64,000 bases of DNA from a virus. Under the pieces are notes generated by a model. It was not told the DNA's origin, ran no database searches, and saw only the letters and a program-made list of their open reading frames with translations. Position numbers and translations under genes: made by a program. Of this stretch, positions 1 to 64,000 are shown one piece after another. Within the stretch, counting starts at the first letter, position 1; the number at the start of each line of letters is the position of its first letter. The stretch covers positions 1-64,000 of IMG/VR virus record IMGVR_UViG_3300044695_004134. One strand, written 5' to 3'.

Positions 1-9
1 AAGTTTCAT
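1..9 (-). CDS. 21: Start of next head gene, probably prohead protease gp21 (partial)
   Basis: Only three codons (M-K-L) are inside the window. The ATG overlaps the TGA of the preceding gene as ATGA, the same coupling used by many genes here. By T4 synteny the gene after the prohead core genes is the gp21 maturation protease, and from memory gp21 proteins of this group often start M-K-L or M-R-L. The identity is inference from position. Confidence 0.4.
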
Positions 10-416
10 TTTATTCCCATTGCCTTTCGTTTTCTTAACGATATTTTTCTTTTCCGTAAGATTTGATTCTTCTTACTTCTAAGTTTAATTTTAGCCCTAC
101 GTGCCCCCATCTTACGATGGCGGCGTTCTTGTGAAGACATTCTTACGACTTTGCCTCCACGTATTGTATAACCAGGCACAGATGAGAATTTTTTCCTTCT
201 CTGTACTTTGCCAGCACGTATACGTATACGTACTAACTTTGTTCTACCCATCTTCTGAACGTTAGCTTCAGTTAGACCTAACTTTTCAGATTCTTCTACA
301 ACTATTCGTTGTTTAATTATTTCTAATTTTTGTTCGAATAGTTCTTTAATTCTTTCGTCTATTAACTTTCTGGCTTCGGTTAGGTCACCAGAAAGAAAAC
401 ATTCAACAAGTGACAT
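6..416 (-). CDS. 68: Prohead core protein, gp68-like
   Basis: A 136-residue protein with an acidic, helical N-terminal half (about residues 1-50) and a very basic Arg/Lys-rich C-terminal half (about 60-136). This two-part layout matches the gp68-like prohead core (scaffold) proteins of marine T4-like phages; T4 gp68 is 141 residues. It probably helps form the scaffold inside the prohead that is cleaved at maturation, with the basic tail likely contacting other core proteins or DNA. It lies between gp20 and the presumed gp21, the expected position, and overlaps both neighbours by a few bases. Function rests on position and composition rather than on a catalytic motif. Confidence 0.7.
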   Translation of the reverse strand: MSLVECFLSGDLTEARKLIDERIKELFEQKLEIIKQRIVVEESEKLGLTEANVQKMGRTKLVRIRIRAGKVQRRKKFSSVPGYTIRGGKVVRMSSQERRHRKMGARRAKIKLRSKKNQILRKRKISLRKRKAMGIK

Positions 417-949
417 TATGGTCTCAAGCCAAAATTGCCGTAGTTGAATGCCGCAGGGTCATTGAATTGACCACGTTGATAATATGCATTGTCTTTACGT
501 AGTTCTAAAATAATAGTGTAGCTATCTCCATTACCCATACCACGTGTAGTAATACCGATGTTACCGTTTGAACCTGCCGCACCTGCTGTTGGATTTGGAA
601 TTGTAATCCAATTACCAGCACCATCATACTCACCATTCGAATTCAAATAGAATATAGTATTTGATGCTGTTGCAGACCAAAACAATTCCACATCTGTATT
701 AGAAGTGCCTGGAGTATCGTACCACATTCTGTTTACAGATAAACCGTAATATGGAAGTGTTGTGTTTGCAGAACCACCCTGTGTGTTAGCTACAAGAAAA
801 CCATTGGTAGCCAATGCGCCAGACAGTGAGTTAGCTGTAATTCTTGATGTGTTAGATTCTTGACCTGTGCCATCAAATCTAGCTGTCAATTTAATAACAA
901 CGTGTTGTGTATCATCTTTTAATACGTTAATTCCAAATACGTTTGCCAT
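416..949 (-). CDS. Probable virion structural protein, unknown function
   Basis: A 177-residue protein rich in Asn, Gly, Ser and Thr, consistent with a beta-rich structural protein. I do not recognise a named family. There is no signal peptide, membrane segment or catalytic motif. It sits inside the prohead-core block between the EF-hand-like protein and the gp68-like protein and overlaps the latter by one base, so it is co-expressed with head genes. A head decoration or small capsid-associated role is possible but not shown. Confidence 0.6.
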   Translation of the reverse strand: MANVFGINVLKDDTQHVVIKLTARFDGTGQESNTSRITANSLSGALATNGFLVANTQGGSANTTLPYYGLSVNRMWYDTPGTSNTDVELFWSATASNTIFYLNSNGEYDGAGNWITIPNPTAGAAGSNGNIGITTRGMGNGDSYTIILELRKDNAYYQRGQFNDPAAFNYGNFGLRP

Positions 950-951
950 TT

Positions 952-1659
952 TTATTCCTTAGAAAACTTTGCGATAGTTTGAAAATGTTTTGCCGAGGCT
1001 TCCAACATATCCAGCATCTTCGCTTTATTAGCCTCATTAATTTTTTTGTGTAACTCCATCATCTGTTTTGCCATTTGAGGAGTTATCTCCGATGTTGAAC
1101 CATCCATGTGTTCTACAACAATGGATTTCTTGTCTTCATTTACCTGTTTAATCTTATCAAAAACAGTTTCTTCATTAGCAGACCATTGCATATCTTCATA
1201 CGGAACAGTAACATACTTGTTAATTTTATCTACGTAATAAAGAGCAACACGTTGACCATTTGGAAATTGGCGTACAGATTTTCTACGCATAATTAAAACG
1301 GCAGGTGGATCCAGTTCACGTGTTTGAGAAGTTTTACCTTCCATAACCGGAGTTGAAGTTGCCACTAAAGCACGGTTGTTTTTTAACTTCGAAAGAACAG
1401 GATCGTGAGCATTTATTTCATGTCCGGCCGCATGTAATCTCTGAACATCATTAAGTTGTTCCATGATTGGAGCAAGATATTCTGGATGATGTGCGTGAAA
1501 CATAATATGTGCCGCATAGTCACCGAGGTCAACGGTACCACGTTTCTGAATATCTAAATGATGGTGTAATTCTGTCGGCGACAGCACACCATCTCCATTT
1601 TCATCTGGAGAACTTTCTTCTATAACTTCTCGCTGAAGAAAATCTTTTAGACTTTTCAT
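952..1659 (-). CDS. Head-region protein with an EF-hand-like calcium loop
   Basis: A 235-residue protein. Residues 19-30 form a full EF-hand-type loop (Asp at 1, Asn at 3, Asp-Gly at 5-6, Ser at 9, Glu at 12), followed by a His-rich stretch (residues 31-34, and several His near 50-60). The C-terminal third is helical and charged (Lys/Glu/Met), like scaffold proteins. It lies between the gp67-like and gp68-like core genes, so a role in prohead assembly is likely. Calcium binding is inferred from the motif only. A single EF-hand or dockerin-like loop is unusual in a T4-type head locus. Confidence 0.6.
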   Translation of the reverse strand: MKSLKDFLQREVIEESSPDENGDGVLSPTELHHHLDIQKRGTVDLGDYAAHIMFHAHHPEYLAPIMEQLNDVQRLHAAGHEINAHDPVLSKLKNNRALVATSTPVMEGKTSQTRELDPPAVLIMRRKSVRQFPNGQRVALYYVDKINKYVTVPYEDMQWSANEETVFDKIKQVNEDKKSIVVEHMDGSTSEITPQMAKQMMELHKKINEANKAKMLDMLEASAKHFQTIAKFSKE

Positions 1660-1835
1660 TATTCCGTTTCTGTTTCAGGTTGATATTGTGCAATTAAATT
1701 TTGTGCCAATTGTTGTTTACGTTGTTCAATCGCATCAAAGATTTTATCATTGATTTCATTATACAAAGCATCACGCATTTTTACTGCATCATCTTGAAAT
1801 GCATAATCAACTACCGTTTTAAGATTATCATTCAT
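1659..1835 (-). CDS. 67: Small prohead core protein, gp67-like
   Basis: A short, acidic, helical protein immediately downstream of the portal gene, the position of T4 gene 67. I chose the second ATG (1835), giving 58 residues, because the GGAG four codons upstream is correctly spaced as its ribosome binding site, while the ATG at 1847 has none. The N-terminal pattern of an aliphatic/Asp-rich segment followed by a Glu/Gln/Lys helix resembles the gp67/gp68-like core proteins of marine T4-like phages. A late promoter motif lies 23 bases upstream. Confidence 0.65.
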   Translation of the reverse strand: MNDNLKTVVDYAFQDDAVKMRDALYNEINDKIFDAIEQRKQQLAQNLIAQYQPETETE

Positions 1836-1858
1836 ATTCTTCTCCATTAATAATTAAA

Positions 1859-1866
1859 TATTTATA
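1859..1866 (-). promoter_or_regulatory. T4-type late promoter (TATAAATA)
   Basis: Exact TATAAATA on the minus strand, overlapping the end of the portal gene and 23 bases before the chosen start of the gp67-like gene. It would drive the prohead core cluster under the phage late sigma factor and the gp33 co-activator encoded at 59.9 kb. Confidence 0.7.
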
Positions 1867-3556
1867 ACACTCTTTGAAGCATACGCATCGTTGGAGTGTA
1901 ATCATTGTTTAGGCTTAAATCGCCTTTAGGTGTTTGTGCATTATCTTGTGGTGATGGATTTGGAGCAGGCACTGGTGCACCGCCTCCACCGCCAGCACCT
2001 GCGGCGCCAGCACCATCAGGATTCATCAACTCTTGTTGTCCTTGCTGTGCAATTTGCATTGGATCCATAATTAGACCGGCAGCTTTTTCTTTATCAATTT
2101 GTTTTTGCATCTCTTTAATGTCATCGTCAGATAGACGTAGAACATTACGTTGAATCCATTCCATAGAATAGTAGCGACCAACATATGGATCAACTGAACC
2201 GAGAAGTGATAGACGCTCACGTACCAATTCTGCTTCTTTTAATTCGGCAAAGTTATTGTCTTTTAAGAAATCGAAATAAATGTTTTCTTTAAAGTCATCA
2301 AACTCATCTGATGTGCAAATACCCTTTAGTACACACTGTACACGGAGTGCTTGTGAAAATATCTCTGAAAACTTTTGGCGTTGACGATCCACAAACTTAC
2401 CGAACTTAACTTCGTCACGTGATATTTCGCCAACACGACCTAATGAGAAGCCTGAACTTTCTGGATTCAAACGTGAAACTGGAACGTTGAGTGACTTGTA
2501 TAGTTTCTTTTCGAAATACTTAACGTCTTCTAATTCACCTAAGTTCTGTCCACCAGGTAAAGTGGTAATCTCTGTACCTTTACCGCCTTCACGGCGAGGG
2601 AGCCAGAAGTCTTCCATCATTGAAAGATGTTTACGGTCATCACGTACTTCACCTGTCTGTGCATCATACACCAACTTGTTTTTATACTTGACCATAATAT
2701 CACGGAGATACTGCTCTGCTTTCAACTTTGGTAGATTACCTACGTCAATGTAGAAGATTCTACGTTCAGGCGCACGTGAGATACGATAGATAACAGTTGC
2801 ATCTTCAATCATTCGCAACTGGTTTAATGGTTTAATGGCTTTATGTAAGTACGATAACACAACAGCACGGCGGGAGTCCATCAAACCGGAGTTGATATTA
2901 ATGATTGCATCTTTAGCGATACGAACACCAACTGGTCCGTAGCTTGAAGATGTTCCCGAAACTACCTTATCATTATAGATGTAGTATTCGTTGACAGTCT
3001 GCACAACATCAACTGATGTTCCCGTGTCTTTATCTTTTTTGATTTCACGTATCTTACGTATCTTACGTGGATCAATATATCTGAGTGCTTTAATACCGTC
3101 TTGTGGACTTTTATCATCGAGAATGATGTGATAAAAAAGTCTTCCGTCAATATAGAATCTACGGAAAGTATCGGTAGACATGTTTTGGTAATTTAACAAT
3201 CTAAGAACAACACCGAATTCTTCTTCGATTGCTTTTTTAATTTTCTCAGGTTGCTTCAAATCGTCCATGATAATACGAACAGATTTTCCGTCATCGTTCT
3301 GTACAATTGCTTCATTGACAATATCATCAACCGCAGATTCAATCTCTGGTTGCATTGCCATTTCACGATATCGGGAAATCAACTCGACTTCGTTTTTTGC
3401 TGTGCCATCTAAATCAACATATGTGCCGTAATAAGCGGCTGACGAAATGGTTAAAGCACCATCTTCATTAGAAGGTGGAGCAAAGGTTTTCTCCGACTGC
3501 TGTTCAAGGTCAGCCTTTTGTCTGGAGATTTGGAAACCGAAAAGATTTAGTGCCAT
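1862..3556 (-). CDS. 20: Portal vertex protein gp20
   Basis: A 564-residue portal protein (T4 gp20 is 524). It forms the dodecameric ring at the unique capsid vertex, initiates head assembly and is the DNA channel onto which the terminase docks. The N-terminal third carries the conserved T4-portal region (ELISRYREMA, about residues 60-70, followed by the acidic VDDIVNEA segment). The C-terminal 60 residues are low-complexity Gly/Ala/Pro. It lies directly after sheath and tube genes, exactly the T4 order 17-18-19-20. Confidence 0.95.
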   Translation of the reverse strand: MALNLFGFQISRQKADLEQQSEKTFAPPSNEDGALTISSAAYYGTYVDLDGTAKNEVELISRYREMAMQPEIESAVDDIVNEAIVQNDDGKSVRIIMDDLKQPEKIKKAIEEEFGVVLRLLNYQNMSTDTFRRFYIDGRLFYHIILDDKSPQDGIKALRYIDPRKIRKIREIKKDKDTGTSVDVVQTVNEYYIYNDKVVSGTSSSYGPVGVRIAKDAIININSGLMDSRRAVVLSYLHKAIKPLNQLRMIEDATVIYRISRAPERRIFYIDVGNLPKLKAEQYLRDIMVKYKNKLVYDAQTGEVRDDRKHLSMMEDFWLPRREGGKGTEITTLPGGQNLGELEDVKYFEKKLYKSLNVPVSRLNPESSGFSLGRVGEISRDEVKFGKFVDRQRQKFSEIFSQALRVQCVLKGICTSDEFDDFKENIYFDFLKDNNFAELKEAELVRERLSLLGSVDPYVGRYYSMEWIQRNVLRLSDDDIKEMQKQIDKEKAAGLIMDPMQIAQQGQQELMNPDGAGAAGAGGGGGAPVPAPNPSPQDNAQTPKGDLSLNNDYTPTMRMLQRVL

Positions 3557-3612
3557 ATTAGTTTATTTCCAATTCAAGTAAACATAAAGGGGGGAATTAA
3601 TCCCCCATATAA

Positions 3613-4155
3613 TTAGGAAGTAGAGTCGGATTCCCACCACTGATATGCTAGGGTTGCTGTAAATTCTTCGATAGCATCATTAGAGCCCCAATCCAAATCA
3701 ATTGGTGACAAATCGACTGGGAATATTCCAACAAATTTATATGTCTTCAAAATATTACCAGCTTTGTCGAATTGGTCAACCTTAGCGTCAACTGAATAGC
3801 CTGTTGGACTACCAGCAGTTGCATTACGCAAGTTACCACCATGAGAATTAATACCATTCATCCATGATTCGAATGCTCTACGCACTTTGAAGTTTTCATC
3901 ATTGATGATTGTGATTGTCCAGTCAGCAAAGTTTCTGTTTCCAGCAAACTTCAACTCACGACCAAAGTAATATAGTGGAACAGTACCAACAGTTGAACCT
4001 GGCAATTGTGCAGTCTTGCAAAGGAATGTTAGTGCTTGTCCAGAATTCACTGGGTCGATAGTGAAGGTTGGAAAAGTCATTGTGACTTGGAACAGGTTAG
4101 GGCGGGCACCATCTCCGATGAGATTTGCACGAAACTCTGTTACGTTAAAAGCCAT
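3613..4155 (-). CDS. 19: Tail tube protein gp19
   Basis: A 180-residue major tail tube subunit (T4 gp19 is 163). Hexamers stack to form the inner tube through which DNA passes. The segment TAQLPGSTVGTVPLYYFGRE (about residues 48-67) and the FESWMNGIN motif near residue 120 are typical of the T4 tube family. The same fold pattern is seen in the gp54-like protein at 52.8 kb. The start has a good AGGAG-type ribosome site and follows the sheath gene. Confidence 0.95.
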   Translation of the reverse strand: MAFNVTEFRANLIGDGARPNLFQVTMTFPTFTIDPVNSGQALTFLCKTAQLPGSTVGTVPLYYFGRELKFAGNRNFADWTITIINDENFKVRRAFESWMNGINSHGGNLRNATAGSPTGYSVDAKVDQFDKAGNILKTYKFVGIFPVDLSPIDLDWGSNDAIEEFTATLAYQWWESDSTS

Positions 4156-4181
4156 TATTGTCTCCTATTTCTTATTATTTA

Positions 4182-5939
4182 TTACACAGAGCCAACGATT
4201 TCATTGAAACTTACACCGGTGCGTACAGCAACAAAGTTCAACTGAATGTAGTTGATAGAACGTGCAGGCTTGATGTAAATGTCACCAATGAATTTGTTAG
4301 AATCTATGACTTCAGGTGTATTATTTGTGGTATCGCAAACAACACGGTAGTCATAAATGCCACGGCGACCTTTAACGTCACGTAGGAATGGCTCAACTAA
4401 AGCAATAAATTGGGCACGGGTAAACTCATCATTCAATTCGAATAGAGAATACTTAGATGCTGATGCAATTGCTTTTTCTAACACAATGAACAATCTACGA
4501 ACATTAATACGGCTGAATGCAGATGGTTGTGTTATCAAAGTCTTGTCGCCATACAACATTGTACCTTGACCAGGGAAAGAAACAACTGGGTTAACACCAA
4601 CTGAATAAATGGCATCACGTTGTGCTTGTGTTGGATTCCATGCCAATTTAACAACGTTTTTAATTGCACCACGACTTACGCCTGCTGGTGAGAACCAAGG
4701 ATCACGTGTTTGGTCTGTACGAACACATAGTCCAGCAATATCACCGTTCAATGGAATCCAACGGTACACATTATTATACTTGTCGAATTGGTATTTCCAA
4801 CCAGAATCCGCAACAGCATATGTTGAAGCACGTGCCAATGTTGTAATCCAAGTGGTAACAGAAGTTTCAGGAGTTGCGCCGCCAACAATACCAGATTGTG
4901 GTGGAGACAAGAACGTTATACAATCTTTACGTGCGGCAGCAATAGAATCGATTGTATATTGTTGCACCGTGGCAACGGCTGTAATAGGACTGCTGGTGTT
5001 TGAAGACACACCTGCGTCACCAGTAATTATTAATGAAATATCAACAACGTCTGGGTTTGTGAACTCACCGTAAGCGGTTGTGTAATCTGCTGTTGTCAAA
5101 GGTAAGTTTGTACCGGCTCCAAGTGAAACTGTTGAACCTACGTTATTTGCGGCCATAAAGCAACCACCAAATTGTGTATTGGCAGTTTGACCCCATGTAT
5201 CAGATGTGTTTGCTGAATCAACTGGACCTAATGCATAAATGTACTTTGATTGGTCACGTAGAACTTGTCTGTAATAAGAAGTTGAACCGTCATCACCTGT
5301 TGAATCCGATGCTTTTGATAGGTATGGGAACACTTCAAGAACGGTACCCTTAGCGCCTTGGCTAAACAAACCATCTTCATCAACAACAACTAAGTGGAAC
5401 TGGTCATTTGCACCACCAGAAGTGGCAACATATGATGAAGTATTTGGTGCCGCAGGGAAATATGATTTGTATGTCCAAGATGTGAACGTTGAACCTGTTG
5501 CATTTGCATTTGCGGTGTTAGAATCCCAAACAGAAACCTTTAATGAGTTTCCTAAAGCACCAGGATAACGAGCAACAAATGATTGTGTATTATAATCTGT
5601 AATATATGCTGTATCATATACATCAACATTGTTAATTGTCAAAAGATTGTTCGTATTTGAAGAAGCATTTCTAGAATTGCTGTTGGCCGCACGAACAACT
5701 TGTAGATTGTTTCCATAAGCTAAAAAGTTAGCCGCTGAAAAGAATGAAGTTGCAGTGTTGCCGTCTGGATGACCAAACTTGTTAACTAAATCTGTTTCGT
5801 GTGATACGAGTGTTCTTCGTCCTACTGGTCCCCATTGGAATGGTCCAGCGAATGCACCGGCTGTAGTAGATACCGCAGGAACAACTGTTGTTAAGTCGAC
5901 CTCGGATACACTTACGCCTGGAGAAATTTGAAACGCCAT
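4182..5939 (-). CDS. 18: Tail sheath protein gp18
   Basis: A 585-residue contractile sheath protein (T4 gp18 is 659). The N-terminus (SPGVSVSEVDLT) and the C-terminal region (RRLFIVLEKAI, followed by the DGDIYIKPA-like beta segment around residue 560) are diagnostic of phage sheaths. The C-terminal domain forms the inner layer on the tube, while the central, more variable domain is exposed. The gene has a clear AAGGAG ribosome site and lies between terminase and tube genes as in T4. Confidence 0.95.
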   Translation of the reverse strand: MAFQISPGVSVSEVDLTTVVPAVSTTAGAFAGPFQWGPVGRRTLVSHETDLVNKFGHPDGNTATSFFSAANFLAYGNNLQVVRAANSNSRNASSNTNNLLTINNVDVYDTAYITDYNTQSFVARYPGALGNSLKVSVWDSNTANANATGSTFTSWTYKSYFPAAPNTSSYVATSGGANDQFHLVVVDEDGLFSQGAKGTVLEVFPYLSKASDSTGDDGSTSYYRQVLRDQSKYIYALGPVDSANTSDTWGQTANTQFGGCFMAANNVGSTVSLGAGTNLPLTTADYTTAYGEFTNPDVVDISLIITGDAGVSSNTSSPITAVATVQQYTIDSIAAARKDCITFLSPPQSGIVGGATPETSVTTWITTLARASTYAVADSGWKYQFDKYNNVYRWIPLNGDIAGLCVRTDQTRDPWFSPAGVSRGAIKNVVKLAWNPTQAQRDAIYSVGVNPVVSFPGQGTMLYGDKTLITQPSAFSRINVRRLFIVLEKAIASASKYSLFELNDEFTRAQFIALVEPFLRDVKGRRGIYDYRVVCDTTNNTPEVIDSNKFIGDIYIKPARSINYIQLNFVAVRTGVSFNEIVGSV

Positions 5940-5988
5940 TTTACTCTCCTTGTTTTATAATGTTATTTGGCAGTAATAACCTATAATA

Positions 5989-5996
5989 TATTTATG
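5989..5996 (-). promoter_or_regulatory. Possible late promoter variant (CATAAATA)
   Basis: CATAAATA on the minus strand about 50 bases before the gp18 start, in the only gap between terminase and sheath genes. It differs by one base from the consensus. Confidence 0.35.
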
Positions 5997-6013
5997 AATT
6001 GATGGTTTTATAG

Positions 6014-7684
6014 TTAACCCATAAAGAAGCTAGAAGAAATTTTATCCTCATCTTCTCTTGTCATCCAAACATCACCACCTTCTATGATGTAATTTTTATC
6101 AGTACCATCATCAAAAATACCAAAAGATGGCATTTCTTCGTCTGATTGATTTAACATTTCCAACTGCATCTGCTTTCTCAAATCATGGTTGACAATCTCT
6201 TTGAAGTATTGTTGTGTTGTCATCCATGCAAACATGACCAGAGTCATTACAATATCATCATTCGCACCTTCTTCTGCCTTAAAACTATTGAGTGATGACA
6301 CAAAAGTTGTTAGCTGAGAGATGGTATCAAAATCGTTAATAATTAATTTGTCATTTTCTATCAAAGTCTTAAGGTTGGAACAACCAATTCTCTTGACTTG
6401 TGGTGACATTTTCAACCCAAGCTGAATGCCACGACCAAAACCTGTACCCATTGCTTGTGCTTTTTTGTTACCAGTTTCAATCTTTACTACGTTTTCATAT
6501 TCAAGGTCCTGATGTAAAGTATCAGCAATCTGTGGTGTGTTATTTATCTCTATTAAAACGTATGCATCGTTGAATAGTTTAGCTGTATTGTAAATGACGG
6601 TTGGGAATAGAACAGGAGAAATCGATGAAGAATTGTACTTTGCTACTTGACGGTATGGTATTGAAGACACATCAAATACTGTGAAACTGGATGCATCCAA
6701 GTTTCTGCCTTCCGCTGGATCGACCGTCATTGCATAGATGTGGTCAGCAGAACGTTCTTCATCACCTTTAATTGGATACTCATAAATGTCAAGCATCTCA
6801 TGTTTGGCAATTGGTTCTTTATATACCAACTGTGCAAGTTTGGAACCAGAGATAAGTGTGTTTGTGGAACCCAAGAACTCACATTCAAACTCTTGTCTGA
6901 ATTGTTCTTCTGATGTGTTCTTGATTGTTTCTTCTTTCCACTTTTCATCACGACCTGGAACCATAGACCAGTGAATCTCGAAAGTTTTGTAGCCGTTCTT
7001 TTTACCAATAGCATCCATCCAGAGTTTGTAGAATAGATTCATGCCGTTAGGAGTAGATACAATAATAATCTTTGTAGTCTTACCAGATGAGATAACAGGG
7101 TAAACAGAGTTGAAGAACTCATTGGCAATGTTGGCTGGAACGAACGCAAATTCGTCCAAGAATACTACGTTGAAAGAACCTCCACGAACAGCAGAACTGG
7201 ATGTGGATGCCGCAATAATCTTTGAGCCGTTTTCTAGTTCAACGTTACCTTTGTTCCATGTCACAACACCTTGTTGTAGCCATATGGGAAGATTTTCATA
7301 TGCTAACTGATACTTGGCAAGAATGTCACGTGCCAATGAACCTTTGTTGGCAAGAACGGCAATGTTTTGTGAATCTGAAAAGAGTGTGAGCCAAAGAAGA
7401 TATGCAACTGAGGTGGTAGTTTTACCAACCTGACGAGGACATTTTGTAATTGAAAATCGGTTCTCATGGTATGTTTGAATCATTTCCTTTTGGAAATCCC
7501 ACATACGAAACGGCATCAGACCTTCATCAACGTTAACGATCTTAATGTATTTCATTGCAAAATACACCGGATCTTTAGAACACTTTATGTATTCGTCAAC
7601 TTCTTCTTGTGTGTAAGGGTGTTCTACACCAACTTTCTTAAGAAGTGGATTGTCACGATAAGACGTTTTACTGTTAAGAATCAT
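6014..7684 (-). CDS. 17: Terminase large subunit gp17
   Basis: A 556-residue DNA-packaging motor (T4 gp17 is 610). The N-terminal ATPase has a Walker A motif CPRQVGKTT at residues 82-90 and a Walker B VVFLDEF at 173-179. The C-terminal RNase H-like nuclease begins at the metal-binding Asp in TVDPAEG (about residue 322). It docks on gp20, pumps DNA and cuts concatemers. It overlaps the gp16 gene by 11 bases, as expected for paired terminase subunits. All catalytic motifs seen are intact. Confidence 0.97.
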   Translation of the reverse strand: MILNSKTSYRDNPLLKKVGVEHPYTQEEVDEYIKCSKDPVYFAMKYIKIVNVDEGLMPFRMWDFQKEMIQTYHENRFSITKCPRQVGKTTTSVAYLLWLTLFSDSQNIAVLANKGSLARDILAKYQLAYENLPIWLQQGVVTWNKGNVELENGSKIIAASTSSSAVRGGSFNVVFLDEFAFVPANIANEFFNSVYPVISSGKTTKIIIVSTPNGMNLFYKLWMDAIGKKNGYKTFEIHWSMVPGRDEKWKEETIKNTSEEQFRQEFECEFLGSTNTLISGSKLAQLVYKEPIAKHEMLDIYEYPIKGDEERSADHIYAMTVDPAEGRNLDASSFTVFDVSSIPYRQVAKYNSSSISPVLFPTVIYNTAKLFNDAYVLIEINNTPQIADTLHQDLEYENVVKIETGNKKAQAMGTGFGRGIQLGLKMSPQVKRIGCSNLKTLIENDKLIINDFDTISQLTTFVSSLNSFKAEEGANDDIVMTLVMFAWMTTQQYFKEIVNHDLRKQMQLEMLNQSDEEMPSFGIFDDGTDKNYIIEGGDVWMTREDEDKISSSFFMG

Positions 7685-8096
7685 TTCGGTTTTTTAACAA
7701 CTTTGATAACTCTGAAGTTGATCCTACAAAAATAGCCTTGTCAACATTTACACCAGAATCACTTTTCTTGATGTTCTTTAGTTCCCTAATGGTCTTCTGC
7801 ATCGCCATTAATTTTTCATTTGCTTCTGCTGTATTCTTAATGAGAGTAGCAACAACTTCAAATGCACGTGGGTGTTCTGTCTCTGATGCAATAGCAAGGA
7901 GATGGTCAATTGCTTGATTACCTTTTACAACCAACTCTTTAAGTGTTTGTCTCGATTCTTGATAATCATCATCGAGGTCACCATCAAGGTTTTTGGTAAC
8001 TTGTGATTCTATTTTTGCGGGTAAGTGTTCGGTTTTTTCGATGGTCTTTGGTACCACATCAAATATTTCACTCATACTGTTTTCAAATTTGGACAT
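7674..8096 (-). CDS. 16: Terminase small subunit gp16
   Basis: A 140-residue protein (T4 gp16 is 164). The central helical segment (about residues 45-110), including the RAFEVVATLIKNTAEAN stretch, matches the coiled-coil oligomerisation core of T4-type small terminases. It recognises viral DNA and stimulates the gp17 ATPase. It overlaps the gp17 start and follows gp15, exactly the T4 order. Confidence 0.9.
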   Translation of the reverse strand: MSKFENSMSEIFDVVPKTIEKTEHLPAKIESQVTKNLDGDLDDDYQESRQTLKELVVKGNQAIDHLLAIASETEHPRAFEVVATLIKNTAEANEKLMAMQKTIRELKNIKKSDSGVNVDKAIFVGSTSELSKLLKNRNDS

Positions 8097-8113
8097 TTTT
8101 TGGTGTATTGTAC

Positions 8114-9112
8114 TTAAACAATATTGGGGAATTCTGTTATTTGTGTGGTATATGTATAGTTGTTAGGCATTACAACATTAAGTGGATTAGGTTCTATCTC
8201 CACTCTAACCGTATTAATTGGTGTGGCCACAAAAGATGATGGTACCCAAGTTGTGTTTGTTGTATAACCTTTGACACCGGTGCCAGTTACAAAGTGTCCG
8301 TTCAAATCTGTTAATTCTAGTTTACGTGTGGTGCTATACCAAGAACGTACTTTTGCTGTTGCAGTTGCAGTTTCATAAGAGTAACCTTGGTATACAATTT
8401 CATCAAGTTGATAATTACCAAACCCACCAGCAGACATTGTGGCCGTTACTGTATTGTATTTTAATTTGTTATCATCAAGTATGTTTGTGATTGCTGTTCT
8501 GACTATTTTAGGTTCTCTAATTGCACCGTACAGGTAACCTTTTACAGTGAACGTTAGCGTCCAGATAACATTTCGAACTTTCGAATTATAATCACCCTCA
8601 TAATCAACTTCATTCGTAACACCTTTTAGTATAATAGGTAACTGTTTAATGATACCCATTTCAGGAACTAAATTAACACTTACAGTGTAATCGGGTGTAA
8701 AGTATGGAAGAATCTTTTCCATAAGTTGCGCGCCATCTTCGATGTTTCGGACATATGCAAAGAGTGAGAATTCAAAATCAAATGGAACTGGATTATAAAC
8801 CGCCAGTGTAGATCCAGATTGACCAGAGTGTGCTGTTGTCTTCATGTTGGTGTTTAACTTACGAGAAGGATCATAAGTCATATTTGTCATTTCAAACGAC
8901 ATAATAGGTAACGTGATCTGTACTTTTTTGTCCAACTCTGGATCGCCGTCTAAACGTGAAACGTATTTCTCTTTTCCACCATACACAATTGGAACAAGAA
9001 AATTCTCCTGCTCTACTCCGTTATCATCATACCTTGATAATTTAATTTCATTGAAAAGATTACCAAAAGCGATAACAACTTTTCTAATTGTTCTATGATA
9101 TGCGTAACTCAT
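8114..9112 (-). CDS. 15: Tail sheath stabiliser / tail completion protein gp15
   Basis: A 332-residue protein (T4 gp15 is 272). The N-terminus (HRTIRKVVIAFGNLFNEI) and the following PIVYGGKEKYVSRL segment are typical of the gp15 family, which forms the terminator ring at the head-proximal end of the tail and joins it to the neck. The gene overlaps gp14 by a few bases. The C-terminal 70 residues extend beyond the T4 length. Confidence 0.92.
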   Translation of the reverse strand: MSYAYHRTIRKVVIAFGNLFNEIKLSRYDDNGVEQENFLVPIVYGGKEKYVSRLDGDPELDKKVQITLPIMSFEMTNMTYDPSRKLNTNMKTTAHSGQSGSTLAVYNPVPFDFEFSLFAYVRNIEDGAQLMEKILPYFTPDYTVSVNLVPEMGIIKQLPIILKGVTNEVDYEGDYNSKVRNVIWTLTFTVKGYLYGAIREPKIVRTAITNILDDNKLKYNTVTATMSAGGFGNYQLDEIVYQGYSYETATATAKVRSWYSTTRKLELTDLNGHFVTGTGVKGYTTNTTWVPSSFVATPINTVRVEIEPNPLNVVMPNNYTYTTQITEFPNIV

Positions 9113-9984
9113 GTTGGTGTACCGAATGGATTAATTTCAGATAAGTCAACAAAGTCTGTTGCCTCTGTCTGTATGAGTTTATTATCATACATTTCACGAG
9201 ATTGTGGGTCTAAGAGAGTGTCTGGTGTTGATGAGATAGTAAATGTTGCATTACTATTTGCACCTCGCATTATTGAGTTATTTGCAAAAGTTCCAAGTAT
9301 GTCGGTGATTTTCAACACACCGTCTGGTCTATTCCAGTATACAACTGTTCCCACATTGTTTGCTGAATTATTTGCACGCACTCTTTCACCAACAATGAAG
9401 TTATTTGAGTTTACATTTGCTGACACGTTCAATGTTATATTATAAGCATCTAGATTAACAATATTATCAATATCTGAAATACCAACATCAATTGTTTCTT
9501 GTGAGTATTTGAATTTCTCAAGTTCGAGTTTATAAAAATATGGATACTTATTACCTAAAACATAGAATGCTTCAGAGTAATTGACGTATTTGATTTCATA
9601 CATCTCACCAGATTGTGATAAGAATGGAATGTAAATCAAATCACCTTCTCTGGGTCTTTGATATGTCTGTGGTACCCAACGTGAAAAAGAACGTTTTGAA
9701 ACAATCACAGACATATTGTTGCGGATTTCTAAACCAAATTTAGAAAAGAACTCACGTTCACCTTCATAACCATCTACGTTTGTAATGTATAATTCTAACG
9801 GATATGATGCATCAAATCTTTTTAATGGATCTTCACCGTAAATTAAATCTCTCGCAGACTCATTAGTATTTGGAATGTAATAGCAATCCACACCATTAAT
9901 TTTAATGGTTTCAATCATCAAGTCTTCCATGAGCCTTTGTTCCGGACTACTTCCGAAATTATTAAAATATAAATTGGTCGCCAT
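9109..9984 (-). CDS. 14: Neck protein gp14
   Basis: A 291-residue protein (T4 gp14 is 256). The N-terminal pattern YFNNFGSSPEQRLMEDLMIE, with a GVDCYYIPN segment shortly after, is characteristic of the T4-like neck protein. With gp13 it closes the filled head and makes the collar that accepts the tail. It sits between gp13 and gp15 with almost no spacing. Confidence 0.92.
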   Translation of the reverse strand: MATNLYFNNFGSSPEQRLMEDLMIETIKINGVDCYYIPNTNESARDLIYGEDPLKRFDASYPLELYITNVDGYEGEREFFSKFGLEIRNNMSVIVSKRSFSRWVPQTYQRPREGDLIYIPFLSQSGEMYEIKYVNYSEAFYVLGNKYPYFYKLELEKFKYSQETIDVGISDIDNIVNLDAYNITLNVSANVNSNNFIVGERVRANNSANNVGTVVYWNRPDGVLKITDILGTFANNSIMRGANSNATFTISSTPDTLLDPQSREMYDNKLIQTEATDFVDLSEINPFGTPT

Positions 9985-9985
9985 G

Positions 9986-10762
9986 TTAGTTCAAATAAAA
10001 ATCTACCGGCAATTCGTACTTGCTGGACATTTCTTCTTCCAACGCTTTAATTTCTTCCGTTGCTTCATCAAAAATTACTTGCCCGTTTAAAACAACTCCA
10101 CCTGGAAGTTGAACACCCGCAAACTTTTTAAGATTAGTTCCCCAATTTTTCTTAATGAGTGCTGTGGCATATTCTTTGAGCCAACGGTCATTCCAGACCG
10201 ATGCGTATTGAGCAGAGTCAATCATTGCATACGATTCAGCAATCACCACATCACCTGCTTTCACGGCTGAACCCCATCCCCAATCACAAAACAGTTTGTT
10301 CATGTGTCGTTGATAACGAATTGGCACTTCACCTGTGAACAATAACTCAAGTGAACGGAGATGTTGCATCGTCAACGTATAGTTAACATAAGATGCCGAT
10401 GTAAAATCATACAGTTCATTCAGACGGAGTTGATAACGTAGGTCAAACATGTTGTTTGTGTTAACCGAGTCTGAAATTGGAAAGACACGTGTGACACCAA
10501 CAATCGTTACCGCATTATTACCAGCATCTCTTGTGACACTCGGTGACATATTGATATACTTGTTTGAAATATCAGTTGCGTCTAATTGCTTGATGTAGTA
10601 TACCTTTTGAAGCGCATCAAAATGGTAGTCTTGCCAGTACTGGAACGCATCATCGATTCGGTCTTCTATTTGATCGTCATCAAGGTTGATTTCGATAGTT
10701 GGAAAACCGAGTCTGCGGAGGCAGTATTCTTTAAATGTTTGTCTATTGGTAACCGAAGGCAT
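9986..10762 (-). CDS. 13: Neck protein gp13
   Basis: A 258-residue neck protein (T4 gp13 is 309). The N-terminal FKEYCLRRLGFPTIEINLDD followed by FQYWQDYHFDA (about residues 9-48) is the family signature. It binds the portal after packaging and, with gp14, completes the head. A late promoter variant lies 24 bases upstream and a GGAG ribosome site precedes the ATG. Confidence 0.92.
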   Translation of the reverse strand: MPSVTNRQTFKEYCLRRLGFPTIEINLDDDQIEDRIDDAFQYWQDYHFDALQKVYYIKQLDATDISNKYINMSPSVTRDAGNNAVTIVGVTRVFPISDSVNTNNMFDLRYQLRLNELYDFTSASYVNYTLTMQHLRSLELLFTGEVPIRYQRHMNKLFCDWGWGSAVKAGDVVIAESYAMIDSAQYASVWNDRWLKEYATALIKKNWGTNLKKFAGVQLPGGVVLNGQVIFDEATEEIKALEEEMSSKYELPVDFYLN

Positions 10763-10785
10763 TAAAATTTCTCCTTATTATAAGG

Positions 10786-10793
10786 TATTTATT
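10786..10793 (-). promoter_or_regulatory. Late promoter variant (AATAAATA)
   Basis: AATAAATA on the minus strand 24 bases before the gp13 start, in the 51-base gap after the small upstream gene. The spacing is like that of the exact TATAAATA sites in this window. It would start the neck-terminase-sheath unit. Confidence 0.5.
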
Positions 10794-10813
10794 GCCCAAT
10801 TACCTTATATAAA

Positions 10814-11005
10814 TCAGTTAATTACTTTGCTGGACAATGGACCTGGTGGCATGGTTGAACTTGGTTGACCCAATTGCTTTTGTGCCTGTTGTTGTACTAA
10901 ATTAAAGGTTTCTAGGGCAACATCAATTGGTAGTTTTGCTATACCATTAAGTACGATGTTGAGGTGTGGAATAGTCAATTCAATTGTTACTTTTTGTTCG
11001 TTCAT
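10814..11005 (-). CDS. Small conserved phage protein, unknown function
   Basis: A 63-residue soluble protein: a beta/helix segment with a LNIVLNGIAKLPIDVA core, then a Gln-rich helix and a Pro/Ser tail. Short proteins of this pattern (an N-terminal 'T-hydrophobic-LN-hydrophobic' motif and a Gln-rich helix) occur in T4-like marine phages without an assigned role. It has a good AGGA ribosome site. No function can be given. Confidence 0.6.
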   Translation of the reverse strand: MNEQKVTIELTIPHLNIVLNGIAKLPIDVALETFNLVQQQAQKQLGQPSSTMPPGPLSSKVIN

Positions 11006-11022
11006 AATTTTCCTATAAATTT

Positions 11023-11310
11023 CTATGTGGATAGTTGTTGTTGTATATTTGTTTTCATATATGAATCTTGTTCTTCTGTGACCCTATTTTGTATCCAAGA
11101 AACAATAGTTTCATCTGTCACTTCGTCAAATGGTATAAAATTACCAGTTAATTCATTTGTTGAAAACGTTGATGTTCCATATACACTACCGGTTTGTCCG
11201 GATTCATTTGTACCCACTAACGCCCAATAAACCTGAACGAGAGCATTTTCAAAACCATTTTCATTGATTTTCTTTTTTGTGTTTATTTTGTAGTTGTATG
11301 TAATAGACAT
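11023..11310 (-). CDS. Small T4-like phage protein (DUF7936-like)
   Basis: I chose the internal ATG at 11310 (95 residues) because it has a GAGAG ribosome site and lies 26 bases after an exact late promoter; the open frame extends further upstream only by chance into the promoter. The pattern SITYNYKI at the N-terminus, then ENALVQVYWALVGTNE and FIPFDEVTDETIVSWI, resembles short proteins of T4-like phages that I associate, without certainty, with DUF7936. It is probably a structural or neck-associated small protein. Function unknown. Confidence 0.65.
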   Translation of the reverse strand: MSITYNYKINTKKKINENGFENALVQVYWALVGTNESGQTGSVYGTSTFSTNELTGNFIPFDEVTDETIVSWIQNRVTEEQDSYMKTNIQQQLST

Positions 11311-11336
11311 TATTCTCTCATTTCCCGATTCTTGTA

Positions 11337-11344
11337 TATTTATA
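11337..11344 (-). promoter_or_regulatory. T4-type late promoter (TATAAATA)
   Basis: Exact TATAAATA on the minus strand, overlapping the stop codon of the DUF401-like gene and 26 bases before the next gene's ATG. Confidence 0.65.
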
Positions 11345-12377
11345 GGAAGGTGAATAGACCAGCCACTAAAAGCATTGATGCTCCCCAAGTTCCTAATGCT
11401 TTATAGTATGTAGCCAATGGAGTTCCAAAGTATCTATTTCCAACGGCAACACATTTGTGTGTTGGACTTACTAGATATCCAACATAATCAACAGCAAAGA
11501 ACCATAAGAAATATTCTACTCCAAAAACCTGTGCGGTTAATACGGCAAATGCTATGTATTTTCCGCTACTACCCATCAGAAAACTGGCAACAAAACCGAT
11601 TGCACTGATCGTTGCCATACCCACAAATGTTGTTGGATCAATAACCGAACCTGTCAACCATGCTTTGAACATATCTTCTTGTGATTTGAAATAGTTGCCT
11701 AGAATGATAGCAACCGCCACGGTAAGAACAACTTGCCAGTTAATATAGTTAAAAATCTTTTTGTAATCCCAGGTTTGAGTAATCAAACAATAATATAATG
11801 CAAGCAATCCAAAGATTTCAAAGACATTATTTTTTCCACCCATATAAATGTATACACCTATTGCGGTAAAGAAAGGTAAAACGTTCCGAAGAACTGCTGA
11901 AATTTTAAAGTCACCGGTGCGGTCGATGTGTATATCTTCTTCTTTAACTGTGAAAAAAATGTAACCTGCAATGAATGCAAGTGATACTGCAAGAAGTGGC
12001 CAAACCATTGACATCCATGCGGCATAAGTTAAACCAAATGCGGCAATTGGTAAAATGACTGTCTTTTCTAATGGGCTCCAAAGATAATAATGGTGGTTGC
12101 CAAGGTAGTCCACGATACCCATTTTTTCTCTACCGTGATTGTGTGAATGATTTGAACACATCGTGTCTAATACACCAGCACTGACTGTAACTCGACCCTC
12201 GATTGGTAAAATTCCACCAATTGCTGACACCAATGCAACCATTATACGATTGCTTTTAACAGTATCTTGAATATATGCAAACGCACTAGCGAAAAGATTT
12301 TGTTCTTTTGCAATACCAGCCGTAATCATAATGAATACCAACATCCACAAATATTCTAAACCTTTCAATAAAAACAT
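11340..12377 (-). CDS. DUF401-like integral membrane permease (accessory gene)
   Basis: A 345-residue polytopic membrane protein with roughly nine or ten hydrophobic spans. Two motifs point to the DUF401 family (PF04165/TIGR00529), predicted permeases related to the ion-transporter superfamily: a glycine-rich GGILPIEGRVTVSAGV at residues 54-69 and SPTHKC at 304-309 followed by an aromatic RYF. A loop at 76-85 (NHSHNHGREK) is rich in His and could bind metal. It is not a T4 morphogenesis gene and lies between neck and fibre genes with an AGGAG ribosome site, so it is an accessory, probably host-derived transporter acting in the inner membrane during infection. Substrate unknown. Confidence 0.65.
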   Translation of the reverse strand: MFLLKGLEYLWMLVFIMITAGIAKEQNLFASAFAYIQDTVKSNRIMVALVSAIGGILPIEGRVTVSAGVLDTMCSNHSHNHGREKMGIVDYLGNHHYYLWSPLEKTVILPIAAFGLTYAAWMSMVWPLLAVSLAFIAGYIFFTVKEEDIHIDRTGDFKISAVLRNVLPFFTAIGVYIYMGGKNNVFEIFGLLALYYCLITQTWDYKKIFNYINWQVVLTVAVAIILGNYFKSQEDMFKAWLTGSVIDPTTFVGMATISAIGFVASFLMGSSGKYIAFAVLTAQVFGVEYFLWFFAVDYVGYLVSPTHKCVAVGNRYFGTPLATYYKALGTWGASMLLVAGLFTFL

Positions 12378-12378
12378 T

Positions 12379-14007
12379 TTATCTCCTAATAATTACAATA
12401 TACAGTCCATTCCACCATTGGTCTGGATCTTCTATTTCATTTAGAATTAGTTTCTCATAAATTACTTCTAAACCTGCTTCTTTGATACCTTCTTTTGCTC
12501 CAGAAACTACTCCGTCAAAGTTTGCATCATCAAAAATCAATATGGATTCATCTATAAATTTATCTGAAAAATACCTAACTGCGGCACTTGTCATCTCATG
12601 TGAGTGTTCAGCGTCATAGAAAAACATATCAATGTACTCTATTTGTTTTTTATCGACCTGTAAAAAATGGCTGTCGAAAAGTCTAACGGTATTATCATTT
12701 TTAAACTGTCTAACATTATCTATGAATGTTTGCTTTGACGTTTTTATGTTTGTTGTTCCGTTTGATGCCTGTGTTTCACTTTTCCAATAATCTACCGCAT
12801 ATGCTTTGAGTGAATTTCCATCCAAAGTACTACAGAAAGTACCACCATTTAAAACACCAATTTCTAGATATGACGTTGATATTTTACCTAATTGATTCAA
12901 TAATTGTCTGGTTCGGTTTGCAGTTATACCTTCTACTGTTCGGTTCAATTTAACATTTACCGAATCGACTAATATGTTTGCTACAGCTTCAACTTTTTTG
13001 TTGTTTGTATTGCCTTTGGCATGCCAAACCTTATCACAGTAGTTACAATCCCAACAATCAAACTTGCATGTTTTTATCTTATTGCGCCAGATATCAATTG
13101 GCTTATTTTCAAGACCGGTTTCTTTCAAATAGTCGTCAAATGTATCAAATAAAACCTCATCGTTATTTGCAAAACGTTTGATGATGTTCATAGTTTCAAA
13201 CATTCTGTCGGTGCTTTCTCGACCATGCATTTTGATTACGTCTACATACTGTAGCAATTCAATCCAGTCTTCTCTCCAAGGTGGAAAGTTTGCCGTTTTT
13301 AATGCGATTGCTTTGTCGTGTGTGTCCCATTGTGGACAACTGACTCTACTAATTGGGTCATTGAAATATTGTGGTCCAGTTCTTGTGTTGTTGAACTGAA
13401 AGTGTTCATCCATTACTGGACAACCACCTAAACAACCTTCATTAGCAAGAAGTGAAATTTTTATATTGTATTTTTCTTTTACTTTTTTAATTTCACCAAG
13501 TCTTACTTGATCCCTCATCAAATCTCGGTCTAGGTTTACGTAATCAAAACCAGCTTCTGCCAAATTTGCAACATCTCTGGCTTCACTTACATTCCGAAGA
13601 ATAGTATTCTTTACAAACAAGTCTGGAAATTCTGATTTAATTTGACCAGTTTTCATCCAATGTGTATGTGGTAAAGTGCAGGTTTTGATTCCAGACTCAT
13701 ACAATGGTCTAAAATTTTTAATCCAAATGTCCAGATTTTTTTGGTCTGGCCGCACTTCAATGTTGTTAAAAGTTGCAGATACTGGAATACCAGTTTCTCT
13801 TTGGACATGGAGTGCGGTTTGAATGGCAAATAAATTATCTTCTGTTTGTATGAAGATATCACCCATAGCATCCTGAAGAAACGGTGCAATCCTGCAAGTA
13901 AAGTATATGTCGTATATGTAATCTTTATACGTTTTACAAAACTCTAAGAATTCCTTGAACTGTTCCTCATTCAGCTTGGGATTGAGGGGTATACTAAATA
14001 TTTTCAC
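12379..14007 (-). CDS. U32-peptidase-like Fe-S protein fused to a class I methyltransferase
   Basis: A protein of 542 residues if read from the GTG at 14007, which begins VKIFSIPLNP; a TTG at 14025 is the alternative. The N-terminal half looks like a U32-family TIM barrel with NEGCLGGCP (about residues 190-197, Cys 192 and 196), another Cys at 224, and a cluster C-x3-C-x2-C-x2-C at 314-324, suggesting an iron-sulfur site. U32 relatives include tRNA and rRNA hydroxylation proteins and UbiU/UbiV, not true proteases. The C-terminal part (about 375-542) is a SAM methyltransferase of the Methyltransf_24 kind, with YLEIGVLNGGT at 380-390 and an acidic FFYDAEHSHE strand. Substrate unknown. The overlap with the upstream gene suggests coupled translation. 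Confidence 0.65.
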   Translation of the reverse strand: MKIFSIPLNPKLNEEQFKEFLEFCKTYKDYIYDIYFTCRIAPFLQDAMGDIFIQTEDNLFAIQTALHVQRETGIPVSATFNNIEVRPDQKNLDIWIKNFRPLYESGIKTCTLPHTHWMKTGQIKSEFPDLFVKNTILRNVSEARDVANLAEAGFDYVNLDRDLMRDQVRLGEIKKVKEKYNIKISLLANEGCLGGCPVMDEHFQFNNTRTGPQYFNDPISRVSCPQWDTHDKAIALKTANFPPWREDWIELLQYVDVIKMHGRESTDRMFETMNIIKRFANNDEVLFDTFDDYLKETGLENKPIDIWRNKIKTCKFDCWDCNYCDKVWHAKGNTNNKKVEAVANILVDSVNVKLNRTVEGITANRTRQLLNQLGKISTSYLEIGVLNGGTFCSTLDGNSLKAYAVDYWKSETQASNGTTNIKTSKQTFIDNVRQFKNDNTVRLFDSHFLQVDKKQIEYIDMFFYDAEHSHEMTSAAVRYFSDKFIDESILIFDDANFDGVVSGAKEGIKEAGLEVIYEKLILNEIEDPDQWWNGLYIVIIRR

Positions 14008-14707
14008 CTTGATTTTTATTTTCAATTTTAAGTTGTTGTTTAACTACATCATCAATATAATTCATGTCACCAGGTTTATTTTGGGACAATTCTAGTTCTT
14101 CGAGGGCTTTCTTTTCTAACACACCAATACCTCTATTTAAAACCGTATTGTATTTTAATGCGGCCTTAATGGTTTCTTCTTGGTCGTGAAGTGGCATCAT
14201 TGCAATAGAATCTAAATTACCTTGTCCGATTCTACCTTGAGACATTAAATCCATTGCGGCTTGTTTGGCCATTCTGGTGACCCAATAATTGCGTTCTTCA
14301 ACTTCATCGTGCTTCTCATAGCTTTTCAAATCATCAACAGTTGGAACAATATCTTTAATTATTTTAGCAAAATTGTCCAACTCTTCCATACATACTTTGT
14401 ATTTTCTTTCATAAACATTCAGATCATAATTGAATTGGTCTAACTCAATAAGTAATAATTCTTTCTTTAGTTCATCTGTTTCATTTTCAATATCTCGATT
14501 GACTATCTTGATTTGAGTGTTAGTTTTCCATACGTTTCTTTCAATTTGTCTTTTTGCTGCCAATCTGGTTTCTATTTCCAGTAATGCTTGTCTAACTCTC
14601 CTATAATTTGTTACTTGTGAGTTTACAACAAAGTATCTCGACTGAAAATCTGACATTGCCCATGAGCCATAATTTTCAACAATTTCATAAATCTGATTAT
14701 TTTCCAT
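13994..14707 (-). CDS. Coiled-coil conserved T4-like phage protein, unknown function
   Basis: A 237-residue, highly charged, helical protein. A region with a YRRVRQALLEIETR core (about residues 34-50) leads into a long predicted coiled coil (about 50-120). I recall proteins with an N-terminal YFVVNSQVT-like motif followed by this coil in marine T4-like phages, without a named function. It is soluble, with no signal peptide. It is followed by the U32/methyltransferase gene with overlap and preceded by an uncharacterised gene, so it is part of the same accessory/structural unit. Confidence 0.6.
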   Translation of the reverse strand: MENNQIYEIVENYGSWAMSDFQSRYFVVNSQVTNYRRVRQALLEIETRLAAKRQIERNVWKTNTQIKIVNRDIENETDELKKELLLIELDQFNYDLNVYERKYKVCMEELDNFAKIIKDIVPTVDDLKSYEKHDEVEERNYWVTRMAKQAAMDLMSQGRIGQGNLDSIAMMPLHDQEETIKAALKYNTVLNRGIGVLEKKALEELELSQNKPGDMNYIDDVVKQQLKIENKNQGENI

Positions 14708-14708
14708 A

Positions 14709-15260
14709 TTAAAATCCTAAAATAAAATGCATCTTACCTTTTCTTGAATCTGTAGTTTCATCCCACATAAACAATTCTCTCAACTGTGTTCTGGTCATTT
14801 CTATACCCAATAATTCTTCCTTTTTATATGCAATTTCTCTAACTGTTGTGCAAGATTCAATTGCATTTAAAATTTCTTGTTCACCATCTCTGCTATCTCT
14901 TGCGTCAAATATTTCTTGAACATTCAACCTGAACACACGCTTTAATAAACTAACCGTTGCGGCTTCTGTTTCTGGTGTGTGGTAAACTTTTGTTTTTCTT
15001 TTACCTTGTGCGAGTTGATCTGCATCTGGCTCCAAGCCTTCAACATCGGAATATGCAGACCTATATCCTCTAACTTCACCATAAAATTTCCAGGCAACTG
15101 TACCCTCAATTTCTGGTATTTCTTCGTGTGTTACACCGTCAAACGGATTAGTTTCCAACACTTCATCACTCACACTATATATCTGAAAACCACTCATTGA
15201 TGTTACTTGTGAAATTCCTTGTGGAATATTTCTCTTAAAATTTGCTAAAAAATATCTCAT
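14709..15260 (-). CDS. Uncharacterised phage protein
   Basis: A 183-residue soluble protein with no family I recognise. The first 65 residues are mixed, the middle is acidic, and the C-terminal half is helical with several Arg/Glu. There are no catalytic motifs, membrane spans or signal peptide. It is one base from the next gene and belongs to the fibre-to-neck transcription unit, so a virion or assembly role is possible. Confidence 0.5.
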   Translation of the reverse strand: MRYFLANFKRNIPQGISQVTSMSGFQIYSVSDEVLETNPFDGVTHEEIPEIEGTVAWKFYGEVRGYRSAYSDVEGLEPDADQLAQGKRKTKVYHTPETEAATVSLLKRVFRLNVQEIFDARDSRDGEQEILNAIESCTTVREIAYKKEELLGIEMTRTQLRELFMWDETTDSRKGKMHFILGF

Positions 15261-15270
15261 GTGTTTGTCC

Positions 15271-16299
15271 TCAAACTGATGCTGATGCCATTGCGGCAGA
15301 ACTTATCCCATCATGCCCTTTTGGTTGTGCTGTTGACCCTAGTACAGTATATGTATCCGTACCGTGGGTCACTTTATATGTGTTGTTGTTTTGTGCGCCA
15401 TTATATTCACCTAAACAATAACCCCAATTTTGTCCTGTTTCATAATTTTCTTCACCAGAATTGTTAAAACTTAAATCAGTTCTAATATTTGAACCAGTTG
15501 TATCATTTATTTTATATGCACTTGCAGTTGTATTACCACCGTTTTTAACATAAGCATAACCTTCTTTTGTTTTCAGTGCTTTACCCCAGCCATCAGTACC
15601 AACTGTTAGTCCAGCAGAACTCCATGTTTCTGTAGCAAATTCTATTTTATGGTTGCGGCTTCCGTTATAAGACTGTTTTACCCAACCGTAATATTGACCA
15701 TACCATGCACAGACGAAATCCCCTGGAGTGCCGGCTGAACCACCTTGACCTGTTGCATACATAACTTCTGTTACCAAATTATGTTTATCTATGTTTGTTG
15801 CAGTTCCTAATATCCATGCTAATGATAAATTCGCATTTATTATTACACCAGCATCACCATAACTGTCGTAAGATTGTTTAGTGTCCCAAGCAGAATCGTG
15901 GGTTCTACCAGATTCTGTAACCATATTGTATGACGAAGTATATGTTCCTGTTCCAGGCCATGATTCTGAGGTTGCATATATGTATTGATAATAATCATTA
16001 TAACTTCCATCAACATATGCGGCATTTCTATCTATCGAATCACCTAAATTTGTTGTCGTATCTGTTGCATGTATAGTTTTATTGGTGTTCTTCCATGGGC
16101 TTGTATCTTTATAACCACCTACCACATATCCTTTGTAATATATTGTTCTGTATTTAAAAGGATTTGCTGAGAATGGATTTGATGTTTGTGTGTCACCGTA
16201 AACAGTCCATGAACTATTAGAATCATAAATGTAAAGTACACCATTATCTGACACATAAGTGTTACCAACTGATGGTGACGAAGGGAAGTCGAAAGCCAT
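15271..16299 (-). CDS. Structural protein, tandem paralogue of the upstream gene
   Basis: A 342-residue protein; the start is the ATG at 16299, which overlaps the stop of the upstream gene as TAATG and gives an N-terminus (MAFDFPSSP) matching that paralogue. Shared blocks include PFKYRTIYYKGYVVGGYK (about residues 45-62) and the NLGDSID and SGRTHDS motifs, with repeated WG/GY/NNT patterns after them. The two copies diverge elsewhere, including the C-terminal 40 residues. Such proteins occur in the fibre regions of T4-like marine phages. Probably a virion appendage or tail-fibre-associated protein. Confidence 0.6.
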   Translation of the reverse strand: MAFDFPSSPSVGNTYVSDNGVLYIYDSNSSWTVYGDTQTSNPFSANPFKYRTIYYKGYVVGGYKDTSPWKNTNKTIHATDTTTNLGDSIDRNAAYVDGSYNDYYQYIYATSESWPGTGTYTSSYNMVTESGRTHDSAWDTKQSYDSYGDAGVIINANLSLAWILGTATNIDKHNLVTEVMYATGQGGSAGTPGDFVCAWYGQYYGWVKQSYNGSRNHKIEFATETWSSAGLTVGTDGWGKALKTKEGYAYVKNGGNTTASAYKINDTTGSNIRTDLSFNNSGEENYETGQNWGYCLGEYNGAQNNNTYKVTHGTDTYTVLGSTAQPKGHDGISSAAMASASV

Positions 16300-17348
16300 T
16301 ATACACCACCCAATAAGAATGCTGAGGCTGTGCCGCAACATCCTGAACTCATTCCATCATGTCCTTTTGGTTGTGTGTCTGAGCCCATAGCTGTTGAAGT
16401 ATCAGTTAGATAATTTATTTTTTGTGTATTGTTTGTTTGATTACCATTGTAAGAACCCAAACTATAACCGTGATTTTGGCCAATCTGGTGATTTTCTTCA
16501 CCGCATGTATCAGGTCTGGCTACTGTTGTTATAGCAGTTGTACCTGGAACAAAATCATTCCATTTATTATAAGTTGCAGAACCACCGTAAGAACCTGTTG
16601 CACAATAACCATAACCCATTTTAGTTGATAACCCTTTAGGTTGTCCGTCTGATCCCGAACTCCATGTACCAGAAATCCATGTTTCTGTAGCAAATTCTAT
16701 ATATGCGGCGGTGCTATTAACTGCAATCCATCCTCTAAACTGGCCATGCAGTGTAGCTATACCACCAGCTGTACCACCAGCTGATGCAGGATTGGCTCCT
16801 ACAGAACCTGCATTGTACATTGTTTCTGTTACATAGTTATGTTTATCTGTTGCTGTAGAACCTCCGGCAGTTATATAACCAACGGTTAACGATCCGTTCA
16901 TCAATACGTCAGTATCACCTCTAGTTGTTTTTGTGTTCCATATAGAATTGTGAGTTCTTCCTGAATCTGTTGACATATTAACAGATGATGTGTGTGTTGA
17001 AGAGCCATTTACTGCACCGGACATTCCATAAACATAATGATAATAGTCACTAAAGCCACCGCCAATATAAGAAGCATTATAGTCAACCATGTCTCCAAGA
17101 TTAGTAGTCACATCAGTTGAGTGCTGAGTTTTGTTTACGTTTCTCCAAGGTGAACCACTTTTATATCCAGCTGAAACATATCCTCTTGTGTATATTGTTC
17201 TATATCTAAAAGAATCCGTAAAAGGGTTTGATGGTTGTGTGTCACCCTTTGTGGTCCAAGATGCACTTGTGTCGTACAGATAGATGTAACCTGTTGGTGC
17301 AACGAATTGCGTTCCTGTTGTTGGTGAAGTTGGAAAAATAAAAGCCAT
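16299..17348 (-). CDS. Structural protein, tandem paralogue of the downstream gene
   Basis: A 349-residue protein with the same architecture as the following gene: an N-terminal MAFIFPTSP leader, a YLYDTSASW strand, the RTIYTRGYVSAGYKSGSPWR block (about residues 48-67), the NLGDMVD and SGRTHNS motifs, then Gly/Ser/Thr-rich sequence. The C-terminus carries a PKGHDGMSSGCCGTAS stretch, a near copy of the paralogue's end. It is likely a fibre or appendage protein. A late promoter variant lies about 32 bases upstream. Confidence 0.6.
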   Translation of the reverse strand: MAFIFPTSPTTGTQFVAPTGYIYLYDTSASWTTKGDTQPSNPFTDSFRYRTIYTRGYVSAGYKSGSPWRNVNKTQHSTDVTTNLGDMVDYNASYIGGGFSDYYHYVYGMSGAVNGSSTHTSSVNMSTDSGRTHNSIWNTKTTRGDTDVLMNGSLTVGYITAGGSTATDKHNYVTETMYNAGSVGANPASAGGTAGGIATLHGQFRGWIAVNSTAAYIEFATETWISGTWSSGSDGQPKGLSTKMGYGYCATGSYGGSATYNKWNDFVPGTTAITTVARPDTCGEENHQIGQNHGYSLGSYNGNQTNNTQKINYLTDTSTAMGSDTQPKGHDGMSSGCCGTASAFLLGGV

Positions 17349-17379
17349 TTTAGTACTTTGTGTTACTTACCATATAGAA

Positions 17380-17387
17380 TATTTATT
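17380..17387 (-). promoter_or_regulatory. Late promoter variant (AATAAATA)
   Basis: AATAAATA on the minus strand in the 49-base gap after the collagen-fibre gene, about 32 bases before the ATG of the paralogous structural gene at 17348. Confidence 0.45.
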
Positions 17388-17397
17388 GCTGTATATC

Positions 17398-20300
17398 TTA
17401 TACATCTATCAATTTAGAAATAAGAGATTCGAGCATAGCTACTCTAGCACGAAGGTCTACAACCTCTTTGGCAAGTTCTACGGACGAAGCCAGAGCGGCA
17501 TTACCATATGAAACAGATAAAGTTTTCATATCATCATTTGCAGTCAGTATAGCTTCTGGTAATAATTCCTGTAATGACTGTGCTGATACACCAACTTGTG
17601 TTAAATCTTTTTCATCAATACGTTCATATATACCGACTTTAACTTGCGCCAATCGAGTGACATAGTTTACTGGCATATTACGCCAATTTTTCTTCAGTCT
17701 TTCGTCCGAAAATGACGTTACGCTTCCGGCCGCAGTCATGTTTCCGGACATGTCAAGCACCCAGCGGTTAGCTGACGCCGACCAACCACCAATACGAAGT
17801 ACGTTATCAGAATCCAGACCCATGTTGACAGCAAAAGCGCCGCTTCTATGGAATGACATAAACGCAGAATTACCGCCTGTTGCATATGCTTGGAGTGGTG
17901 GAGAACTTAAACTTCCTGATGTTCCACCTAAGTTAGACTGGAAATATGTTTCGGTAGTAACTGTGCTACCAAAACCTGGTCCAATTGGTCCAATTGGTCC
18001 GATTGGTCCAATGGGTCCTTGACCACCACCTGGTCCAATGGGTCCAATTGGTCCGATTGGTCCAATGGGTCCTTGACCACCACCTGGTCCAATGGGTCCA
18101 ATGGGTCCTTGTGGTCCTGTTGGTCCTCTGGGTCCGATAGGTCCAATAGGTCCGATAGGTCCAATAGGTCCGATAGGTCCAATGGGTCCTTGTGGTCCAA
18201 TTGGTCCGATAGGTCCAATAGGTCCGATAGGTCCAATGGGTCCTTGTGGTCCAATTGGTCCGATAGGTCCGATTGGGCCAGCAGGACCACCAGGTCCTTG
18301 ATTACCAATTGGTCCGATAGGTCCGATTGGGCCAGCAGGACCACCAGGTCCTTGATTACCAATTGGTCCGATTGGGCCAGCAGGACCACCAGGTCCTTGA
18401 TTACCAATTGGTCCGATAGGTCCGATTGGGCCAGCAGGACCACCAGGTCCTTGATTACCAATTGGTCCGATAGGTCCAATAGGTCCTTGTGGTCCAATCA
18501 GCCCGCTGTTTGGACCTGTCCATGCTCCAGATGAATTGATAACTTGACCGTATCCCTCAATTCCTAATGAACCTACACTTGTCGTGCCTGTTACTGTAAG
18601 TGTGCTGTTTGCGGTAACTGGTCCAGTGATTACGCCACCTGCTTTTGAAAAGTAAAGCGTAAAATCTGGAATTGGGAAAGCATCAACCCATTGTGAACTG
18701 GTTCCATCATAGTATCGTATTTTCAGTTTACCTGTGTCTGATTCCCACCAGAAATCACCAGGAGTAAAAATTGAAGGTGCTGTATCACTAATAGTAATAG
18801 TGGGAATATTTCTCCACGCTTGCCATGTGCCGGAAGATTTTCCTCTTACAGCAATACCACCTGTACGGAAGTCACCATAAATTTCATGGTACCAATCAGT
18901 GCTGTAACCTGCAACATATAATCCACCATCTGATTGTGAACCAACTGAACCACCTAGGCCATAGGATGATGGGATATTAGAATTTACATATCCAACAGCA
19001 TTAAGTGAAGTGGGGCTACTTGCGTCTAATGGGTTGCTAGAAATTGCAGAAGTGAAGTTTGGTGCAACTGCTCCAATTGGTCCAATAGGTCCAATTGGTC
19101 CAATTGGTCCTTGTGGTCCAGTATTACCGATAGGTCCAATTGGCCCGATAGGTCCTTGTGGCCCGATAGGTCCGATTGGTCCAATTGGTCCGATTGGACC
19201 CTGTGGTCCGATAGGTCCAATAGGTCCAATTGGTCCGATTGGACCCTGTGGTCCGATAGGTCCAATAGGTCCAATTGGTCCGATTGGACCCTGTGGTCCT
19301 GTTGGTCCAATAGGTCCGATTGGCCCGATAGGTCCTTGTGGTCCAATGGGTCCAATAGGACCGATGGGTCCGATTGGACCCTGTGGTCCTGTATTACCAA
19401 TGGGTCCGATAGGTCCTTGATTTCCGATTGGACCAATAGGTCCGATGGGTCCTTGTGGTCCAGTTGGTCCAGTATTACCGATTGGACCAATAGGTCCTTG
19501 ATTTCCGATTGGACCAATAGGTCCTTGTGGTCCGATTGGACCGATGGGTCCTTGTGGTCCGATTGGACCGATGGGTCCAGTATTACCGATTGGTCCGATA
19601 GGTCCTTGATTTCCGATTGGTCCCTGTGGTCCAGTAGGACCCAATGGTCCAATTGGGCCGATAGGTCCTTGATTACCAATCGGTCCTTGATTACCAATGG
19701 GTCCAATTGGTCCCTGTGGTCCTGTATTACCGATTGGTCCGATAGGTCCTTGTGGTCCGATTGGTCCAATTGGGCCGATAGGTCCTTGATTACCAATCGG
19801 TCCGATAGGTCCTTGTGGACCAGTTACACCTTGATTACCAATTGGACCAATTGGGCCGATAGGTCCGATAGGTCCTTGTGGTCCAGAAACTCCTTGATTA
19901 CCAATCGGTCCGATGGGTCCTTGTGGTCCAGTTACGCCTTGATTACCAATCGGTCCGATAGGTCCTTGCGGACCGGTTGGACCCTGATTACCAATTGGTC
20001 CAATGGGCCCGATAGGTCCAATGGGTCCCTGTGGTCCAGTGTTGCCGATAGGACCCTGTGGTCCAGTATTACCAATAGGTCCCTGTGGACCAATTGGACC
20101 CTGTGGTCCAGTTGGTCCAGTATCACCGATTGGTCCGATAGGTCCTTGTGGACCAATCACGCCTTGATTACCAATGGGTCCAATTGGTCCCTGTGGTCCA
20201 GTTACGCCTTGATTACCAATAGGTCCAATTGGTCCCTGTGGTCCTGTTGGACCTGGTGAACCTACTGCACCTGATATATTAACATCCCAATTGCTGTATG

Positions 20301-20964
20301 TACCTGAACCAGAAAAACCAACTGTTAAGAATTCTATAAAACCATTTGACGATTCGTAGTGTGTTACATCAGCATCTTGGTATAATGAAACAGTGTTAGC
20401 AATACGAAAAATTTGACCTATCGAATATGCAAGCCCAGTTCCAATAATAATACTTCGTGTATTTCCGTCACCAACTATCGTGTATGAAGTGCTACTTGTC
20501 GTGCGATATCTATCACCAACTGGACCTTGTGGGCCAGTTGCTCCAGTAGGACCTTGTGGTCCTGTTGGACCTGGAGTTAATGAAATGTTATTGGCGTAAT
20601 CAAATGATGCTTGTGCAGTAATATTTGCACTATTGGCACGACTGAAAGCCGCATTAATAATTGGCGATAGTGTTTCACCAATAATAATTTTATCGTTTGA
20701 TGAATAACCAGTAAGTGTAATGCCATTGGTACTTTCGAACGATAGAATGTCTGTTGCTGATGTGGGTACTAAGAGAGTACCATTCACATTCACCGACTCA
20801 AAAACATCCTGTAGGCGGATCGTTTTGATTTGATCCGACTCATTCTTATAATAGATAATACCATCATTGTAATTGATGGCCAATTCACCATAATTTAAAC
20901 CATTCGCATCAGGAACAATACCTGTTACGCCTGATTTTTTAATTTGAATTACTGTATTTGTCAT
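17398..20964 (-). CDS. Collagen-like tail fibre with C-terminal S74 chaperone domain
   Basis: An 1188-residue fibre. The N-terminal 130 residues start with [14 protein letters not shown], a fibre head motif also seen in the protein at 21.5 kb. Two long Gly-X-Y blocks (about residues 233-635 and 820-1000), mainly GPI, GPQ, GNQ and GPT triplets, form a predicted collagen-type triple helix. Between them lies a receptor-binding-like beta domain (about 640-820). The C-terminal 110 residues carry the S74 intramolecular chaperone ([11 protein letters not shown]), which directs trimerisation and is usually cleaved off by its Ser/Lys dyad. Long fibres of this kind determine host range. The N-terminus is coupled to the coiled-coil gene upstream. 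Confidence 0.85.
17971..18503 (-). repeat. Collagen-like Gly-X-Y repeat block 2 (coding)
   Basis: Tandem 9-base units encoding GPI, GPQ, GPG and GPA triplets within the collagen-like fibre gene. The block includes nearly identical copies of [15 protein letters not shown], which suggests recent unequal recombination. Confidence 0.85.
19070..20265 (-). repeat. Collagen-like Gly-X-Y repeat block 1 (coding)
   Basis: About 400 codons of Gly-X-Y triplets (GPI, GPQ, GNQ, GNT, GPT) in the collagen-like fibre gene. Units differ by silent changes, but neighbouring copies are nearly identical. A shorter related stretch lies at about 20515-20580. Confidence 0.85.
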
Positions 20965-21503
20965 TAGAAGCTACCGGCGTCCTCAGTTATTATTGTTTCT
21001 TTGAATGGAATTTTTTTGACACCTTTTTTAGACTCGATTTCATTTTTCAAATTTCGGGCAAGCTCAGTTGTCAAAGATTCAATAATTTTTATCTTTTCGT
21101 TTAATTCAGATTCAAAAGTTTTAGTCTTCTCATCCATTTGAGATTCAAGTTCATTAATTTTTGTGACCAAATTCTCATTATGTTTTCTTGATTTAACTAA
21201 TTCATTTTTAAAAGTATCAATGTGTTCCGAATTCTTTTTGAGTTCACTTGATTCTGAAACGACTATATCTTTTTGTTTCCTCATTTCACCTAATTGGTGT
21301 TTGAGTGAATCAATTTCATTTTGTTTTATAGAAAGTTCTTCTTTATTTTTATTTTCAAAATGTCTTAAACTTTCGGACGCAACATGCAAATCTTCTTCTG
21401 CAATTTTTTTCTGGGTTTGCAGAACAAGATTTTTATGTATAGATTCGGTGACTGTTGCAGATAATAATTCAATATATGAGGCAACAAATTTTTCTTGGTT
21501 CAT
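20964..21503 (-). CDS. Coiled-coil protein of the fibre operon
   Basis: A 179-residue protein that is almost entirely Lys/Glu/Asn-rich coiled coil (about residues 25-160). It ends in DAGSF, similar to the GGTF ending of two neighbouring fibre proteins. No catalytic motif is seen. Its stop overlaps the ATG of the collagen-fibre gene, so it is probably a fibre-associated assembly factor or a structural spacer. Function is inferred only from context. Confidence 0.55.
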
Positions 21504-21527
21504 ACTATATCTCCATCAATTATTTGG

Positions 21528-21534
21528 TATTTAG
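21528..21534 (-). promoter_or_regulatory. Possible late promoter variant (CTAAATA)
   Basis: CTAAATA on the minus strand 25 bases before the coiled-coil gene. CTAAATA-like late motifs are known from cyanophage relatives; here the motif is partly inside the end of the upstream gene, so chance is possible. Confidence 0.35.
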
Positions 21535-23264
21535 AATGTGCCTCCATCAAGCCCACCAAATTTAACACCGTCTGTTCGATATTGTAAAACTTGCCCTGCT
21601 GTTGGTGTGTTTGTTACTCCGAATGCACCTGTTCCATTACCAAATAATACAGCGTTTGCTGTAACTGTTTGTAATCCAGTGCCACCAAAAGCCACAGGTA
21701 ATCCAAAACCTGCACCTAAAACTTTTGTGTTGTTTATATATACTGATGAAACATTGGCTGCACCGGAAACATCAAGCGTATAGTTTGTGTTTGCACCAGA
21801 AGATTTACCAATTGCCCATGTTGGAACACCAGTTAGAGAATCATTTGCTCTTGTAATGAAACCAACGATGTTAGATGTTTCTACTGCGCCAATATGGAAA
21901 TATAGACCACCAATGTTTGCGGAAGAAACGTCTGAAGTACCAGTACCAATCCATAAGTTACCAAAACCTATGCCAGTTTGTCCTGCAACCAACAAATAAC
22001 CATCATTTGGTTTATGAAAGCCATCATAGCTGTATGCGCCGCCAGCCATACCCATATCAATATAGCCGGTTGAATCTGTACCATTGTCGGCTGTTACAAC
22101 ATAGTCAGCAGAACCTTCATTGTTCAAGTTCTGTAAGTTATTTTGCACATATCGATAGCTTGAGCCTGTACCCTGATACATTGTATTAGGTAAAGGTTCA
22201 TATGAGGAATATCCTACGGCCAACGTTGTGTTCGATGCATCGAACCTTAAATAGGTGTTAGCCTCGATTGCATTATTACCACTAACTGAATGTGACAATG
22301 TAACGAAATGTTGATTTTGTATATGCCCGGTTGCATCCGTCATATTGGCATAATATGCTACGTTTGCAACGTTAGCCAGTTGTACGTTCGATGCAACAAG
22401 CAACTGATTCGTAATGATTGTTCCGTTTGCAGTCATTGATGCAACGTTTGAGTGCCCAGATACTTCTAGTACACCAACATGTAAACCATTTGTTACTGAA
22501 CCTGCATTCAGTGTAGTTGTACCCGCAATTGATTGACCGCCGCCAGTGTCAACGATATCATATATTGAACCTGTAGCAGAATCTACTTGCCATTTGTCTG
22601 TAGCTTCGTTCCACTTGATGGCTGCATTATCTGCTGCACCACGATTAACTGTAATGAATGCATCGATAAGTGGAGAACCACTTGCGTTAGCATTCATTAC
22701 AATTTCATTATTATCGACTAATAGTGTCTCTACGTTTGTATATGATGTTGCGCCTTTTACTGTTAAGTTGCCAGACACTACAACGTTTTGTACAAAAGAT
22801 GCTGTATTTTGCGTAAATGTTGCAACAGTTGCATTATTTGCAACAATAATAACTGAACCACCTGCAACTGTGTTACTTGTATTTACGTTAGAGTAACCAA
22901 TAGAACCTATAGTGCCTTCATATATTGTGTTTGATGATAATGCACTTATTCTGGTATCTAAGTAACCCTTATTGACAGCATCCGTAGACTGTGAAGCGCC
23001 ATCAGCAATCGAAACCATCTTAAACGCTGCGTCTCCTGCATTATCACGGCGAACAATAGTGTTACCCGTGTTCGAAGAGGTGGCATTATCAAGTAGATTG
23101 ACATAGTATTTACCACCAATTGTAATTACGGAATTATCCGTATTACCTACGAATAATTTGTCTGATACGTATGAGTATGCTTGTTCACCCGGATTTAATG
23201 TTGTAGGTAAAGAAGTTACGTCTGAACGTAAAATTTGAATGATTGTGTTTGTTGCGCCTGCCAT
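21531..23264 (-). CDS. Tail fibre-like structural protein
   Basis: A 577-residue beta-rich protein. The N-terminus (NTIIQILRSDVTSLPTTLNP) is a fibre-head motif shared with the collagen-like fibre. The middle is rich in Asn/Ser/Thr/Val repeats, and the C-terminus ends in GGLDGGTF. There is no S74 chaperone domain. It lies in the fibre cluster between the 74-residue gene and the coiled-coil protein and overlaps the former by one base. Probably a proximal fibre segment or fibre adaptor. Confidence 0.65.
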   Translation of the reverse strand: MAGATNTIIQILRSDVTSLPTTLNPGEQAYSYVSDKLFVGNTDNSVITIGGKYYVNLLDNATSSNTGNTIVRRDNAGDAAFKMVSIADGASQSTDAVNKGYLDTRISALSSNTIYEGTIGSIGYSNVNTSNTVAGGSVIIVANNATVATFTQNTASFVQNVVVSGNLTVKGATSYTNVETLLVDNNEIVMNANASGSPLIDAFITVNRGAADNAAIKWNEATDKWQVDSATGSIYDIVDTGGGQSIAGTTTLNAGSVTNGLHVGVLEVSGHSNVASMTANGTIITNQLLVASNVQLANVANVAYYANMTDATGHIQNQHFVTLSHSVSGNNAIEANTYLRFDASNTTLAVGYSSYEPLPNTMYQGTGSSYRYVQNNLQNLNNEGSADYVVTADNGTDSTGYIDMGMAGGAYSYDGFHKPNDGYLLVAGQTGIGFGNLWIGTGTSDVSSANIGGLYFHIGAVETSNIVGFITRANDSLTGVPTWAIGKSSGANTNYTLDVSGAANVSSVYINNTKVLGAGFGLPVAFGGTGLQTVTANAVLFGNGTGAFGVTNTPTAGQVLQYRTDGVKFGGLDGGTF

Positions 23265-23488
23265 TAGAATGTGCCTCCGTTTAATCGTGGTATGTTTTGA
23301 ACCACGAATTTTTGTATTGTACTGTCATAAGTCAAGACAGAGTTATTGTTTGCTGAATTCATAATTTCCACATCTGTAGCATTTGCTATAACAACATCAG
23401 TAGGATTAGGTAAATAATTGAAAGTTTTAACTCTCGGTGCATTTACCGAAGCCAGAGAGACCTTCACTGTATTTATTGTTTGTGACAT
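23264..23488 (-). CDS. Small fibre-operon structural protein
   Basis: A 74-residue protein of beta-type composition ending in RLNGGTF, the same ending as the adjacent 577-residue fibre protein. Overlaps of one base on each side tie it into the fibre operon. It may be a fibre connector or a short derivative of a fibre C-terminal module. No known family is recognised. Confidence 0.5.
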   Translation of the reverse strand: MSQTINTVKVSLASVNAPRVKTFNYLPNPTDVVIANATDVEIMNSANNNSVLTYDSTIQKFVVQNIPRLNGGTF

Positions 23489-23841
23489 TATAACATTCCA
23501 GGAGTTTTAGTTACCTGAGGAGATACATTCACAATACCCTCTAACACACGAACTCTTGTTTGTGTGTTTGTCAAATATACATCATACACATATCTTCCAG
23601 GATAAATGTTCGCCGTGTTTGCAGAGTCCAATGATATGGTTATAATTCCAAGCAATGGATTATTTCCTGTTGAAACGGTGAATGTTGCGGCCGCATTTGA
23701 AGAATAATATGATTTACGCATCTGTGATGATGCTGTGTATGTGGCAAGGTTAAAAGATTCTCCGGCAACATCATCCAATTCAATGGATGCGTTGAATGAT
23801 GAGCCTTGCTCCAAAAACAGTTCTGAATAACCTGCTGGCAT
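23488..23841 (-). CDS. Structural protein of the tail-fibre region
   Basis: A 117-residue protein of alternating beta strands. The pattern YSELFLEQGSSFNASIEL at the N-terminus and a C-terminal YPGRYVYDVYLTNTQTRVRVLEG-type strand pair (quoted in part) recur in fibre-operon proteins of T4-like marine phages. It looks like an Ig-like domain. A late promoter variant lies about 27 bases upstream, so it starts the fibre sub-operon. Probably part of the fibre attachment apparatus. Confidence 0.55.
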   Translation of the reverse strand: MPAGYSELFLEQGSSFNASIELDDVAGESFNLATYTASSQMRKSYYSSNAAATFTVSTGNNPLLGIITISLDSANTANIYPGRYVYDVYLTNTQTRVRVLEGIVNVSPQVTKTPGML

Positions 23842-23867
23842 ATCGTTAGTTTCCTTTTAATATGGTA

Positions 23868-23875
23868 TATTTATT
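23868..23875 (-). promoter_or_regulatory. Late promoter variant (AATAAATA)
   Basis: AATAAATA on the minus strand 27 bases before the start of the gene at 23841, in the gap after the giant repeat fibre. Confidence 0.5.
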
Positions 23876-23898
23876 AACTTCCGGAAATTAACGAATAC

Positions 23899-26800
23899 TT
23901 AGGGTATTTTTTTCTTCAGTTCTTTGACTTCATTCGACAGTTCTTTAACCGCTTCAATGAGAACACCAACTATGTTACCATATGCAACTGACAAATATTC
24001 GGATTCTTTTTCTTTTTGTACAACTTCCGGTAAAACTTTTTGTACTTCTTGTGCGATAACACCAACACCAGGCCTACCTTCACGTTCGAATCTCACTCCT
24101 CTCATATTTTCAATACACAGGAGAGCATTTTCAATAGTTTGAATATTAGTTTTTAATCTTTCATCAGAATAAGCAGTAACGTTGCCTGGAGCAGTTAAGT
24201 CTCCTGTGCTAGGATTGAATGTGAATGCTGTTGCTGTTGTTCTAACACTTGGTGTTTGATTGCTGCCGGCACTTGCAACAAACACTGGGAAAAAAGAAGC
24301 GTCTGTTGTTATTGCAGTGGCATTAATTTCAGTGGAAGGTCCGATTGGCCCAATAGGTCCGATTGGACCGATGGGTCCTTGTGGACCTAGAGGTCCGATA
24401 GGTCCGATTGGTCCAATGGGTCCTTGTGGTCCAATAGGTCCGATAGGTCCTTGTGGTCCAATGGGTCCTTGTGGTCCAATAGGTCCGATGGGTCCTTGTG
24501 GTCCGATTGGTCCGATTGGTCCAATGGGTCCAATGGGTCCTTGTGGTCCGATTGGTCCGATTGGTCCAATGGGTCCAATGGGTCCTTGTGGTCCAATAGG
24601 TCCGATAGGTCCTTGTGGTCCAATAGGTCCAATTGGACCAATGGGTCCAATTGGTCCTTGTGGTCCTGTAGGTCCTGTTGGACCTCTAGGTCCGATTGGT
24701 CCAATGGGTCCAATGGGTCCTTGTGGCCCGATAGGTCCAATTGGTCCAATGGGTCCTTGTGGTCCGATTGGTCCGATAGGTCCTTGCGGCCCGATTGGTC
24801 CGATAGGTCCTTGTGGTCCAATGGGTCCGATTGGTCCAATGGGTCCTTGTGGTCCAATAGGTCCGATAGGTCCTTGTGGCCCGATTGGTCCGATGGGTCC
24901 TTGTGGCCCGATTGGTCCAATAGGCCCGATAGGACCAATGGGTCCTTGTGGTCCAATAGGACCAATGGGTCCAATGGGTCCGATTGGTCCCTGAGGTCCA
25001 ATAGGTCCGATTGGTCCTTGTGGTCCAATGTTACCTGCTCTAGTGAATTGCACCATCACCAAATCGTTGTTAGTAAATGTTCCCACACCAGAAACGTATG
25101 TAAGAACAACAGTTCTAAACCCTGTTGAGTCTGTTACTGTACCTGAAGCAAATACAGCATACTTAGATGTTGGTGAACCGAACACAGAGAGTCTGATGTA
25201 ACCTTTAGTTGCACCGTTTGCTTGACCCCATTCTGTAAGTATGGTGGAAATATCATTGCCATATGTGTCAAGGTTATCAAAGTAACCAGCGGTTGCAGAA
25301 GCAATCGTTCCATTATTCAGTCTGAAGAAACCTGCACCAGGATCTGAAGCTGTGGTTGTTGTTGAATACTGTTGTGCAACACCAAGAACTGCACCGGAGT
25401 TAACAACGTTCGATGAAATTCTGGAATTTACATCCAACCTCATCTGATTAATTCGGTTTGCTGTAGCGGCTTGTGTCGTACTTGTGCTTGTATCAGTGTC
25501 GTTCAACTGAACAATACCAGCGTTGTTTACGTTAGCTGTATATTTTTCAGTAACAATTGTATTGTATGTGTTCGGGTTAGCACCAGAAATCTCACGTATT
25601 TTCCACATGCTATCGGAATTATCAAATCTGATATATGCATTTGGTGAGAAAGCTGGACCAATCGTACTTGTTCCAAGAGTTGTTGTAAGTGTTCCTGCTG
25701 AAACAGCAACTGTAACGACAAAAGTAAATGAAGTCGAGTTTACATTTGTTACAGTCCAAGTACCATTCAATTTAGTTTGTTGTGTACCTGTTGCACCTGC
25801 AACTGTTATGGATTGTCCAGTGGCAACTGTGACCGCACCGGCATGGTTACATGTTACAGTTGTAGTTCCATTACCAACAAAGTTTGTTGGTGTTATACCA
25901 TAAGTTGTCGATAACTGTCGTTGTACACCGAATTGTGCGGTTTGTGATGCTGTGATTGGTGTTGCACCGTACAAGTCAAACTCAGATGAGTTGTACACTG
26001 TACCACCATCAATAACAAAGTTACCCTTAACCGTTAAATCTTTGCCAGCAATAATAGAATTGTTTGAAAAAATGTTATCTGCGTTGATAGATGGAGTGTA
26101 AATGTCTGTGTTAGCAGTCAAGAAATTTACATTGATATTATCTACAACAGAAATATATTGTACGTTTGCGCCTATAATATTGGCTGTTCCTCCAACATTT
26201 ACTGTGTTGGCATTCATATGGCTAGTATTGATTACAGAATTTGCTGTAATATAACCAACATTCAACATTGTAGCAATTCTACCGTAACTTGCAACGTTTA
26301 AATTACCACCGTTCAAGTTTGTATTAGCAGTGATTGTACCACTAATCATTGATGTGTTAGCAACCAAACCCGCGGTTACAATCGTACTATTAGCAACCAA
26401 ACCAGCGGTTACAATCGTACTATTAGCAACCAAACCAGCGGTTACAATCGTACTATTAGCAACCAAACCAGCGGTTACAATCGTACTATTAGCAACCAAA
26501 CCAGCGGTTATCACTCCAGTATTAGCAACAATATTACCAGCTTGTAATCTGGTTGTGAATGCTTCTGTTGTAGTAATATGACTATTGGAATTCAAGGATC
26601 CGGCATATGAAATACCAGACGCATAAGCCTGTGTTGTAGTAATATGACTATTGGAATTCAAGGACCCAGAGATTAATCCAGTGTTAGCAACAATATCATC
26701 GGCTTGTAATCTGGTTGTAAATGTTTCTGTTGTTGTTACATATGAATTAGAATTCATTGACATTACATATGCATTACTAGAAGTATATAATGTGGCGGTG

Positions 26801-28512
26801 TTAACGAAAACGTTAGCCGATAAACTGTTAACATTAGCAGTCAATGAGTATACATTAGATGTGGTAACGTATGAATTAGAATTCAATGACATTACATACG
26901 CATTACTAGATGTATATAATGTGGCGGTGTTAACGAAACTGTTGGCACTCAAGAAATTTGTATTGACACTAGTGTTAGCTACTAGACCAGCAGTTACAAC
27001 CCCTGTATTAGCAACAAGTGCATTTGTTATCACTCCAGTATTTGCTACAATATTACCTGCTTGTAATCTGGTTGTAAATGATTCCGTTGTAGTAACATAA
27101 CTATTTGAATTCAATGACATTGTATACGCATTACTAGATGTATATAATGTGGCGGTGTTAACAAATGAATTAGCACTCAAGAAATTTGTATTGACACTAG
27201 TGTTAGCCACCAAACCGGCGGTTACAATGGTGTTATTAGCAACCAACCCGGCGGTTACAACCCCTGTATTAGCAACAAGTGCATTTGTTATCACTCCAGT
27301 GTTAGCAACAATATTGCCTGCTTGTAATCTGGTTGTAAATGATTCCGTTGTAGTAACATAACTATTTGAATTCAATGACATTACATATGCATTGCTGGAC
27401 GTATATAATGTGGCAGTATTAACAAATGAATTAGCACTCAAGAAGTTTGTATTGACACTAGTGTTAGCCACCAAACCAGCAGTTATCATTCCAGTGTTAG
27501 CAACAATATTACCTGCTTGTAATCTGGATGTAAATGCTTCGGTTGTGGTAACATAACTATTGGAATTCAATGACATTACATATGCATTACTAGAAGTATA
27601 TAATGTGGCGGTGTTAACGAAACTGTTGGCACTTAAAAAGTCTGTATTGACTCTAGTGTTAGCCACCAAACCAGCGGTTACAATCGTACTATTAGCTACT
27701 AGACCAGCAGTTACAATCGTACTATTAGCTACTAGACCAGCGGTTACAACCCCTGTATTAGCTACCAAACCAGCGGTTACAACCCCTGTATTAGCAACAA
27801 TATTATCTGCTTGTAATCTGGATGTAAATGCTTCGGTTGTGGTAACATAACTATTGGAATTCAATGACATTACATACGCATTACTAGATGTATATAATGT
27901 GGCAGTATTAACGTATACATTTGCACTTAGAACATTAACGTTAATTGCGCCCGCAATATTAGCCCAACCAGCATTTACTTCAATGTTTGCTGTTAAGTTC
28001 TGTGTGTATCCAGTTGAAATATACAATAGGGGTGTTTGAATCCATGTATTCGATACGAGATTAGCAATTCTTGTATTACCACCGACAACTAAATTATTTG
28101 CAAGTGTTACATTGCCATTAAACAATGAGTTGTTTGCAACATACAGGCTTGGACCGCCAGCATTGTTCAGCCCTGCACCTACGATTTGAAGATTGGCTAA
28201 GTTTGCAACACCATCAACACGAAGCCCTAGCCCGGTATTGTTAGCAACATAAATGAAACCTGTCGTACTGACAGTCAATCCATTTTGTATTGTCGCCGAA
28301 GAGCCTACACCAGAAACTTGAAATGAACCTTGTATAAGTGCATTATTGGAAACTTGTAAGCCAGTTCCAGGAGAATCAATAAGGAAAGTGCCGGTGTTTT
28401 TGGTGTAGTTGTTCGCACCAATATCATTGGTTTCCGACAACACGTTGTTTGTTGTGGTTACCCAATCACCAAATGTGTTGGCATAATTTAAAGGAATGAT
28501 TTGATTAGCCAT
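23899..28512 (-). CDS. Giant repeat tail fibre with collagen-like block and S74 chaperone domain
   Basis: A 1537-residue fibre. Residues 1-200 form an N-terminal attachment region. Residues about 200-730 consist of repeated modules with a T-L-Y-T-S-S-N-A-Y core and 11-residue units of the type [12 protein letters not shown] beta region follows, then a Gly-X-Y collagen-like block (about residues 1160-1390). The C-terminal 100 residues are an S74 chaperone domain ([13 protein letters not shown], then [15 protein letters not shown]). It is probably the main host-recognition fibre or a partner of the 1188-residue fibre. The internal repeats are likely sites of length variation. Confidence 0.85.
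24335..25032 (-). repeat. Collagen-like Gly-X-Y repeat block in the giant fibre (coding)
   Basis: Tandem GPI/GPQ triplet units, about 230 codons, in frame in the giant fibre gene. The DNA is similar enough to the blocks of the 1188-residue fibre to allow recombination between the two genes. Confidence 0.85.
26350..27910 (-). repeat. 33-bp and longer modular repeats in the giant fibre (coding)
   Basis: In-frame units of 33 bases encode [22 protein letters not shown]. They are embedded in larger modules (about 190-240 bases) that encode the T-L-Y-T-S-S-N-A-Y motif. Copies around 26380-26510 are almost identical. Confidence 0.8.
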
Positions 28513-28732
28513 TGTTGCCCTTGCCTATTAATTGCTTCAGTAGTTCTTTGATATCGGTTACATCGCTTTTCATTGATGTAATTTCCAACTTTATATTATT
28601 TATTTCATCTTTTTGAGACTTAATTATTTTTGATCTATTAAAATACTCTTCTTTGGCACTTCTATCATTATTGATAAGTGCCATAGAATTTGTATCTCTT
28701 AGATAATTAGTGTCGTTAACTTGCACTAACAT
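28505..28732 (-). CDS. Small coiled-coil protein of the fibre operon
   Basis: A 75-residue protein with an N-terminal [20 protein letters not shown] segment and a C-terminal coiled coil. Similar short proteins with an 'LVRD..(S/T)xAxxN' start occur next to fibre genes in T4-like marine phages. It sits between the giant DUF4815 protein and the giant fibre and overlaps the fibre start. Likely a small virion component. Function unknown. Confidence 0.55.
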
Positions 28733-28734
28733 TA

Positions 28735-31700
28735 TTAAGCACCTGAAGGTAGAGCAAGAACTCTCAAATCATGTAAAACCGGAGTTCGTGTTGAGTCTGA
28801 TGTTGCTAAAACAATTTTTATCGCAAATTGACTGAATTGATTGTAGGTCAAACCACTTGTGCTTGTATAAGAAATTTTATTATCTGGAATATTATTAGTA
28901 CCAGGTGATGAAACGAATTCTCTCAAATCATCTCTACTCAAAGAGAATGAATTTGATCCTTCTGTTTCTGTCATAATTTTCCAGGTTTGATCTTCAAATT
29001 TCTCAGTATCATTTCTATTTTGTATCTTATAGTAAACAAGAATACTGGAACCAACTGGCTTATATGCTGTGTAATAGACACGAAGGTCACCAGAATCATT
29101 ACCTGGAGTTAAAACAACTTTTTTGGTTATGTATTTTGCTATACCGTTACCACCACTAGAAGACGTTTCACCTTTAACAATTGCGGTTGCAAGTGAACCA
29201 GTACCGTTTGCAGCTATAGTTATTGTTGGTGTTGTTATATAACCAGAACCAGGGATATCAAATATAATCTTATCGACGATATAACCGCCGACTCCATTTG
29301 TTACCAAATTTGCAATAGCATTTGCTTGTTGACCACCAATTGAGGTTGGAGCAGAAATTGTTGCAGACACATTGGCCTTACCGTCACCATCAAGAGTATA
29401 TATAGCTGTTACGCCAGCAGTATTACCGCTTGTCACCAATACATCCGTGTTTGCAAGACTCATATTGTTTATACTATATTGAATACTATACACTGATAAT
29501 CCATCGTCAGACAATACAGGTGAAACATACTTATCATCAGAAGATAATGTAGCAGTAACCACGAAGGACGAGCTAGAGTTTGCATCTAAAACACGTGAAC
29601 CTTTTCCATCATCGAGATAGATATTGTCCGGCATTGCTGTACCAAATTTACCTGGTTGTACATTTCTTGTGGTATCGGCTGCGTAACTTGAGTATAGAGA
29701 AGGTCTATATGTGTAAGACAATTCTGTATCTGTCGGTGAAAAGTCCGTTGTTGTGATATTAAATGCATCAACTTTAAAGTCTTCAGCATACAATGTACCA
29801 TTAATGTTCGATGCTGTATTTGCATTGCTGATGTATTCTAAATCATTAGATACCTTCTTACGTAGAGGTATCTTCTTTGGAACAACATACTGCACAGTAG
29901 GTGTTGCGGCTGTATTAAATACGCAGTTATCAATAATGAACATCAAATTCTTTGTTTGATCTGCTGTCCATGTTATACCGTTTTGTGATTCGAAAAGAGC
30001 ACCAATATACGGCGAACCACCAATTTTTGTAATCACTGTTGGTGTAGAATCTGTTGGTAAGTTCTTTACGGATGATGCTACTGCAATAGAATTTTGTGCA
30101 GCGGTCCAAACAGTATAATCGGCTGAAGTTGTTTGCAGAATGAATGCATACAAGTTACCTGCACGAATGTAAACTGGTGCGTCGAATGTGAACTCTGTGT
30201 ATGTTGAACTGTCCAAATATTGTGGATTCAATGAAACATTAATTTGCTGTGCAGTTTTTGTTACAAGAGAACCGTCAAGTATTTGGCCATTTGGATAACC
30301 ATTTAGTGTGTCAGTAATATAAAGTTTCACTGGAACCGCTGAGGTACCCGTTGGCTTAGTTCTGAAATATACTTTGATCGAACTGATGAACGCACCATTT
30401 GGATATGTTGCTTGATCAATAATAAATGTTTGTGCAATTGGATCAACTGTAAATGTAACAGTATTGATTACTTGATTGAGTCTTTCTTGAGTTGCAGTAA
30501 ACACATTATTTTTAGCCGCAGCTTGTATTGTACCACCAAAGTTTAGTGATGTACTCTTTGTTGCCAAAGAAGAAGCAGTGAAAACACCCTGAGCAAACGT
30601 TGTTGCTGTAGCTGGTGTAGTATCCGTTGCACGGTTATCAATACGTATAGTTTTATCACCAGTTTTAAATGTTCCACCAGGTAACTGCAACAATGCGGTG
30701 AAATTTCCATACTCATCAGTAGAAAGTTTAGGTACTTTCTGTGAAGATGTAGCTTGTGTCATCAAGAATTGCGTACCAACTATAGAATAAGTGCTGTTTG
30801 CAGCGGTAGCTTGCCCACCAGGAGTAGCTTTATTGTTACCTAAAGAAACATTAACTACGTTTGAAAGTGTTGCAACTTTTGTAGAACCAACATAATCACT
30901 AATTGTTGCCGTAAACGTTTCATTGAATGTTTGAAATTCAATGAAATCGAATGGAGTTTGTATGACTCTTGTGAACCAGTTTCCATCCCAATCAAAATCC
31001 CAAACGGTATCTGCTCTGTAACCTGTTTTAGTTACTTGTCTTTGATTAACAGTTGTAATTCTAATTGTAGAACCATTATAATAATCATCCACAGAAGAAG
31101 CCATTGATGAAAGTGTGACTAGATTTGTGCCAGTCTTATATGTTGCACCACCAGGAAGAGTTGAACTTGATCCGGCTGTTGCTGCTGCGACCTGCCCACT
31201 CAATGAAATTTGAGCAGAGCTTGCGCTTGAGTATATTCCATTAGCATTAGGCGTGCCTGTGTATACACCACTCGTACTAAATTTACCTGATATCAATTGA
31301 TTTGTAGGTGAATATGCGCTTTGCGATTTATTGTCAGACGACACATACAATCTTACACTTGTGGAAGATAATTTAGTTACTGAAATAACTCTCGCTGTTG
31401 GTACGAAGGTACCAGATGAAACAAAACCTACAACATCGCCAGCTTCAAATGTTCCGTAGACCTCACTTAATTCAATAACATTAGGATAAATTATGTACTC
31501 GTCTACTTTAGTGCCATCAAAATACACAGACACGGGTGTATTGATTTTCATGCCTTCTGCTCTCAGAATTAAATTCTGCCCGCGAATATATGGCTGAACT
31601 GAAACATCGGTAATAAAATTACCACTCACAGAAGAAACTTTGTCGTAGTTGCCTGTTACTGTTTGTCTTTGTTGATCTTCATATGTGGTTGTGGTTACTT

Positions 31701-34700
31701 GCCTTCCAGACTGTCGTGTGACAGAGTATTCTGTACCAGTTGTTCCCACCCAATCTGTTACTTCCAATGTATTCAGTGTATTACCCTGTCTCCATAGGGT
31801 TGTAGTAGGATCAACAATCAGAATATCTGGCTGTCTTTCATTATCAATCCACATATCCATGGCAGGATTAATATTTAAAACGCCATCTTCAACAACTACA
31901 GCAAAGGGATTTAAACTAACCGCAACACTCGCAAGTTTTTGTGAAACTAAATTTGCTGTTGTGTATGGTAGTGTTATAACGCTTGATGCTCCACCAGTTT
32001 TAGAATGATACTTGTATGAAAGCCCAGCTTCTGCGGCCGCCGAAAGATTACCATAAGCATTCAGTGCATTCAAATTAAACAACGGAGCATTCAACACACG
32101 TTCTGGTGCAGTCATCGTTGTCAAACGTTTGTTTATCTTTGCATAATAATCTTCATTTGAAATATCGGTTACCGAAAACCCAGTGAAGTTGTCAACAAGA
32201 ATACCATTTTTAAAACGGTTTAAACCGTTTGCATCAGGAACTTGCAAGTCAGATGCTTGCTTTTCTAATAAACTTAATGATGTATAGTATTCAATATTGT
32301 TGACACGGGTTTGCAAGTCTGAAATGTCTTGCATTCTCCATCTCTTATGTTGAACTTTTTCAATAGAGATATTAGGTAAATAATTTGTGCTTTGACCCGG
32401 TAGATACGCAGTATATGGATCAAGAGACAATTTAGCCAACAACAAACTACCTTCTGGTTGTGTTGGGAAAACTGGTCTATTTTCTGCTTTACCGCGGATA
32501 AGTTTAAACTTGTTATCTGTCGTTAAAATCAATAAGTCTTTTCTACCCAAGTAGTGACTGTAATCAGTAATAAATGTACTTGAATCAACGGGTAATAATG
32601 CACCACCAGTTGAGGTAACTGAAGTCGAATATCTGAATTCTAATGCTGCTTGTGCATTCACGGCGCTTAATCGATAATCTATACAATCTCTAAGGTTATA
32701 AGTAATACCGGATGTTTTTGCGGTGTATGTACCTATTTCTGCATAATTTTCTGGATTAGATGACACACCACCATCACCTGCACCCAGATAAGAGTTAATG
32801 CTGAAGTAACCGTCACCACCTGCGTGTTGATAGTAGTTTACCAACACAAGTAAATTTCCCTTAGGTGTTGGTGCACCTCTTTTCAAACTAATAGATGCGT
32901 GCCCATAGTATGAATCTGTTTGCCCATTATCTAATATAAAATTCTGTGTTACATCATATGCCAAATTAGAAAGCATAGCATCTATTGCAACAATACTTGG
33001 CGCGCCAGTATCTATAATTTTAACAATGTTTTTAACGTCAGCTATGTATAGTGACTGTGATGATCCAGGTCGTACTTGATTTAGACTCGGAATATAAACT
33101 TGCCCGTGGGTCAAATCAACTTTAATGCCGCCAACATTTGTACCCGTAATGTTTACACCGGTTGTATTTGCTTGAATTAAATTCTTAATTTTTAATGCTA
33201 TAGCTGTTGTGCCAGCATCTGTAATTGCACTTCTAGCTAAGATTGTTCCAGTGAAAGTTGAACCTCCTGCTGTTAAGGTTGCAATTTTTTTCGACACATC
33301 TAATGCGATAGTATTGGTACTAGTAAAATTAATAATTTGCCCGTTATTGAACGAACTTGATCCTTTGTCCGTTACGATAACAACCCAATTATCTTTTGCC
33401 TCTGTCGAGGATTGAGTAGCACTCGCTGAACCTACAAACGTGGCATCAGTGCCAGATAATGAGAACGTTGCGACACCAGATGCAAACGACACACCACGTG
33501 ACATTTTCCAAGATTGATATGTTTCATCATTCAAGTTGTAAACGTATGGATACCCAATATTAAAAATTAACTCAGGTGATGTTGGATTTCCAATAACTGT
33601 TGGTAGTGTGCTAACACCAGAAACTATACCGTCAGTCTTACTTAATGGATCAACACCCGCAAATGTTGCCACTGAAATTCCTGATGATGGAGGTACTGTC
33701 AGCAAATTAAAATTGGCTACATCAAATCTCAAACTAAAATTAGATGAGCTTGTTGGTATGATAGTGAAAGGTGAATCTACTGTAGCAGTTTTTGTTGTGC
33801 CATTATATGAAATAATTTTTCTAACATCACCGGCGGATGTTCCAGAATCAATAGAAATTGTTGCATTTATATATGCATTATCAACTGCACTGAATTTACT
33901 ACCCGTATTATTAAATTCTATAGTAGTTGAAGTTCCCGAAACGGCCGCAGCAGTCAATGTGTTAGCTTTAATATCGGAAATATATGCTTTGTAAATATAT
34001 GTTCTAGTATTTGCATTGTCGGATGCAGATTCAAACTCTAAGCCTCTTAGATATGCTGAACCCGCTTTGGTGGAATTATATGTAGTTGCATTTGTTATAT
34101 CTATAGATGTATTTGTATTGGCTGCATGAAAATCAACTTGAATAACCTTAGTAACATCAAGTACACCAGTAACATCATTAACATACAAATAGTTACCATA
34201 GTCCAGTGTCATATTATTGTTATTAATAAGTTCAGTTTCTCTCGCTCTCGATGTTTCAAGTGTGCTGTCGAGAGAAGATTCGACACGATAGCCTTTTACA
34301 TATGCTACACCGGCACCGATATTAAGTTTATATGTGGTAGAATTCTCGGTGTTTGCAGTTGGTGTTATCTTAAAATCATTGACAATAAAATCACCATTTG
34401 TATCATAAGTTCTTTTTGCAAAGTAGTCGTTGATAACTCCGTAGACTGTGCCATCAACCAGACGTTGAATAACACCTCCAGTAATTCTTGTCAATTCAAT
34501 AAAATTACTATCAGCACCAGTAGTAATGTCTTTAGTATCTAACGTCAATGTGATTGTATAGCGGTCTGCTCCTGGTGCCTGGTAGTTTGTAGCACCTACA
34601 GCAGGATCTAAAAGATTTGGATCAGTTACGTAATCAGAAACAAACTCAGAGATAGATAACCCGATACGTTTAGTTGGTGTGTTACCAAACTTTTGTACAA

Positions 34701-35301
34701 TAATGGTTTGAGGTTGTACAGAAACAAAGTTACCAATTGAATAACGAGAATATGTTCCATCATCATTTTGAACATCAGAGAATGAATAACCATTCACGAT
34801 ATAAAAAACACCTTCTGAAATAGAAGCTGTTGTAGCCAAGCCAGTAAAGTTAGTTGCAACAATTTGTGCAATAGATGATGTGCTTGAAGAGTATACTAGA
34901 TCACCTGCCGAAAATTGATTGCCTGACAAATATGTAACAATCAATGTTGGTGCATCAACTGATGTAGCTTCTTCTGTAGCAATAACTTTAGCAAAAATGG
35001 TGCCCGTGGCGTCCACGATTACCTGATTTAAAAAATCTGATGCAACAATGTCGTTATCATTATATGTTGTATTAAGTTTCAAATAAATTGCGTTTGTATT
35101 AACAGTAACCTGCCCGCCAGTGACAGGTGTATTCTGTTTAAAAATATGGTCGGCGAATTTAGTGATCTGATCTTGTAGAATCGTTTGCGATTGCGTCAGT
35201 TCTCTAGCCTGCACTGCGCGACCAGGTCTAAACAAAATTCTATGATAGTTGTTATTTGGGTCGAAATCGTCAAAGTATGGATCGACATTGAAATTAAGCA
35301 T
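28735..35301 (-). CDS. Giant baseplate/fibre structural protein with DUF4815 N-terminus
   Basis: A 2188-residue protein, the largest in the window. The N-terminus (DPYFDDFDPNNNYHRILFRP, then ARELTQSQTILQDQI) is the DUF4815 domain (PF16075) of T4-like marine phage structural proteins. The rest is beta-rich with Ser/Thr/Asn-rich stretches. A PGSGYITTPTITIAANGTGS module near residue 2000 resembles repeats in gp6-, gp7- and gp8-like proteins here. It lies directly after the gp8-like wedge gene, so it is probably a baseplate-anchored fibre or side-fibre platform. Confidence 0.75.
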   Translation of the reverse strand: MLNFNVDPYFDDFDPNNNYHRILFRPGRAVQARELTQSQTILQDQITKFADHIFKQNTPVTGGQVTVNTNAIYLKLNTTYNDNDIVASDFLNQVIVDATGTIFAKVIATEEATSVDAPTLIVTYLSGNQFSAGDLVYSSSTSSIAQIVATNFTGLATTASISEGVFYIVNGYSFSDVQNDDGTYSRYSIGNFVSVQPQTIIVQKFGNTPTKRIGLSISEFVSDYVTDPNLLDPAVGATNYQAPGADRYTITLTLDTKDITTGADSNFIELTRITGGVIQRLVDGTVYGVINDYFAKRTYDTNGDFIVNDFKITPTANTENSTTYKLNIGAGVAYVKGYRVESSLDSTLETSRARETELINNNNMTLDYGNYLYVNDVTGVLDVTKVIQVDFHAANTNTSIDITNATTYNSTKAGSAYLRGLEFESASDNANTRTYIYKAYISDIKANTLTAAAVSGTSTTIEFNNTGSKFSAVDNAYINATISIDSGTSAGDVRKIISYNGTTKTATVDSPFTIIPTSSSNFSLRFDVANFNLLTVPPSSGISVATFAGVDPLSKTDGIVSGVSTLPTVIGNPTSPELIFNIGYPYVYNLNDETYQSWKMSRGVSFASGVATFSLSGTDATFVGSASATQSSTEAKDNWVVIVTDKGSSSFNNGQIINFTSTNTIALDVSKKIATLTAGGSTFTGTILARSAITDAGTTAIALKIKNLIQANTTGVNITGTNVGGIKVDLTHGQVYIPSLNQVRPGSSQSLYIADVKNIVKIIDTGAPSIVAIDAMLSNLAYDVTQNFILDNGQTDSYYGHASISLKRGAPTPKGNLLVLVNYYQHAGGDGYFSINSYLGAGDGGVSSNPENYAEIGTYTAKTSGITYNLRDCIDYRLSAVNAQAALEFRYSTSVTSTGGALLPVDSSTFITDYSHYLGRKDLLILTTDNKFKLIRGKAENRPVFPTQPEGSLLLAKLSLDPYTAYLPGQSTNYLPNISIEKVQHKRWRMQDISDLQTRVNNIEYYTSLSLLEKQASDLQVPDANGLNRFKNGILVDNFTGFSVTDISNEDYYAKINKRLTTMTAPERVLNAPLFNLNALNAYGNLSAAAEAGLSYKYHSKTGGASSVITLPYTTANLVSQKLASVAVSLNPFAVVVEDGVLNINPAMDMWIDNERQPDILIVDPTTTLWRQGNTLNTLEVTDWVGTTGTEYSVTRQSGRQVTTTTYEDQQRQTVTGNYDKVSSVSGNFITDVSVQPYIRGQNLILRAEGMKINTPVSVYFDGTKVDEYIIYPNVIELSEVYGTFEAGDVVGFVSSGTFVPTARVISVTKLSSTSVRLYVSSDNKSQSAYSPTNQLISGKFSTSGVYTGTPNANGIYSSASSAQISLSGQVAAATAGSSSTLPGGATYKTGTNLVTLSSMASSVDDYYNGSTIRITTVNQRQVTKTGYRADTVWDFDWDGNWFTRVIQTPFDFIEFQTFNETFTATISDYVGSTKVATLSNVVNVSLGNNKATPGGQATAANSTYSIVGTQFLMTQATSSQKVPKLSTDEYGNFTALLQLPGGTFKTGDKTIRIDNRATDTTPATATTFAQGVFTASSLATKSTSLNFGGTIQAAAKNNVFTATQERLNQVINTVTFTVDPIAQTFIIDQATYPNGAFISSIKVYFRTKPTGTSAVPVKLYITDTLNGYPNGQILDGSLVTKTAQQINVSLNPQYLDSSTYTEFTFDAPVYIRAGNLYAFILQTTSADYTVWTAAQNSIAVASSVKNLPTDSTPTVITKIGGSPYIGALFESQNGITWTADQTKNLMFIIDNCVFNTAATPTVQYVVPKKIPLRKKVSNDLEYISNANTASNINGTLYAEDFKVDAFNITTTDFSPTDTELSYTYRPSLYSSYAADTTRNVQPGKFGTAMPDNIYLDDGKGSRVLDANSSSSFVVTATLSSDDKYVSPVLSDDGLSVYSIQYSINNMSLANTDVLVTSGNTAGVTAIYTLDGDGKANVSATISAPTSIGGQQANAIANLVTNGVGGYIVDKIIFDIPGSGYITTPTITIAANGTGSLATAIVKGETSSSGGNGIAKYITKKVVLTPGNDSGDLRVYYTAYKPVGSSILVYYKIQNRNDTEKFEDQTWKIMTETEGSNSFSLSRDDLREFVSSPGTNNIPDNKISYTSTSGLTYNQFSQFAIKIVLATSDSTRTPVLHDLRVLALPSGA

Positions 35302-35310
35302 TTTTTTCCT

Positions 35311-36687
35311 TTAGTATCCTAGAACCAGTTTAAAAATTTCAGAACCATCTGCGTTTCTTTGCACAGGCTCTCTGTTTTCTAAGTAGGTTAAATATCCGGA
35401 GAATGTTATGAAATCTGGTGGTGTTTGTTGCAATACAACTCTCGATGTGCCTGATGTGACACCATATAAAACTGCACTATTGTTTGCATTCCCGAGTGTA
35501 TTTATTAACCTTACCGTATTGGTTGGAGAATTATAACTCAAAACTGTAGCAGTAAATGTTGCAGACGCTAACAAACCATTAGGTGATTGATACACCGTTT
35601 CATCTGGTGTGTACGCACCGAAACCTTGAGACACTCCGAAGTTGGTCGTTGCACTATATATGTCTGCACTAGCTCTTTGTATGGTTGTACCAACACGGGC
35701 CAGTGGATTCACAAGCAATCCGATCTGTCTAAAATCTATATCTGTTGGTAAATTTCCATTTTCATCTCTATTGAAACGAGCAGTCAACATAATATGCTTT
35801 GCTCCCAATTCAGTTGCAGGATTGTATCCGTGCCCGCCAATCGGTGACGTTGGAGCAATAGCAGTGGCGTTTGATCCGGTTGCAGATGTGATTGTTACAC
35901 TTGAATAAGAATAATTTGACCCTGTGTTTGCTACTACAATATCGTTGATTGAGCCGGCAACAACAACAGCATTTGCAGATGCGAATTGCCCATCACCAGT
36001 AATGGTCACTGTGATGGGTGAAGTTGCTGGATCATAACCGCTTCCGCCGTTTGTTACATTAATAACATCAATACTACCATAGCCAGAAAAAGTTGAAACA
36101 GGATTCGGCACAGTTGTTGATATGGGAATAGGCATCCATGCATCATCCATAAACTTCAGTTTACTGCCGGAAGTTATAGTGTACATATATTTCCACTTAT
36201 AATCGTCAGCGCCTTGAAATATTTGATTCGCATTAAAATTTCCAGGCTCAAAGAATGGTTCTGTGCTTACTACACCACCAGAATTGTTCCATAGGCACTT
36301 GAATACTTGATCGAAACGATTCTTGACATAAAATCTTCTTAATATTGTTCCGTTTGGTTCAAGTGCAAACATATCAATATCATCTCTATAGTAGTCATAC
36401 ACTTGGCCAGAAGCCCAATCAATTCTCTCTATCACAGGAGACATATCTGAGGAAGTAATTCTCTTAGCAACAAAAATATTCTTGAAAGTTTCTTTCAAAT
36501 TCTTTTGATCTTCCGTTGGTGCTGGCGGAATAGTATCGACTGGCCATGCCTTCACACGTGAGAGAAAACAATATAAGCTACCAAAAAGTTCCCCTGTCGT
36601 TGAAATTGTTGCAGTGGGTGAATAATAAACCGTCGAGGCTTGATAATAACCATTATTATTTGTTAGAATACCTGTGTTTGCTGACAT
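35311..36687 (-). CDS. 8: Baseplate wedge protein gp8-like
   Basis: A 458-residue protein (T4 gp8 is 334). Positions that match the T4 pattern are the ERIDWASGQVYD stretch (T4: PRRDWGD), FKCLWNNSGG followed by DYKWKYMYTI (T4: YVWEYLFEI), FRQIGLLVNPLA (T4: FRQISIITNPLE), and the C-terminal SGYLTYLENREPV (T4: GEMIYMENRPPI). An insertion of about 100 residues near 200-300 contains GSGYDP-type repeat modules absent from T4. It forms part of the baseplate wedge. The order gp6, gp7-like, fibre, gp8-like agrees with T4 except for the fibre insert. Confidence 0.75.
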   Translation of the reverse strand: MSANTGILTNNNGYYQASTVYYSPTATISTTGELFGSLYCFLSRVKAWPVDTIPPAPTEDQKNLKETFKNIFVAKRITSSDMSPVIERIDWASGQVYDYYRDDIDMFALEPNGTILRRFYVKNRFDQVFKCLWNNSGGVVSTEPFFEPGNFNANQIFQGADDYKWKYMYTITSGSKLKFMDDAWMPIPISTTVPNPVSTFSGYGSIDVINVTNGGSGYDPATSPITVTITGDGQFASANAVVVAGSINDIVVANTGSNYSYSSVTITSATGSNATAIAPTSPIGGHGYNPATELGAKHIMLTARFNRDENGNLPTDIDFRQIGLLVNPLARVGTTIQRASADIYSATTNFGVSQGFGAYTPDETVYQSPNGLLASATFTATVLSYNSPTNTVRLINTLGNANNSAVLYGVTSGTSRVVLQQTPPDFITFSGYLTYLENREPVQRNADGSEIFKLVLGY

Positions 36688-36699
36688 TATATAATCCTA

Positions 36700-37977
36700 T
36701 TAAGTGCCCACAACCTGAACAAGAACGTTCGCAGTATCTGTTCCGAAACACATATACTTTGCAACGATTGTTGATGTTGATGGGTGTGCGAACGTAGTTG
36801 AGTTTGTTGTTGAGTTGAGTGCTGAACAACCGTGTGTGAAAGTTCTGTTTGACCCCGAAGTATTTGTCATCCAAAGTTCCACTTGTTTACCTGGAACAAA
36901 GTTTGAGAAAGACACTGCATAATCGGCTGCAACGTTGGCACGAAGAACGGCATTGTTTGCAAAGTCAATTGTGATTGCAGTTTGTGCGGCCTCAAAAAGA
37001 CGAGGTGCATAAACAAAACCTTTTTCGGGGTAAACATAACCGTCAAAGTGTACAGCATCACCATTAAAAGATGCAATTTCTTGAACTGTATTTGTACCAG
37101 TTCGAATGTTATAGAACTTAATCATTGAGCCACGTGCAGAGTCTGTATAGTTCTCTGTAGCAAGAATATCAATACGTGCAACACCAAGTGGTGCAAAACC
37201 TGTTGTACCCCATCCGTTACCGGCCATTCGCATCAACACATCATTGTTCTGTGTTGCTGTTGGTGAAGCTACTGTACCACGTCCAGAACGTCCAGCAACT
37301 AGGCTATAAGCTGAACCATCTGTACTAAATGAATCATATATGATGCGAGCAGGTGTATTTGGCCTACCAGTAACATGTATCATTGTTCCAGATTGAGAAA
37401 GTGGTTGTACAGTTGCTGTTGCTTTGATGGTGAGTGCCGCTTCTGTTGCACCAAACGTAGAGTTTGCCAATACGAATGTACCATTAACGAAGCCATCACC
37501 TGAGATGTAAAAATCACCAGTAGTTGCAACACCATTTGTATTTGCAAGTAGTGTAGCAACGTTAGCCGATATTCTTGTGTTGATCACAGAGTTGGCTGAT
37601 GTTGCATTGGATGTAATCTCACCACGTAAAGTAGCCACGTTAGCGGAGATGTTGGTATTGATAACCGAATTAGCACTTACTGCATTAGCAGTAATCTCAC
37701 CACGCAAGGTGGCTACGTTAGCAGAGATGTTGGTATTGATAACCGAGTTGGCTGATGCAGCATTAGCGGAAATTCTTGTATTGATCACAGAGTTAGCCGA
37801 TGCCGCATTAGCCGTTATTCTTGTATTGATATCTGAATAGATTCCATCCGTGAGTGTCGCGTATGTAAACTTACCAGTAACGTCTGTTGGAATATCAACA
37901 CCTACGAATATGGTATTTTCTGGGTCCACATCAAGCGTGTTAATTTCCGGTAATTCTGTGATTTTTACTGTTGACAT
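36700..37977 (-). CDS. Fibre-like structural protein between gp7- and gp8-like genes
   Basis: A 425-residue protein. It starts with a KITELPEI motif common to T4-like fibres. Residues about 50-150 are helical repeats of ANAASANSVINTRIS type with period 15-30, predicted as a trimeric coiled coil. A beta-rich C-terminal domain (about 165-425) could bind receptors. It carries no S74 domain. Its position inside the wedge cluster suggests a short fibre or baseplate spike rather than a long tail fibre. Confidence 0.6.
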   Translation of the reverse strand: MSTVKITELPEINTLDVDPENTIFVGVDIPTDVTGKFTYATLTDGIYSDINTRITANAASANSVINTRISANAASANSVINTNISANVATLRGEITANAVSANSVINTNISANVATLRGEITSNATSANSVINTRISANVATLLANTNGVATTGDFYISGDGFVNGTFVLANSTFGATEAALTIKATATVQPLSQSGTMIHVTGRPNTPARIIYDSFSTDGSAYSLVAGRSGRGTVASPTATQNNDVLMRMAGNGWGTTGFAPLGVARIDILATENYTDSARGSMIKFYNIRTGTNTVQEIASFNGDAVHFDGYVYPEKGFVYAPRLFEAAQTAITIDFANNAVLRANVAADYAVSFSNFVPGKQVELWMTNTSGSNRTFTHGCSALNSTTNSTTFAHPSTSTIVAKYMCFGTDTANVLVQVVGT

Positions 37978-37980
37978 TTT

Positions 37981-40947
37981 TTATCCTAAAATAAGTTCTC
38001 TGTTGTCTTGTGTTACAATGTTAAATCCATCTTGTGTTAACAATTGTGGATAAAAAACTGTACCTAATGAATTAAAGAACTGTACATTTGATGTTGCTAA
38101 AGTTCTTCCTATTGAAATATTGGCCGAGTTGGAACTAAATGGTATGGTTGTGTTAGCAAAAATAACATTGTTTGCATAACTAACAAAAGTTACCGTGCCA
38201 TGGAACGTGCTTGCACCATCCACAACTCTAATTCTATCTCCAATGAATACAATATCACGCATCTTGTTTGCTGTGTTACTGTATTGCCCATTGTTTATAA
38301 CATCATATTGATTTGTCACCGACAATATATTTATTCTATTGTTGGAAGTGAGTACGTTTGCTGTTGCAACGTTCGCAAATGATAAGTATACATTGTCACG
38401 AATGACTGCTGTATTACTTATATTATTTACAGATATAATTTCTGAGTATACGTTTGGACCATTGTTCTGTATCAAAGATATGATTGAACCGGGTAAAGCA
38501 ATATCTTCAATGTCAGCACCAACAAGAGAATCAAATTTAATAATGTTGTTGCTCGGTCTTTCAAAGTTGGAGTACATTGAAGCAGTTGAACCCGCATCAC
38601 CTGTATAAAAACCAAGTGTGTGTGTATTTGCTTGATGAGTTTCTCTGTGAACATTAATTTCTTCTTGAGATTTCAAAGCATTCGTTGTAACAACTTTTGT
38701 TCCAGATGGATGTAGAAGTTTAAACAATACTTCTTTGTATGCATCAAAAGATTTTTGTACAGTAAGATTATACGTAAAGTTATTGAAATCTTGGCTCTCT
38801 AAAACTTGGTTTGAACTTGCGAAGCCATCATCGTTTAGATATTGACCAGTACCGATAATGAGACCATTTAAAAATCTTGCCGTTGCTTGCGCTGCACCAT
38901 TACCATATGTCCTGATGCCGTTTCTAAAGATATCTTCGTCAGTTTCTGTATCTTTTACATTATAAGTTGTATCTAAATCCAAATATAAGTTAGCACCAAT
39001 AGCCCTATCTGTAGATTTCAATTGCAAATTAATTCCAGAAATTTTAGTATTAGATGTATAGTTATATACTCTCAATAAATATTTTGAATTTGCTGCAACG
39101 GCATCTGATTGTAACAATGTAACAGAGTCAACAAACGCTCTGAACACCGATGTGTTTACGTTTGCACCTTGATAAATTAAATCACCACTTCTAATAACAT
39201 CTGATGGTGAAACATTCGTTATCACTAAATCTCTAACCTTCAAAGAAATATTGGGTGCAGAAATATAATCTTCACCGAAATTTTCAATAACAAAAGATGT
39301 GATAGCACCAATACCACGTTCGTCTGCTATAGGAAGTAATTCTGCACCAGCACCTAGAACTGTGTTCACACGAAGTTGTGCGCCTGAACCACCTGAAGTC
39401 TGCACAGTAAGTGTCGGTAAATTTGTCTGTTTATAACCTAACCCATTTTGTGGATATGTTGTAACCTCATTTGCATTGTTCGAATAAGTATATTCTGTGG
39501 ATATAATCGAACCTGTCGCATTCACTTTTACATTTGCGGAAGCTCCAACACCACCTGCGGAGTTAGTGAATTGAATAATATCACCGTCAGCATATCCTAT
39601 TCCTGGTGTAACAATTTGAATTGGTCCCAACATACCCAAAGAAGGTAATATCCCTTTGATTTTCAAACTCTCTGTTGTCTGTGGGTCTGTTGTGTCATAT
39701 AAAGAAAGCGCAGAGACTGAGGGTAATGTACGATAACCACCGCCGCCATTATTTAAAATAACCGATGATATTGGATATGTGGAAAAACCAACAAAGGTAA
39801 AAGCATTAGCCAAAGAACAAACAGAATTTGCTGAATTGTTTGCTGGAAAAAATGGATAGGCGACTGCATCAATTCTTGTCGTAGAGAATAATGAAGTGCT
39901 CATGAAGTTTTGTGGTACAAATGCCACATTAATTTCACCGGCAGGGTCAACAGAACCTACGTTTGCAATTGCACCTGAGCCGCCGCCACCGGTGATACGT
40001 ATAAAAGTGTTTGGATCTGGCCTATATCCATATGACCCGTTTATAACAGTAATGTCACGTAATGAACCAGAAGTTGTTTCCAATACGAATGCACTTGCAC
40101 CAATACCATTCGCAGAATTTAAACCACCGTAGAAAATTACTGGGTCTCCGGAATATGTTGGTGTTCTTCCTTTGTACAGTTGACCTCTTCTCTGTGAGTT
40201 AACGTTAACAGCAGAAATAGAACCAAGAAGTTTAGCTCGCAGTGGTGTTGCACCCACAGTATTCGAAGAAACTACTTCAGAATCTTTAAAATATAGAATT
40301 TGATTATTATTATCTACTACGACAACATCTTCACCCGAAATGAAAAGTCTTTCAAGGTTTTCAATATAAACTTCTGTTCTATTTCCTACTGCAATACTTT
40401 TTTCAACTGTCGCAATTGATTTGGAAGTTTCACCAAAAACTCTATAATTACTTATTGATAACCACTGTTCATCATTCGTAGCAAGACGCAGGCTTTTGGT
40501 TACATACCATTTACCATCAGATGCTTTAAAGATTACATCACGTGTCAAGAAAATTTCAGCATCTGAATTATATAATGCACGAAATAAAAATTGATAAGAT
40601 GCTGGTGTACCTTTAGTAGAATATAATTCTTTGGCTATTCTAATCAATTTACTTTTGTCACTCAGCGCATCGGCTGGAAAATTAGGTAAAAACTGATTTA
40701 CATAGTAATCAATAAACTTGTTGAATGATTCGCCTTGTTCAACAAAATTTACATCTTGGTAGTTTTGTAGATTTTGTGTACCATAAATGACACCATCTTT
40801 TTGAGAACCAGAACCTTGTTGTTCCATCCATTCATAGTATGCTTGTATGAATGAAACGAAAGTTTTATAGTTATCATCAGACCTGATAAATTCAGGTAGC
40901 TGATACGGTACTTTTAATGAAGTTTTTTTGGCGAAATCCGTGGTCAT
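37981..40947 (-). CDS. 7: Baseplate wedge protein, gp7 position
   Basis: A 988-residue protein, close to T4 gp7 (1032), located directly after gp6 as in T4. The N-terminal 200 residues contain a well-conserved helical region (FIQAYYEWMEQQG near residue 33, LIRIAKELYSTKGTPASYQF near 100). The middle has repeated G-x-GY modules (four copies around residues 300-560). The assignment as gp7 rests on position and size, since gp7 proteins diverge strongly. It is a structural component of the baseplate. Confidence 0.6.
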   Translation of the reverse strand: MTTDFAKKTSLKVPYQLPEFIRSDDNYKTFVSFIQAYYEWMEQQGSGSQKDGVIYGTQNLQNYQDVNFVEQGESFNKFIDYYVNQFLPNFPADALSDKSKLIRIAKELYSTKGTPASYQFLFRALYNSDAEIFLTRDVIFKASDGKWYVTKSLRLATNDEQWLSISNYRVFGETSKSIATVEKSIAVGNRTEVYIENLERLFISGEDVVVVDNNNQILYFKDSEVVSSNTVGATPLRAKLLGSISAVNVNSQRRGQLYKGRTPTYSGDPVIFYGGLNSANGIGASAFVLETTSGSLRDITVINGSYGYRPDPNTFIRITGGGGSGAIANVGSVDPAGEINVAFVPQNFMSTSLFSTTRIDAVAYPFFPANNSANSVCSLANAFTFVGFSTYPISSVILNNGGGGYRTLPSVSALSLYDTTDPQTTESLKIKGILPSLGMLGPIQIVTPGIGYADGDIIQFTNSAGGVGASANVKVNATGSIISTEYTYSNNANEVTTYPQNGLGYKQTNLPTLTVQTSGGSGAQLRVNTVLGAGAELLPIADERGIGAITSFVIENFGEDYISAPNISLKVRDLVITNVSPSDVIRSGDLIYQGANVNTSVFRAFVDSVTLLQSDAVAANSKYLLRVYNYTSNTKISGINLQLKSTDRAIGANLYLDLDTTYNVKDTETDEDIFRNGIRTYGNGAAQATARFLNGLIIGTGQYLNDDGFASSNQVLESQDFNNFTYNLTVQKSFDAYKEVLFKLLHPSGTKVVTTNALKSQEEINVHRETHQANTHTLGFYTGDAGSTASMYSNFERPSNNIIKFDSLVGADIEDIALPGSIISLIQNNGPNVYSEIISVNNISNTAVIRDNVYLSFANVATANVLTSNNRINILSVTNQYDVINNGQYSNTANKMRDIVFIGDRIRVVDGASTFHGTVTFVSYANNVIFANTTIPFSSNSANISIGRTLATSNVQFFNSLGTVFYPQLLTQDGFNIVTQDNRELILG

Positions 40948-43016
40948 TGTTGTATGCTAACTGTTACTGTGATTGCTTCTGGATCAAATATATCTACTGC
41001 AATAATTTTATTATATGTGGAAGATATAATTGTCGAGTCTGGCACAACCGAAATGGTGAATCTACCAAGGTCATTATTTACTTGTAACGGTGCAAAATCT
41101 GTCAGTGTTACTAATCCCGTTAGATAATTAATTGTACCAGCATTTGGATTTAAAATTGTTTTCACATTATTTAGGTAATAATATGATCTAATTACGCCTT
41201 CAGAACCTTCTAAAACGGGAGTAGCAAATGCTAATGCACCGGAGTTATCACCCTCTTGCGGAGTAATAGTAACGATTGCTTCTGTATAATTAAAACCTGG
41301 GTTTGTAACCACTATGCTGTTGACACGCCCGGAAGCAAGAACCGCGAATGCTGATGCATCTTTACCGTCACCAGTAATAGTTACTCTTGGTACTTTTGTG
41401 TAACCAAAACCTGGATTGCTTACATTAATTGTTGCTATACCACCCGTAGTTGTTGGGACCTCTTCAAAGAATATTCCCGACCTTATAGAACTAATTGATG
41501 TTACATCTACTTGTGAGAAATCTGGAGAAGATGATAGCCCAGCGTTAAAGTAATTTCTTTTTAATTTTACACCAAAATCAAGCAAATATGTTGCTCTTGC
41601 ATTTAATGTGGGATAAAATTTCTTCTGTAATCTTACTGTAGATTCGTTTGTAATGATCGAAGGGTTTGCAGTTTGAACACTTGAAATTAAATCTGGTAGT
41701 TTGAACACCGAATTGAATGTGTTCAAAGAAGATGCAGTAAAGTTGTTGATAGCACCAACAACTGCGTTTTGTATTTGATTACCTGTCAGAGTTGTCTTTT
41801 TGTTATCATATAATACTTTTGTATCAATTTTCAAATAAGTATAATCAGGATCAACAATTGTTGGCGTCACAGTCAATACAGAAATTGGTTTGATAACTTC
41901 AGTGATTAATTTTTGTTTCTGCGCTGGTGTTAACGTGAAACCGCCTGCTGGTTTGACTGCACAGAAAATTTGCCCGTAAACTGGTGGATCATTTTCTTCT
42001 CCACCCCATACTGATACTGAATCTATAGGTAAATTTGTTGAATTATTTTGAATTAGATATATGTAATCTTCTTTTGTTACAGCGCGCCCTTGTGCTGCGT
42101 ATGCTTTAGGTGCAGTGTATTTAATAGAAGCAATAGATTCTTTCTCTGAACCTTGTGTTGCTGAAACAATAGAAGTGATTACTGTGTTTGAAAAACCGCC
42201 AATACTAGACATGGAAGTAAAAGAGTTGGCACCAAAAGCTAATGTGCCTGATGTAGTAATGTATGTTAGGTTGATAATGTTTCCATTGACAAGAGATTTT
42301 CCAATGATGCCATCACCGAAATATATGTTGTACTTACCGTTCATTCCTTCTTCTAAAAAGTATACTTTACTAGTTGGTTTTAGATCAATATAGTTTGTTG
42401 AAAGATTATAAGTTTCTGATGCAGAGTTTGAAGATGATTCTTGTACGTTAACGATAAGTGTAGATGTGTCGATATCAGAGTCTGGTATTTCAAATATTTG
42501 TTTTGGATTTGTTGCAGTGTTGTATGCAAAGTTATAAGATGCTGCTATACCCTGTGAGATAATAATGTCGTTAAATGTTGCAGTATTTGAAGTTACATTT
42601 ACTGTTGATGCGTCTGTCGTAAGGAATGTATAGTTTACTTCATCGATTGCTTCTGATATAAAGGGTGCAAATTTTGGAAGTGTGAGTGTAGATGTTGATA
42701 CGTTGTTTACTGTAATTCTTACTGTAGCTTTTGGTGCAACTGCTGATTTTGGAATATAGTTTAACAATTTAGCGTGAGATACCACAGAACTCCTTTGGAT
42801 TGCAGAGTCCAAGAACATCTCATTTGCTACCATGTTTAAATAGTATGCATTGTATTGTGTGTTGTATGCCAACAGGTCAACAAGCACAGAAAGTGCTGAA
42901 CCATCAAAGTTATAGTCTTTGAGTGTGTCTTGTTGTGATAAAAATGATTTTAAACTTGCTTTGATACCACCAAAGTCAAGGTCTGTGATTTGTAAGCCTG
43001 AATTAGCTGATGCCAA
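40944..43016 (-). CDS. 6: Baseplate wedge protein gp6
   Basis: A 690-residue protein (T4 gp6 is 660). The N-terminal FDGSALSVLVDLLAYNTQYN (about residues 38-57) followed by the EMFLDSAIQRSSVVSHAKLL segment is the gp6/gpJ-family signature. A central region (about 340-400) and the C-terminal domain contribute to the wedge ring. Two GFGY-type modules (about 535-600) are inserted in the C-terminal half. gp6 forms the hexagonal ring at the heart of the baseplate. The endonuclease gene upstream overlaps its start by 14 bases. Confidence 0.9.
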   Translation of the reverse strand: MASANSGLQITDLDFGGIKASLKSFLSQQDTLKDYNFDGSALSVLVDLLAYNTQYNAYYLNMVANEMFLDSAIQRSSVVSHAKLLNYIPKSAVAPKATVRITVNNVSTSTLTLPKFAPFISEAIDEVNYTFLTTDASTVNVTSNTATFNDIIISQGIAASYNFAYNTATNPKQIFEIPDSDIDTSTLIVNVQESSSNSASETYNLSTNYIDLKPTSKVYFLEEGMNGKYNIYFGDGIIGKSLVNGNIINLTYITTSGTLAFGANSFTSMSSIGGFSNTVITSIVSATQGSEKESIASIKYTAPKAYAAQGRAVTKEDYIYLIQNNSTNLPIDSVSVWGGEENDPPVYGQIFCAVKPAGGFTLTPAQKQKLITEVIKPISVLTVTPTIVDPDYTYLKIDTKVLYDNKKTTLTGNQIQNAVVGAINNFTASSLNTFNSVFKLPDLISSVQTANPSIITNESTVRLQKKFYPTLNARATYLLDFGVKLKRNYFNAGLSSSPDFSQVDVTSISSIRSGIFFEEVPTTTGGIATINVSNPGFGYTKVPRVTITGDGKDASAFAVLASGRVNSIVVTNPGFNYTEAIVTITPQEGDNSGALAFATPVLEGSEGVIRSYYYLNNVKTILNPNAGTINYLTGLVTLTDFAPLQVNNDLGRFTISVVPDSTIISSTYNKIIAVDIFDPEAITVTVSIQQ

Positions 43017-43665
43017 AATTATTCTCCTTTAAGAAGTTACATGTCCATTGTTTATGATGTTTAGCTTTGCCGTGGGAAACAAGGGACATAGCTCCTTGAT
43101 TTAAATTATGAATTCTACAAAATTCCGAAAGGTTTTTTACATAATATACGACACCTGTAGGGTCGATGATTGAAAGTGAATTCATCCTTTGTAAATTTGA
43201 TTTCGACATGAATTTTTTGTTTTTATTCCATGCTACCTGATTTGTAGTTTTATTTTTATTCCATGGAGTGTGTCCGAGTTTGGCCAAACTCATTTTTGCT
43301 TTAGACTTATCGCTCATTTTTTGGCCAGAATTGCCTTTAGATTTTGAAACCACACTTAAAAGTTTTTTGGTTTTTTCTGTATGTTTGTATCCTGAAACTC
43401 CATCTCCACCATCCGTTTTATTCAACAAAATTCCAGCACTCTTATCTTTTCTACCATACCATGATATATATCTGCGCTCTAGTGCTAATGCTCCTACTTC
43501 ACTTAAATTTTTTTCTAAAAAAACTATTTTATTTCTATCCTTGGGAACTGAGATTCCACAATGTTTTTGTACACACCTTTTCCCTTGTCCTTTACCTATG
43601 TAATAAGGTAAGTTATTACTTTTTCGTAAATACGCATACACATAAAACTCGTCAGTGGATGGCAT
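43003..43665 (-). CDS. GIY-YIG homing endonuclease, free-standing
   Basis: A 220-residue endonuclease. The N-terminal domain has the variant GIY-YIG motif VYAYLRKSNNLPYYIGKG at residues 8-25, the catalytic Arg in ERRYISWYGRKD (about residues 62-73), and a Glu in the same segment. The C-terminal half has NUMOD-like Lys-rich modules and a helix-turn-helix-like stretch (about 180-200) for DNA binding. It is inserted between gp25 and gp6, overlapping both, so host genes are uninterrupted. Such genes mobilise into phages lacking them. It is related to the second GIY-YIG gene at 60.9 kb. Confidence 0.85.
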   Translation of the reverse strand: MPSTDEFYVYAYLRKSNNLPYYIGKGQGKRCVQKHCGISVPKDRNKIVFLEKNLSEVGALALERRYISWYGRKDKSAGILLNKTDGGDGVSGYKHTEKTKKLLSVVSKSKGNSGQKMSDKSKAKMSLAKLGHTPWNKNKTTNQVAWNKNKKFMSKSNLQRMNSLSIIDPTGVVYYVKNLSEFCRIHNLNQGAMSLVSHGKAKHHKQWTCNFLKENNFGIS

Positions 43666-44060
43666 CAGCGTGTTCTCTCAAGAATTAAATTGATTGCTGT
43701 GGGTTGAACGTTATTTCCAATAAAAAACTCTATTCCAACACTGTAAGCATTGTTATCTACCTGTTCATCGATGGCGACCTGCACCAATCTAACCCTCGGT
43801 TCATGGTTATTCAAAGTAGTTTCTATTTCATTTTTTAAATCTTGTGCAGTTAAGAAATCAATTGATTCGAATAACAACTGTTCGATTCTACTACCAATAT
43901 TTGGCTGGAAGGGTCTCTCATAGTTCTTGGTTAACAAAAGATAACGCACGGAACGTATGACAGCCATTTCATCATAACTCAAGGCGATATCATTTCTACC
44001 AGGAGTTCTAGTAAAATTGAAATCTATATCTGAATATAATTTTTTAAGTGTTTGTACCAT
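43665..44060 (-). CDS. 25: Baseplate wedge protein gp25
   Basis: A 131-residue protein (T4 gp25 is 132) of the lysozyme-like gp25 baseplate family. The conserved core (RYLLLTKNYERPFQPNIGSR, about residues 39-58) with the EPRV strand (about 90-93) is characteristic. gp25 sits in the wedge core and contacts the sheath, controlling contraction. It lies upstream of gp6 as expected, with one base of overlap with the inserted GIY-YIG gene. Confidence 0.95.
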   Translation of the reverse strand: MVQTLKKLYSDIDFNFTRTPGRNDIALSYDEMAVIRSVRYLLLTKNYERPFQPNIGSRIEQLLFESIDFLTAQDLKNEIETTLNNHEPRVRLVQVAIDEQVDNNAYSVGIEFFIGNNVQPTAINLILERTR

Positions 44061-44065
44061 TTTAT

Positions 44066-44073
44066 TATTTATC
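44066..44073 (-). promoter_or_regulatory. Late promoter variant (GATAAATA)
   Basis: GATAAATA on the minus strand just before gp25, in the 89-base gap. It is only five bases from the ATG, so it would give a nearly leaderless mRNA; chance is possible. I see nothing else convincing in the gap. Confidence 0.3.
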
Positions 44074-44149
44074 GTAGGAGTAAAATGACTTTTTCAAAAC
44101 CAAGAACTTGCGCTAAAAAATTCTAGGGCCGGAACGAAATTTTCGAATT

Positions 44150-45016
44150 TTAGGAAGTATTAGTGTTCGCAGTATTAGATGAAAGTTTTTGCTTGTATTC
44201 GTCTGTACCTATGAGATTGGTAACAAGATACAGTTGTGTATTTCCAACATTTTCCAAATTATCAACCTTATTAGAGTCTTCCAGTAATATTAAGCCTTGT
44301 TGATAAAAGTTCCAATCATGGAGTCTTCGTGTGCTTAACATTCCACTAGCAGTTTGTAAGTGGGAAATTATCGAATTGGCTTGTGTAGTGGTTATGTTTG
44401 ATGCCAAATTTCCAGTACCATCCAAATAAATTGAAGAATTTAGTGTTGGATAATCAGCAGTAATAATCACGGTATTTGCGGCAATATCATCTCCCATGAA
44501 TAAACTTGTCATACTTCCCAGCAACGGAGTCGAATCTTGAATACCATCAGTGTTATTCAATAACATCAACAAGTTTTGACCCACCTGCACAGCGGTATCA
44601 TAGTCCGGGTATTCGATCACAGGAGAACCGTCTTCTGGAACGGTAGATTCAGCTTTTGTCACACCAGCGACATTTGATGTGTGTTGATTGAATAGGGGGA
44701 TTTCTGATAAAAGTGTGTTTACTGATGATTGCAGACCTGCCCCATTAGCTGTATCATATGAAACAATCGTCAGCATTAGGTTGTATAGGTTCTGTGTACT
44801 CGATTGGAGTTCATTACACACATTCAAAACTGGATTCTTGTAGTAATTTGTTGCAATGATTGTGCCATTGGCCAAGTCATCTTTTTGCCATGTCTCAAGA
44901 GATATGGGTTGTGTGTTTAGAAAGTTTTTTGTATCTTGACTCAAGTAAATTGCATCACCAAATTTACCTGTATCAAAACTAAAACTCAATCTATTAAATA
45001 CGTTTGCTCCTGCCAT
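44150..45016 (-). CDS. Conserved baseplate-region structural protein, unknown function
   Basis: A 288-residue soluble protein with an Asn/Ser/Thr-rich, partly helical composition. It lies between gp5-like spike and gp25 genes, within the baseplate hub cluster. No catalytic motif or membrane segment is seen. A baseplate or hub-associated virion role is inferred from position. I do not recognise the family. Confidence 0.5.
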   Translation of the reverse strand: MAGANVFNRLSFSFDTGKFGDAIYLSQDTKNFLNTQPISLETWQKDDLANGTIIATNYYKNPVLNVCNELQSSTQNLYNLMLTIVSYDTANGAGLQSSVNTLLSEIPLFNQHTSNVAGVTKAESTVPEDGSPVIEYPDYDTAVQVGQNLLMLLNNTDGIQDSTPLLGSMTSLFMGDDIAANTVIITADYPTLNSSIYLDGTGNLASNITTTQANSIISHLQTASGMLSTRRLHDWNFYQQGLILLEDSNKVDNLENVGNTQLYLVTNLIGTDEYKQKLSSNTANTNTS

Positions 45017-45034
45017 TCAAATCTCCATTATTAA

Positions 45035-45811
45035 TTATAACATTTTACGCAAAGGTGTGGAAGTTGGACCCTTTGGTGCTTTATGTATATGTGAATTGTA
45101 TTGCATTCGCATAGTCATCATTGTACCCAAAGTATCTCTCACCATAGCACCCTGTGTGAGTGGTGTCCAAAGACTTACTGCTCCAAATATTGGTCCAAGA
45201 GTATCGATACCAAGATTTGAACTTAATTTCATGCCGGCTGTTACATTTTCAACCGCTGAAACTGATTGTTTCGAAATGATTGAGCCTGAAACATTTAAAT
45301 CACTCTGTATATTGACAGCTTCAGCGGCTCTTAATGTGATTACACCCGTTGCGGTACCAGCAAAAAGTGAAATATCTCCACCTGATGTGATTTCAACCTT
45401 ATCTGTCGAATTTACTTTTGTTTTACCATTCACTTGTTGATATGAATCACCTTCGACTTTACTGTATGCGTCACCTAGTACATGTACAACAGAGTCTCCG
45501 TTTATCGTAATGTTGCAGATACCCTTAATGAGAACATTATTATCATTTGCTATGATTTCATACTTATCACCTAAAATCTTAACGATTTGTTGACCGTTTG
45601 CTTGTATTTCGGTGAATGTGCCAGTTCTATGTTGAATACGCACTCTTTCATATTCTGGTGTGTCATCAAGTTCGATAAAGTGCCCAGACTCCGTACCAAT
45701 TACTTTATTCAGTGGAGGAGAAGCATTCCAATCTGATGGAGGTTCATTCCATGAATAGTCATCAGGCTTTGTGTCCAGAATTTGTTGGTCTAGTTGTGCT
45801 TGTGTTGCCAT
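45035..45811 (-). CDS. Baseplate central spike, beta-helix needle (gp5 C-terminal part)
   Basis: A 258-residue protein. Residues about 50-180 are a regular beta-repeat (VLGDKYE/VEGDSYQ/VNSTDKVEI), the pattern of the trimeric beta-helix of T4 gp5 and P2 gpV. The C-terminus has NSHIHKAPKGPTSTP (HxH motif), like the Fe-binding tips of short phage spikes. It is separate from the OB-fold protein encoded just upstream, so the T4 gp5 gene is split in two and no lysozyme domain is present. It probably forms the puncturing needle. Confidence 0.7.
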   Translation of the reverse strand: MATQAQLDQQILDTKPDDYSWNEPPSDWNASPPLNKVIGTESGHFIELDDTPEYERVRIQHRTGTFTEIQANGQQIVKILGDKYEIIANDNNVLIKGICNITINGDSVVHVLGDAYSKVEGDSYQQVNGKTKVNSTDKVEITSGGDISLFAGTATGVITLRAAEAVNIQSDLNVSGSIISKQSVSAVENVTAGMKLSSNLGIDTLGPIFGAVSLWTPLTQGAMVRDTLGTMMTMRMQYNSHIHKAPKGPTSTPLRKML

Positions 45812-45813
45812 AA

Positions 45814-46845
45814 TTAAATTCTTCCTGAATAAGAGTTCGGATTCAAAGTTGTTTCTGCCGTAGATACTAAGGTGGAGGCACTGGCGATTGTTGTTGTTGT
45901 ATTAGCTATAGTTTTTGTAACATCCGAAATTAACCCAGTTCCCTCTGTTATAAGTTCTGAGAAAGCACTGGTTGTCGTATCTATGGCGGAAGTGAACACA
46001 CCAGCCAAAGCGGCATATAAACTAGCTAAACAATCGCTAAATTGTTGGAGTAATCTGGCGGGTAGGCTTAAAAACCAAGCAATCGTTCGTTGCACCTTTG
46101 CTATAAATTCTGCTATCACTTTTAAAACATTATTAATAAAGTCTAGTAATTCGTTAATTGTTCTTAAAATTCCACGTAAAACTTTAATAGCCGCTACTAT
46201 TCCCGTTGTTAATGGTGATGCGGCTGCACCAGCCGTGAGGGCTTCAATTCCATTTCGTATTGCTTGAAATATTGTGGAATTTTTTAACGCCTCAACTGCC
46301 GCCTGGTATTTTATTACACCTGGAATATCACAAACGTGTGCCCGTGAATTATCCGACTTTTCAATTCCTGTACCCTTATATGCATTCGATGGTGCAGGAG
46401 CGGTTGACTCTCCTACACGTACCGGTTTCATTGCAGGAGTGTCAGTATATACAACAGGTTTTATAGCATCAGTTTCTTTTACGTCTGAATTTGTAAATTT
46501 TGCTTTTGCATAGAAACCTTTCCCTGCAACAGCATCAACATCTTGTTGTGGTATAGCAGGAAATACACCCAGCATTGCTGGCGCTTGTGATGATAGGCCA
46601 TCCATAAAGAAGCCAAAAACATAATCACCTTCCATTGGTGTGGAAAATGTTCTTGAATCGTTAACTGGATATAGTGGTGTTGCCCAAGGTAATTCGGCTG
46701 TTGGAATTTCTTGTAAGTTATCTGTGTGTGAACCAAAAATTCTAACCTTACAACGACCAACATTTAATGGATCAACACGGTCTTCAACGACACCAATCCA
46801 CCAAACGAAATCATCGTGACCAATTCTATTTTTAAAATCTGACAT
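45814..46845 (-). CDS. 5: Baseplate hub OB-fold protein (gp5 N-terminal part), no lysozyme
   Basis: A 343-residue protein. Residues 10-110 match the T4 gp5 N-terminal OB fold: WWIGVVEDRVDPLNVGRCKV near the start, then PTAELPWATPLYP, EGDYVFGFFMDG and MLGVFP. T4 gp5 continues with a lysozyme and a beta-helix. Here the remainder (about 170-340) is instead hydrophobic and amphipathic helix with Thr/Ser/Ala-rich segments, and the beta-helix is encoded by the next gene. No lysozyme motif is seen. It probably caps the hub and anchors the spike. Confidence 0.75.
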   Translation of the reverse strand: MSDFKNRIGHDDFVWWIGVVEDRVDPLNVGRCKVRIFGSHTDNLQEIPTAELPWATPLYPVNDSRTFSTPMEGDYVFGFFMDGLSSQAPAMLGVFPAIPQQDVDAVAGKGFYAKAKFTNSDVKETDAIKPVVYTDTPAMKPVRVGESTAPAPSNAYKGTGIEKSDNSRAHVCDIPGVIKYQAAVEALKNSTIFQAIRNGIEALTAGAAASPLTTGIVAAIKVLRGILRTINELLDFINNVLKVIAEFIAKVQRTIAWFLSLPARLLQQFSDCLASLYAALAGVFTSAIDTTTSAFSELITEGTGLISDVTKTIANTTTTIASASTLVSTAETTLNPNSYSGRI

Positions 46846-48272
46846 TATACATCACCCTTTATTGCTTTCTCCATGTCACCAGAATTTGTATAAGTGTTCA
46901 CTGATGCTCCGTAACTATCTTTTACAACTTCTAGTATAGATTCATATTTACCAAGATGGTCTATAATATGTCTAACAGCCGTAATCATGTATTTTCCAGA
47001 ATTTATCGGATCAATTTCTCCAACATAATTTCCAGATCCATCAGCACTTCTTTTGGATGGTAAAATTATTTGAATTATCATTCCAACAGTTAAATTTGGA
47101 TCGCCAGAAACGGATAATCTTATTCTCGAATAATGAGAAAGTGAAAGTTGTGCTGTTCGATTTGGCACATAATTTTCCACTCTTACATCATTTGCCACAT
47201 TCCAAGGTTCATCACTGATACCTATTGACTTCTTTTGATTGGCATTTGAAGTCAATACCTTTAAAACCGCATCATAATTTTCATTTGCGGTTTTGCCTAA
47301 CCTATTTTTAAGTTGTGGTATTATTGGACTATTATTTAAATTTTTAGATTTGTTAAAATACTTTAAGTAATCAAATACTGTGTCTCTATGGGTTCTTGTC
47401 AACGGATCGATAGTAATTACTCTATTAGCAAATGCACCGGTTACAGTACCATATAAACTATCAAATGTATCTAAGAAAACGTATGATTTAATACCAACGA
47501 TATCTCTGCCGAGTTCTCCTGTGTTTTGTAATTTGCCTAAATTTCTAGGAATATATGCATATCTTGTGTATGCATTTTGTGTAAATAAATTTTGCAATGA
47601 ATAAAAATTAAAACCTTCTGAATTTTCAAAGAATAGAAAATCTGCACCGTCTTTACCGACAGGTTTTGCATAACTTGCAAGCCAATTTATAGCCTCAATT
47701 GGTTTCTTATATGGTATTACAAAATCATATAGCCCATCAGTCTCCTGCATTCTAATATATTTTTTATCAATTTTCAATTTATTAGAAAGTATGTCATAAA
47801 TCATGTCTGAGATTTTTTTTCCAGAATATGATTTACTTATTTTAGTTTGTTCCGAAAGTAAAAGTTCTTCTGAACAAAAATGTAATGTGTATGTTTCTGT
47901 TGAATTATTGTTCAAGATTCTTTCAGACACTCTGTAAATTCTAAAATATTTTTCAGTCACAAATTGTTCTGATACTTTTGTGGACTTTTTAAATTTAAGT
48001 TTTAAATAATCGAATCCCGTCATTGCAAGTCTATCAATCATACTAATCGAATCTGTAATTAAAACATTACCACTCAATACACCTTTAAAAATATCTTCAT
48101 AAAAAGATACTTCTAGGAACATGTTTTTAAGATTTGTTTTACCGGATGATGTAATCAAATATATTTCATCAAGACTGAACTGGTCGGCTAAAACTAAACC
48201 AGCAGTTTGCACAGTTTCCTGTGGCTTAGAAGCAATAATAGACGATCCACCAGCAACTTCAATTTTATTCAT
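46845..48272 (-). CDS. 27: Baseplate hub protein, gp27-like
   Basis: A 475-residue protein (T4 gp27 is 391). The segment with SYSGKKISDMIYDILSN near residue 146 and DFVIPYKKPIEAINWLASYA near 185 resembles hub proteins of the gp27/gpD type, which form the trimeric platform between tube and spike. The position upstream of gp5-like supports the call. Direct similarity to T4 gp27 is weak, so the symbol is tentative. Confidence 0.55.
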   Translation of the reverse strand: MNKIEVAGGSSIIASKPQETVQTAGLVLADQFSLDEIYLITSSGKTNLKNMFLEVSFYEDIFKGVLSGNVLITDSISMIDRLAMTGFDYLKLKFKKSTKVSEQFVTEKYFRIYRVSERILNNNSTETYTLHFCSEELLLSEQTKISKSYSGKKISDMIYDILSNKLKIDKKYIRMQETDGLYDFVIPYKKPIEAINWLASYAKPVGKDGADFLFFENSEGFNFYSLQNLFTQNAYTRYAYIPRNLGKLQNTGELGRDIVGIKSYVFLDTFDSLYGTVTGAFANRVITIDPLTRTHRDTVFDYLKYFNKSKNLNNSPIIPQLKNRLGKTANENYDAVLKVLTSNANQKKSIGISDEPWNVANDVRVENYVPNRTAQLSLSHYSRIRLSVSGDPNLTVGMIIQIILPSKRSADGSGNYVGEIDPINSGKYMITAVRHIIDHLGKYESILEVVKDSYGASVNTYTNSGDMEKAIKGDV

Positions 48273-48922
48273 TATTCAACTCTCATTAGAAGTTTAAGTT
48301 GTTCTTCCATTTCACTAACGTAAAATTCATTCAACAATTTTATTTGTCTTTTAGATTCATTCAAATCTTCTTCATAATCATATATTGTTACAATATTTTT
48401 TGTTGTTGATACAATACATTGTGTTCCGTTTGCAACTGGAGGGTACGGTATATCATATGTTACTGTAGATTCTGAAAGTGTATTATAATCACTTTGTGTT
48501 ATTGAAACTTCTTTTATTGTTTCTGTTCCAGTGTAAATTTCAGTTGTTGTTATGATTTTTTTATATTCATAAACTGTTGTGTTCGTATATTCGAACGGAG
48601 TTTGGCCAGCATCGGCCGCTTCGGTAGCATATTTTAAATCTAAATATTTCAAGAAAGAAGCGTATGGCATTGGCCATTCCCAAATTGGATCTAAAATTTG
48701 ATTTGAGAATAAAACTATCCAATATTTAAATGGATCGCCATAATATTTGTCTGCAACGATTTCTGGTGTATCACCCTCCTGTATTGCATATTCATAAAAT
48801 TGCATTGGATTGTTTATCAATTCCTGAACCAGTGCGGCTCTAGCCAAAAGATTGGTCATCAATATTGGATAACCATTTTGGTCCGGAGTAACTATTTTAG
48901 GTAATATGTCGAAATAATACAT
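48272..48922 (-). CDS. 53: Baseplate wedge protein gp53
   Basis: A 216-residue protein (T4 gp53 is 196). The N-terminal half includes the LysM-like segment YEYAIQEGDTPEIVADKYYG (about residues 43-62) followed by DPFKYWIVLF, a hallmark of gp53. gp53 helps bind wedges together in the baseplate. The start overlaps the gp48 stop codon by one base, and the gene precedes the hub gene. Confidence 0.9.
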   Translation of the reverse strand: MYYFDILPKIVTPDQNGYPILMTNLLARAALVQELINNPMQFYEYAIQEGDTPEIVADKYYGDPFKYWIVLFSNQILDPIWEWPMPYASFLKYLDLKYATEAADAGQTPFEYTNTTVYEYKKIITTTEIYTGTETIKEVSITQSDYNTLSESTVTYDIPYPPVANGTQCIVSTTKNIVTIYDYEEDLNESKRQIKLLNEFYVSEMEEQLKLLMRVE

Positions 48923-49929
48923 TAGAAACCTTCCCCAATTCTATTTTTATCGACAATGACAGTTTCTGTGAATTGTAGAGTCATTCTTATTTGCACAGGT
49001 GAGCCGTCATTAAATGTTGCCCATCCGTTTGGCCCATAATCTACTGATATATTTTCTAAAACACTACGACCTATTTTGTGTACGTATGGGTTTGCTTTTC
49101 CTTTGTATAAGAACTCTATGTCGAAAGGATAAGGAACATCAACAAATAAAGATTCCGCAAAACCGAAAGAACCTCTTTTGATTTCAGGTGCGGCCGCAAA
49201 TTTAAATGTCTTGATGATTTTATTTACTGTTTCTGTTTCTTCTTTACTGTAAGGAGTAAACAAGAAGTCAAATTGAAAAGACCTGAAATTTACTTGTTGA
49301 AATAAAACTTGTAACTGCGGATTAAATGCTTGACCCAATGCTCTTAGCGCAAGCGGCTGTAAATTTCCCTCCAGACCAAATTTTTCACCTAAACGTCTTG
49401 CGGCCTCAGCCCTTAAATATGGATCGTTAGCTACATTATTTCCAAACTTCTCAACAGAATCCCCTCTATTCTTAACTAAATCTACCAATGATGTACCCGC
49501 TTGTGCAAGAAAAAATGGTCTACCCAACGTTGAAGTAAGTTGAGTTTCAGTGCTATAATTTGTCGAATATTGTACATTCACTGTATCCGGAATGTACAAT
49601 GAAATCGTTGCATGTTGTATCCTTTGAACATCGGACGCAACCAATTCATTAATTGCATCTTTTCCCTGTTGAAAAGCTCCCGTAAAATTGCCGTTTGCGG
49701 AAGACTGTAATATACCAACGGCTTTTGATGCTGTTGCTGGCGGAGCATTTGGATCCGGCTTCATGCTTCTAAATCTAATTACGTGACTTCTTGTTGGATC
49801 TGTGCCCAAATTTCTTGGATATCTATATGTTCCAAATTCATACTTATTTCCATACAGCAACTGAAGAGGACCGTTGATGATACCTGGTACTGAAATACCT
49901 GCTATTGAGGTTGGGATAGATATTGGCAT
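48922..49929 (-). CDS. 48: Baseplate tail tube cap gp48
   Basis: A 335-residue protein (T4 gp48 is 364). The N-terminus (PTSIAGISVPGIINGPLQLL) and the following YEFGTYRYPRNLG segment are typical of gp48 in T4-like marine phages. The C-terminal third has a tube-like strand pattern (FDFLFTPYSKEE, then FPFDIEFLY-type strands). gp48 joins the baseplate to gp54 and the tail tube. It is the first gene of this minus-strand unit, with a TATAAATA late promoter 33 bases upstream. Confidence 0.85.
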   Translation of the reverse strand: MPISIPTSIAGISVPGIINGPLQLLYGNKYEFGTYRYPRNLGTDPTRSHVIRFRSMKPDPNAPPATASKAVGILQSSANGNFTGAFQQGKDAINELVASDVQRIQHATISLYIPDTVNVQYSTNYSTETQLTSTLGRPFFLAQAGTSLVDLVKNRGDSVEKFGNNVANDPYLRAEAARRLGEKFGLEGNLQPLALRALGQAFNPQLQVLFQQVNFRSFQFDFLFTPYSKEETETVNKIIKTFKFAAAPEIKRGSFGFAESLFVDVPYPFDIEFLYKGKANPYVHKIGRSVLENISVDYGPNGWATFNDGSPVQIRMTLQFTETVIVDKNRIGEGF

Positions 49930-49962
49930 GGTTTTTTTGTTATTTTAGAAAGGTAATATACA

Positions 49963-49970
49963 TATTTATA
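49963..49970 (-). promoter_or_regulatory. T4-type late promoter (TATAAATA) for gp48
   Basis: Exact TATAAATA on the minus strand, 33 bases before the gp48 start. It overlaps the ATG of the divergent gp4 gene on the plus strand by one base. The divergent gap is only 40 bases. Confidence 0.65.
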
Positions 49971-50407
49971 TGGCATACAGTGGAAGATTTACACCTCGGA
50001 ACCCACAAAAGTATCGTGGAGACCCAAAAAATATCATTTATCGTTCGACATGGGAGTGCCGAGTGATGAACTGGCTCGACTCGAATGATACCATTATCGA
50101 ATGGGGTTCTGAGGAGTTCTCTATACCATATAAATCTCCGGTAGATAACCGTGTTCACCGTTATTTTCCTGATTTTTACGTGAAAGTTAAGCAAAAAGAT
50201 GATACAATCCGAGTGATGATTATCGAAGTAAAACCAGCAAAACAGACTAAACCGCCTGAGAAAAAGAAGAAAGTCACGAAACAATACATCCAAGAAGTGG
50301 TCACTTGGGGTATCAATGAAGCAAAATGGAAAGCCGCAACCGAGTTCTGTCTGGACCGTGGATGGGCTTTCAAAGTATTAACAGAGTATGATTTAGGATT
50401 AAAATGA
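49970..50407 (+). CDS. 4: Head completion protein gp4
   Basis: A 145-residue protein (T4 gp4 is 150). The conserved stretch SGRFTPRNPQKYRGDPKNI (about residues 4-22), then YRSTWECRVMNWLD and YFPDFYVKVK with IIEVKPAKQ, matches the gp4 (gp50/65) family, which has a restriction-endonuclease-like fold and completes the head before tail joining. It starts a plus-strand unit, so it is divergent from gp48. The following gene overlaps its stop by four bases. Confidence 0.9.
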   Translation: MAYSGRFTPRNPQKYRGDPKNIIYRSTWECRVMNWLDSNDTIIEWGSEEFSIPYKSPVDNRVHRYFPDFYVKVKQKDDTIRVMIIEVKPAKQTKPPEKKKKVTKQYIQEVVTWGINEAKWKAATEFCLDRGWAFKVLTEYDLGLK

Positions 50408-52167
50408 TTAGATTACATGTGTTGTCGGTTCCACATACGGCATCGACAAAAGAGTATACGGTTTGTGCGTTTACTCAAAAAGTGATTAACTTTTGTAAAA
50501 TGTACAAAGACATGGGAATGCATGTCATTCATTATGGACGTGATGATTCCGATGTTATCTGTGATGAACATGTCACCGTCACAACACGTGCATTGAATGA
50601 GAAGGTTTACGGTATATATGACTGGAAGAATCAAGGCCTGAAATACAATCAAGAAGATGAAGTTTTCAAAACGTTTAATGACAATTGTATCGTAGAGATT
50701 GAGAAACGCAAACAGCCGCACGATATTATTCTATGTTTCTTTGGGCTGGCGCAGAAACCAGTTTGTGATGCACACTCAGATTTGATTTGTGTTGAACCTT
50801 CTATCGGTTATCCGTCCTCATTCGCACCATACAAAGTATACGAATCATATGCGGTGATGCATGGTCTCCAAGGTCCGGACAAAGTTGCAACCGCTGAATA
50901 TAAGTTCTATGATGTTGCAATTCCATCAGGCTTCGACTTGACTGAGTTTGAATTTACAGAAAAGAAAGAAGATTATTTCTTGATGTGTGGTCGCATGGTC
51001 TGGTCAAAAGGTGTTGACATTGCGGCTCAAGTGTGTGAACAACTTGGTGTAAAGTTGGTCTTGGCTGGCACCAGTTTTGGTCCGAATGACTGTAATCTTG
51101 GTGATACATGGCCTGCTCACGTTGAATATGTTGGTTATGCAGACGTAGAGAAACGTAAGAAACTTATGGCTGGCGCTAAAGGTCTATTCTGCCCAACAAT
51201 CTACAATGAGCCGTTTGGTTACGTAGCAATCGAGGCTATGCTTTCTGGAACACCTGTCATCACAGTCGATTGGGGTGCATTCACAGAAACAGTGCAACAC
51301 GGAGTTACAGGCTTCCGTTGCCGCACGTTTGAACAGTTTGTTTGGGCGGCAAAGAACATTGATACTATCTCACCACAAGCATGTCGTGAATGGGCTGAGA
51401 AGAACTATAATTTTAAAAAGATTGGTTCAATGTACAAAGAGTATTTCGAATCAATTATTAATTTGTCTAAGGGTAGTGGTTGGTATACAAAAAATGATGA
51501 ACGGAGAGAGTTGGAGTGGCTCACCAAGACGCAACCAACACAACCCAAGACGTTCAAAGAGATTCTAAATCAATACAATAGAATCAAAGATTGCAAAGTG
51601 CGTTTTCTACAGATTGGTGCCATGGACGGTGTGAAGCATGATGATTTGTATCCGTATGTAATGAGTTACGATTGGACTGGCGTTTTAGTTGAACCTCTAC
51701 CAGACATGTTTGAAAAGTTGGTTGAAAATTACACACTCAAAGATGGCTTAAAGTTTGAAAACTCCGCTATTGCTAACTCCGAAATCGTCACAATTCATAG
51801 AGTCCCGTCAGAATTGATTGGAACCGAAGATGTTCCTGATTGGGCTGAAGGCTGTTCAACGATGGTACCAAAGACACATATCCAAGATATTGTTTCCCAC
51901 ATGGTCGAACAGGAAGTCAGAGGTATCACCATCTCAAAACTGTATGAAAAATATGGCAGCCATTTTGACTTTATTCAGGTTGATACAGAAGGATATGACT
52001 ATGAGATATTCTTTCAGTTACTTGAGAATGGATTTACAGCAGAATTGCTAAAGATTGAGATTGCACACATCACTTATACAAAAGCAGTGTGGATGCGTTG
52101 GAAACTAGAACAGTCTGGTTATAAAACTTTCATTGACGGATATGACTTAATAGCCTACCAGTTCTAG
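50404..52167 (+). CDS. GT4-type glycosyltransferase fused to an FkbM-type methyltransferase
   Basis: A 587-residue accessory protein. The N-terminal 350 residues form a GT4-type glycosyltransferase with the GRMVWSKGVDIA donor-binding strand near residue 196 and EPFGYVAIEAMLSGTPVI (about 269-286), which contains the E-x7-E motif. The C-terminal part (about 400-587) is an FkbM-like SAM methyltransferase: FLQIGAMDG near 400, TGVLVEPLP near 425 and FIQVDTEGYDYEIF near 525. It is probably a sugar transferase that also methylates its product or a related sugar. It sits between gp4 and the baseplate gene block, overlapping gp4, not a T4 core position. Target (virion glycan or host surface) unknown. 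Confidence 0.75.
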   Translation: MIRLHVLSVPHTASTKEYTVCAFTQKVINFCKMYKDMGMHVIHYGRDDSDVICDEHVTVTTRALNEKVYGIYDWKNQGLKYNQEDEVFKTFNDNCIVEIEKRKQPHDIILCFFGLAQKPVCDAHSDLICVEPSIGYPSSFAPYKVYESYAVMHGLQGPDKVATAEYKFYDVAIPSGFDLTEFEFTEKKEDYFLMCGRMVWSKGVDIAAQVCEQLGVKLVLAGTSFGPNDCNLGDTWPAHVEYVGYADVEKRKKLMAGAKGLFCPTIYNEPFGYVAIEAMLSGTPVITVDWGAFTETVQHGVTGFRCRTFEQFVWAAKNIDTISPQACREWAEKNYNFKKIGSMYKEYFESIINLSKGSGWYTKNDERRELEWLTKTQPTQPKTFKEILNQYNRIKDCKVRFLQIGAMDGVKHDDLYPYVMSYDWTGVLVEPLPDMFEKLVENYTLKDGLKFENSAIANSEIVTIHRVPSELIGTEDVPDWAEGCSTMVPKTHIQDIVSHMVEQEVRGITISKLYEKYGSHFDFIQVDTEGYDYEIFFQLLENGFTAELLKIEIAHITYTKAVWMRWKLEQSGYKTFIDGYDLIAYQF

Positions 52168-52175
52168 TATAAATA
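52168..52175 (+). promoter_or_regulatory. T4-type late promoter (TATAAATA)
   Basis: Exact TATAAATA on the plus strand, only four bases before the ATG of the next gene. There is no visible ribosome site between the two. Confidence 0.6.
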
Positions 52176-52179
52176 CTGG

Positions 52180-52782
52180 ATGGCTTCAACACTTACACAA
52201 CTTACACAACAAAGAACGGCTCTGGAACAAGAATTCTTGTCCAGAAAGTCTGTCACATGGTTACAAAACCAGATGAGGGACCTTAAATCTCCAATCAAAT
52301 TGGCAAAAGAAATAGCCAAAGAAAAGTCTAGACAGACTGGTCAATTTCAGATGGGTGGTCTTTACCACTTCTTCTACGACCCAATAACAAAGGGTGATTT
52401 ACCGTATTATGACATATTTCCTTTGGTGATACCACTTAAACGTGATGCTGAAGGATTCATAGGTCTGAACATGCATTATTTACCTCCAAGGTATCGTGCT
52501 GTGTTCATGGACAAACTCATGAATTTTGCTATTACAAATGAAAATGATGAACCTAAACGCCTTCGTATAACCTATGATATTCTAACTGCATCGAAGAATT
52601 TCAAAGAGTTTAGGCCGTGTTTGAAGCGTTATCTGAATAGTCAGATTAAATCTAAAATTCTGACGATTCAACCACCAGAGTGGGAGACTGCACTCTTTCT
52701 TCCCACTGCCGTTTTCAAAGGCGCACCGATTTCTAAAGTATATGCTGAATCGGTTGCCAAAGCACAAAGTAGGGTATACTAA
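52180..52782 (+). CDS. Conserved T4-like structural protein, unknown function
   Basis: A 200-residue soluble protein. The middle contains a strongly patterned segment, GGLYHFFYDPITKGDLPYYD (about residues 60-79), then FPLVIPLKR and LNMHYLPPRYRAVFMDKLM, that I associate with an unnamed protein family of T4-like marine phages. It is next to the tube-initiator and hub genes, so an assembly or structural role is likely. Its ATG follows a TATAAATA with only four bases between and no ribosome site, so translation may be leaderless or depend on read-through from upstream. Confidence 0.6.
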   Translation: MASTLTQLTQQRTALEQEFLSRKSVTWLQNQMRDLKSPIKLAKEIAKEKSRQTGQFQMGGLYHFFYDPITKGDLPYYDIFPLVIPLKRDAEGFIGLNMHYLPPRYRAVFMDKLMNFAITNENDEPKRLRITYDILTASKNFKEFRPCLKRYLNSQIKSKILTIQPPEWETALFLPTAVFKGAPISKVYAESVAKAQSRVY

Positions 52783-53450
52783 TGGCAGGCTCAATAGCAG
52801 ATTTTAAAGCAAGTTTTAATACAGACTTAGCAAGACCAAGTAGGTTTGACGTAAACATTCCAATCCCAATTGGTCTTCTACCATACAGAGAAATCGGAAG
52901 AACACTGAGTATGCGTTGTGAAAATGCAGAACTCCCTGGACGTTCAATCTCCACAACATCAATGAAAATTTACGGTGTTGAGGAGAAGTTTCCATATCAA
53001 ACAACATACAGTGATATCAGCTTGACCTTTATTGTTGGTGATGATATGGCGGAAAAGAAATTCTTTGATGCATGGTTAAACTGGATCAATCCAACAATCA
53101 ACTACAACCTAAAATACAAAGCAGACTATGCAGTTCCACTCACAGTGAATCAATATGATGTAAAGAATGAACTGTCATATTCTATTACAATGCTCGATAC
53201 ATTTCCAATTGCAGTGAATCAACTTGACTTAGATTGGTCGTCAGATGGACACCACAAACTTACTGTAACATTTGCATACACAAGCTGGAGAAATAATTCT
53301 CTTGAAGCACTTGGAATGGAATTGTTGGAAACTACTATTGCGAATTCATTATTTCCTTCGCAGATACAAACCGAGTCTTTACTAGGTAGAGACTTAGTTC
53401 AACAGCCGTTTGAAACACGACAACAATTTGAAGATAGACTTACACCTTAA
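52782..53450 (+). CDS. 54: Baseplate tail-tube initiator, gp54-like
   Basis: A 222-residue protein (T4 gp54 is 320). It shares the tail-tube fold pattern with gp19 in this window: RPSRFDVNIPIPIG near residue 19, the NAELPGRSISTTSMKIYG motif near 47, a FFDAWLNWINP segment near 90 and LDLDWSSDGHHKL near 147. gp54 forms the ring on which the first tube hexamer sits. The start follows the upstream stop with an overlap, and the next gene starts 17 bases later. The main alternative is a second tube-like protein. Confidence 0.7.
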   Translation: MAGSIADFKASFNTDLARPSRFDVNIPIPIGLLPYREIGRTLSMRCENAELPGRSISTTSMKIYGVEEKFPYQTTYSDISLTFIVGDDMAEKKFFDAWLNWINPTINYNLKYKADYAVPLTVNQYDVKNELSYSITMLDTFPIAVNQLDLDWSSDGHHKLTVTFAYTSWRNNSLEALGMELLETTIANSLFPSQIQTESLLGRDLVQQPFETRQQFEDRLTP

Positions 53451-53466
53451 AATGGAGATATAAATT

Positions 53467-54192
53467 ATGGCTTTACCAAAAATCGACACACCGATTTATG
53501 ACTTGGAGTTACCATTATCAAAAAAGAAGATTCGCTTTCGTCCTTTCCTTGTGAAAGAGCAAAAGAATCTTCTGATGGCAATGGAATCTGGAGAAAGAGA
53601 ATCAATTGAACAAAATGTAAAACAGGTTCTAAACAACTGTACAGTTACAGAGGGTATTGATATCGAGAAACTTCCTGTTATCGATATTGAATTTTACTTT
53701 TTGCAACTCCGTGCGAGGTCTGTCGGTGAAGTTGTCGAAAACAAATACCGTTGTGATAACACAGTTGATGAAAAAGTTTGCGGTAACATCATGGAAACTT
53801 CACTGAACTTACTGGACATTAAAGTCTCAGGTGTTGTAGAGGGTAATGATGTTATACAACTCAATGAAACAATTTCGATTAAACTAAAATATCCAGAGTT
53901 TTCTATATTGGGTAAATTATCCAATCTAACAAGCGTTTCTGATATCGCATTTGAAATGATTGCTGAGTCTGTTGAATACATCTATGATGGTGATCAGTTT
54001 TATTATGCAAAAGAAGTTGAAACAAAAGAAATTGTTGAATTCATTGAGTCTCTGAATCAACAGCAGTTCTCCAAGATTGAAGACTTCTTTGCAAATCTTC
54101 CGAAGATTGAAAAGAAAATTGAAATGAAGTGTTCACGTTGCGGCTTTGAACACACTCTTGACGTTGAAGGACTGGAAAGTTTTTTCGGCTAA
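53467..54192 (+). CDS. 26: Baseplate hub / tail assembly protein gp26-like, with zinc-binding cysteines
   Basis: A 241-residue protein of the T4_baseplate family (PF12322), which covers T4 gp26 and gp51. The N-terminal LPLSKKKIRFRPFLVKEQKN (about residues 15-34) and MESGERESIEQN are conserved. Four Cys at 96, 105, 222 and 225 (CSRCGFEH at the end) look like a zinc site. The final codons are AGT TTT TTC GGC TAA, containing a -1 slippery heptamer (see the separate entry); its extension would turn the 241-residue product into one of 306 residues. The position just upstream of tape-measure-like genes is where tail assembly chaperones sit. Confidence 0.8.
   Translation: MALPKIDTPIYDLELPLSKKKIRFRPFLVKEQKNLLMAMESGERESIEQNVKQVLNNCTVTEGIDIEKLPVIDIEFYFLQLRARSVGEVVENKYRCDNTVDEKVCGNIMETSLNLLDIKVSGVVEGNDVIQLNETISIKLKYPEFSILGKLSNLTSVSDIAFEMIAESVEYIYDGDQFYYAKEVETKEIVEFIESLNQQQFSKIEDFFANLPKIEKKIEMKCSRCGFEHTLDVEGLESFFG
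54180..54186 (+). other. Probable -1 programmed ribosomal frameshift site (T_TTT_TTC)
   Basis: The zero-frame codons AGT TTT TTC GGC TAA contain the X_XXY_YYZ heptamer T_TTT_TTC. Slippage by -1 on TTT TTC leads to CGG CTA ACA TTT and an open frame of 66 codons. The frame in question begins six bases before the zero-frame stop and has no early stop. Confidence 0.7.
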
Positions 54193-54386
54193 CATTTGGT
54201 CATGATAACTTGAGAAATTACTATAAAACTAATTTCTCATTAATGCAACATCACAAATACAGTCTCACGGAACTTGAGAATATGATACCGTGGGAACGTG
54301 ATGTATATGTCGGTATGCTTATACAATATATTGAGGAAGAAAACCAGAAGATTAAACAGAAGATAAACGAGAGAAAGATTAGATGA
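54186..54386 (+). CDS. Frameshift extension of the gp26-like protein (tail assembly chaperone C-terminal part)
   Basis: A 66-codon -1 extension, starting RLTFGHDNLRNYYKTNFSLM, then QHHKYSLTELENMIPWERDV and a Glu/Lys/Gln-rich end, with stop TGA overlapping the ATG of the next gene as ATGA. The amino acid composition is protein-like through the region between the two stops, including the 19 codons before the only internal ATG (54243), so it is unlikely to be translated only from that ATG. From memory, similar short proteins are annotated in marine T4-like phages. The fused product of 306 residues would be made at low frequency, as in the lambda gpG/gpGT system. Confidence 0.7.
   Translation, partial: RLTFGHDNLRNYYKTNFSLMQHHKYSLTELENMIPWERDVYVGMLIQYIEEENQKIKQKINERKIR
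54211..54239 (+). promoter_or_regulatory. Stem-loop downstream of the frameshift site
   Basis: A perfect 10-bp stem (TGAGAAATTA/TAATTTCTCA) with a 9-base loop, 24 bases after the slippery heptamer and just before ATG 54243. It could act as a stimulator or modulate start at 54243. The spacing is longer than usual for a frameshift stimulator. Confidence 0.4.
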
Positions 54387-56320
54387 ACTACTACGATGCC
54401 GCCAGAATAAGAAAAAAAGGCTTCGCAAATTTAATGACCGATAGACTGACCTCTGGTCAGGGTATTGTCTCATCTCTCCGTGGAACTATGTCAGATAGGT
54501 CAATGGCCAAATCCATGGCCATGAAAGAGAGATTCGATCCAATGAATATCGCCAAGTTCCTCACTGGCGGTAGTAATCTAGCACCTGCAATCGTTGGTCG
54601 CCTAATGGGTAGAAGTAAACAAGACATTCGATACTTCACCGGCAAGAAACAATATGAAACTGGAAGTCATCGCCCAAACTACTATGAGAAGTTCAATTCA
54701 GGTATGGGTGGTGGTCGATCTGGAAAGGCCACCGAAATATTAGAAAAAATTGTGTCCTTTATGCAAGATTCCAGGGAAAAGGACTTAGAGGAACAAGATA
54801 CATTCGATTCATATAATGAAATGAATGAATACATGAAAGAAGATAATCACAAAGAAGTGATGAATGTATTCAGGGATGCAATAAAAAAACAACGTAAAGC
54901 CATGAAAGACATGGCTAAAGAAGCCAAGAAACGACAGGCACAAGAGGGCACTGGAGTTCCAACGGCACCGGCACCAAGACCGGCTCCTGCACCTGCTCCA
55001 GCACCTGCTCCAGCACCAGCGCCTGCTCCAGCACCTGCTCCAGCACCAAGACCGGCTCCTGCACCCGCCAAAGATGCGGCCGATAAAGCAGCCAAAGATG
55101 CTACCGAAAAGGCAGCCAAAGATAGGTTAGCTAAAGATGCGGCCGATAAAGCAGCCAAAGATGCTACCGAAAAGGCAGCCAAAGATAGGTTAGCTAAAGA
55201 TGCGGCCGATAAAGCGGCCAAAGAAGCTGCCGATAAAGCGGCCAAAGATAGGTTAGCTAAAGATGCGGCCGATAAAGCGGCCAAAGAAGCTGCCGATAAA
55301 GCGGCCAAAGATAGGTTAGCTAAAGATGCGGCCGATAAAGCGGCCAAAGAAAGGTTAGCCAAAGAAGCTGCTGATGCTAAAAGAATTAAAGATGCGGCTG
55401 ATGCTAAAAAGGCCGCAGACACGGCAAAAAAACAAGAAGCTGCACCAGCAGCACCCACAGCTACTCCAGCGCCACCGGTTGTCACACCAAAGCCCCCTAT
55501 TGTTAAGCCTGCAATAACTGAAGCCGCTAAAACTGCGGCTAAAGCGGCCGCTATTATTGGTGCCGGTGGATTATTGATGCCTGGAGCAGAAGCAGCCACA
55601 GCAATTGATAAAGCATCTAGACAAGTTGGTGTTGATAAAGCAATCATGTATGCAATTGCAAAGCAAGAAAGTGCTTTTAATCCTGATGCGGCCGCCAAAA
55701 CGAGCAGCGCCAAAGGACTTTATCAGTTTATTAAGGGCACTTGGTCCGATATGGTCAAAAGATATGGAGGCAAATATCCAATACTAAAAGAACGTGGACC
55801 TGAAGATGCGGAAGCAAACGCTATAGCAGGTGCATTGTACATTAAAGAAAATTCTGATTTTTTAAAAAAAGCAAAAATACCAATAAATGCTACAACAATA
55901 TATTCAGCCCATTTTTTGGGTCCGGGTGGAGCAAGAACTCTTTTTTCTGCAAGTCCTGATACAGATGCAACAAAATTGATGCCTATAGCGGCCGCAGCGA
56001 ACGAATTTATCTTTTATAAAACAGAAGGTAGAAAAATTCTGAAGGATCAACCAAAAACTGTCTCACAAGTTATTGAAACACTTTTTCAGAAAGTTGGCCA
56101 ATATCAAGAGAAGTATTCACAGGTCTTAAATGCATCCAATATTGGAGCACAATTGGCCGAAACCTCTCAACAAAATGCAGACATGAAAAAGGGTGCTGCC
56201 AACCAATCGGGTGCTACAACATCACCAATTATTATACAAAACAACACTACAAATAAACAAAAAACTATACAACCACCTTCAGCACCATTGGGTGAATTAA
56301 ATCCGAGAATAGGAAACTAA
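54383..56320 (+). CDS. Tape-measure-like tail protein with lytic transglycosylase domain
   Basis: A 645-residue protein. N-terminal domain (about 1-175) shared with the next gene. A flexible linker follows: Pro/Ala-rich about 193-229, then 21-residue Ala/Lys/Asp-rich repeats about 229-320. The C-terminal SLT lytic transglycosylase domain (about 405-530) has the catalytic Glu429 in AIAKQESAFNP and the GLYQFIKGTW motif. It probably combines tail-length or hub function with peptidoglycan cleavage at entry, replacing the lysozyme that is missing from the gp5-like hub protein. The ATG overlaps the frameshift ORF stop. Confidence 0.75.
   Translation: MNYYDAARIRKKGFANLMTDRLTSGQGIVSSLRGTMSDRSMAKSMAMKERFDPMNIAKFLTGGSNLAPAIVGRLMGRSKQDIRYFTGKKQYETGSHRPNYYEKFNSGMGGGRSGKATEILEKIVSFMQDSREKDLEEQDTFDSYNEMNEYMKEDNHKEVMNVFRDAIKKQRKAMKDMAKEAKKRQAQEGTGVPTAPAPRPAPAPAPAPAPAPAPAPAPAPAPRPAPAPAKDAADKAAKDATEKAAKDRLAKDAADKAAKDATEKAAKDRLAKDAADKAAKEAADKAAKDRLAKDAADKAAKEAADKAAKDRLAKDAADKAAKERLAKEAADAKRIKDAADAKKAADTAKKQEAAPAAPTATPAPPVVTPKPPIVKPAITEAAKTAAKAAAIIGAGGLLMPGAEAATAIDKASRQVGVDKAIMYAIAKQESAFNPDAAAKTSSAKGLYQFIKGTWSDMVKRYGGKYPILKERGPEDAEANAIAGALYIKENSDFLKKAKIPINATTIYSAHFLGPGGARTLFSASPDTDATKLMPIAAAANEFIFYKTEGRKILKDQPKTVSQVIETLFQKVGQYQEKYSQVLNASNIGAQLAETSQQNADMKKGAANQSGATTSPIIIQNNTTNKQKTIQPPSAPLGELNPRIGN
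55073..55345 (+). repeat. 63-bp tandem repeats encoding the Ala/Lys/Asp linker
   Basis: Units of 63 bases (21 residues) start at 55073, 55136, 55199 and 55262 with a partial copy at 55325. They are nearly identical, with silent or conservative changes (Thr versus Ala). Such repeats usually vary in copy number. Confidence 0.85.
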
Positions 56321-56321
56321 A

Positions 56322-57794
56322 ATGGATTACAGAGTAGCAAGCAACATTAGAAGTAAATCTCTTTCATCTATGATGACTGATAATATAACATCAGGTAAAG
56401 GCATTGGCTCCTCACTCTCTGGTGCAATATCATCAAAGTTCAAGGCAAGCGCAACTGGTATCAAAGAGAAATTTGATCCAATGAATATTGCAAAGTTTAT
56501 GACAGGTGGTAGTAGACTTGCACCTGCAATTCTCGGTAGACTTACAGGACGTAAACAGTCTGATATTAATTACTTTGCTGGTGATAAGAACAAGAGGTCT
56601 GGTTATACACAAATGCCATCATCAATGTCTACACCGGGTGGAGGGCTAGGCGGTTCTGCTGTTGAAGTATTGAACAGAATGTTAGCCTTTATGCAGAGTT
56701 CCCGTGAAGATGATATGAAAAGAAAAGATACCGCCAAACAATTTACCGAAGAACAAAAAGTTGAAGAACAACGCAGACACAATGAGTTCTTAAAAGTATT
56801 AAAAGAATATACTTCTTTGGGTAGTACAACAACATTGGTTAGCAAAAAAGAAGAAGAAGATGGTGGAGGTTTATTTGATTTATTTAAAAATTCAAAAAAA
56901 CTATTGTCTCTTGCGAGACTTTTAGTGCCGTTTTTAATTAATCCAATTACTCTTACTGTAGGTGCAGTTTTAGCCGCAGCATACGGATTACAAAAAGTAG
57001 CAGACTTTATTCCAAATGCTAGAATACTTACACCATTACAGGCTCAGGCAGCATTGGGTGGTTCTCAGCGTGACATTGATAAAGAAGGTGGATATGATTT
57101 TCTTGTTAAAAGAATAACAGAAGGTCCAGAAGAGGCACAAAAAGCATTAGATGATTTTGCAGAAGGTAAATTATCATACAAAGAATTACAAAACCTTGGC
57201 GGAGAAAGTAAACTTAAAGAAATTGCCTCACAAAAAGGTCTTAAAGTTCCACCACGAACAGAAACACAGTTACCTCCTGTTCCACCTAGACCCGACACAA
57301 CAGGAGGAAAAAATCAAGGCAGAGCTAGAAATTGGGATAGAGAGTTCGGTAAAACTCATAATCCAGATGGTACACCAAAAGTCACAACAACGGCTAAGCC
57401 TTTACTCTCTGGTGTAGAAGAATCTACCGCCGAAGCCGGCCGGGGCACTGCTGCTTTAGATGATTACAGAGCAAGGCAATTAGAACAGGAAACTGGAGGC
57501 AAAGCGGCTTTTGGTGTGAAACCTATGGGTATAAAGAGTATACCAATACCTGAAACTGTAACACCGGTTCCAGCAGCACCTGTTTCAAATAGAATGAATG
57601 AAGCGGTAGATGAAAATCAAAATTTGAATTTGCAAAGTTACGATTCTGGTTCATCTGGCTCTGCTGCACCAATTATTTCATCATCATCAAGTTCTGTTGA
57701 TTTGCCTGACAGGCCTATTCCTGCTACCGCAACAGTAAGAGATACGACACCGATACTTGCACATGTGATGCAGGGTTATATGTCGCCAGTATAA
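56322..57794 (+). CDS. Tape-measure-like tail protein, paralogue of the preceding gene
   Basis: A 490-residue protein whose N-terminal 170 residues parallel those of the preceding gene (SSLSGAISS and KEKFDPMNIAKFMTGGSRLA, with RLTGRKQSDINYFAG). A hydrophobic segment around residues 193-225 (LARLLVPFLINPITLTVGAV) could be membrane-active or a tape-measure-type hydrophobic helix. The C-terminus is rich in Pro, Ser and Thr. No SLT domain is present. The pair suggests duplication followed by specialisation: one protein with an enzyme, one with a hydrophobic segment. It ends two bases before a terminator. Confidence 0.65.
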   Translation: MDYRVASNIRSKSLSSMMTDNITSGKGIGSSLSGAISSKFKASATGIKEKFDPMNIAKFMTGGSRLAPAILGRLTGRKQSDINYFAGDKNKRSGYTQMPSSMSTPGGGLGGSAVEVLNRMLAFMQSSREDDMKRKDTAKQFTEEQKVEEQRRHNEFLKVLKEYTSLGSTTTLVSKKEEEDGGGLFDLFKNSKKLLSLARLLVPFLINPITLTVGAVLAAAYGLQKVADFIPNARILTPLQAQAALGGSQRDIDKEGGYDFLVKRITEGPEEAQKALDDFAEGKLSYKELQNLGGESKLKEIASQKGLKVPPRTETQLPPVPPRPDTTGGKNQGRARNWDREFGKTHNPDGTPKVTTTAKPLLSGVEESTAEAGRGTAALDDYRARQLEQETGGKAAFGVKPMGIKSIPIPETVTPVPAAPVSNRMNEAVDENQNLNLQSYDSGSSGSAAPIISSSSSSVDLPDRPIPATATVRDTTPILAHVMQGYMSPV

Positions 57795-57816
57795 AAAAAG
57801 CCCGCACACGGCGGGC
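57793..57816 (-). terminator. Rho-independent terminator after gp32 (minus strand)
   Basis: On the minus strand a GC-rich 6-bp stem (GCCCGC/GCGGGC, loop of five) is followed by seven T. It ends gp32 transcription and sits in the convergent gap, overlapping the stop of the plus-strand tail gene. Confidence 0.85.
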
Positions 57817-57820
57817 TTCA

Positions 57821-57842
57821 AACCTATCGAATTGGATAGGTT
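57821..57842. terminator. Hairpin between convergent genes
   Basis: Stem of 8 bp (AACCTATC/GATAGGTT), loop of six, overlapping the gp32 stop codon. On the plus strand it may contribute to termination of the tail-gene transcript; the T-run is short, so this is weak. Confidence 0.4.
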
Positions 57843-58717
57843 TATTCTTCGGCTAGCTTAGAGAAATAAGCCAAATCATCATCATCTTCGGCAATACCGG
57901 CATCCGCCATCACTGGCTTACGTGGCATTGCTTTAGCTTGTTCAACTGTAGTCTTAGCAACTACTGGTGAACCATCAAGGCCGAGAACCTTGTCTAGACG
58001 AGCCTTCAACTCATCATAAGACTTAAAGTTTTCTGGCAACAGAAACTCTTTGAGTGAGTATTCTTTCTTCCAGATAGCTTCTAGCTTTGCATCGTCATTC
58101 AACAATGCAGATGGTGACTCAAATTCAGACTTATCATAGTTCTGATAACCCTCAACTTTACGAATCTTGAGTTTGAAGTTTGCACCTTCCCACATATCAA
58201 ATGGGTTGAGTGGCTTCTCATCTTCGAAAGCAGGATTCATTGCTTCGTTAATCTTATCAAAGATTTTCTTACCAAACTTATAAAGAAACACTTTACCTTG
58301 ATTCTGAGGATTCTTAGAATCTTCAACAACGTAGATGTTTGCAATGTAAGACAGACGGCGCTTTTGTTTACGTGCAACTTCCTTGTTTGCTTCGATGCCA
58401 GAGTTCCACAACTGAGAGTTGTATTCAGAAACTGGATCTTTTTGATTCAAGGTTGTAAGAGAGTTTTCAATGTACCAGCCACCAGGACCCTGGAAACCGT
58501 GATTGAATACTTTTACCCACGGGAGTGCATCATCACCATCAACCGATGGCTGAGGCAAGAAACGAATAACTGCATAACCATTGCCGACTTTATCGACTTC
58601 TGGTTTCCAGAAATTGTCATCTTTGGTGGGAGTTTCGGCTGAATTGAGTTTTTCAATAGCCTTGGCGAGTTTGTCTAGGTTACTAGAACTGCTCTTGAGA
58701 TTTGCGAATGAAGACAT
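57842..58717 (-). CDS. 32: Single-stranded DNA-binding protein gp32
   Basis: A 291-residue protein (T4 gp32 is 301). The N-terminal domain, an OB-fold core (about residues 35-215) and an acidic C-terminal tail (DDDDLAYFSK near the end) are in T4 order. KQKRRLSYIANIYVV near residue 117 and GKVFLYKFGKKIFDKI near 141 are diagnostic. No Cys occurs anywhere, so the zinc ligands of T4 gp32 (one His and three Cys) are absent. It coats replicating DNA. A GGAAAA-type ribosome site precedes the ATG. Confidence 0.93.
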   Translation of the reverse strand: MSSFANLKSSSSNLDKLAKAIEKLNSAETPTKDDNFWKPEVDKVGNGYAVIRFLPQPSVDGDDALPWVKVFNHGFQGPGGWYIENSLTTLNQKDPVSEYNSQLWNSGIEANKEVARKQKRRLSYIANIYVVEDSKNPQNQGKVFLYKFGKKIFDKINEAMNPAFEDEKPLNPFDMWEGANFKLKIRKVEGYQNYDKSEFESPSALLNDDAKLEAIWKKEYSLKEFLLPENFKSYDELKARLDKVLGLDGSPVVAKTTVEQAKAMPRKPVMADAGIAEDDDDLAYFSKLAEE

Positions 58718-58798
58718 ATTATTTTCCTTGTATAACGTTGTATTAAATGTATGTTGTTTTATCCACAGAATTCATAATGTATGAAGTATATAGGTAAA

Positions 58799-59281
58799 TC
58801 AAACGTACATCTTGAGAATTGCGATGGTAGATTTGGCATCTCTGTGATGAATACCAATACCACCGGCTTTGTTCCAATCATCGATAACAGATTTAGTGTC
58901 ATCAATGATTATGGAATTTGGTGTAGCATACTTGTACTTGTGTCTTTTACCCGGCACAAAGTTTTGTGTATATGCAATATTGTGTGTGTCTAACCACGTA
59001 GCTTTCTGTGGTGCAATCATAGCATGAAATTCTTCACGTGCAGTTGAGGACAGAATCTCTTTTGGAGTACCTAGCGTGTCCAAAAAGTTGAGCAATTCAC
59101 GTGCATCATCCATGAGATCCAATTTGGCGAAACAGTCTTCATGAATGAAGGTTTCAAAAAGACCATAGAATTCTTTTCGGTCACGTGTGTCCTCTGGATA
59201 TAGTTTGAATCGTGCTTTGTATGCTTTGTTGAAGTCGGCAATTACGCCATCCATATCAACATAAATTTTATCGATTGTCAT
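58799..59281 (-). CDS. HAD-type 5'-nucleotidase-like phosphatase
   Basis: A 160-residue protein with the HAD motif DMDGV at residues 9-13 (nucleophile Asp9, acid Asp11), a Ser-Ser-Thr-Ala motif (LSSTAREEF near residue 77) and the acidic IIIDDTKSVIDDW (about 123-135). This matches small 5'(3')-deoxyribonucleotidases of tailed phages. It probably dephosphorylates nucleotides in the infected cell. The start overlaps the gp59 stop as ATGA. Confidence 0.75.
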   Translation of the reverse strand: MTIDKIYVDMDGVIADFNKAYKARFKLYPEDTRDRKEFYGLFETFIHEDCFAKLDLMDDARELLNFLDTLGTPKEILSSTAREEFHAMIAPQKATWLDTHNIAYTQNFVPGKRHKYKYATPNSIIIDDTKSVIDDWNKAGGIGIHHRDAKSTIAILKMYV

Positions 59282-59889
59282 ACTGTTTTCATGATATTTA
59301 AGTTTTTCTTTAAGACTGTGAGCATCTTGGGTTTGTCAAAGTTTAGAAATGGTTTGTACTTCTCACAACTCTTTACGAATTCTGGAAAGATAATGTCATC
59401 TTCAATTTTTTTCACCCACATCGGCAAAAAGTTTAACAACTCATTTAAGATAATTAAAGTCTCTTTAGTGGTGTTTCCTTGCATATAAAGATTATACAAC
59501 AAGGGGTACTGCCCGTCAACCACTTTCAGTAATTCTTCCGGATTGTTTACCGAATCAAATAGTCTGTGGAGGTCCTGTTCAAACACATAGGAAAGGGACT
59601 GTTGAGTTTTTTGCCACACCTTGTACTCAGATTCGGCATCCTCAGACAGGAGATCACCCACCCATATCTTCGGATTCACTAGCATATTGGAGACAAAGAA
59701 ACCAAAGAGTTCATCCCGCTTGTATTTTCTGGATAGTTTGTAAAATTGAAACTTATCCTTACGGAGCATGAATTGTTCTTTGGTTACATTTGTCTTACCA
59801 GAATACTTCACATAATCATATTTTGAAGTGAAATGCAGTTTCAATGCATGAAACATTGCATACGCTTCAAACCCACCGGCTTCATTCAT
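59278..59889 (-). CDS. 59: Helicase loader gp59
   Basis: A 203-residue protein (T4 gp59 is 217). The N-terminal pattern ALKLHFTSKYDYVKYSGKTN (about residues 15-34) and KFQFYKLSRKYKRDELFGFF (about 46-65) match the gp59 family. It loads the gp41 helicase onto gp32-covered DNA. It is tightly coupled to the gp33 gene upstream and the nucleotidase downstream. Confidence 0.9.
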   Translation of the reverse strand: MNEAGGFEAYAMFHALKLHFTSKYDYVKYSGKTNVTKEQFMLRKDKFQFYKLSRKYKRDELFGFFVSNMLVNPKIWVGDLLSEDAESEYKVWQKTQQSLSYVFEQDLHRLFDSVNNPEELLKVVDGQYPLLYNLYMQGNTTKETLIILNELLNFLPMWVKKIEDDIIFPEFVKSCEKYKPFLNFDKPKMLTVLKKNLNIMKTV

Positions 59890-60107
59890 ATGAACAACTT
59901 ATTCACTTTCTTAATCATATTTGCGGCTTGTGCTTCATCAGAAATTTTAGATTTCAGCGGTGTAGTAAGGAGTGTTGCCGCAATCTCTACTTCAAATCCG
60001 GTCTCCTGGCAATGAAGAAGTACCGCATCCATATAGCCAATTCTCTTAACCTTTACGATTTCTTCGATGATGGCCGAGAAATTACGTTGCTCCTCTTTCG
60101 TTGGCAT
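59886..60107 (-). CDS. 33: Late transcription co-activator gp33
   Basis: A 73-residue protein (T4 gp33 is 112). The sequence PTKEEQRNFSAIIEEIV at the start and AATLLTTPLKSKISDEA (about residues 42-58) are family signatures in T4-like marine phages. It links the sliding clamp to RNA polymerase at TATAAATA late promoters like those in this window. It overlaps gp59 as ATGA. Confidence 0.88.
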   Translation of the reverse strand: MPTKEEQRNFSAIIEEIVKVKRIGYMDAVLLHCQETGFEVEIAATLLTTPLKSKISDEAQAANMIKKVNKLFI

Positions 60108-60322
60108 TATTTTTTACCCATCGAATATGCAATGCAAACCGCATTTGTGTTTGTTTCATACGCACACTTCACCGAGATCGGATCAATTCCTTTTTGAATA
60201 GCCGATTCAATGTTCTTTGCCATGTTGTTTCGATCATTGATATTGTAAATTGTAAAAGCGGCAATAGAAGAACATATCGCTACTGTGATACAAATGATTA
60301 CTGTGATAACTTCTTTATTCAT
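60107..60322 (-). CDS. Small membrane protein, possible holin
   Basis: A 71-residue protein when started at the ATG at 60322, which has AAGGAG nine bases upstream and lies right after the stop of the hydrolase gene; a longer reading frame would overlap it. It has one N-terminal transmembrane segment (VITVIICITVAICSSIAAF, about residues 5-23), then a short soluble tail with two Cys. The pairing with a cell-wall hydrolase suggests a holin or accessory lysis role. It could instead be an unrelated membrane protein. Confidence 0.5.
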   Translation of the reverse strand: MNKEVITVIICITVAICSSIAAFTIYNINDRNNMAKNIESAIQKGIDPISVKCAYETNTNAVCIAYSMGKK

Positions 60323-60323
60323 C

Positions 60324-60878
60324 TTAGATGACTCCTTTGTTTCTGTCAATTTTGTCTTTGTTGCTTCTGTAAAAGATGTGTCTTCCAATTTGCTCTATCC
60401 TTTTTAAATTCCATTGAGGATTCACGTAGTCTGCATGGTAATATGTTGCACCATTTGTAACGTCTTCATAACGCTCAAAATTCACAACCATATTGACAGC
60501 TAACTGTTGAATCTCATTATACAATGAAGTGCTTCTAATTGTCAAGCGATTATTGGTATGTTTTCTTTCACAATACCAAGAGAACTGACAAACACTACCG
60601 GTTTTTTGATAAACTACTCCGCAAATGTCATCAGCATAGTTGCCAGACATGACTCTATTGAAGGTGACAAAAGCAACAGCTTTCTTACCTTTGAGAGGTT
60701 CATTTGCGGCTTCAAAATAGATATTATCAGCTAGGCAAGTTATTTGTTTCTGTGTCTCCTTATCTAAGGAATGGAAACTTGCCTTGAATGGTAAATTATA
60801 TAAATTTATATTTACCATCGACAGTGATATAATGACTGCGGAAAATATCATGCTTAAAAGTATTGGTTTACTTTTCAT
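60324..60878 (-). CDS. SleB-type cell wall hydrolase (endolysin candidate)
   Basis: A 184-residue protein with an N-terminal membrane anchor or signal (residues 5-27). The hydrolase_2 (SleB-type) domain includes LADNIYFEAANEPLKGKKAV (about residues 49-68; Glu56 is the likely catalytic residue) and SVCQFSWYCE (about 95-104). Proteins of this type lyse the peptidoglycan at the end of infection. The anchor suggests export without a holin, possibly a SAR-type endolysin. It is followed by a small membrane protein. Confidence 0.8.
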   Translation of the reverse strand: MKSKPILLSMIFSAVIISLSMVNINLYNLPFKASFHSLDKETQKQITCLADNIYFEAANEPLKGKKAVAFVTFNRVMSGNYADDICGVVYQKTGSVCQFSWYCERKHTNNRLTIRSTSLYNEIQQLAVNMVVNFERYEDVTNGATYYHADYVNPQWNLKRIEQIGRHIFYRSNKDKIDRNKGVI

Positions 60879-60889
60879 GTTTTTTCCTT

Positions 60890-60897
60890 TATAAATA
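60890..60897 (+). promoter_or_regulatory. T4-type late promoter (TATAAATA), plus strand
   Basis: Exact TATAAATA 57 bases before the chosen ATG of the GIY-YIG gene, divergent from the cell-wall hydrolase start. Confidence 0.65.
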
Positions 60898-60954
60898 GGT
60901 GTGGATCACGAGATTGCAGTCTCTATCCACTCTAACATGAAAGACCATGCCAGC

Positions 60955-61419
60955 ATGAAAATTAACACATCTTTTTATGTTTACGCATATCTCCGAGACA
61001 ACGGAACTCCATATTACATAGGTAAAGGTTCTGGAAAAAGGATATACAGTAAACACAACATAAAATTACCAAAAGACGTATCTAAAATAATATTCGTAGA
61101 GAAGAATTTGACAGAAATTGGAGCTTTTGCCATCGAACGTAGTTTAATACGTTGGTATGGAAGAAAGGATAACAATACTGGCATATTAAGAAATCTAACG
61201 AACGGCGGAGAAGGTGGTTCAGGTGCAATACGAACTTCGGAACACCGAAAACTTATTAGTAATGCTATGCTTGGAAATTCCAGAGCAAAGGGTCATAAAA
61301 GACCAGGAACGAAACCTGAACTAAACAAACATAAAATTTATATGAGTTGTTTACATTGCAATAAACAATTTAACATTGGTAATTTTACCAAACATATAAA
61401 TTCACTAAAAGCCGGATGA
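60955..61419 (+). CDS. GIY-YIG homing endonuclease with a Zn-finger-like end
   Basis: A 154-residue endonuclease from the ATG at 60955 (a GTG at 60901 is possible but has no ribosome site and would add 18 residues). The GIY-YIG motif is VYAYLRDNGTPYYIGKG (about residues 7-23), followed by ERSLIRWYGRKD (about 61-72). The C-terminus has a CLHCNKQF segment (about 133-140) with a later His, resembling a zinc-finger end. It is closely related to the 43-kb gene. It is the only plus-strand gene in this region and its end abuts the tmRNA gene. Confidence 0.85.
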   Translation: MKINTSFYVYAYLRDNGTPYYIGKGSGKRIYSKHNIKLPKDVSKIIFVEKNLTEIGAFAIERSLIRWYGRKDNNTGILRNLTNGGEGGSGAIRTSEHRKLISNAMLGNSRAKGHKRPGTKPELNKHKIYMSCLHCNKQFNIGNFTKHINSLKAG

Positions 61420-61441
61420 TTGGATAATAAGGACATCCGGC
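61407..61441 (-). terminator. Terminator of the tmRNA gene
   Basis: A hairpin with an 8-bp GC-rich stem (GCCGGATG/CATCCGGC) and a 15-base loop, followed by TTTT on the minus strand. It overlaps the end of the GIY-YIG ORF (stop at 61417-61419). Confidence 0.7.
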
Positions 61442-61458
61442 AAAACCTCAGCTTAGCC

Positions 61459-61491
61459 TCAAGCGGCTAGGCGATATTCACTGTCGTTTGC
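61459..61491 (-). other. tmRNA tag reading frame (tag ANDSEYRLAA)
   Basis: Resume codon GCA (61491-61489), then AAC GAC AGT GAA TAT CGC CTA GCC GCT and stop TGA (61461-61459). The encoded tag ends LAA, the classic ClpXP degron, and seven of its ten residues equal the E. coli tag ANDENYALAA. The bases upstream of the resume codon are GTAACT. Confidence 0.85.
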
Positions 61492-61649
61492 AGTTACTTT
61501 GATTTAGTTTTTACACCTACTCTGGTGAGTTGTCCACTTCTGTACTTGTTGCCCTGTCGAATAGCTGAGTACACCCCCATCAAAAGCACTTCCCGATTTA
61601 CATTCCCCCGAATACATCATTTCTGGTTCGGCTAATACGCAAATGCTTT

Positions 61650-61720
61650 TGGTGGAGGTGGGGGGATTTGCACCCCCGTCCAGAACACTTTTCTAGTTGC
61701 TTCATACAACCATAGCCCCT
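61650..61720 (-). other. tmRNA acceptor piece (3' tRNA-like part)
   Basis: About 70 bases starting GGGGCTATGG and ending in CCA. The final 34 bases make a T-stem (GGGGG/CCCCC) with loop TGCAAAT, the 3' strand of the acceptor stem, the discriminator A and CCA. The upstream part has TTGTATGAAGCAAC, which could pair with GTACA of the coding piece (5 bp, one G-U) as in tmRNA helix 2; this last pairing is tentative. Confidence 0.75.
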
Positions 61721-61749
61721 ATTATAGAGGTTTTTTATTTAGGTGTCAA
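61721..61749 (-). promoter_or_regulatory. Consensus sigma70 promoter of the tmRNA gene
   Basis: On the minus strand, TTGACA (61749-61744), a 17-base spacer and TATAAT (61726-61721): a perfect bacterial housekeeping promoter. Transcription should start about six bases later, at the beginning of the acceptor piece. It differs from the phage late promoters elsewhere in the window. Confidence 0.88.
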
Positions 61750-61766
61750 GCGTTTTTGTGGTAAAT

Positions 61767-62435
61767 TTACTGTGTAAGTGCTGTCATATACTGAAATTCT
61801 GTCAGTTGTATCAGATCACCTAGGCTACCTTCAGGCATCAAATTGAATGATAAACTTCGCCTTATTTTTCCAGGCTCACCTTTAGGCACAAAGTGTGGCA
61901 AGTGGGATGGAAATAAAACTAATCTACCTTTTTGAGCAGGAATTATAGCATGTTGTGCTGAAAATTCTGTGTTAATATCGACCCTTCGCTTTGGAATTAG
62001 TTGACATACAGCGTTCACACCTGGATGCTTTTCAAAAACTATAGATTGATCTTCATCATACACATCATCAAAATACAAAACACCAGAAATAAAACTGTTC
62101 GGATGTGTATGTGTTCTATGTTCTCTATCCGAAGGTTTTTGATTGATCCATGACAAAACATCAACCATTCCTTTGATATCGTAGCCCATGACTTGGTTGA
62201 CAAGCGTATTACTATTGACGAGAATCGTATTTCGAACGTTTTTCAACTCAGGCATTCTGAGCACCTGTTTATTGTCAGACAAATTCGACCACATCTCACT
62301 GTTGGATTCACCATTCAGAAATTTTTCAGTGAAGGCTGGTGTTACATGTGTGGAAATAAGTGCGGTCTGTTCTGTTGTGGTTAGACTTATATCTTGAACA
62401 AAAATTGCTGTTGGAAAAATAGGAATGACTTGCAT
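61767..62435 (-). CDS. 2-oxoglutarate/Fe(II)-dependent oxygenase (PF13759-like) A
   Basis: A 222-residue enzyme. The RTHTHPNSFISGVLYFDD segment (about residues 107-124) contains an H-x-H iron-binding pattern, and LVLFPSHLPHFV (about 172-183) holds the distal His. RRSLSFN (about 192-198) carries the Arg for 2-oxoglutarate. These match the 2OG-FeII_Oxy_5 family, often found in marine phages. The substrate is unknown; it may hydroxylate a protein, nucleotide or small molecule. It is a paralogue of the gene upstream (TAATG overlap), and its end precedes the tmRNA promoter. Confidence 0.75.
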   Translation of the reverse strand: MQVIPIFPTAIFVQDISLTTTEQTALISTHVTPAFTEKFLNGESNSEMWSNLSDNKQVLRMPELKNVRNTILVNSNTLVNQVMGYDIKGMVDVLSWINQKPSDREHRTHTHPNSFISGVLYFDDVYDEDQSIVFEKHPGVNAVCQLIPKRRVDINTEFSAQHAIIPAQKGRLVLFPSHLPHFVPKGEPGKIRRSLSFNLMPEGSLGDLIQLTEFQYMTALTQ

Positions 62436-63112
62436 TATATGGCGTCTCCATAATTAAAAAATGTTAATTCATTTTGAGAACCGACAGAGTATCTAGGAAC
62501 TACATTGAATGCTAACGAATATCTATTTGAGTTAGTTCTGTTCGTTTCTACCATGTGTTTCAGATAAGATGGAAATAATACCAACTCACCTTGTCTTATA
62601 TCCAATAAAATAGATTCCACAGCAAAAGTTGACTCCGATTTACTTTCTCTCGGTAAAGAAATCGTATTTTGTTTTGCCGCCACTACACCAGGATCACCAA
62701 AAATTATTGGACATTTTTCAACGTTCGCATCAAAGTAGAAAACACCGGAAATGAAGGAATTTGGATGTATGTGTGGAACGTGTTCTTCGCCTGGTGATTT
62801 GATTGATATCCAAGATAACACATCAATATATTCGGGTGCATTATAACCTAAGACCGTATTACCAACAATTTTACAATTGTCGAGTATAAACTTACGTAAA
62901 TCCGCACATTCGGGTTTACGTAACACTTTAACATCATCTGAATGTGAGCCATATAGTTTTTTTACAGGAGCAATTTGCCGAAGTGTTTTGGGGTCAGTAA
63001 AGTTTGATTTAATTGTTTGTGTTCTCAAGAAATTTTGCAGCTTAACATCATCTTTGTATTTGAAAACACAAACGGGTATAGGAAACAATGCATGTACAGT
63101 AAATTCACTCAT
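62435..63112 (-). CDS. 2-oxoglutarate/Fe(II)-dependent oxygenase (PF13759-like) B
   Basis: A 225-residue enzyme started at the ATG at 63112, right after the stop of the upstream gene; a longer frame would overlap that gene's coding region. Motifs equivalent to the paralogue are HVPHIHPNSFISGVFYFD (H-x-H), LVLFPSYLKHMV, and RYSLAFN for the Arg. The differing central regions suggest different substrates. It belongs with its two neighbours to a set of three oxygenases. Confidence 0.75.
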   Translation of the reverse strand: MSEFTVHALFPIPVCVFKYKDDVKLQNFLRTQTIKSNFTDPKTLRQIAPVKKLYGSHSDDVKVLRKPECADLRKFILDNCKIVGNTVLGYNAPEYIDVLSWISIKSPGEEHVPHIHPNSFISGVFYFDANVEKCPIIFGDPGVVAAKQNTISLPRESKSESTFAVESILLDIRQGELVLFPSYLKHMVETNRTNSNRYSLAFNVVPRYSVGSQNELTFFNYGDAI

Positions 63113-63113
63113 A

Positions 63114-63692
63114 TCAAAATGCCCATGAAACAAAAGACCAACGTTCACCCTCAGTTACGGTTGTGACTTCATGTGTATACATGAAGGTTGCTGGAAAAAT
63201 TAAAATATCACCAGCCCGAACTTGTATTTTCATATTATCAAACATAATAAATTCTCCTCCGGAATAGTTGTCATTCAAAACACCCACTATGCTAAGAGTC
63301 GGTCTACCAACACCTTTTTCAAAAAGTGATGAAATAGCATCATTGTGCTTAGCCATGTTTGAACCTGGTGTGTATCGATTTATTCTTGGATGGCTCATGT
63401 GTGCATACACGCCTCCCGTTACACCAATTTTATTGTGGTATGAAATTATAGCATTGTTTATAGCATCTATCAATATTTGAGCAGTTTCATCATCAACACC
63501 CTTTACCGACAATTCAGCTTCATCTCTACTATGTTGTTTTAATTTTCCAGTTTCCACATCTGTTGTGGTCCAACTGTGTTGTGACCAGGTATCATCCAGT
63601 TTCTGATTTTCGCTGATTATTTTCTGACAAATTTCGTCATCTAAAAATCCTCGGGCCACATAAATATAGTCAGTTAAATATGGTAAGTTCAT
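63114..63692 (-). CDS. 2-oxoglutarate/Fe(II)-dependent oxygenase (prolyl-4-hydroxylase-like) C
   Basis: A 192-residue enzyme started at the ATG at 63692 (AGGAG seven bases upstream), not the TTG one codon before. Residues: RYTPGSNMAKHNDA has the H-x-D pair (His116, Asp118), DILIFPATFMYTHEV has the distal His (174), and ERWSFVSW gives the Arg (184). This is the P4H/PHD-type 2OG-Fe(II) fold, seen in many marine phages. It may modify a protein or another substrate. The family differs from the two neighbouring oxygenases, so it was acquired separately. Confidence 0.8.
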   Translation of the reverse strand: MNLPYLTDYIYVARGFLDDEICQKIISENQKLDDTWSQHSWTTTDVETGKLKQHSRDEAELSVKGVDDETAQILIDAINNAIISYHNKIGVTGGVYAHMSHPRINRYTPGSNMAKHNDAISSLFEKGVGRPTLSIVGVLNDNYSGGEFIMFDNMKIQVRAGDILIFPATFMYTHEVTTVTEGERWSFVSWAF

Positions 63693-63719
63693 CAATTATC
63701 TCCTCTTCAAAATAAGAAT

Positions 63720-63727
63720 TATAAATA
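63720..63727 (+). promoter_or_regulatory. T4-type late promoter (TATAAATA), plus strand
   Basis: Exact TATAAATA 34 bases before the ATG of a plus-strand gene at the right edge; divergent from the oxygenase genes. Confidence 0.65.
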
Positions 63728-63761
63728 CATAAATATATGTATAACAACATGGAAGTGCAAA

Positions 63762-64000
63762 ATGTCATCAATACTAAAAACGGATAAAGTTTCAGTAACC
63801 AACCCTCTATCATACACAAATGCACCATCGACTCCTGCGGTTTCAGGCACGATTGATATAGAGACTCAAAGTACGATGAGTGCGATTAACAAGAATCAAT
63901 TTTTCGGCAGCAGAATTAGGACTAGAATCTCCAGTGGAATAACTAGCAATGCGGCGCCAGCCGGCGCCAATTGGGCAAGAGGTACGGCAAATGGTGTTTC
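63762..64000 (+). CDS. N-terminal part of a plus-strand gene, probably structural (partial)
   Basis: The first 79 codons are open to the window end, starting MSSILKTDKVSVTNPLSYTN, with a GGAAG ribosome site and a TATAAATA upstream. The Ser/Thr/Asn-rich composition and late promoter suggest a fibre or other virion protein. The rest of the gene is outside the window. Confidence 0.55.
   Translation, partial: MSSILKTDKVSVTNPLSYTNAPSTPAVSGTIDIETQSTMSAINKNQFFGSRIRTRISSGITSNAAPAGANWARGTANGV

Follow-up and report, generated by a model that had tools for sequence, protein, structure and literature searches.

A beta-type permuted tmRNA gene beside gp33 in a T4-like phage, and the intervening segment of its relatives as a candidate slot for protein genes

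tmRNA genes are uncommon in phages, as the earlier note on this DNA stated and as their presence in 402 of 18,146 phage genomes bears out (PMC9004378). The two-piece form accounts for 53 of the 133 unique phage tmRNA structures, and it has already been published at the gp33 site considered here, in phage Melnitz (PMC9004378). The tmRNA database holds 79 bacteriophage sequences, and among the intervening sequences one is described as containing a tRNA-Ala, and the longest as containing a repeat (PMC11915505).

Melnitz and Mosig (PMC9004378) are T4-like phages whose permuted tmRNA, like that of the window (the whole 64-kb stretch of viral DNA analyzed here), lies immediately 5′ of gp33 and gp59 or near them. 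The tmRNA of Melnitz is of the alpha type and has a glutamine riboswitch immediately downstream, whereas the window copy is of the beta type and no riboswitch match was found near it. The window locus also differs from both phages in having a homing endonuclease-like ORF at the 3′ end, another tag, and a front and back that form a mosaic. Like the betaproteobacterial permuted tmRNA (RF01850), the window copy passes the cut-off of the model and has the same 3′ hairpin and loop signature, but its T-loop carries G55, its D-loop carries AG with an insertion, and only its T arm can be aligned to hosts. Permuted phage tmRNAs are also found in the T4-like Stenotrophomonas phages (Menderavirus), though in a tRNA cluster beside the nrd genes and not at gp33, with the tag VAANDDSYTVRIAA. 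Group I introns bearing homing endonucleases in tmRNA genes, and the tRNA-Ala and the repeat in a few permuted intervening segments (IVSs), are likewise nested in a removed precursor segment (PMC11915505). In contrast to these elements, the cargo in relatives of the window locus consists of diverse protein genes, in the RNase P- and 3′-processed IVS of the permuted form.

Two observations on other phages should be noted. Permuted tmRNAs occur in phages of Xanthomonadaceae hosts (L124, a Stenotrophomonas phage; L126 and L573, Xanthomonas phages), and the form of the hosts' own tmRNA may differ. In phage DSS3_MAL1 (L574), a GOLLD RNA (RF02032, 160.5 bits, 769–1232) and a tRNA-Arg overlap, some 100 nt 5′ of the permuted tmRNA.

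The window copy is a new member of the published type, and the novelty lies in the wider family with a gene slot in the IVS. We consider it highly probable that the window holds a functional-looking phage permuted tmRNA gene of the beta type, belonging to a module-swapping lineage at the gp33 site with a slot in the IVS, and that the slot of the window copy is empty.

Anatomy and genomic setting of the tmRNA gene

ARAGORN called a sole tmRNA in the window, a permuted gene on the minus strand (61742–61368) with the tag ANDSEYRLAA. Two Rfam matches exceed the gathering score in the whole 64 kb, and both are this locus: RF04321 (tmRNA_permuted) at 61711–61459 (106.6 bits, E 8.6e-20, cut-off 47) and RF01850 (beta_tmRNA) at 61763–61385 (104.1 bits, E 1.3e-30, cut-off 84). 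The earlier note had claimed a complete permuted tmRNA gene on the minus strand (61749–61407) with the acceptor piece before the coding piece, and had proposed ARAGORN and permuted covariance models as the check. The call and both scores agree with that claim. Its positions for the acceptor strands, the CCA, the T arm, the closing helix and the tag all hold on re-reading of the sequence, and ARAGORN gives the same tag followed by TGA (61491–61459). Apart from the RF04321 score, the gene combines the permuted order with a 7-bp acceptor stem, a G3·U70 pair and a CCA end, and the tag frame starts with Ala after the resume region and ends in -AA. The G3·U70 pair is an alanine identity element. The features of the locus, all in window coordinates, are as follows.

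61721–61749, minus strand: sigma-70-type promoter match TTGACA-17-TATAAT (12 of 12 consensus positions)
61650–61711, minus strand: acceptor piece of the permuted tmRNA (ARAGORN and Rfam; 61711 is the start of the model match, not a mapped mature 5′ end)
61661–61677, minus strand: T arm GGGGG-TGCAAAT-CCCCC with a G55 T-loop (sequence and covariation)
61650–61660, minus strand: 3′ acceptor strand CACCTCC (61660–61654) plus ACCA, bearing U70 of the G3·U70 pair (U-G pair in 22 of 22)
61579–61649, minus strand: IVS of 71 nt, ending in TGAT, with a closing helix of 9–10 bp; ORF-free
61572–61578, minus strand: 5′ acceptor strand GGGGGTG, start of the coding piece (expected RNase P site 61579/61578)
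61556–61571, minus strand: D-loop region TACTCAGCTAT-TCGAC with an insertion; AG is kept opposite the G55 T-loop (Rfam alignment and T-/D-loop comparison)
61459–61491, minus strand: tag frame ANDSEYRLAA plus TGA (ARAGORN; module identical to that of L135 over 82 nt)
61411–61441, minus strand: 3′ hairpin GCCGGATG/CATCCGGC, a conserved beta-tmRNA element (beta_tmRNA model, fold and covariation)
60901–61419, plus strand: GIY-YIG-type homing endonuclease-like ORF, convergent, with its 3′ end overlapping the tmRNA 3′ hairpin
59886–60107, minus strand: gp33 late-transcription coactivator, downstream neighbor (PF16805, E 1.4e-15)
59278–59889, minus strand: gp59 helicase loader, neighbor (PF08993, E 5.6e-15)
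57842–58717, minus strand: gp32 ssDNA-binding protein, neighbor (PF08804, E 2.8e-47)

The IVS folds with a 10-bp closing helix (61650–61641 with 61591–61582), and the first pair of this helix takes the A of the CCA. The promoter consensus is also present 5′ of the tmRNA in the related loci L127, L133 and L140. The hairpin at 61441–61411 had been read as a terminator in the earlier note, a reading that is not supported. In the beta_tmRNA model, a helix and its loop correspond to this hairpin. The hairpin also covaries among 22 relatives as helix 4 of the set described below, and it is absent from the list given by a terminator scan. The plain terminator reading was dropped on these three grounds. 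Judging from the sequence comparison, the hairpin is a tmRNA element, and it may have an additional role in termination.

The Pfam matches to gp32, gp59 and gp33 adjoin the tmRNA, and the virus can be called T4-like, as the earlier note had done, because these three genes stand downstream of it. The order on the same strand 3′ of the tmRNA is a SleB-type hydrolase gene, gp33, gp59, an NT5C-like gene and gp32. A tmRNA before gp33 and gp59 is also found in Pelagibacter phage Mosig, in Methylophilales phage Melnitz and in dozens of contigs. The tmRNA site at gp33 is stable although the tmRNA type differs between phages, since the same order is kept with a beta-type tmRNA in the window and an alpha-type one in Melnitz. 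On the other side of the tmRNA, three consecutive 2OG-Fe(II) oxygenase genes lie upstream of it at 61770–63695 (PF13759 twice and PF13640). Farther away in the window, in an ORF at 54383–56320, extended Pro-Ala and Ala-Lys/Asp repeats precede a region that resembles a lytic transglycosylase domain by eye.

No SmpB gene was found in the parent record, a 166,193-base IMG/VR virus, and the phage tmRNA must therefore rely on host SmpB. A phage without its own SmpB might also use such an RNA as a decoy, to titrate SmpB of the host or to block its trans-translation, in the manner of the DS6A molecule, which consists of the tRNA-like domain only; molecules of the DS6A type inhibit tmRNA (PMC4131195, PMC11915505). 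We regard a decoy as very unlikely here, since the tag frame, the resume region and the 3′ domain, all needless for a decoy, remain intact and diversify together as one module.

For a functional tmRNA, by analogy with known systems, the following course would be expected. The host-type (sigma-70) promoter would give a single precursor transcript. Host RNase P would cut this transcript just before 61578, 3′ processing would stop at the CCA at 61650, and the 71-nt IVS would be released while the two pieces remain paired. Host AlaRS would then charge the G3·U70 acceptor, and host SmpB would bring the charged tmRNA to ribosomes that have stalled on mRNAs broken in the infected cell, where addition of ANDSEYRLAA would lead to ClpXP-type proteolysis. 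We infer such transcription, processing, charging and role for the window locus. Rescue of ribosomes on mRNAs broken in infection is a plausible benefit to the phage.

Covariation among phage relatives and the origin of the gene

The tmRNAs of 22 related phage contigs were aligned with MAFFT, without fitting to the structure, and 30 named pairs in four helices were counted. Standard pairs occupy 95.5% of the pair cells, and both sides have changed in 23 of the 30 pairs. The covariation score is 0.514, compared with 0.161 for shuffled alignments and at most 0.107 for slid ones. Covariation is seen in the acceptor, T, IVS-closing and 3′ helices. In the acceptor stem (helix 2), the sequence varies while all cells (100%) are paired. 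The third acceptor pair, G3·U70, is G·U in 22 of 22 tmRNAs, a figure to be read with the fact that acceptor pairing and U70 were entry conditions of the permuted-gene scan. The IVS-closing helix covaries in 8 of its 10 pairs. In 119 distinct segments, the IVS ends pair by a mean of 9.8 bp, compared with 5.8 bp when the ends are swapped between segments.

The window gene could alternatively be a captured host tmRNA copy that is decaying without function, for instance after imprecise excision of a prophage. Phages can acquire ssrA fragments (PMC9004378), and the D-loop insertion in the window tmRNA is unusual. Contrarily, compensatory changes are found in all helices of the 22 phage sequences together with the invariant G3·U70, and the tag is intact. 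The comparison with hosts also speaks against such a copy. When the tmRNA gene was compared by BLAST with 399 Burkholderiales genomes, only a stretch of 30–46 nt in the T arm aligned, and a T-arm pattern search over 84,980 species gave no Betaproteobacterium among its matches. These two observations point to a long-standing phage tmRNA lineage and not to a recent capture, and we consider the decaying copy highly improbable. The two-piece tmRNAs of phages are thus seen to form a persistent gene lineage under selection, linked to the late-transcription gene gp33, and not accidental captures. The cut-off of RF01850 (84) is reached in only 1 of 399 Pseudomonadota genomes, and the window copy passes it with 104.1 bits. 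This result narrows the host group to beta-like and no further.

The contact between the T-loop and the D-loop should also be noted. Among permuted and one-piece tmRNAs, with duplicates kept, a T-loop with U55 goes with GG in the D-loop in 90 of 92 cases, and a T-loop with G55 goes with AG in 78 of 86. This suggests that the G18·U55 contact is replaced by an A18·G55 contact in the G55 tmRNAs. In the window (61661–61677 against 61556–61571) and in L140, the AG is kept but shifted by a small insertion.

An apparent lack of tmRNA in the closest relatives, L127–L129, was rejected: ARAGORN missed the tmRNA in these three and in L131, and Rfam detected all of them.

Mosaic structure, tags and the ORF at the 3′ end

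The front of the gene, which runs from the promoter up to the resume codon, agrees with that of L417 at 247 of 251 positions, the IVSs being identical, while the remaining parts of the two are 59% alike. The back matches L135, which has another front: starting at the resume codon, 82 of 82 nt are the same. Because the front matches L417 and the back matches L135, the tag and the 3′ hairpin are best read as a module that is exchanged at the resume codon. The lineage would thus be fixed upstream of gp33 and would swap three modules: the promoter with the tRNA-like front, the IVS, and the tag with the 3′ hairpin.

The tags differ widely among close relatives (ANDSEYRLAA, ANDEKFALAA, ANDSRFLMVA and ANDESYRIAA). 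This variation, together with recombination of the tag module at the resume codon, would fit a phage tag that re-targets proteins to a different protease fate than the host tag, with tag swapping being adaptive. This reading is tentative and somewhat unlikely, since nearly all the tags end in -AA as bacterial ones do.

The ORF at 60901–61419 matches the PHROG homing endonuclease family phrog_314 (E 1.4e-5). Its GIY-YIG motif was recognized by eye only, and Pfam gave no GIY-YIG match. All five of its closest homologues with enough flank (L416, L417, L418, L420 and L421) converge on the tmRNA coding piece, at a distance of 153–155 nt between the ORF and the start of that piece. More distant homologues are not placed beside a tmRNA. 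In L127, another endonuclease-like ORF occupies the same gap (4339–4728, minus strand; phrog_314, E 3.7e-12), and in L131 the gap is 58 bp without an endonuclease ORF.

The overlap of the GIY-YIG-like ORF with the 3′ hairpin, the same placement in its nearest relatives and an HNH-type endonuclease within the IVS of L372 could mean that the tmRNA is chiefly a landing site, used by a homing endonuclease and by cargo genes and kept by the selfish element. However, many relatives, such as L131 and L135, keep the tmRNA without a homing endonuclease gene, and structural constraint is still seen in them. A landing site kept in this way is therefore unlikely. In the reading of the tmRNA as a selected phage gene, tag and tRNA-like modules are reshuffled among phages, and a homing endonuclease-like ORF sits at their junction. 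The tmRNA-associated GIY-YIG-like endonuclease at the 3′ end is probably the driver of this exchange, presumably through homing.

The intervening segment of relatives

The 71-nt IVS of the window contains no ORF. In L131 and L127, whose gp32 is 96–100% identical to that of the window, the IVS contains an ORF with a ribosome-binding site. A search for permuted tmRNAs in which AAGGA follows the CCA, together with a scan for complete genes, yielded 72 loci with an IVS ORF, encoding 58 different proteins, in metagenomic viral contigs; the AAGGA pattern favors ORF-bearing IVSs, so that the frequency of slots is biased. A tmRNA above the Rfam cut-off surrounds the IVS ORF in every locus tested. The nested protein genes include the following.

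L127, 4021–4179: protein gene in the IVS
L131, about 2550–2640: protein gene in the IVS
L191, 329–550: protein gene in the IVS
L168, 950–1102: protein gene in the IVS
L492, 2001–2255: thioredoxin gene in the IVS
L372, 5948–6430: HNH-type endonuclease gene in the IVS

Among 41 distinct IVSs of at least 120 nt, 36 have an ORF that covers at least 55% of the segment, compared with a mean of 4.6 and a maximum of 12 in dinucleotide shuffles. The IVS protein families with several members are under coding selection (dN/dS about 0.1–0.3). The cargo includes a thioredoxin (PF00085, E 4.1e-21), a CxxCxxCC protein (E 1.3e-6), a PGDYG protein (E 3.4e-6) and a homing endonuclease (phrog_655, E 6.7e-15), as well as a 52-aa coiled-coil-like family and families of membrane peptides of 24, 38 and 44 aa. 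Chance as the source of the IVS ORFs was ruled out by the shuffles, dN/dS and the Pfam matches. In an unbiased set of 68 distinct segments, whose filter missed L127 and L131, all three IVSs of at least 170 nt have an ORF; few IVSs in this set are long, and most of the short ones are without an ORF.

The ends of the nested ORFs follow the structure of the tmRNA precursor. In 53 of the 72 loci, a single nucleotide separates the stop from the acceptor strand, because nearly all IVSs, coding or not, end in TGAT (104 of 119 distinct segments). Free-standing phage thioredoxins end in ...VKVK-stop, whereas the slot copies of L492–L494 end in ...VKVSL-stop, with the last codons coming from the closing helix. 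A related thioredoxin on another tmRNA backbone (L501) has its own stop.

These observations, all from relatives on metagenomic contigs, make it likely that the tmRNA IVS of a widespread T4-like phage group has evolved into a protein-gene slot, with the window as an empty-slot member. The precursor would double as an mRNA, with the ribosome-binding site in the closing helix and, as the usual stop, the conserved UGA located one nucleotide 5′ of the RNase P site. Because of these two positions, translation of the nested gene should interfere with tmRNA maturation and vice versa, and a mutual exclusion of the two processes can be tested. If the slot is real, one RNA gene appears to be both a ribosome-rescue RNA and a messenger.

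No earlier report of protein genes in permuted-tmRNA intervening segments was found in the open-access literature, and annotation pipelines miss the IVS-nested genes and some of these tmRNAs. Six annotated phage records (Mosig, Menderavirus, Xanthomonas phages Rb1 and XacN1, Melnitz, and DSS3_MAL1) contain no convincing IVS ORF, and isolated phage genomes gave no match to either of two conserved IVS proteins, of 52 and 38 aa. The pattern of CCA followed by AAGGA has 0 matches in 399 Burkholderiales genomes, and the host IVSs measured, a non-exhaustive set, are 10–57 nt long.

A pair of near-identical IVSs, in L188 and L189, should be noted. Their closing helices differ by a compensatory double change (GATATG/CATATC in one and GACATG/CATGTC in the other), and a hydrophobic ORF of 22 codons stays open in both.
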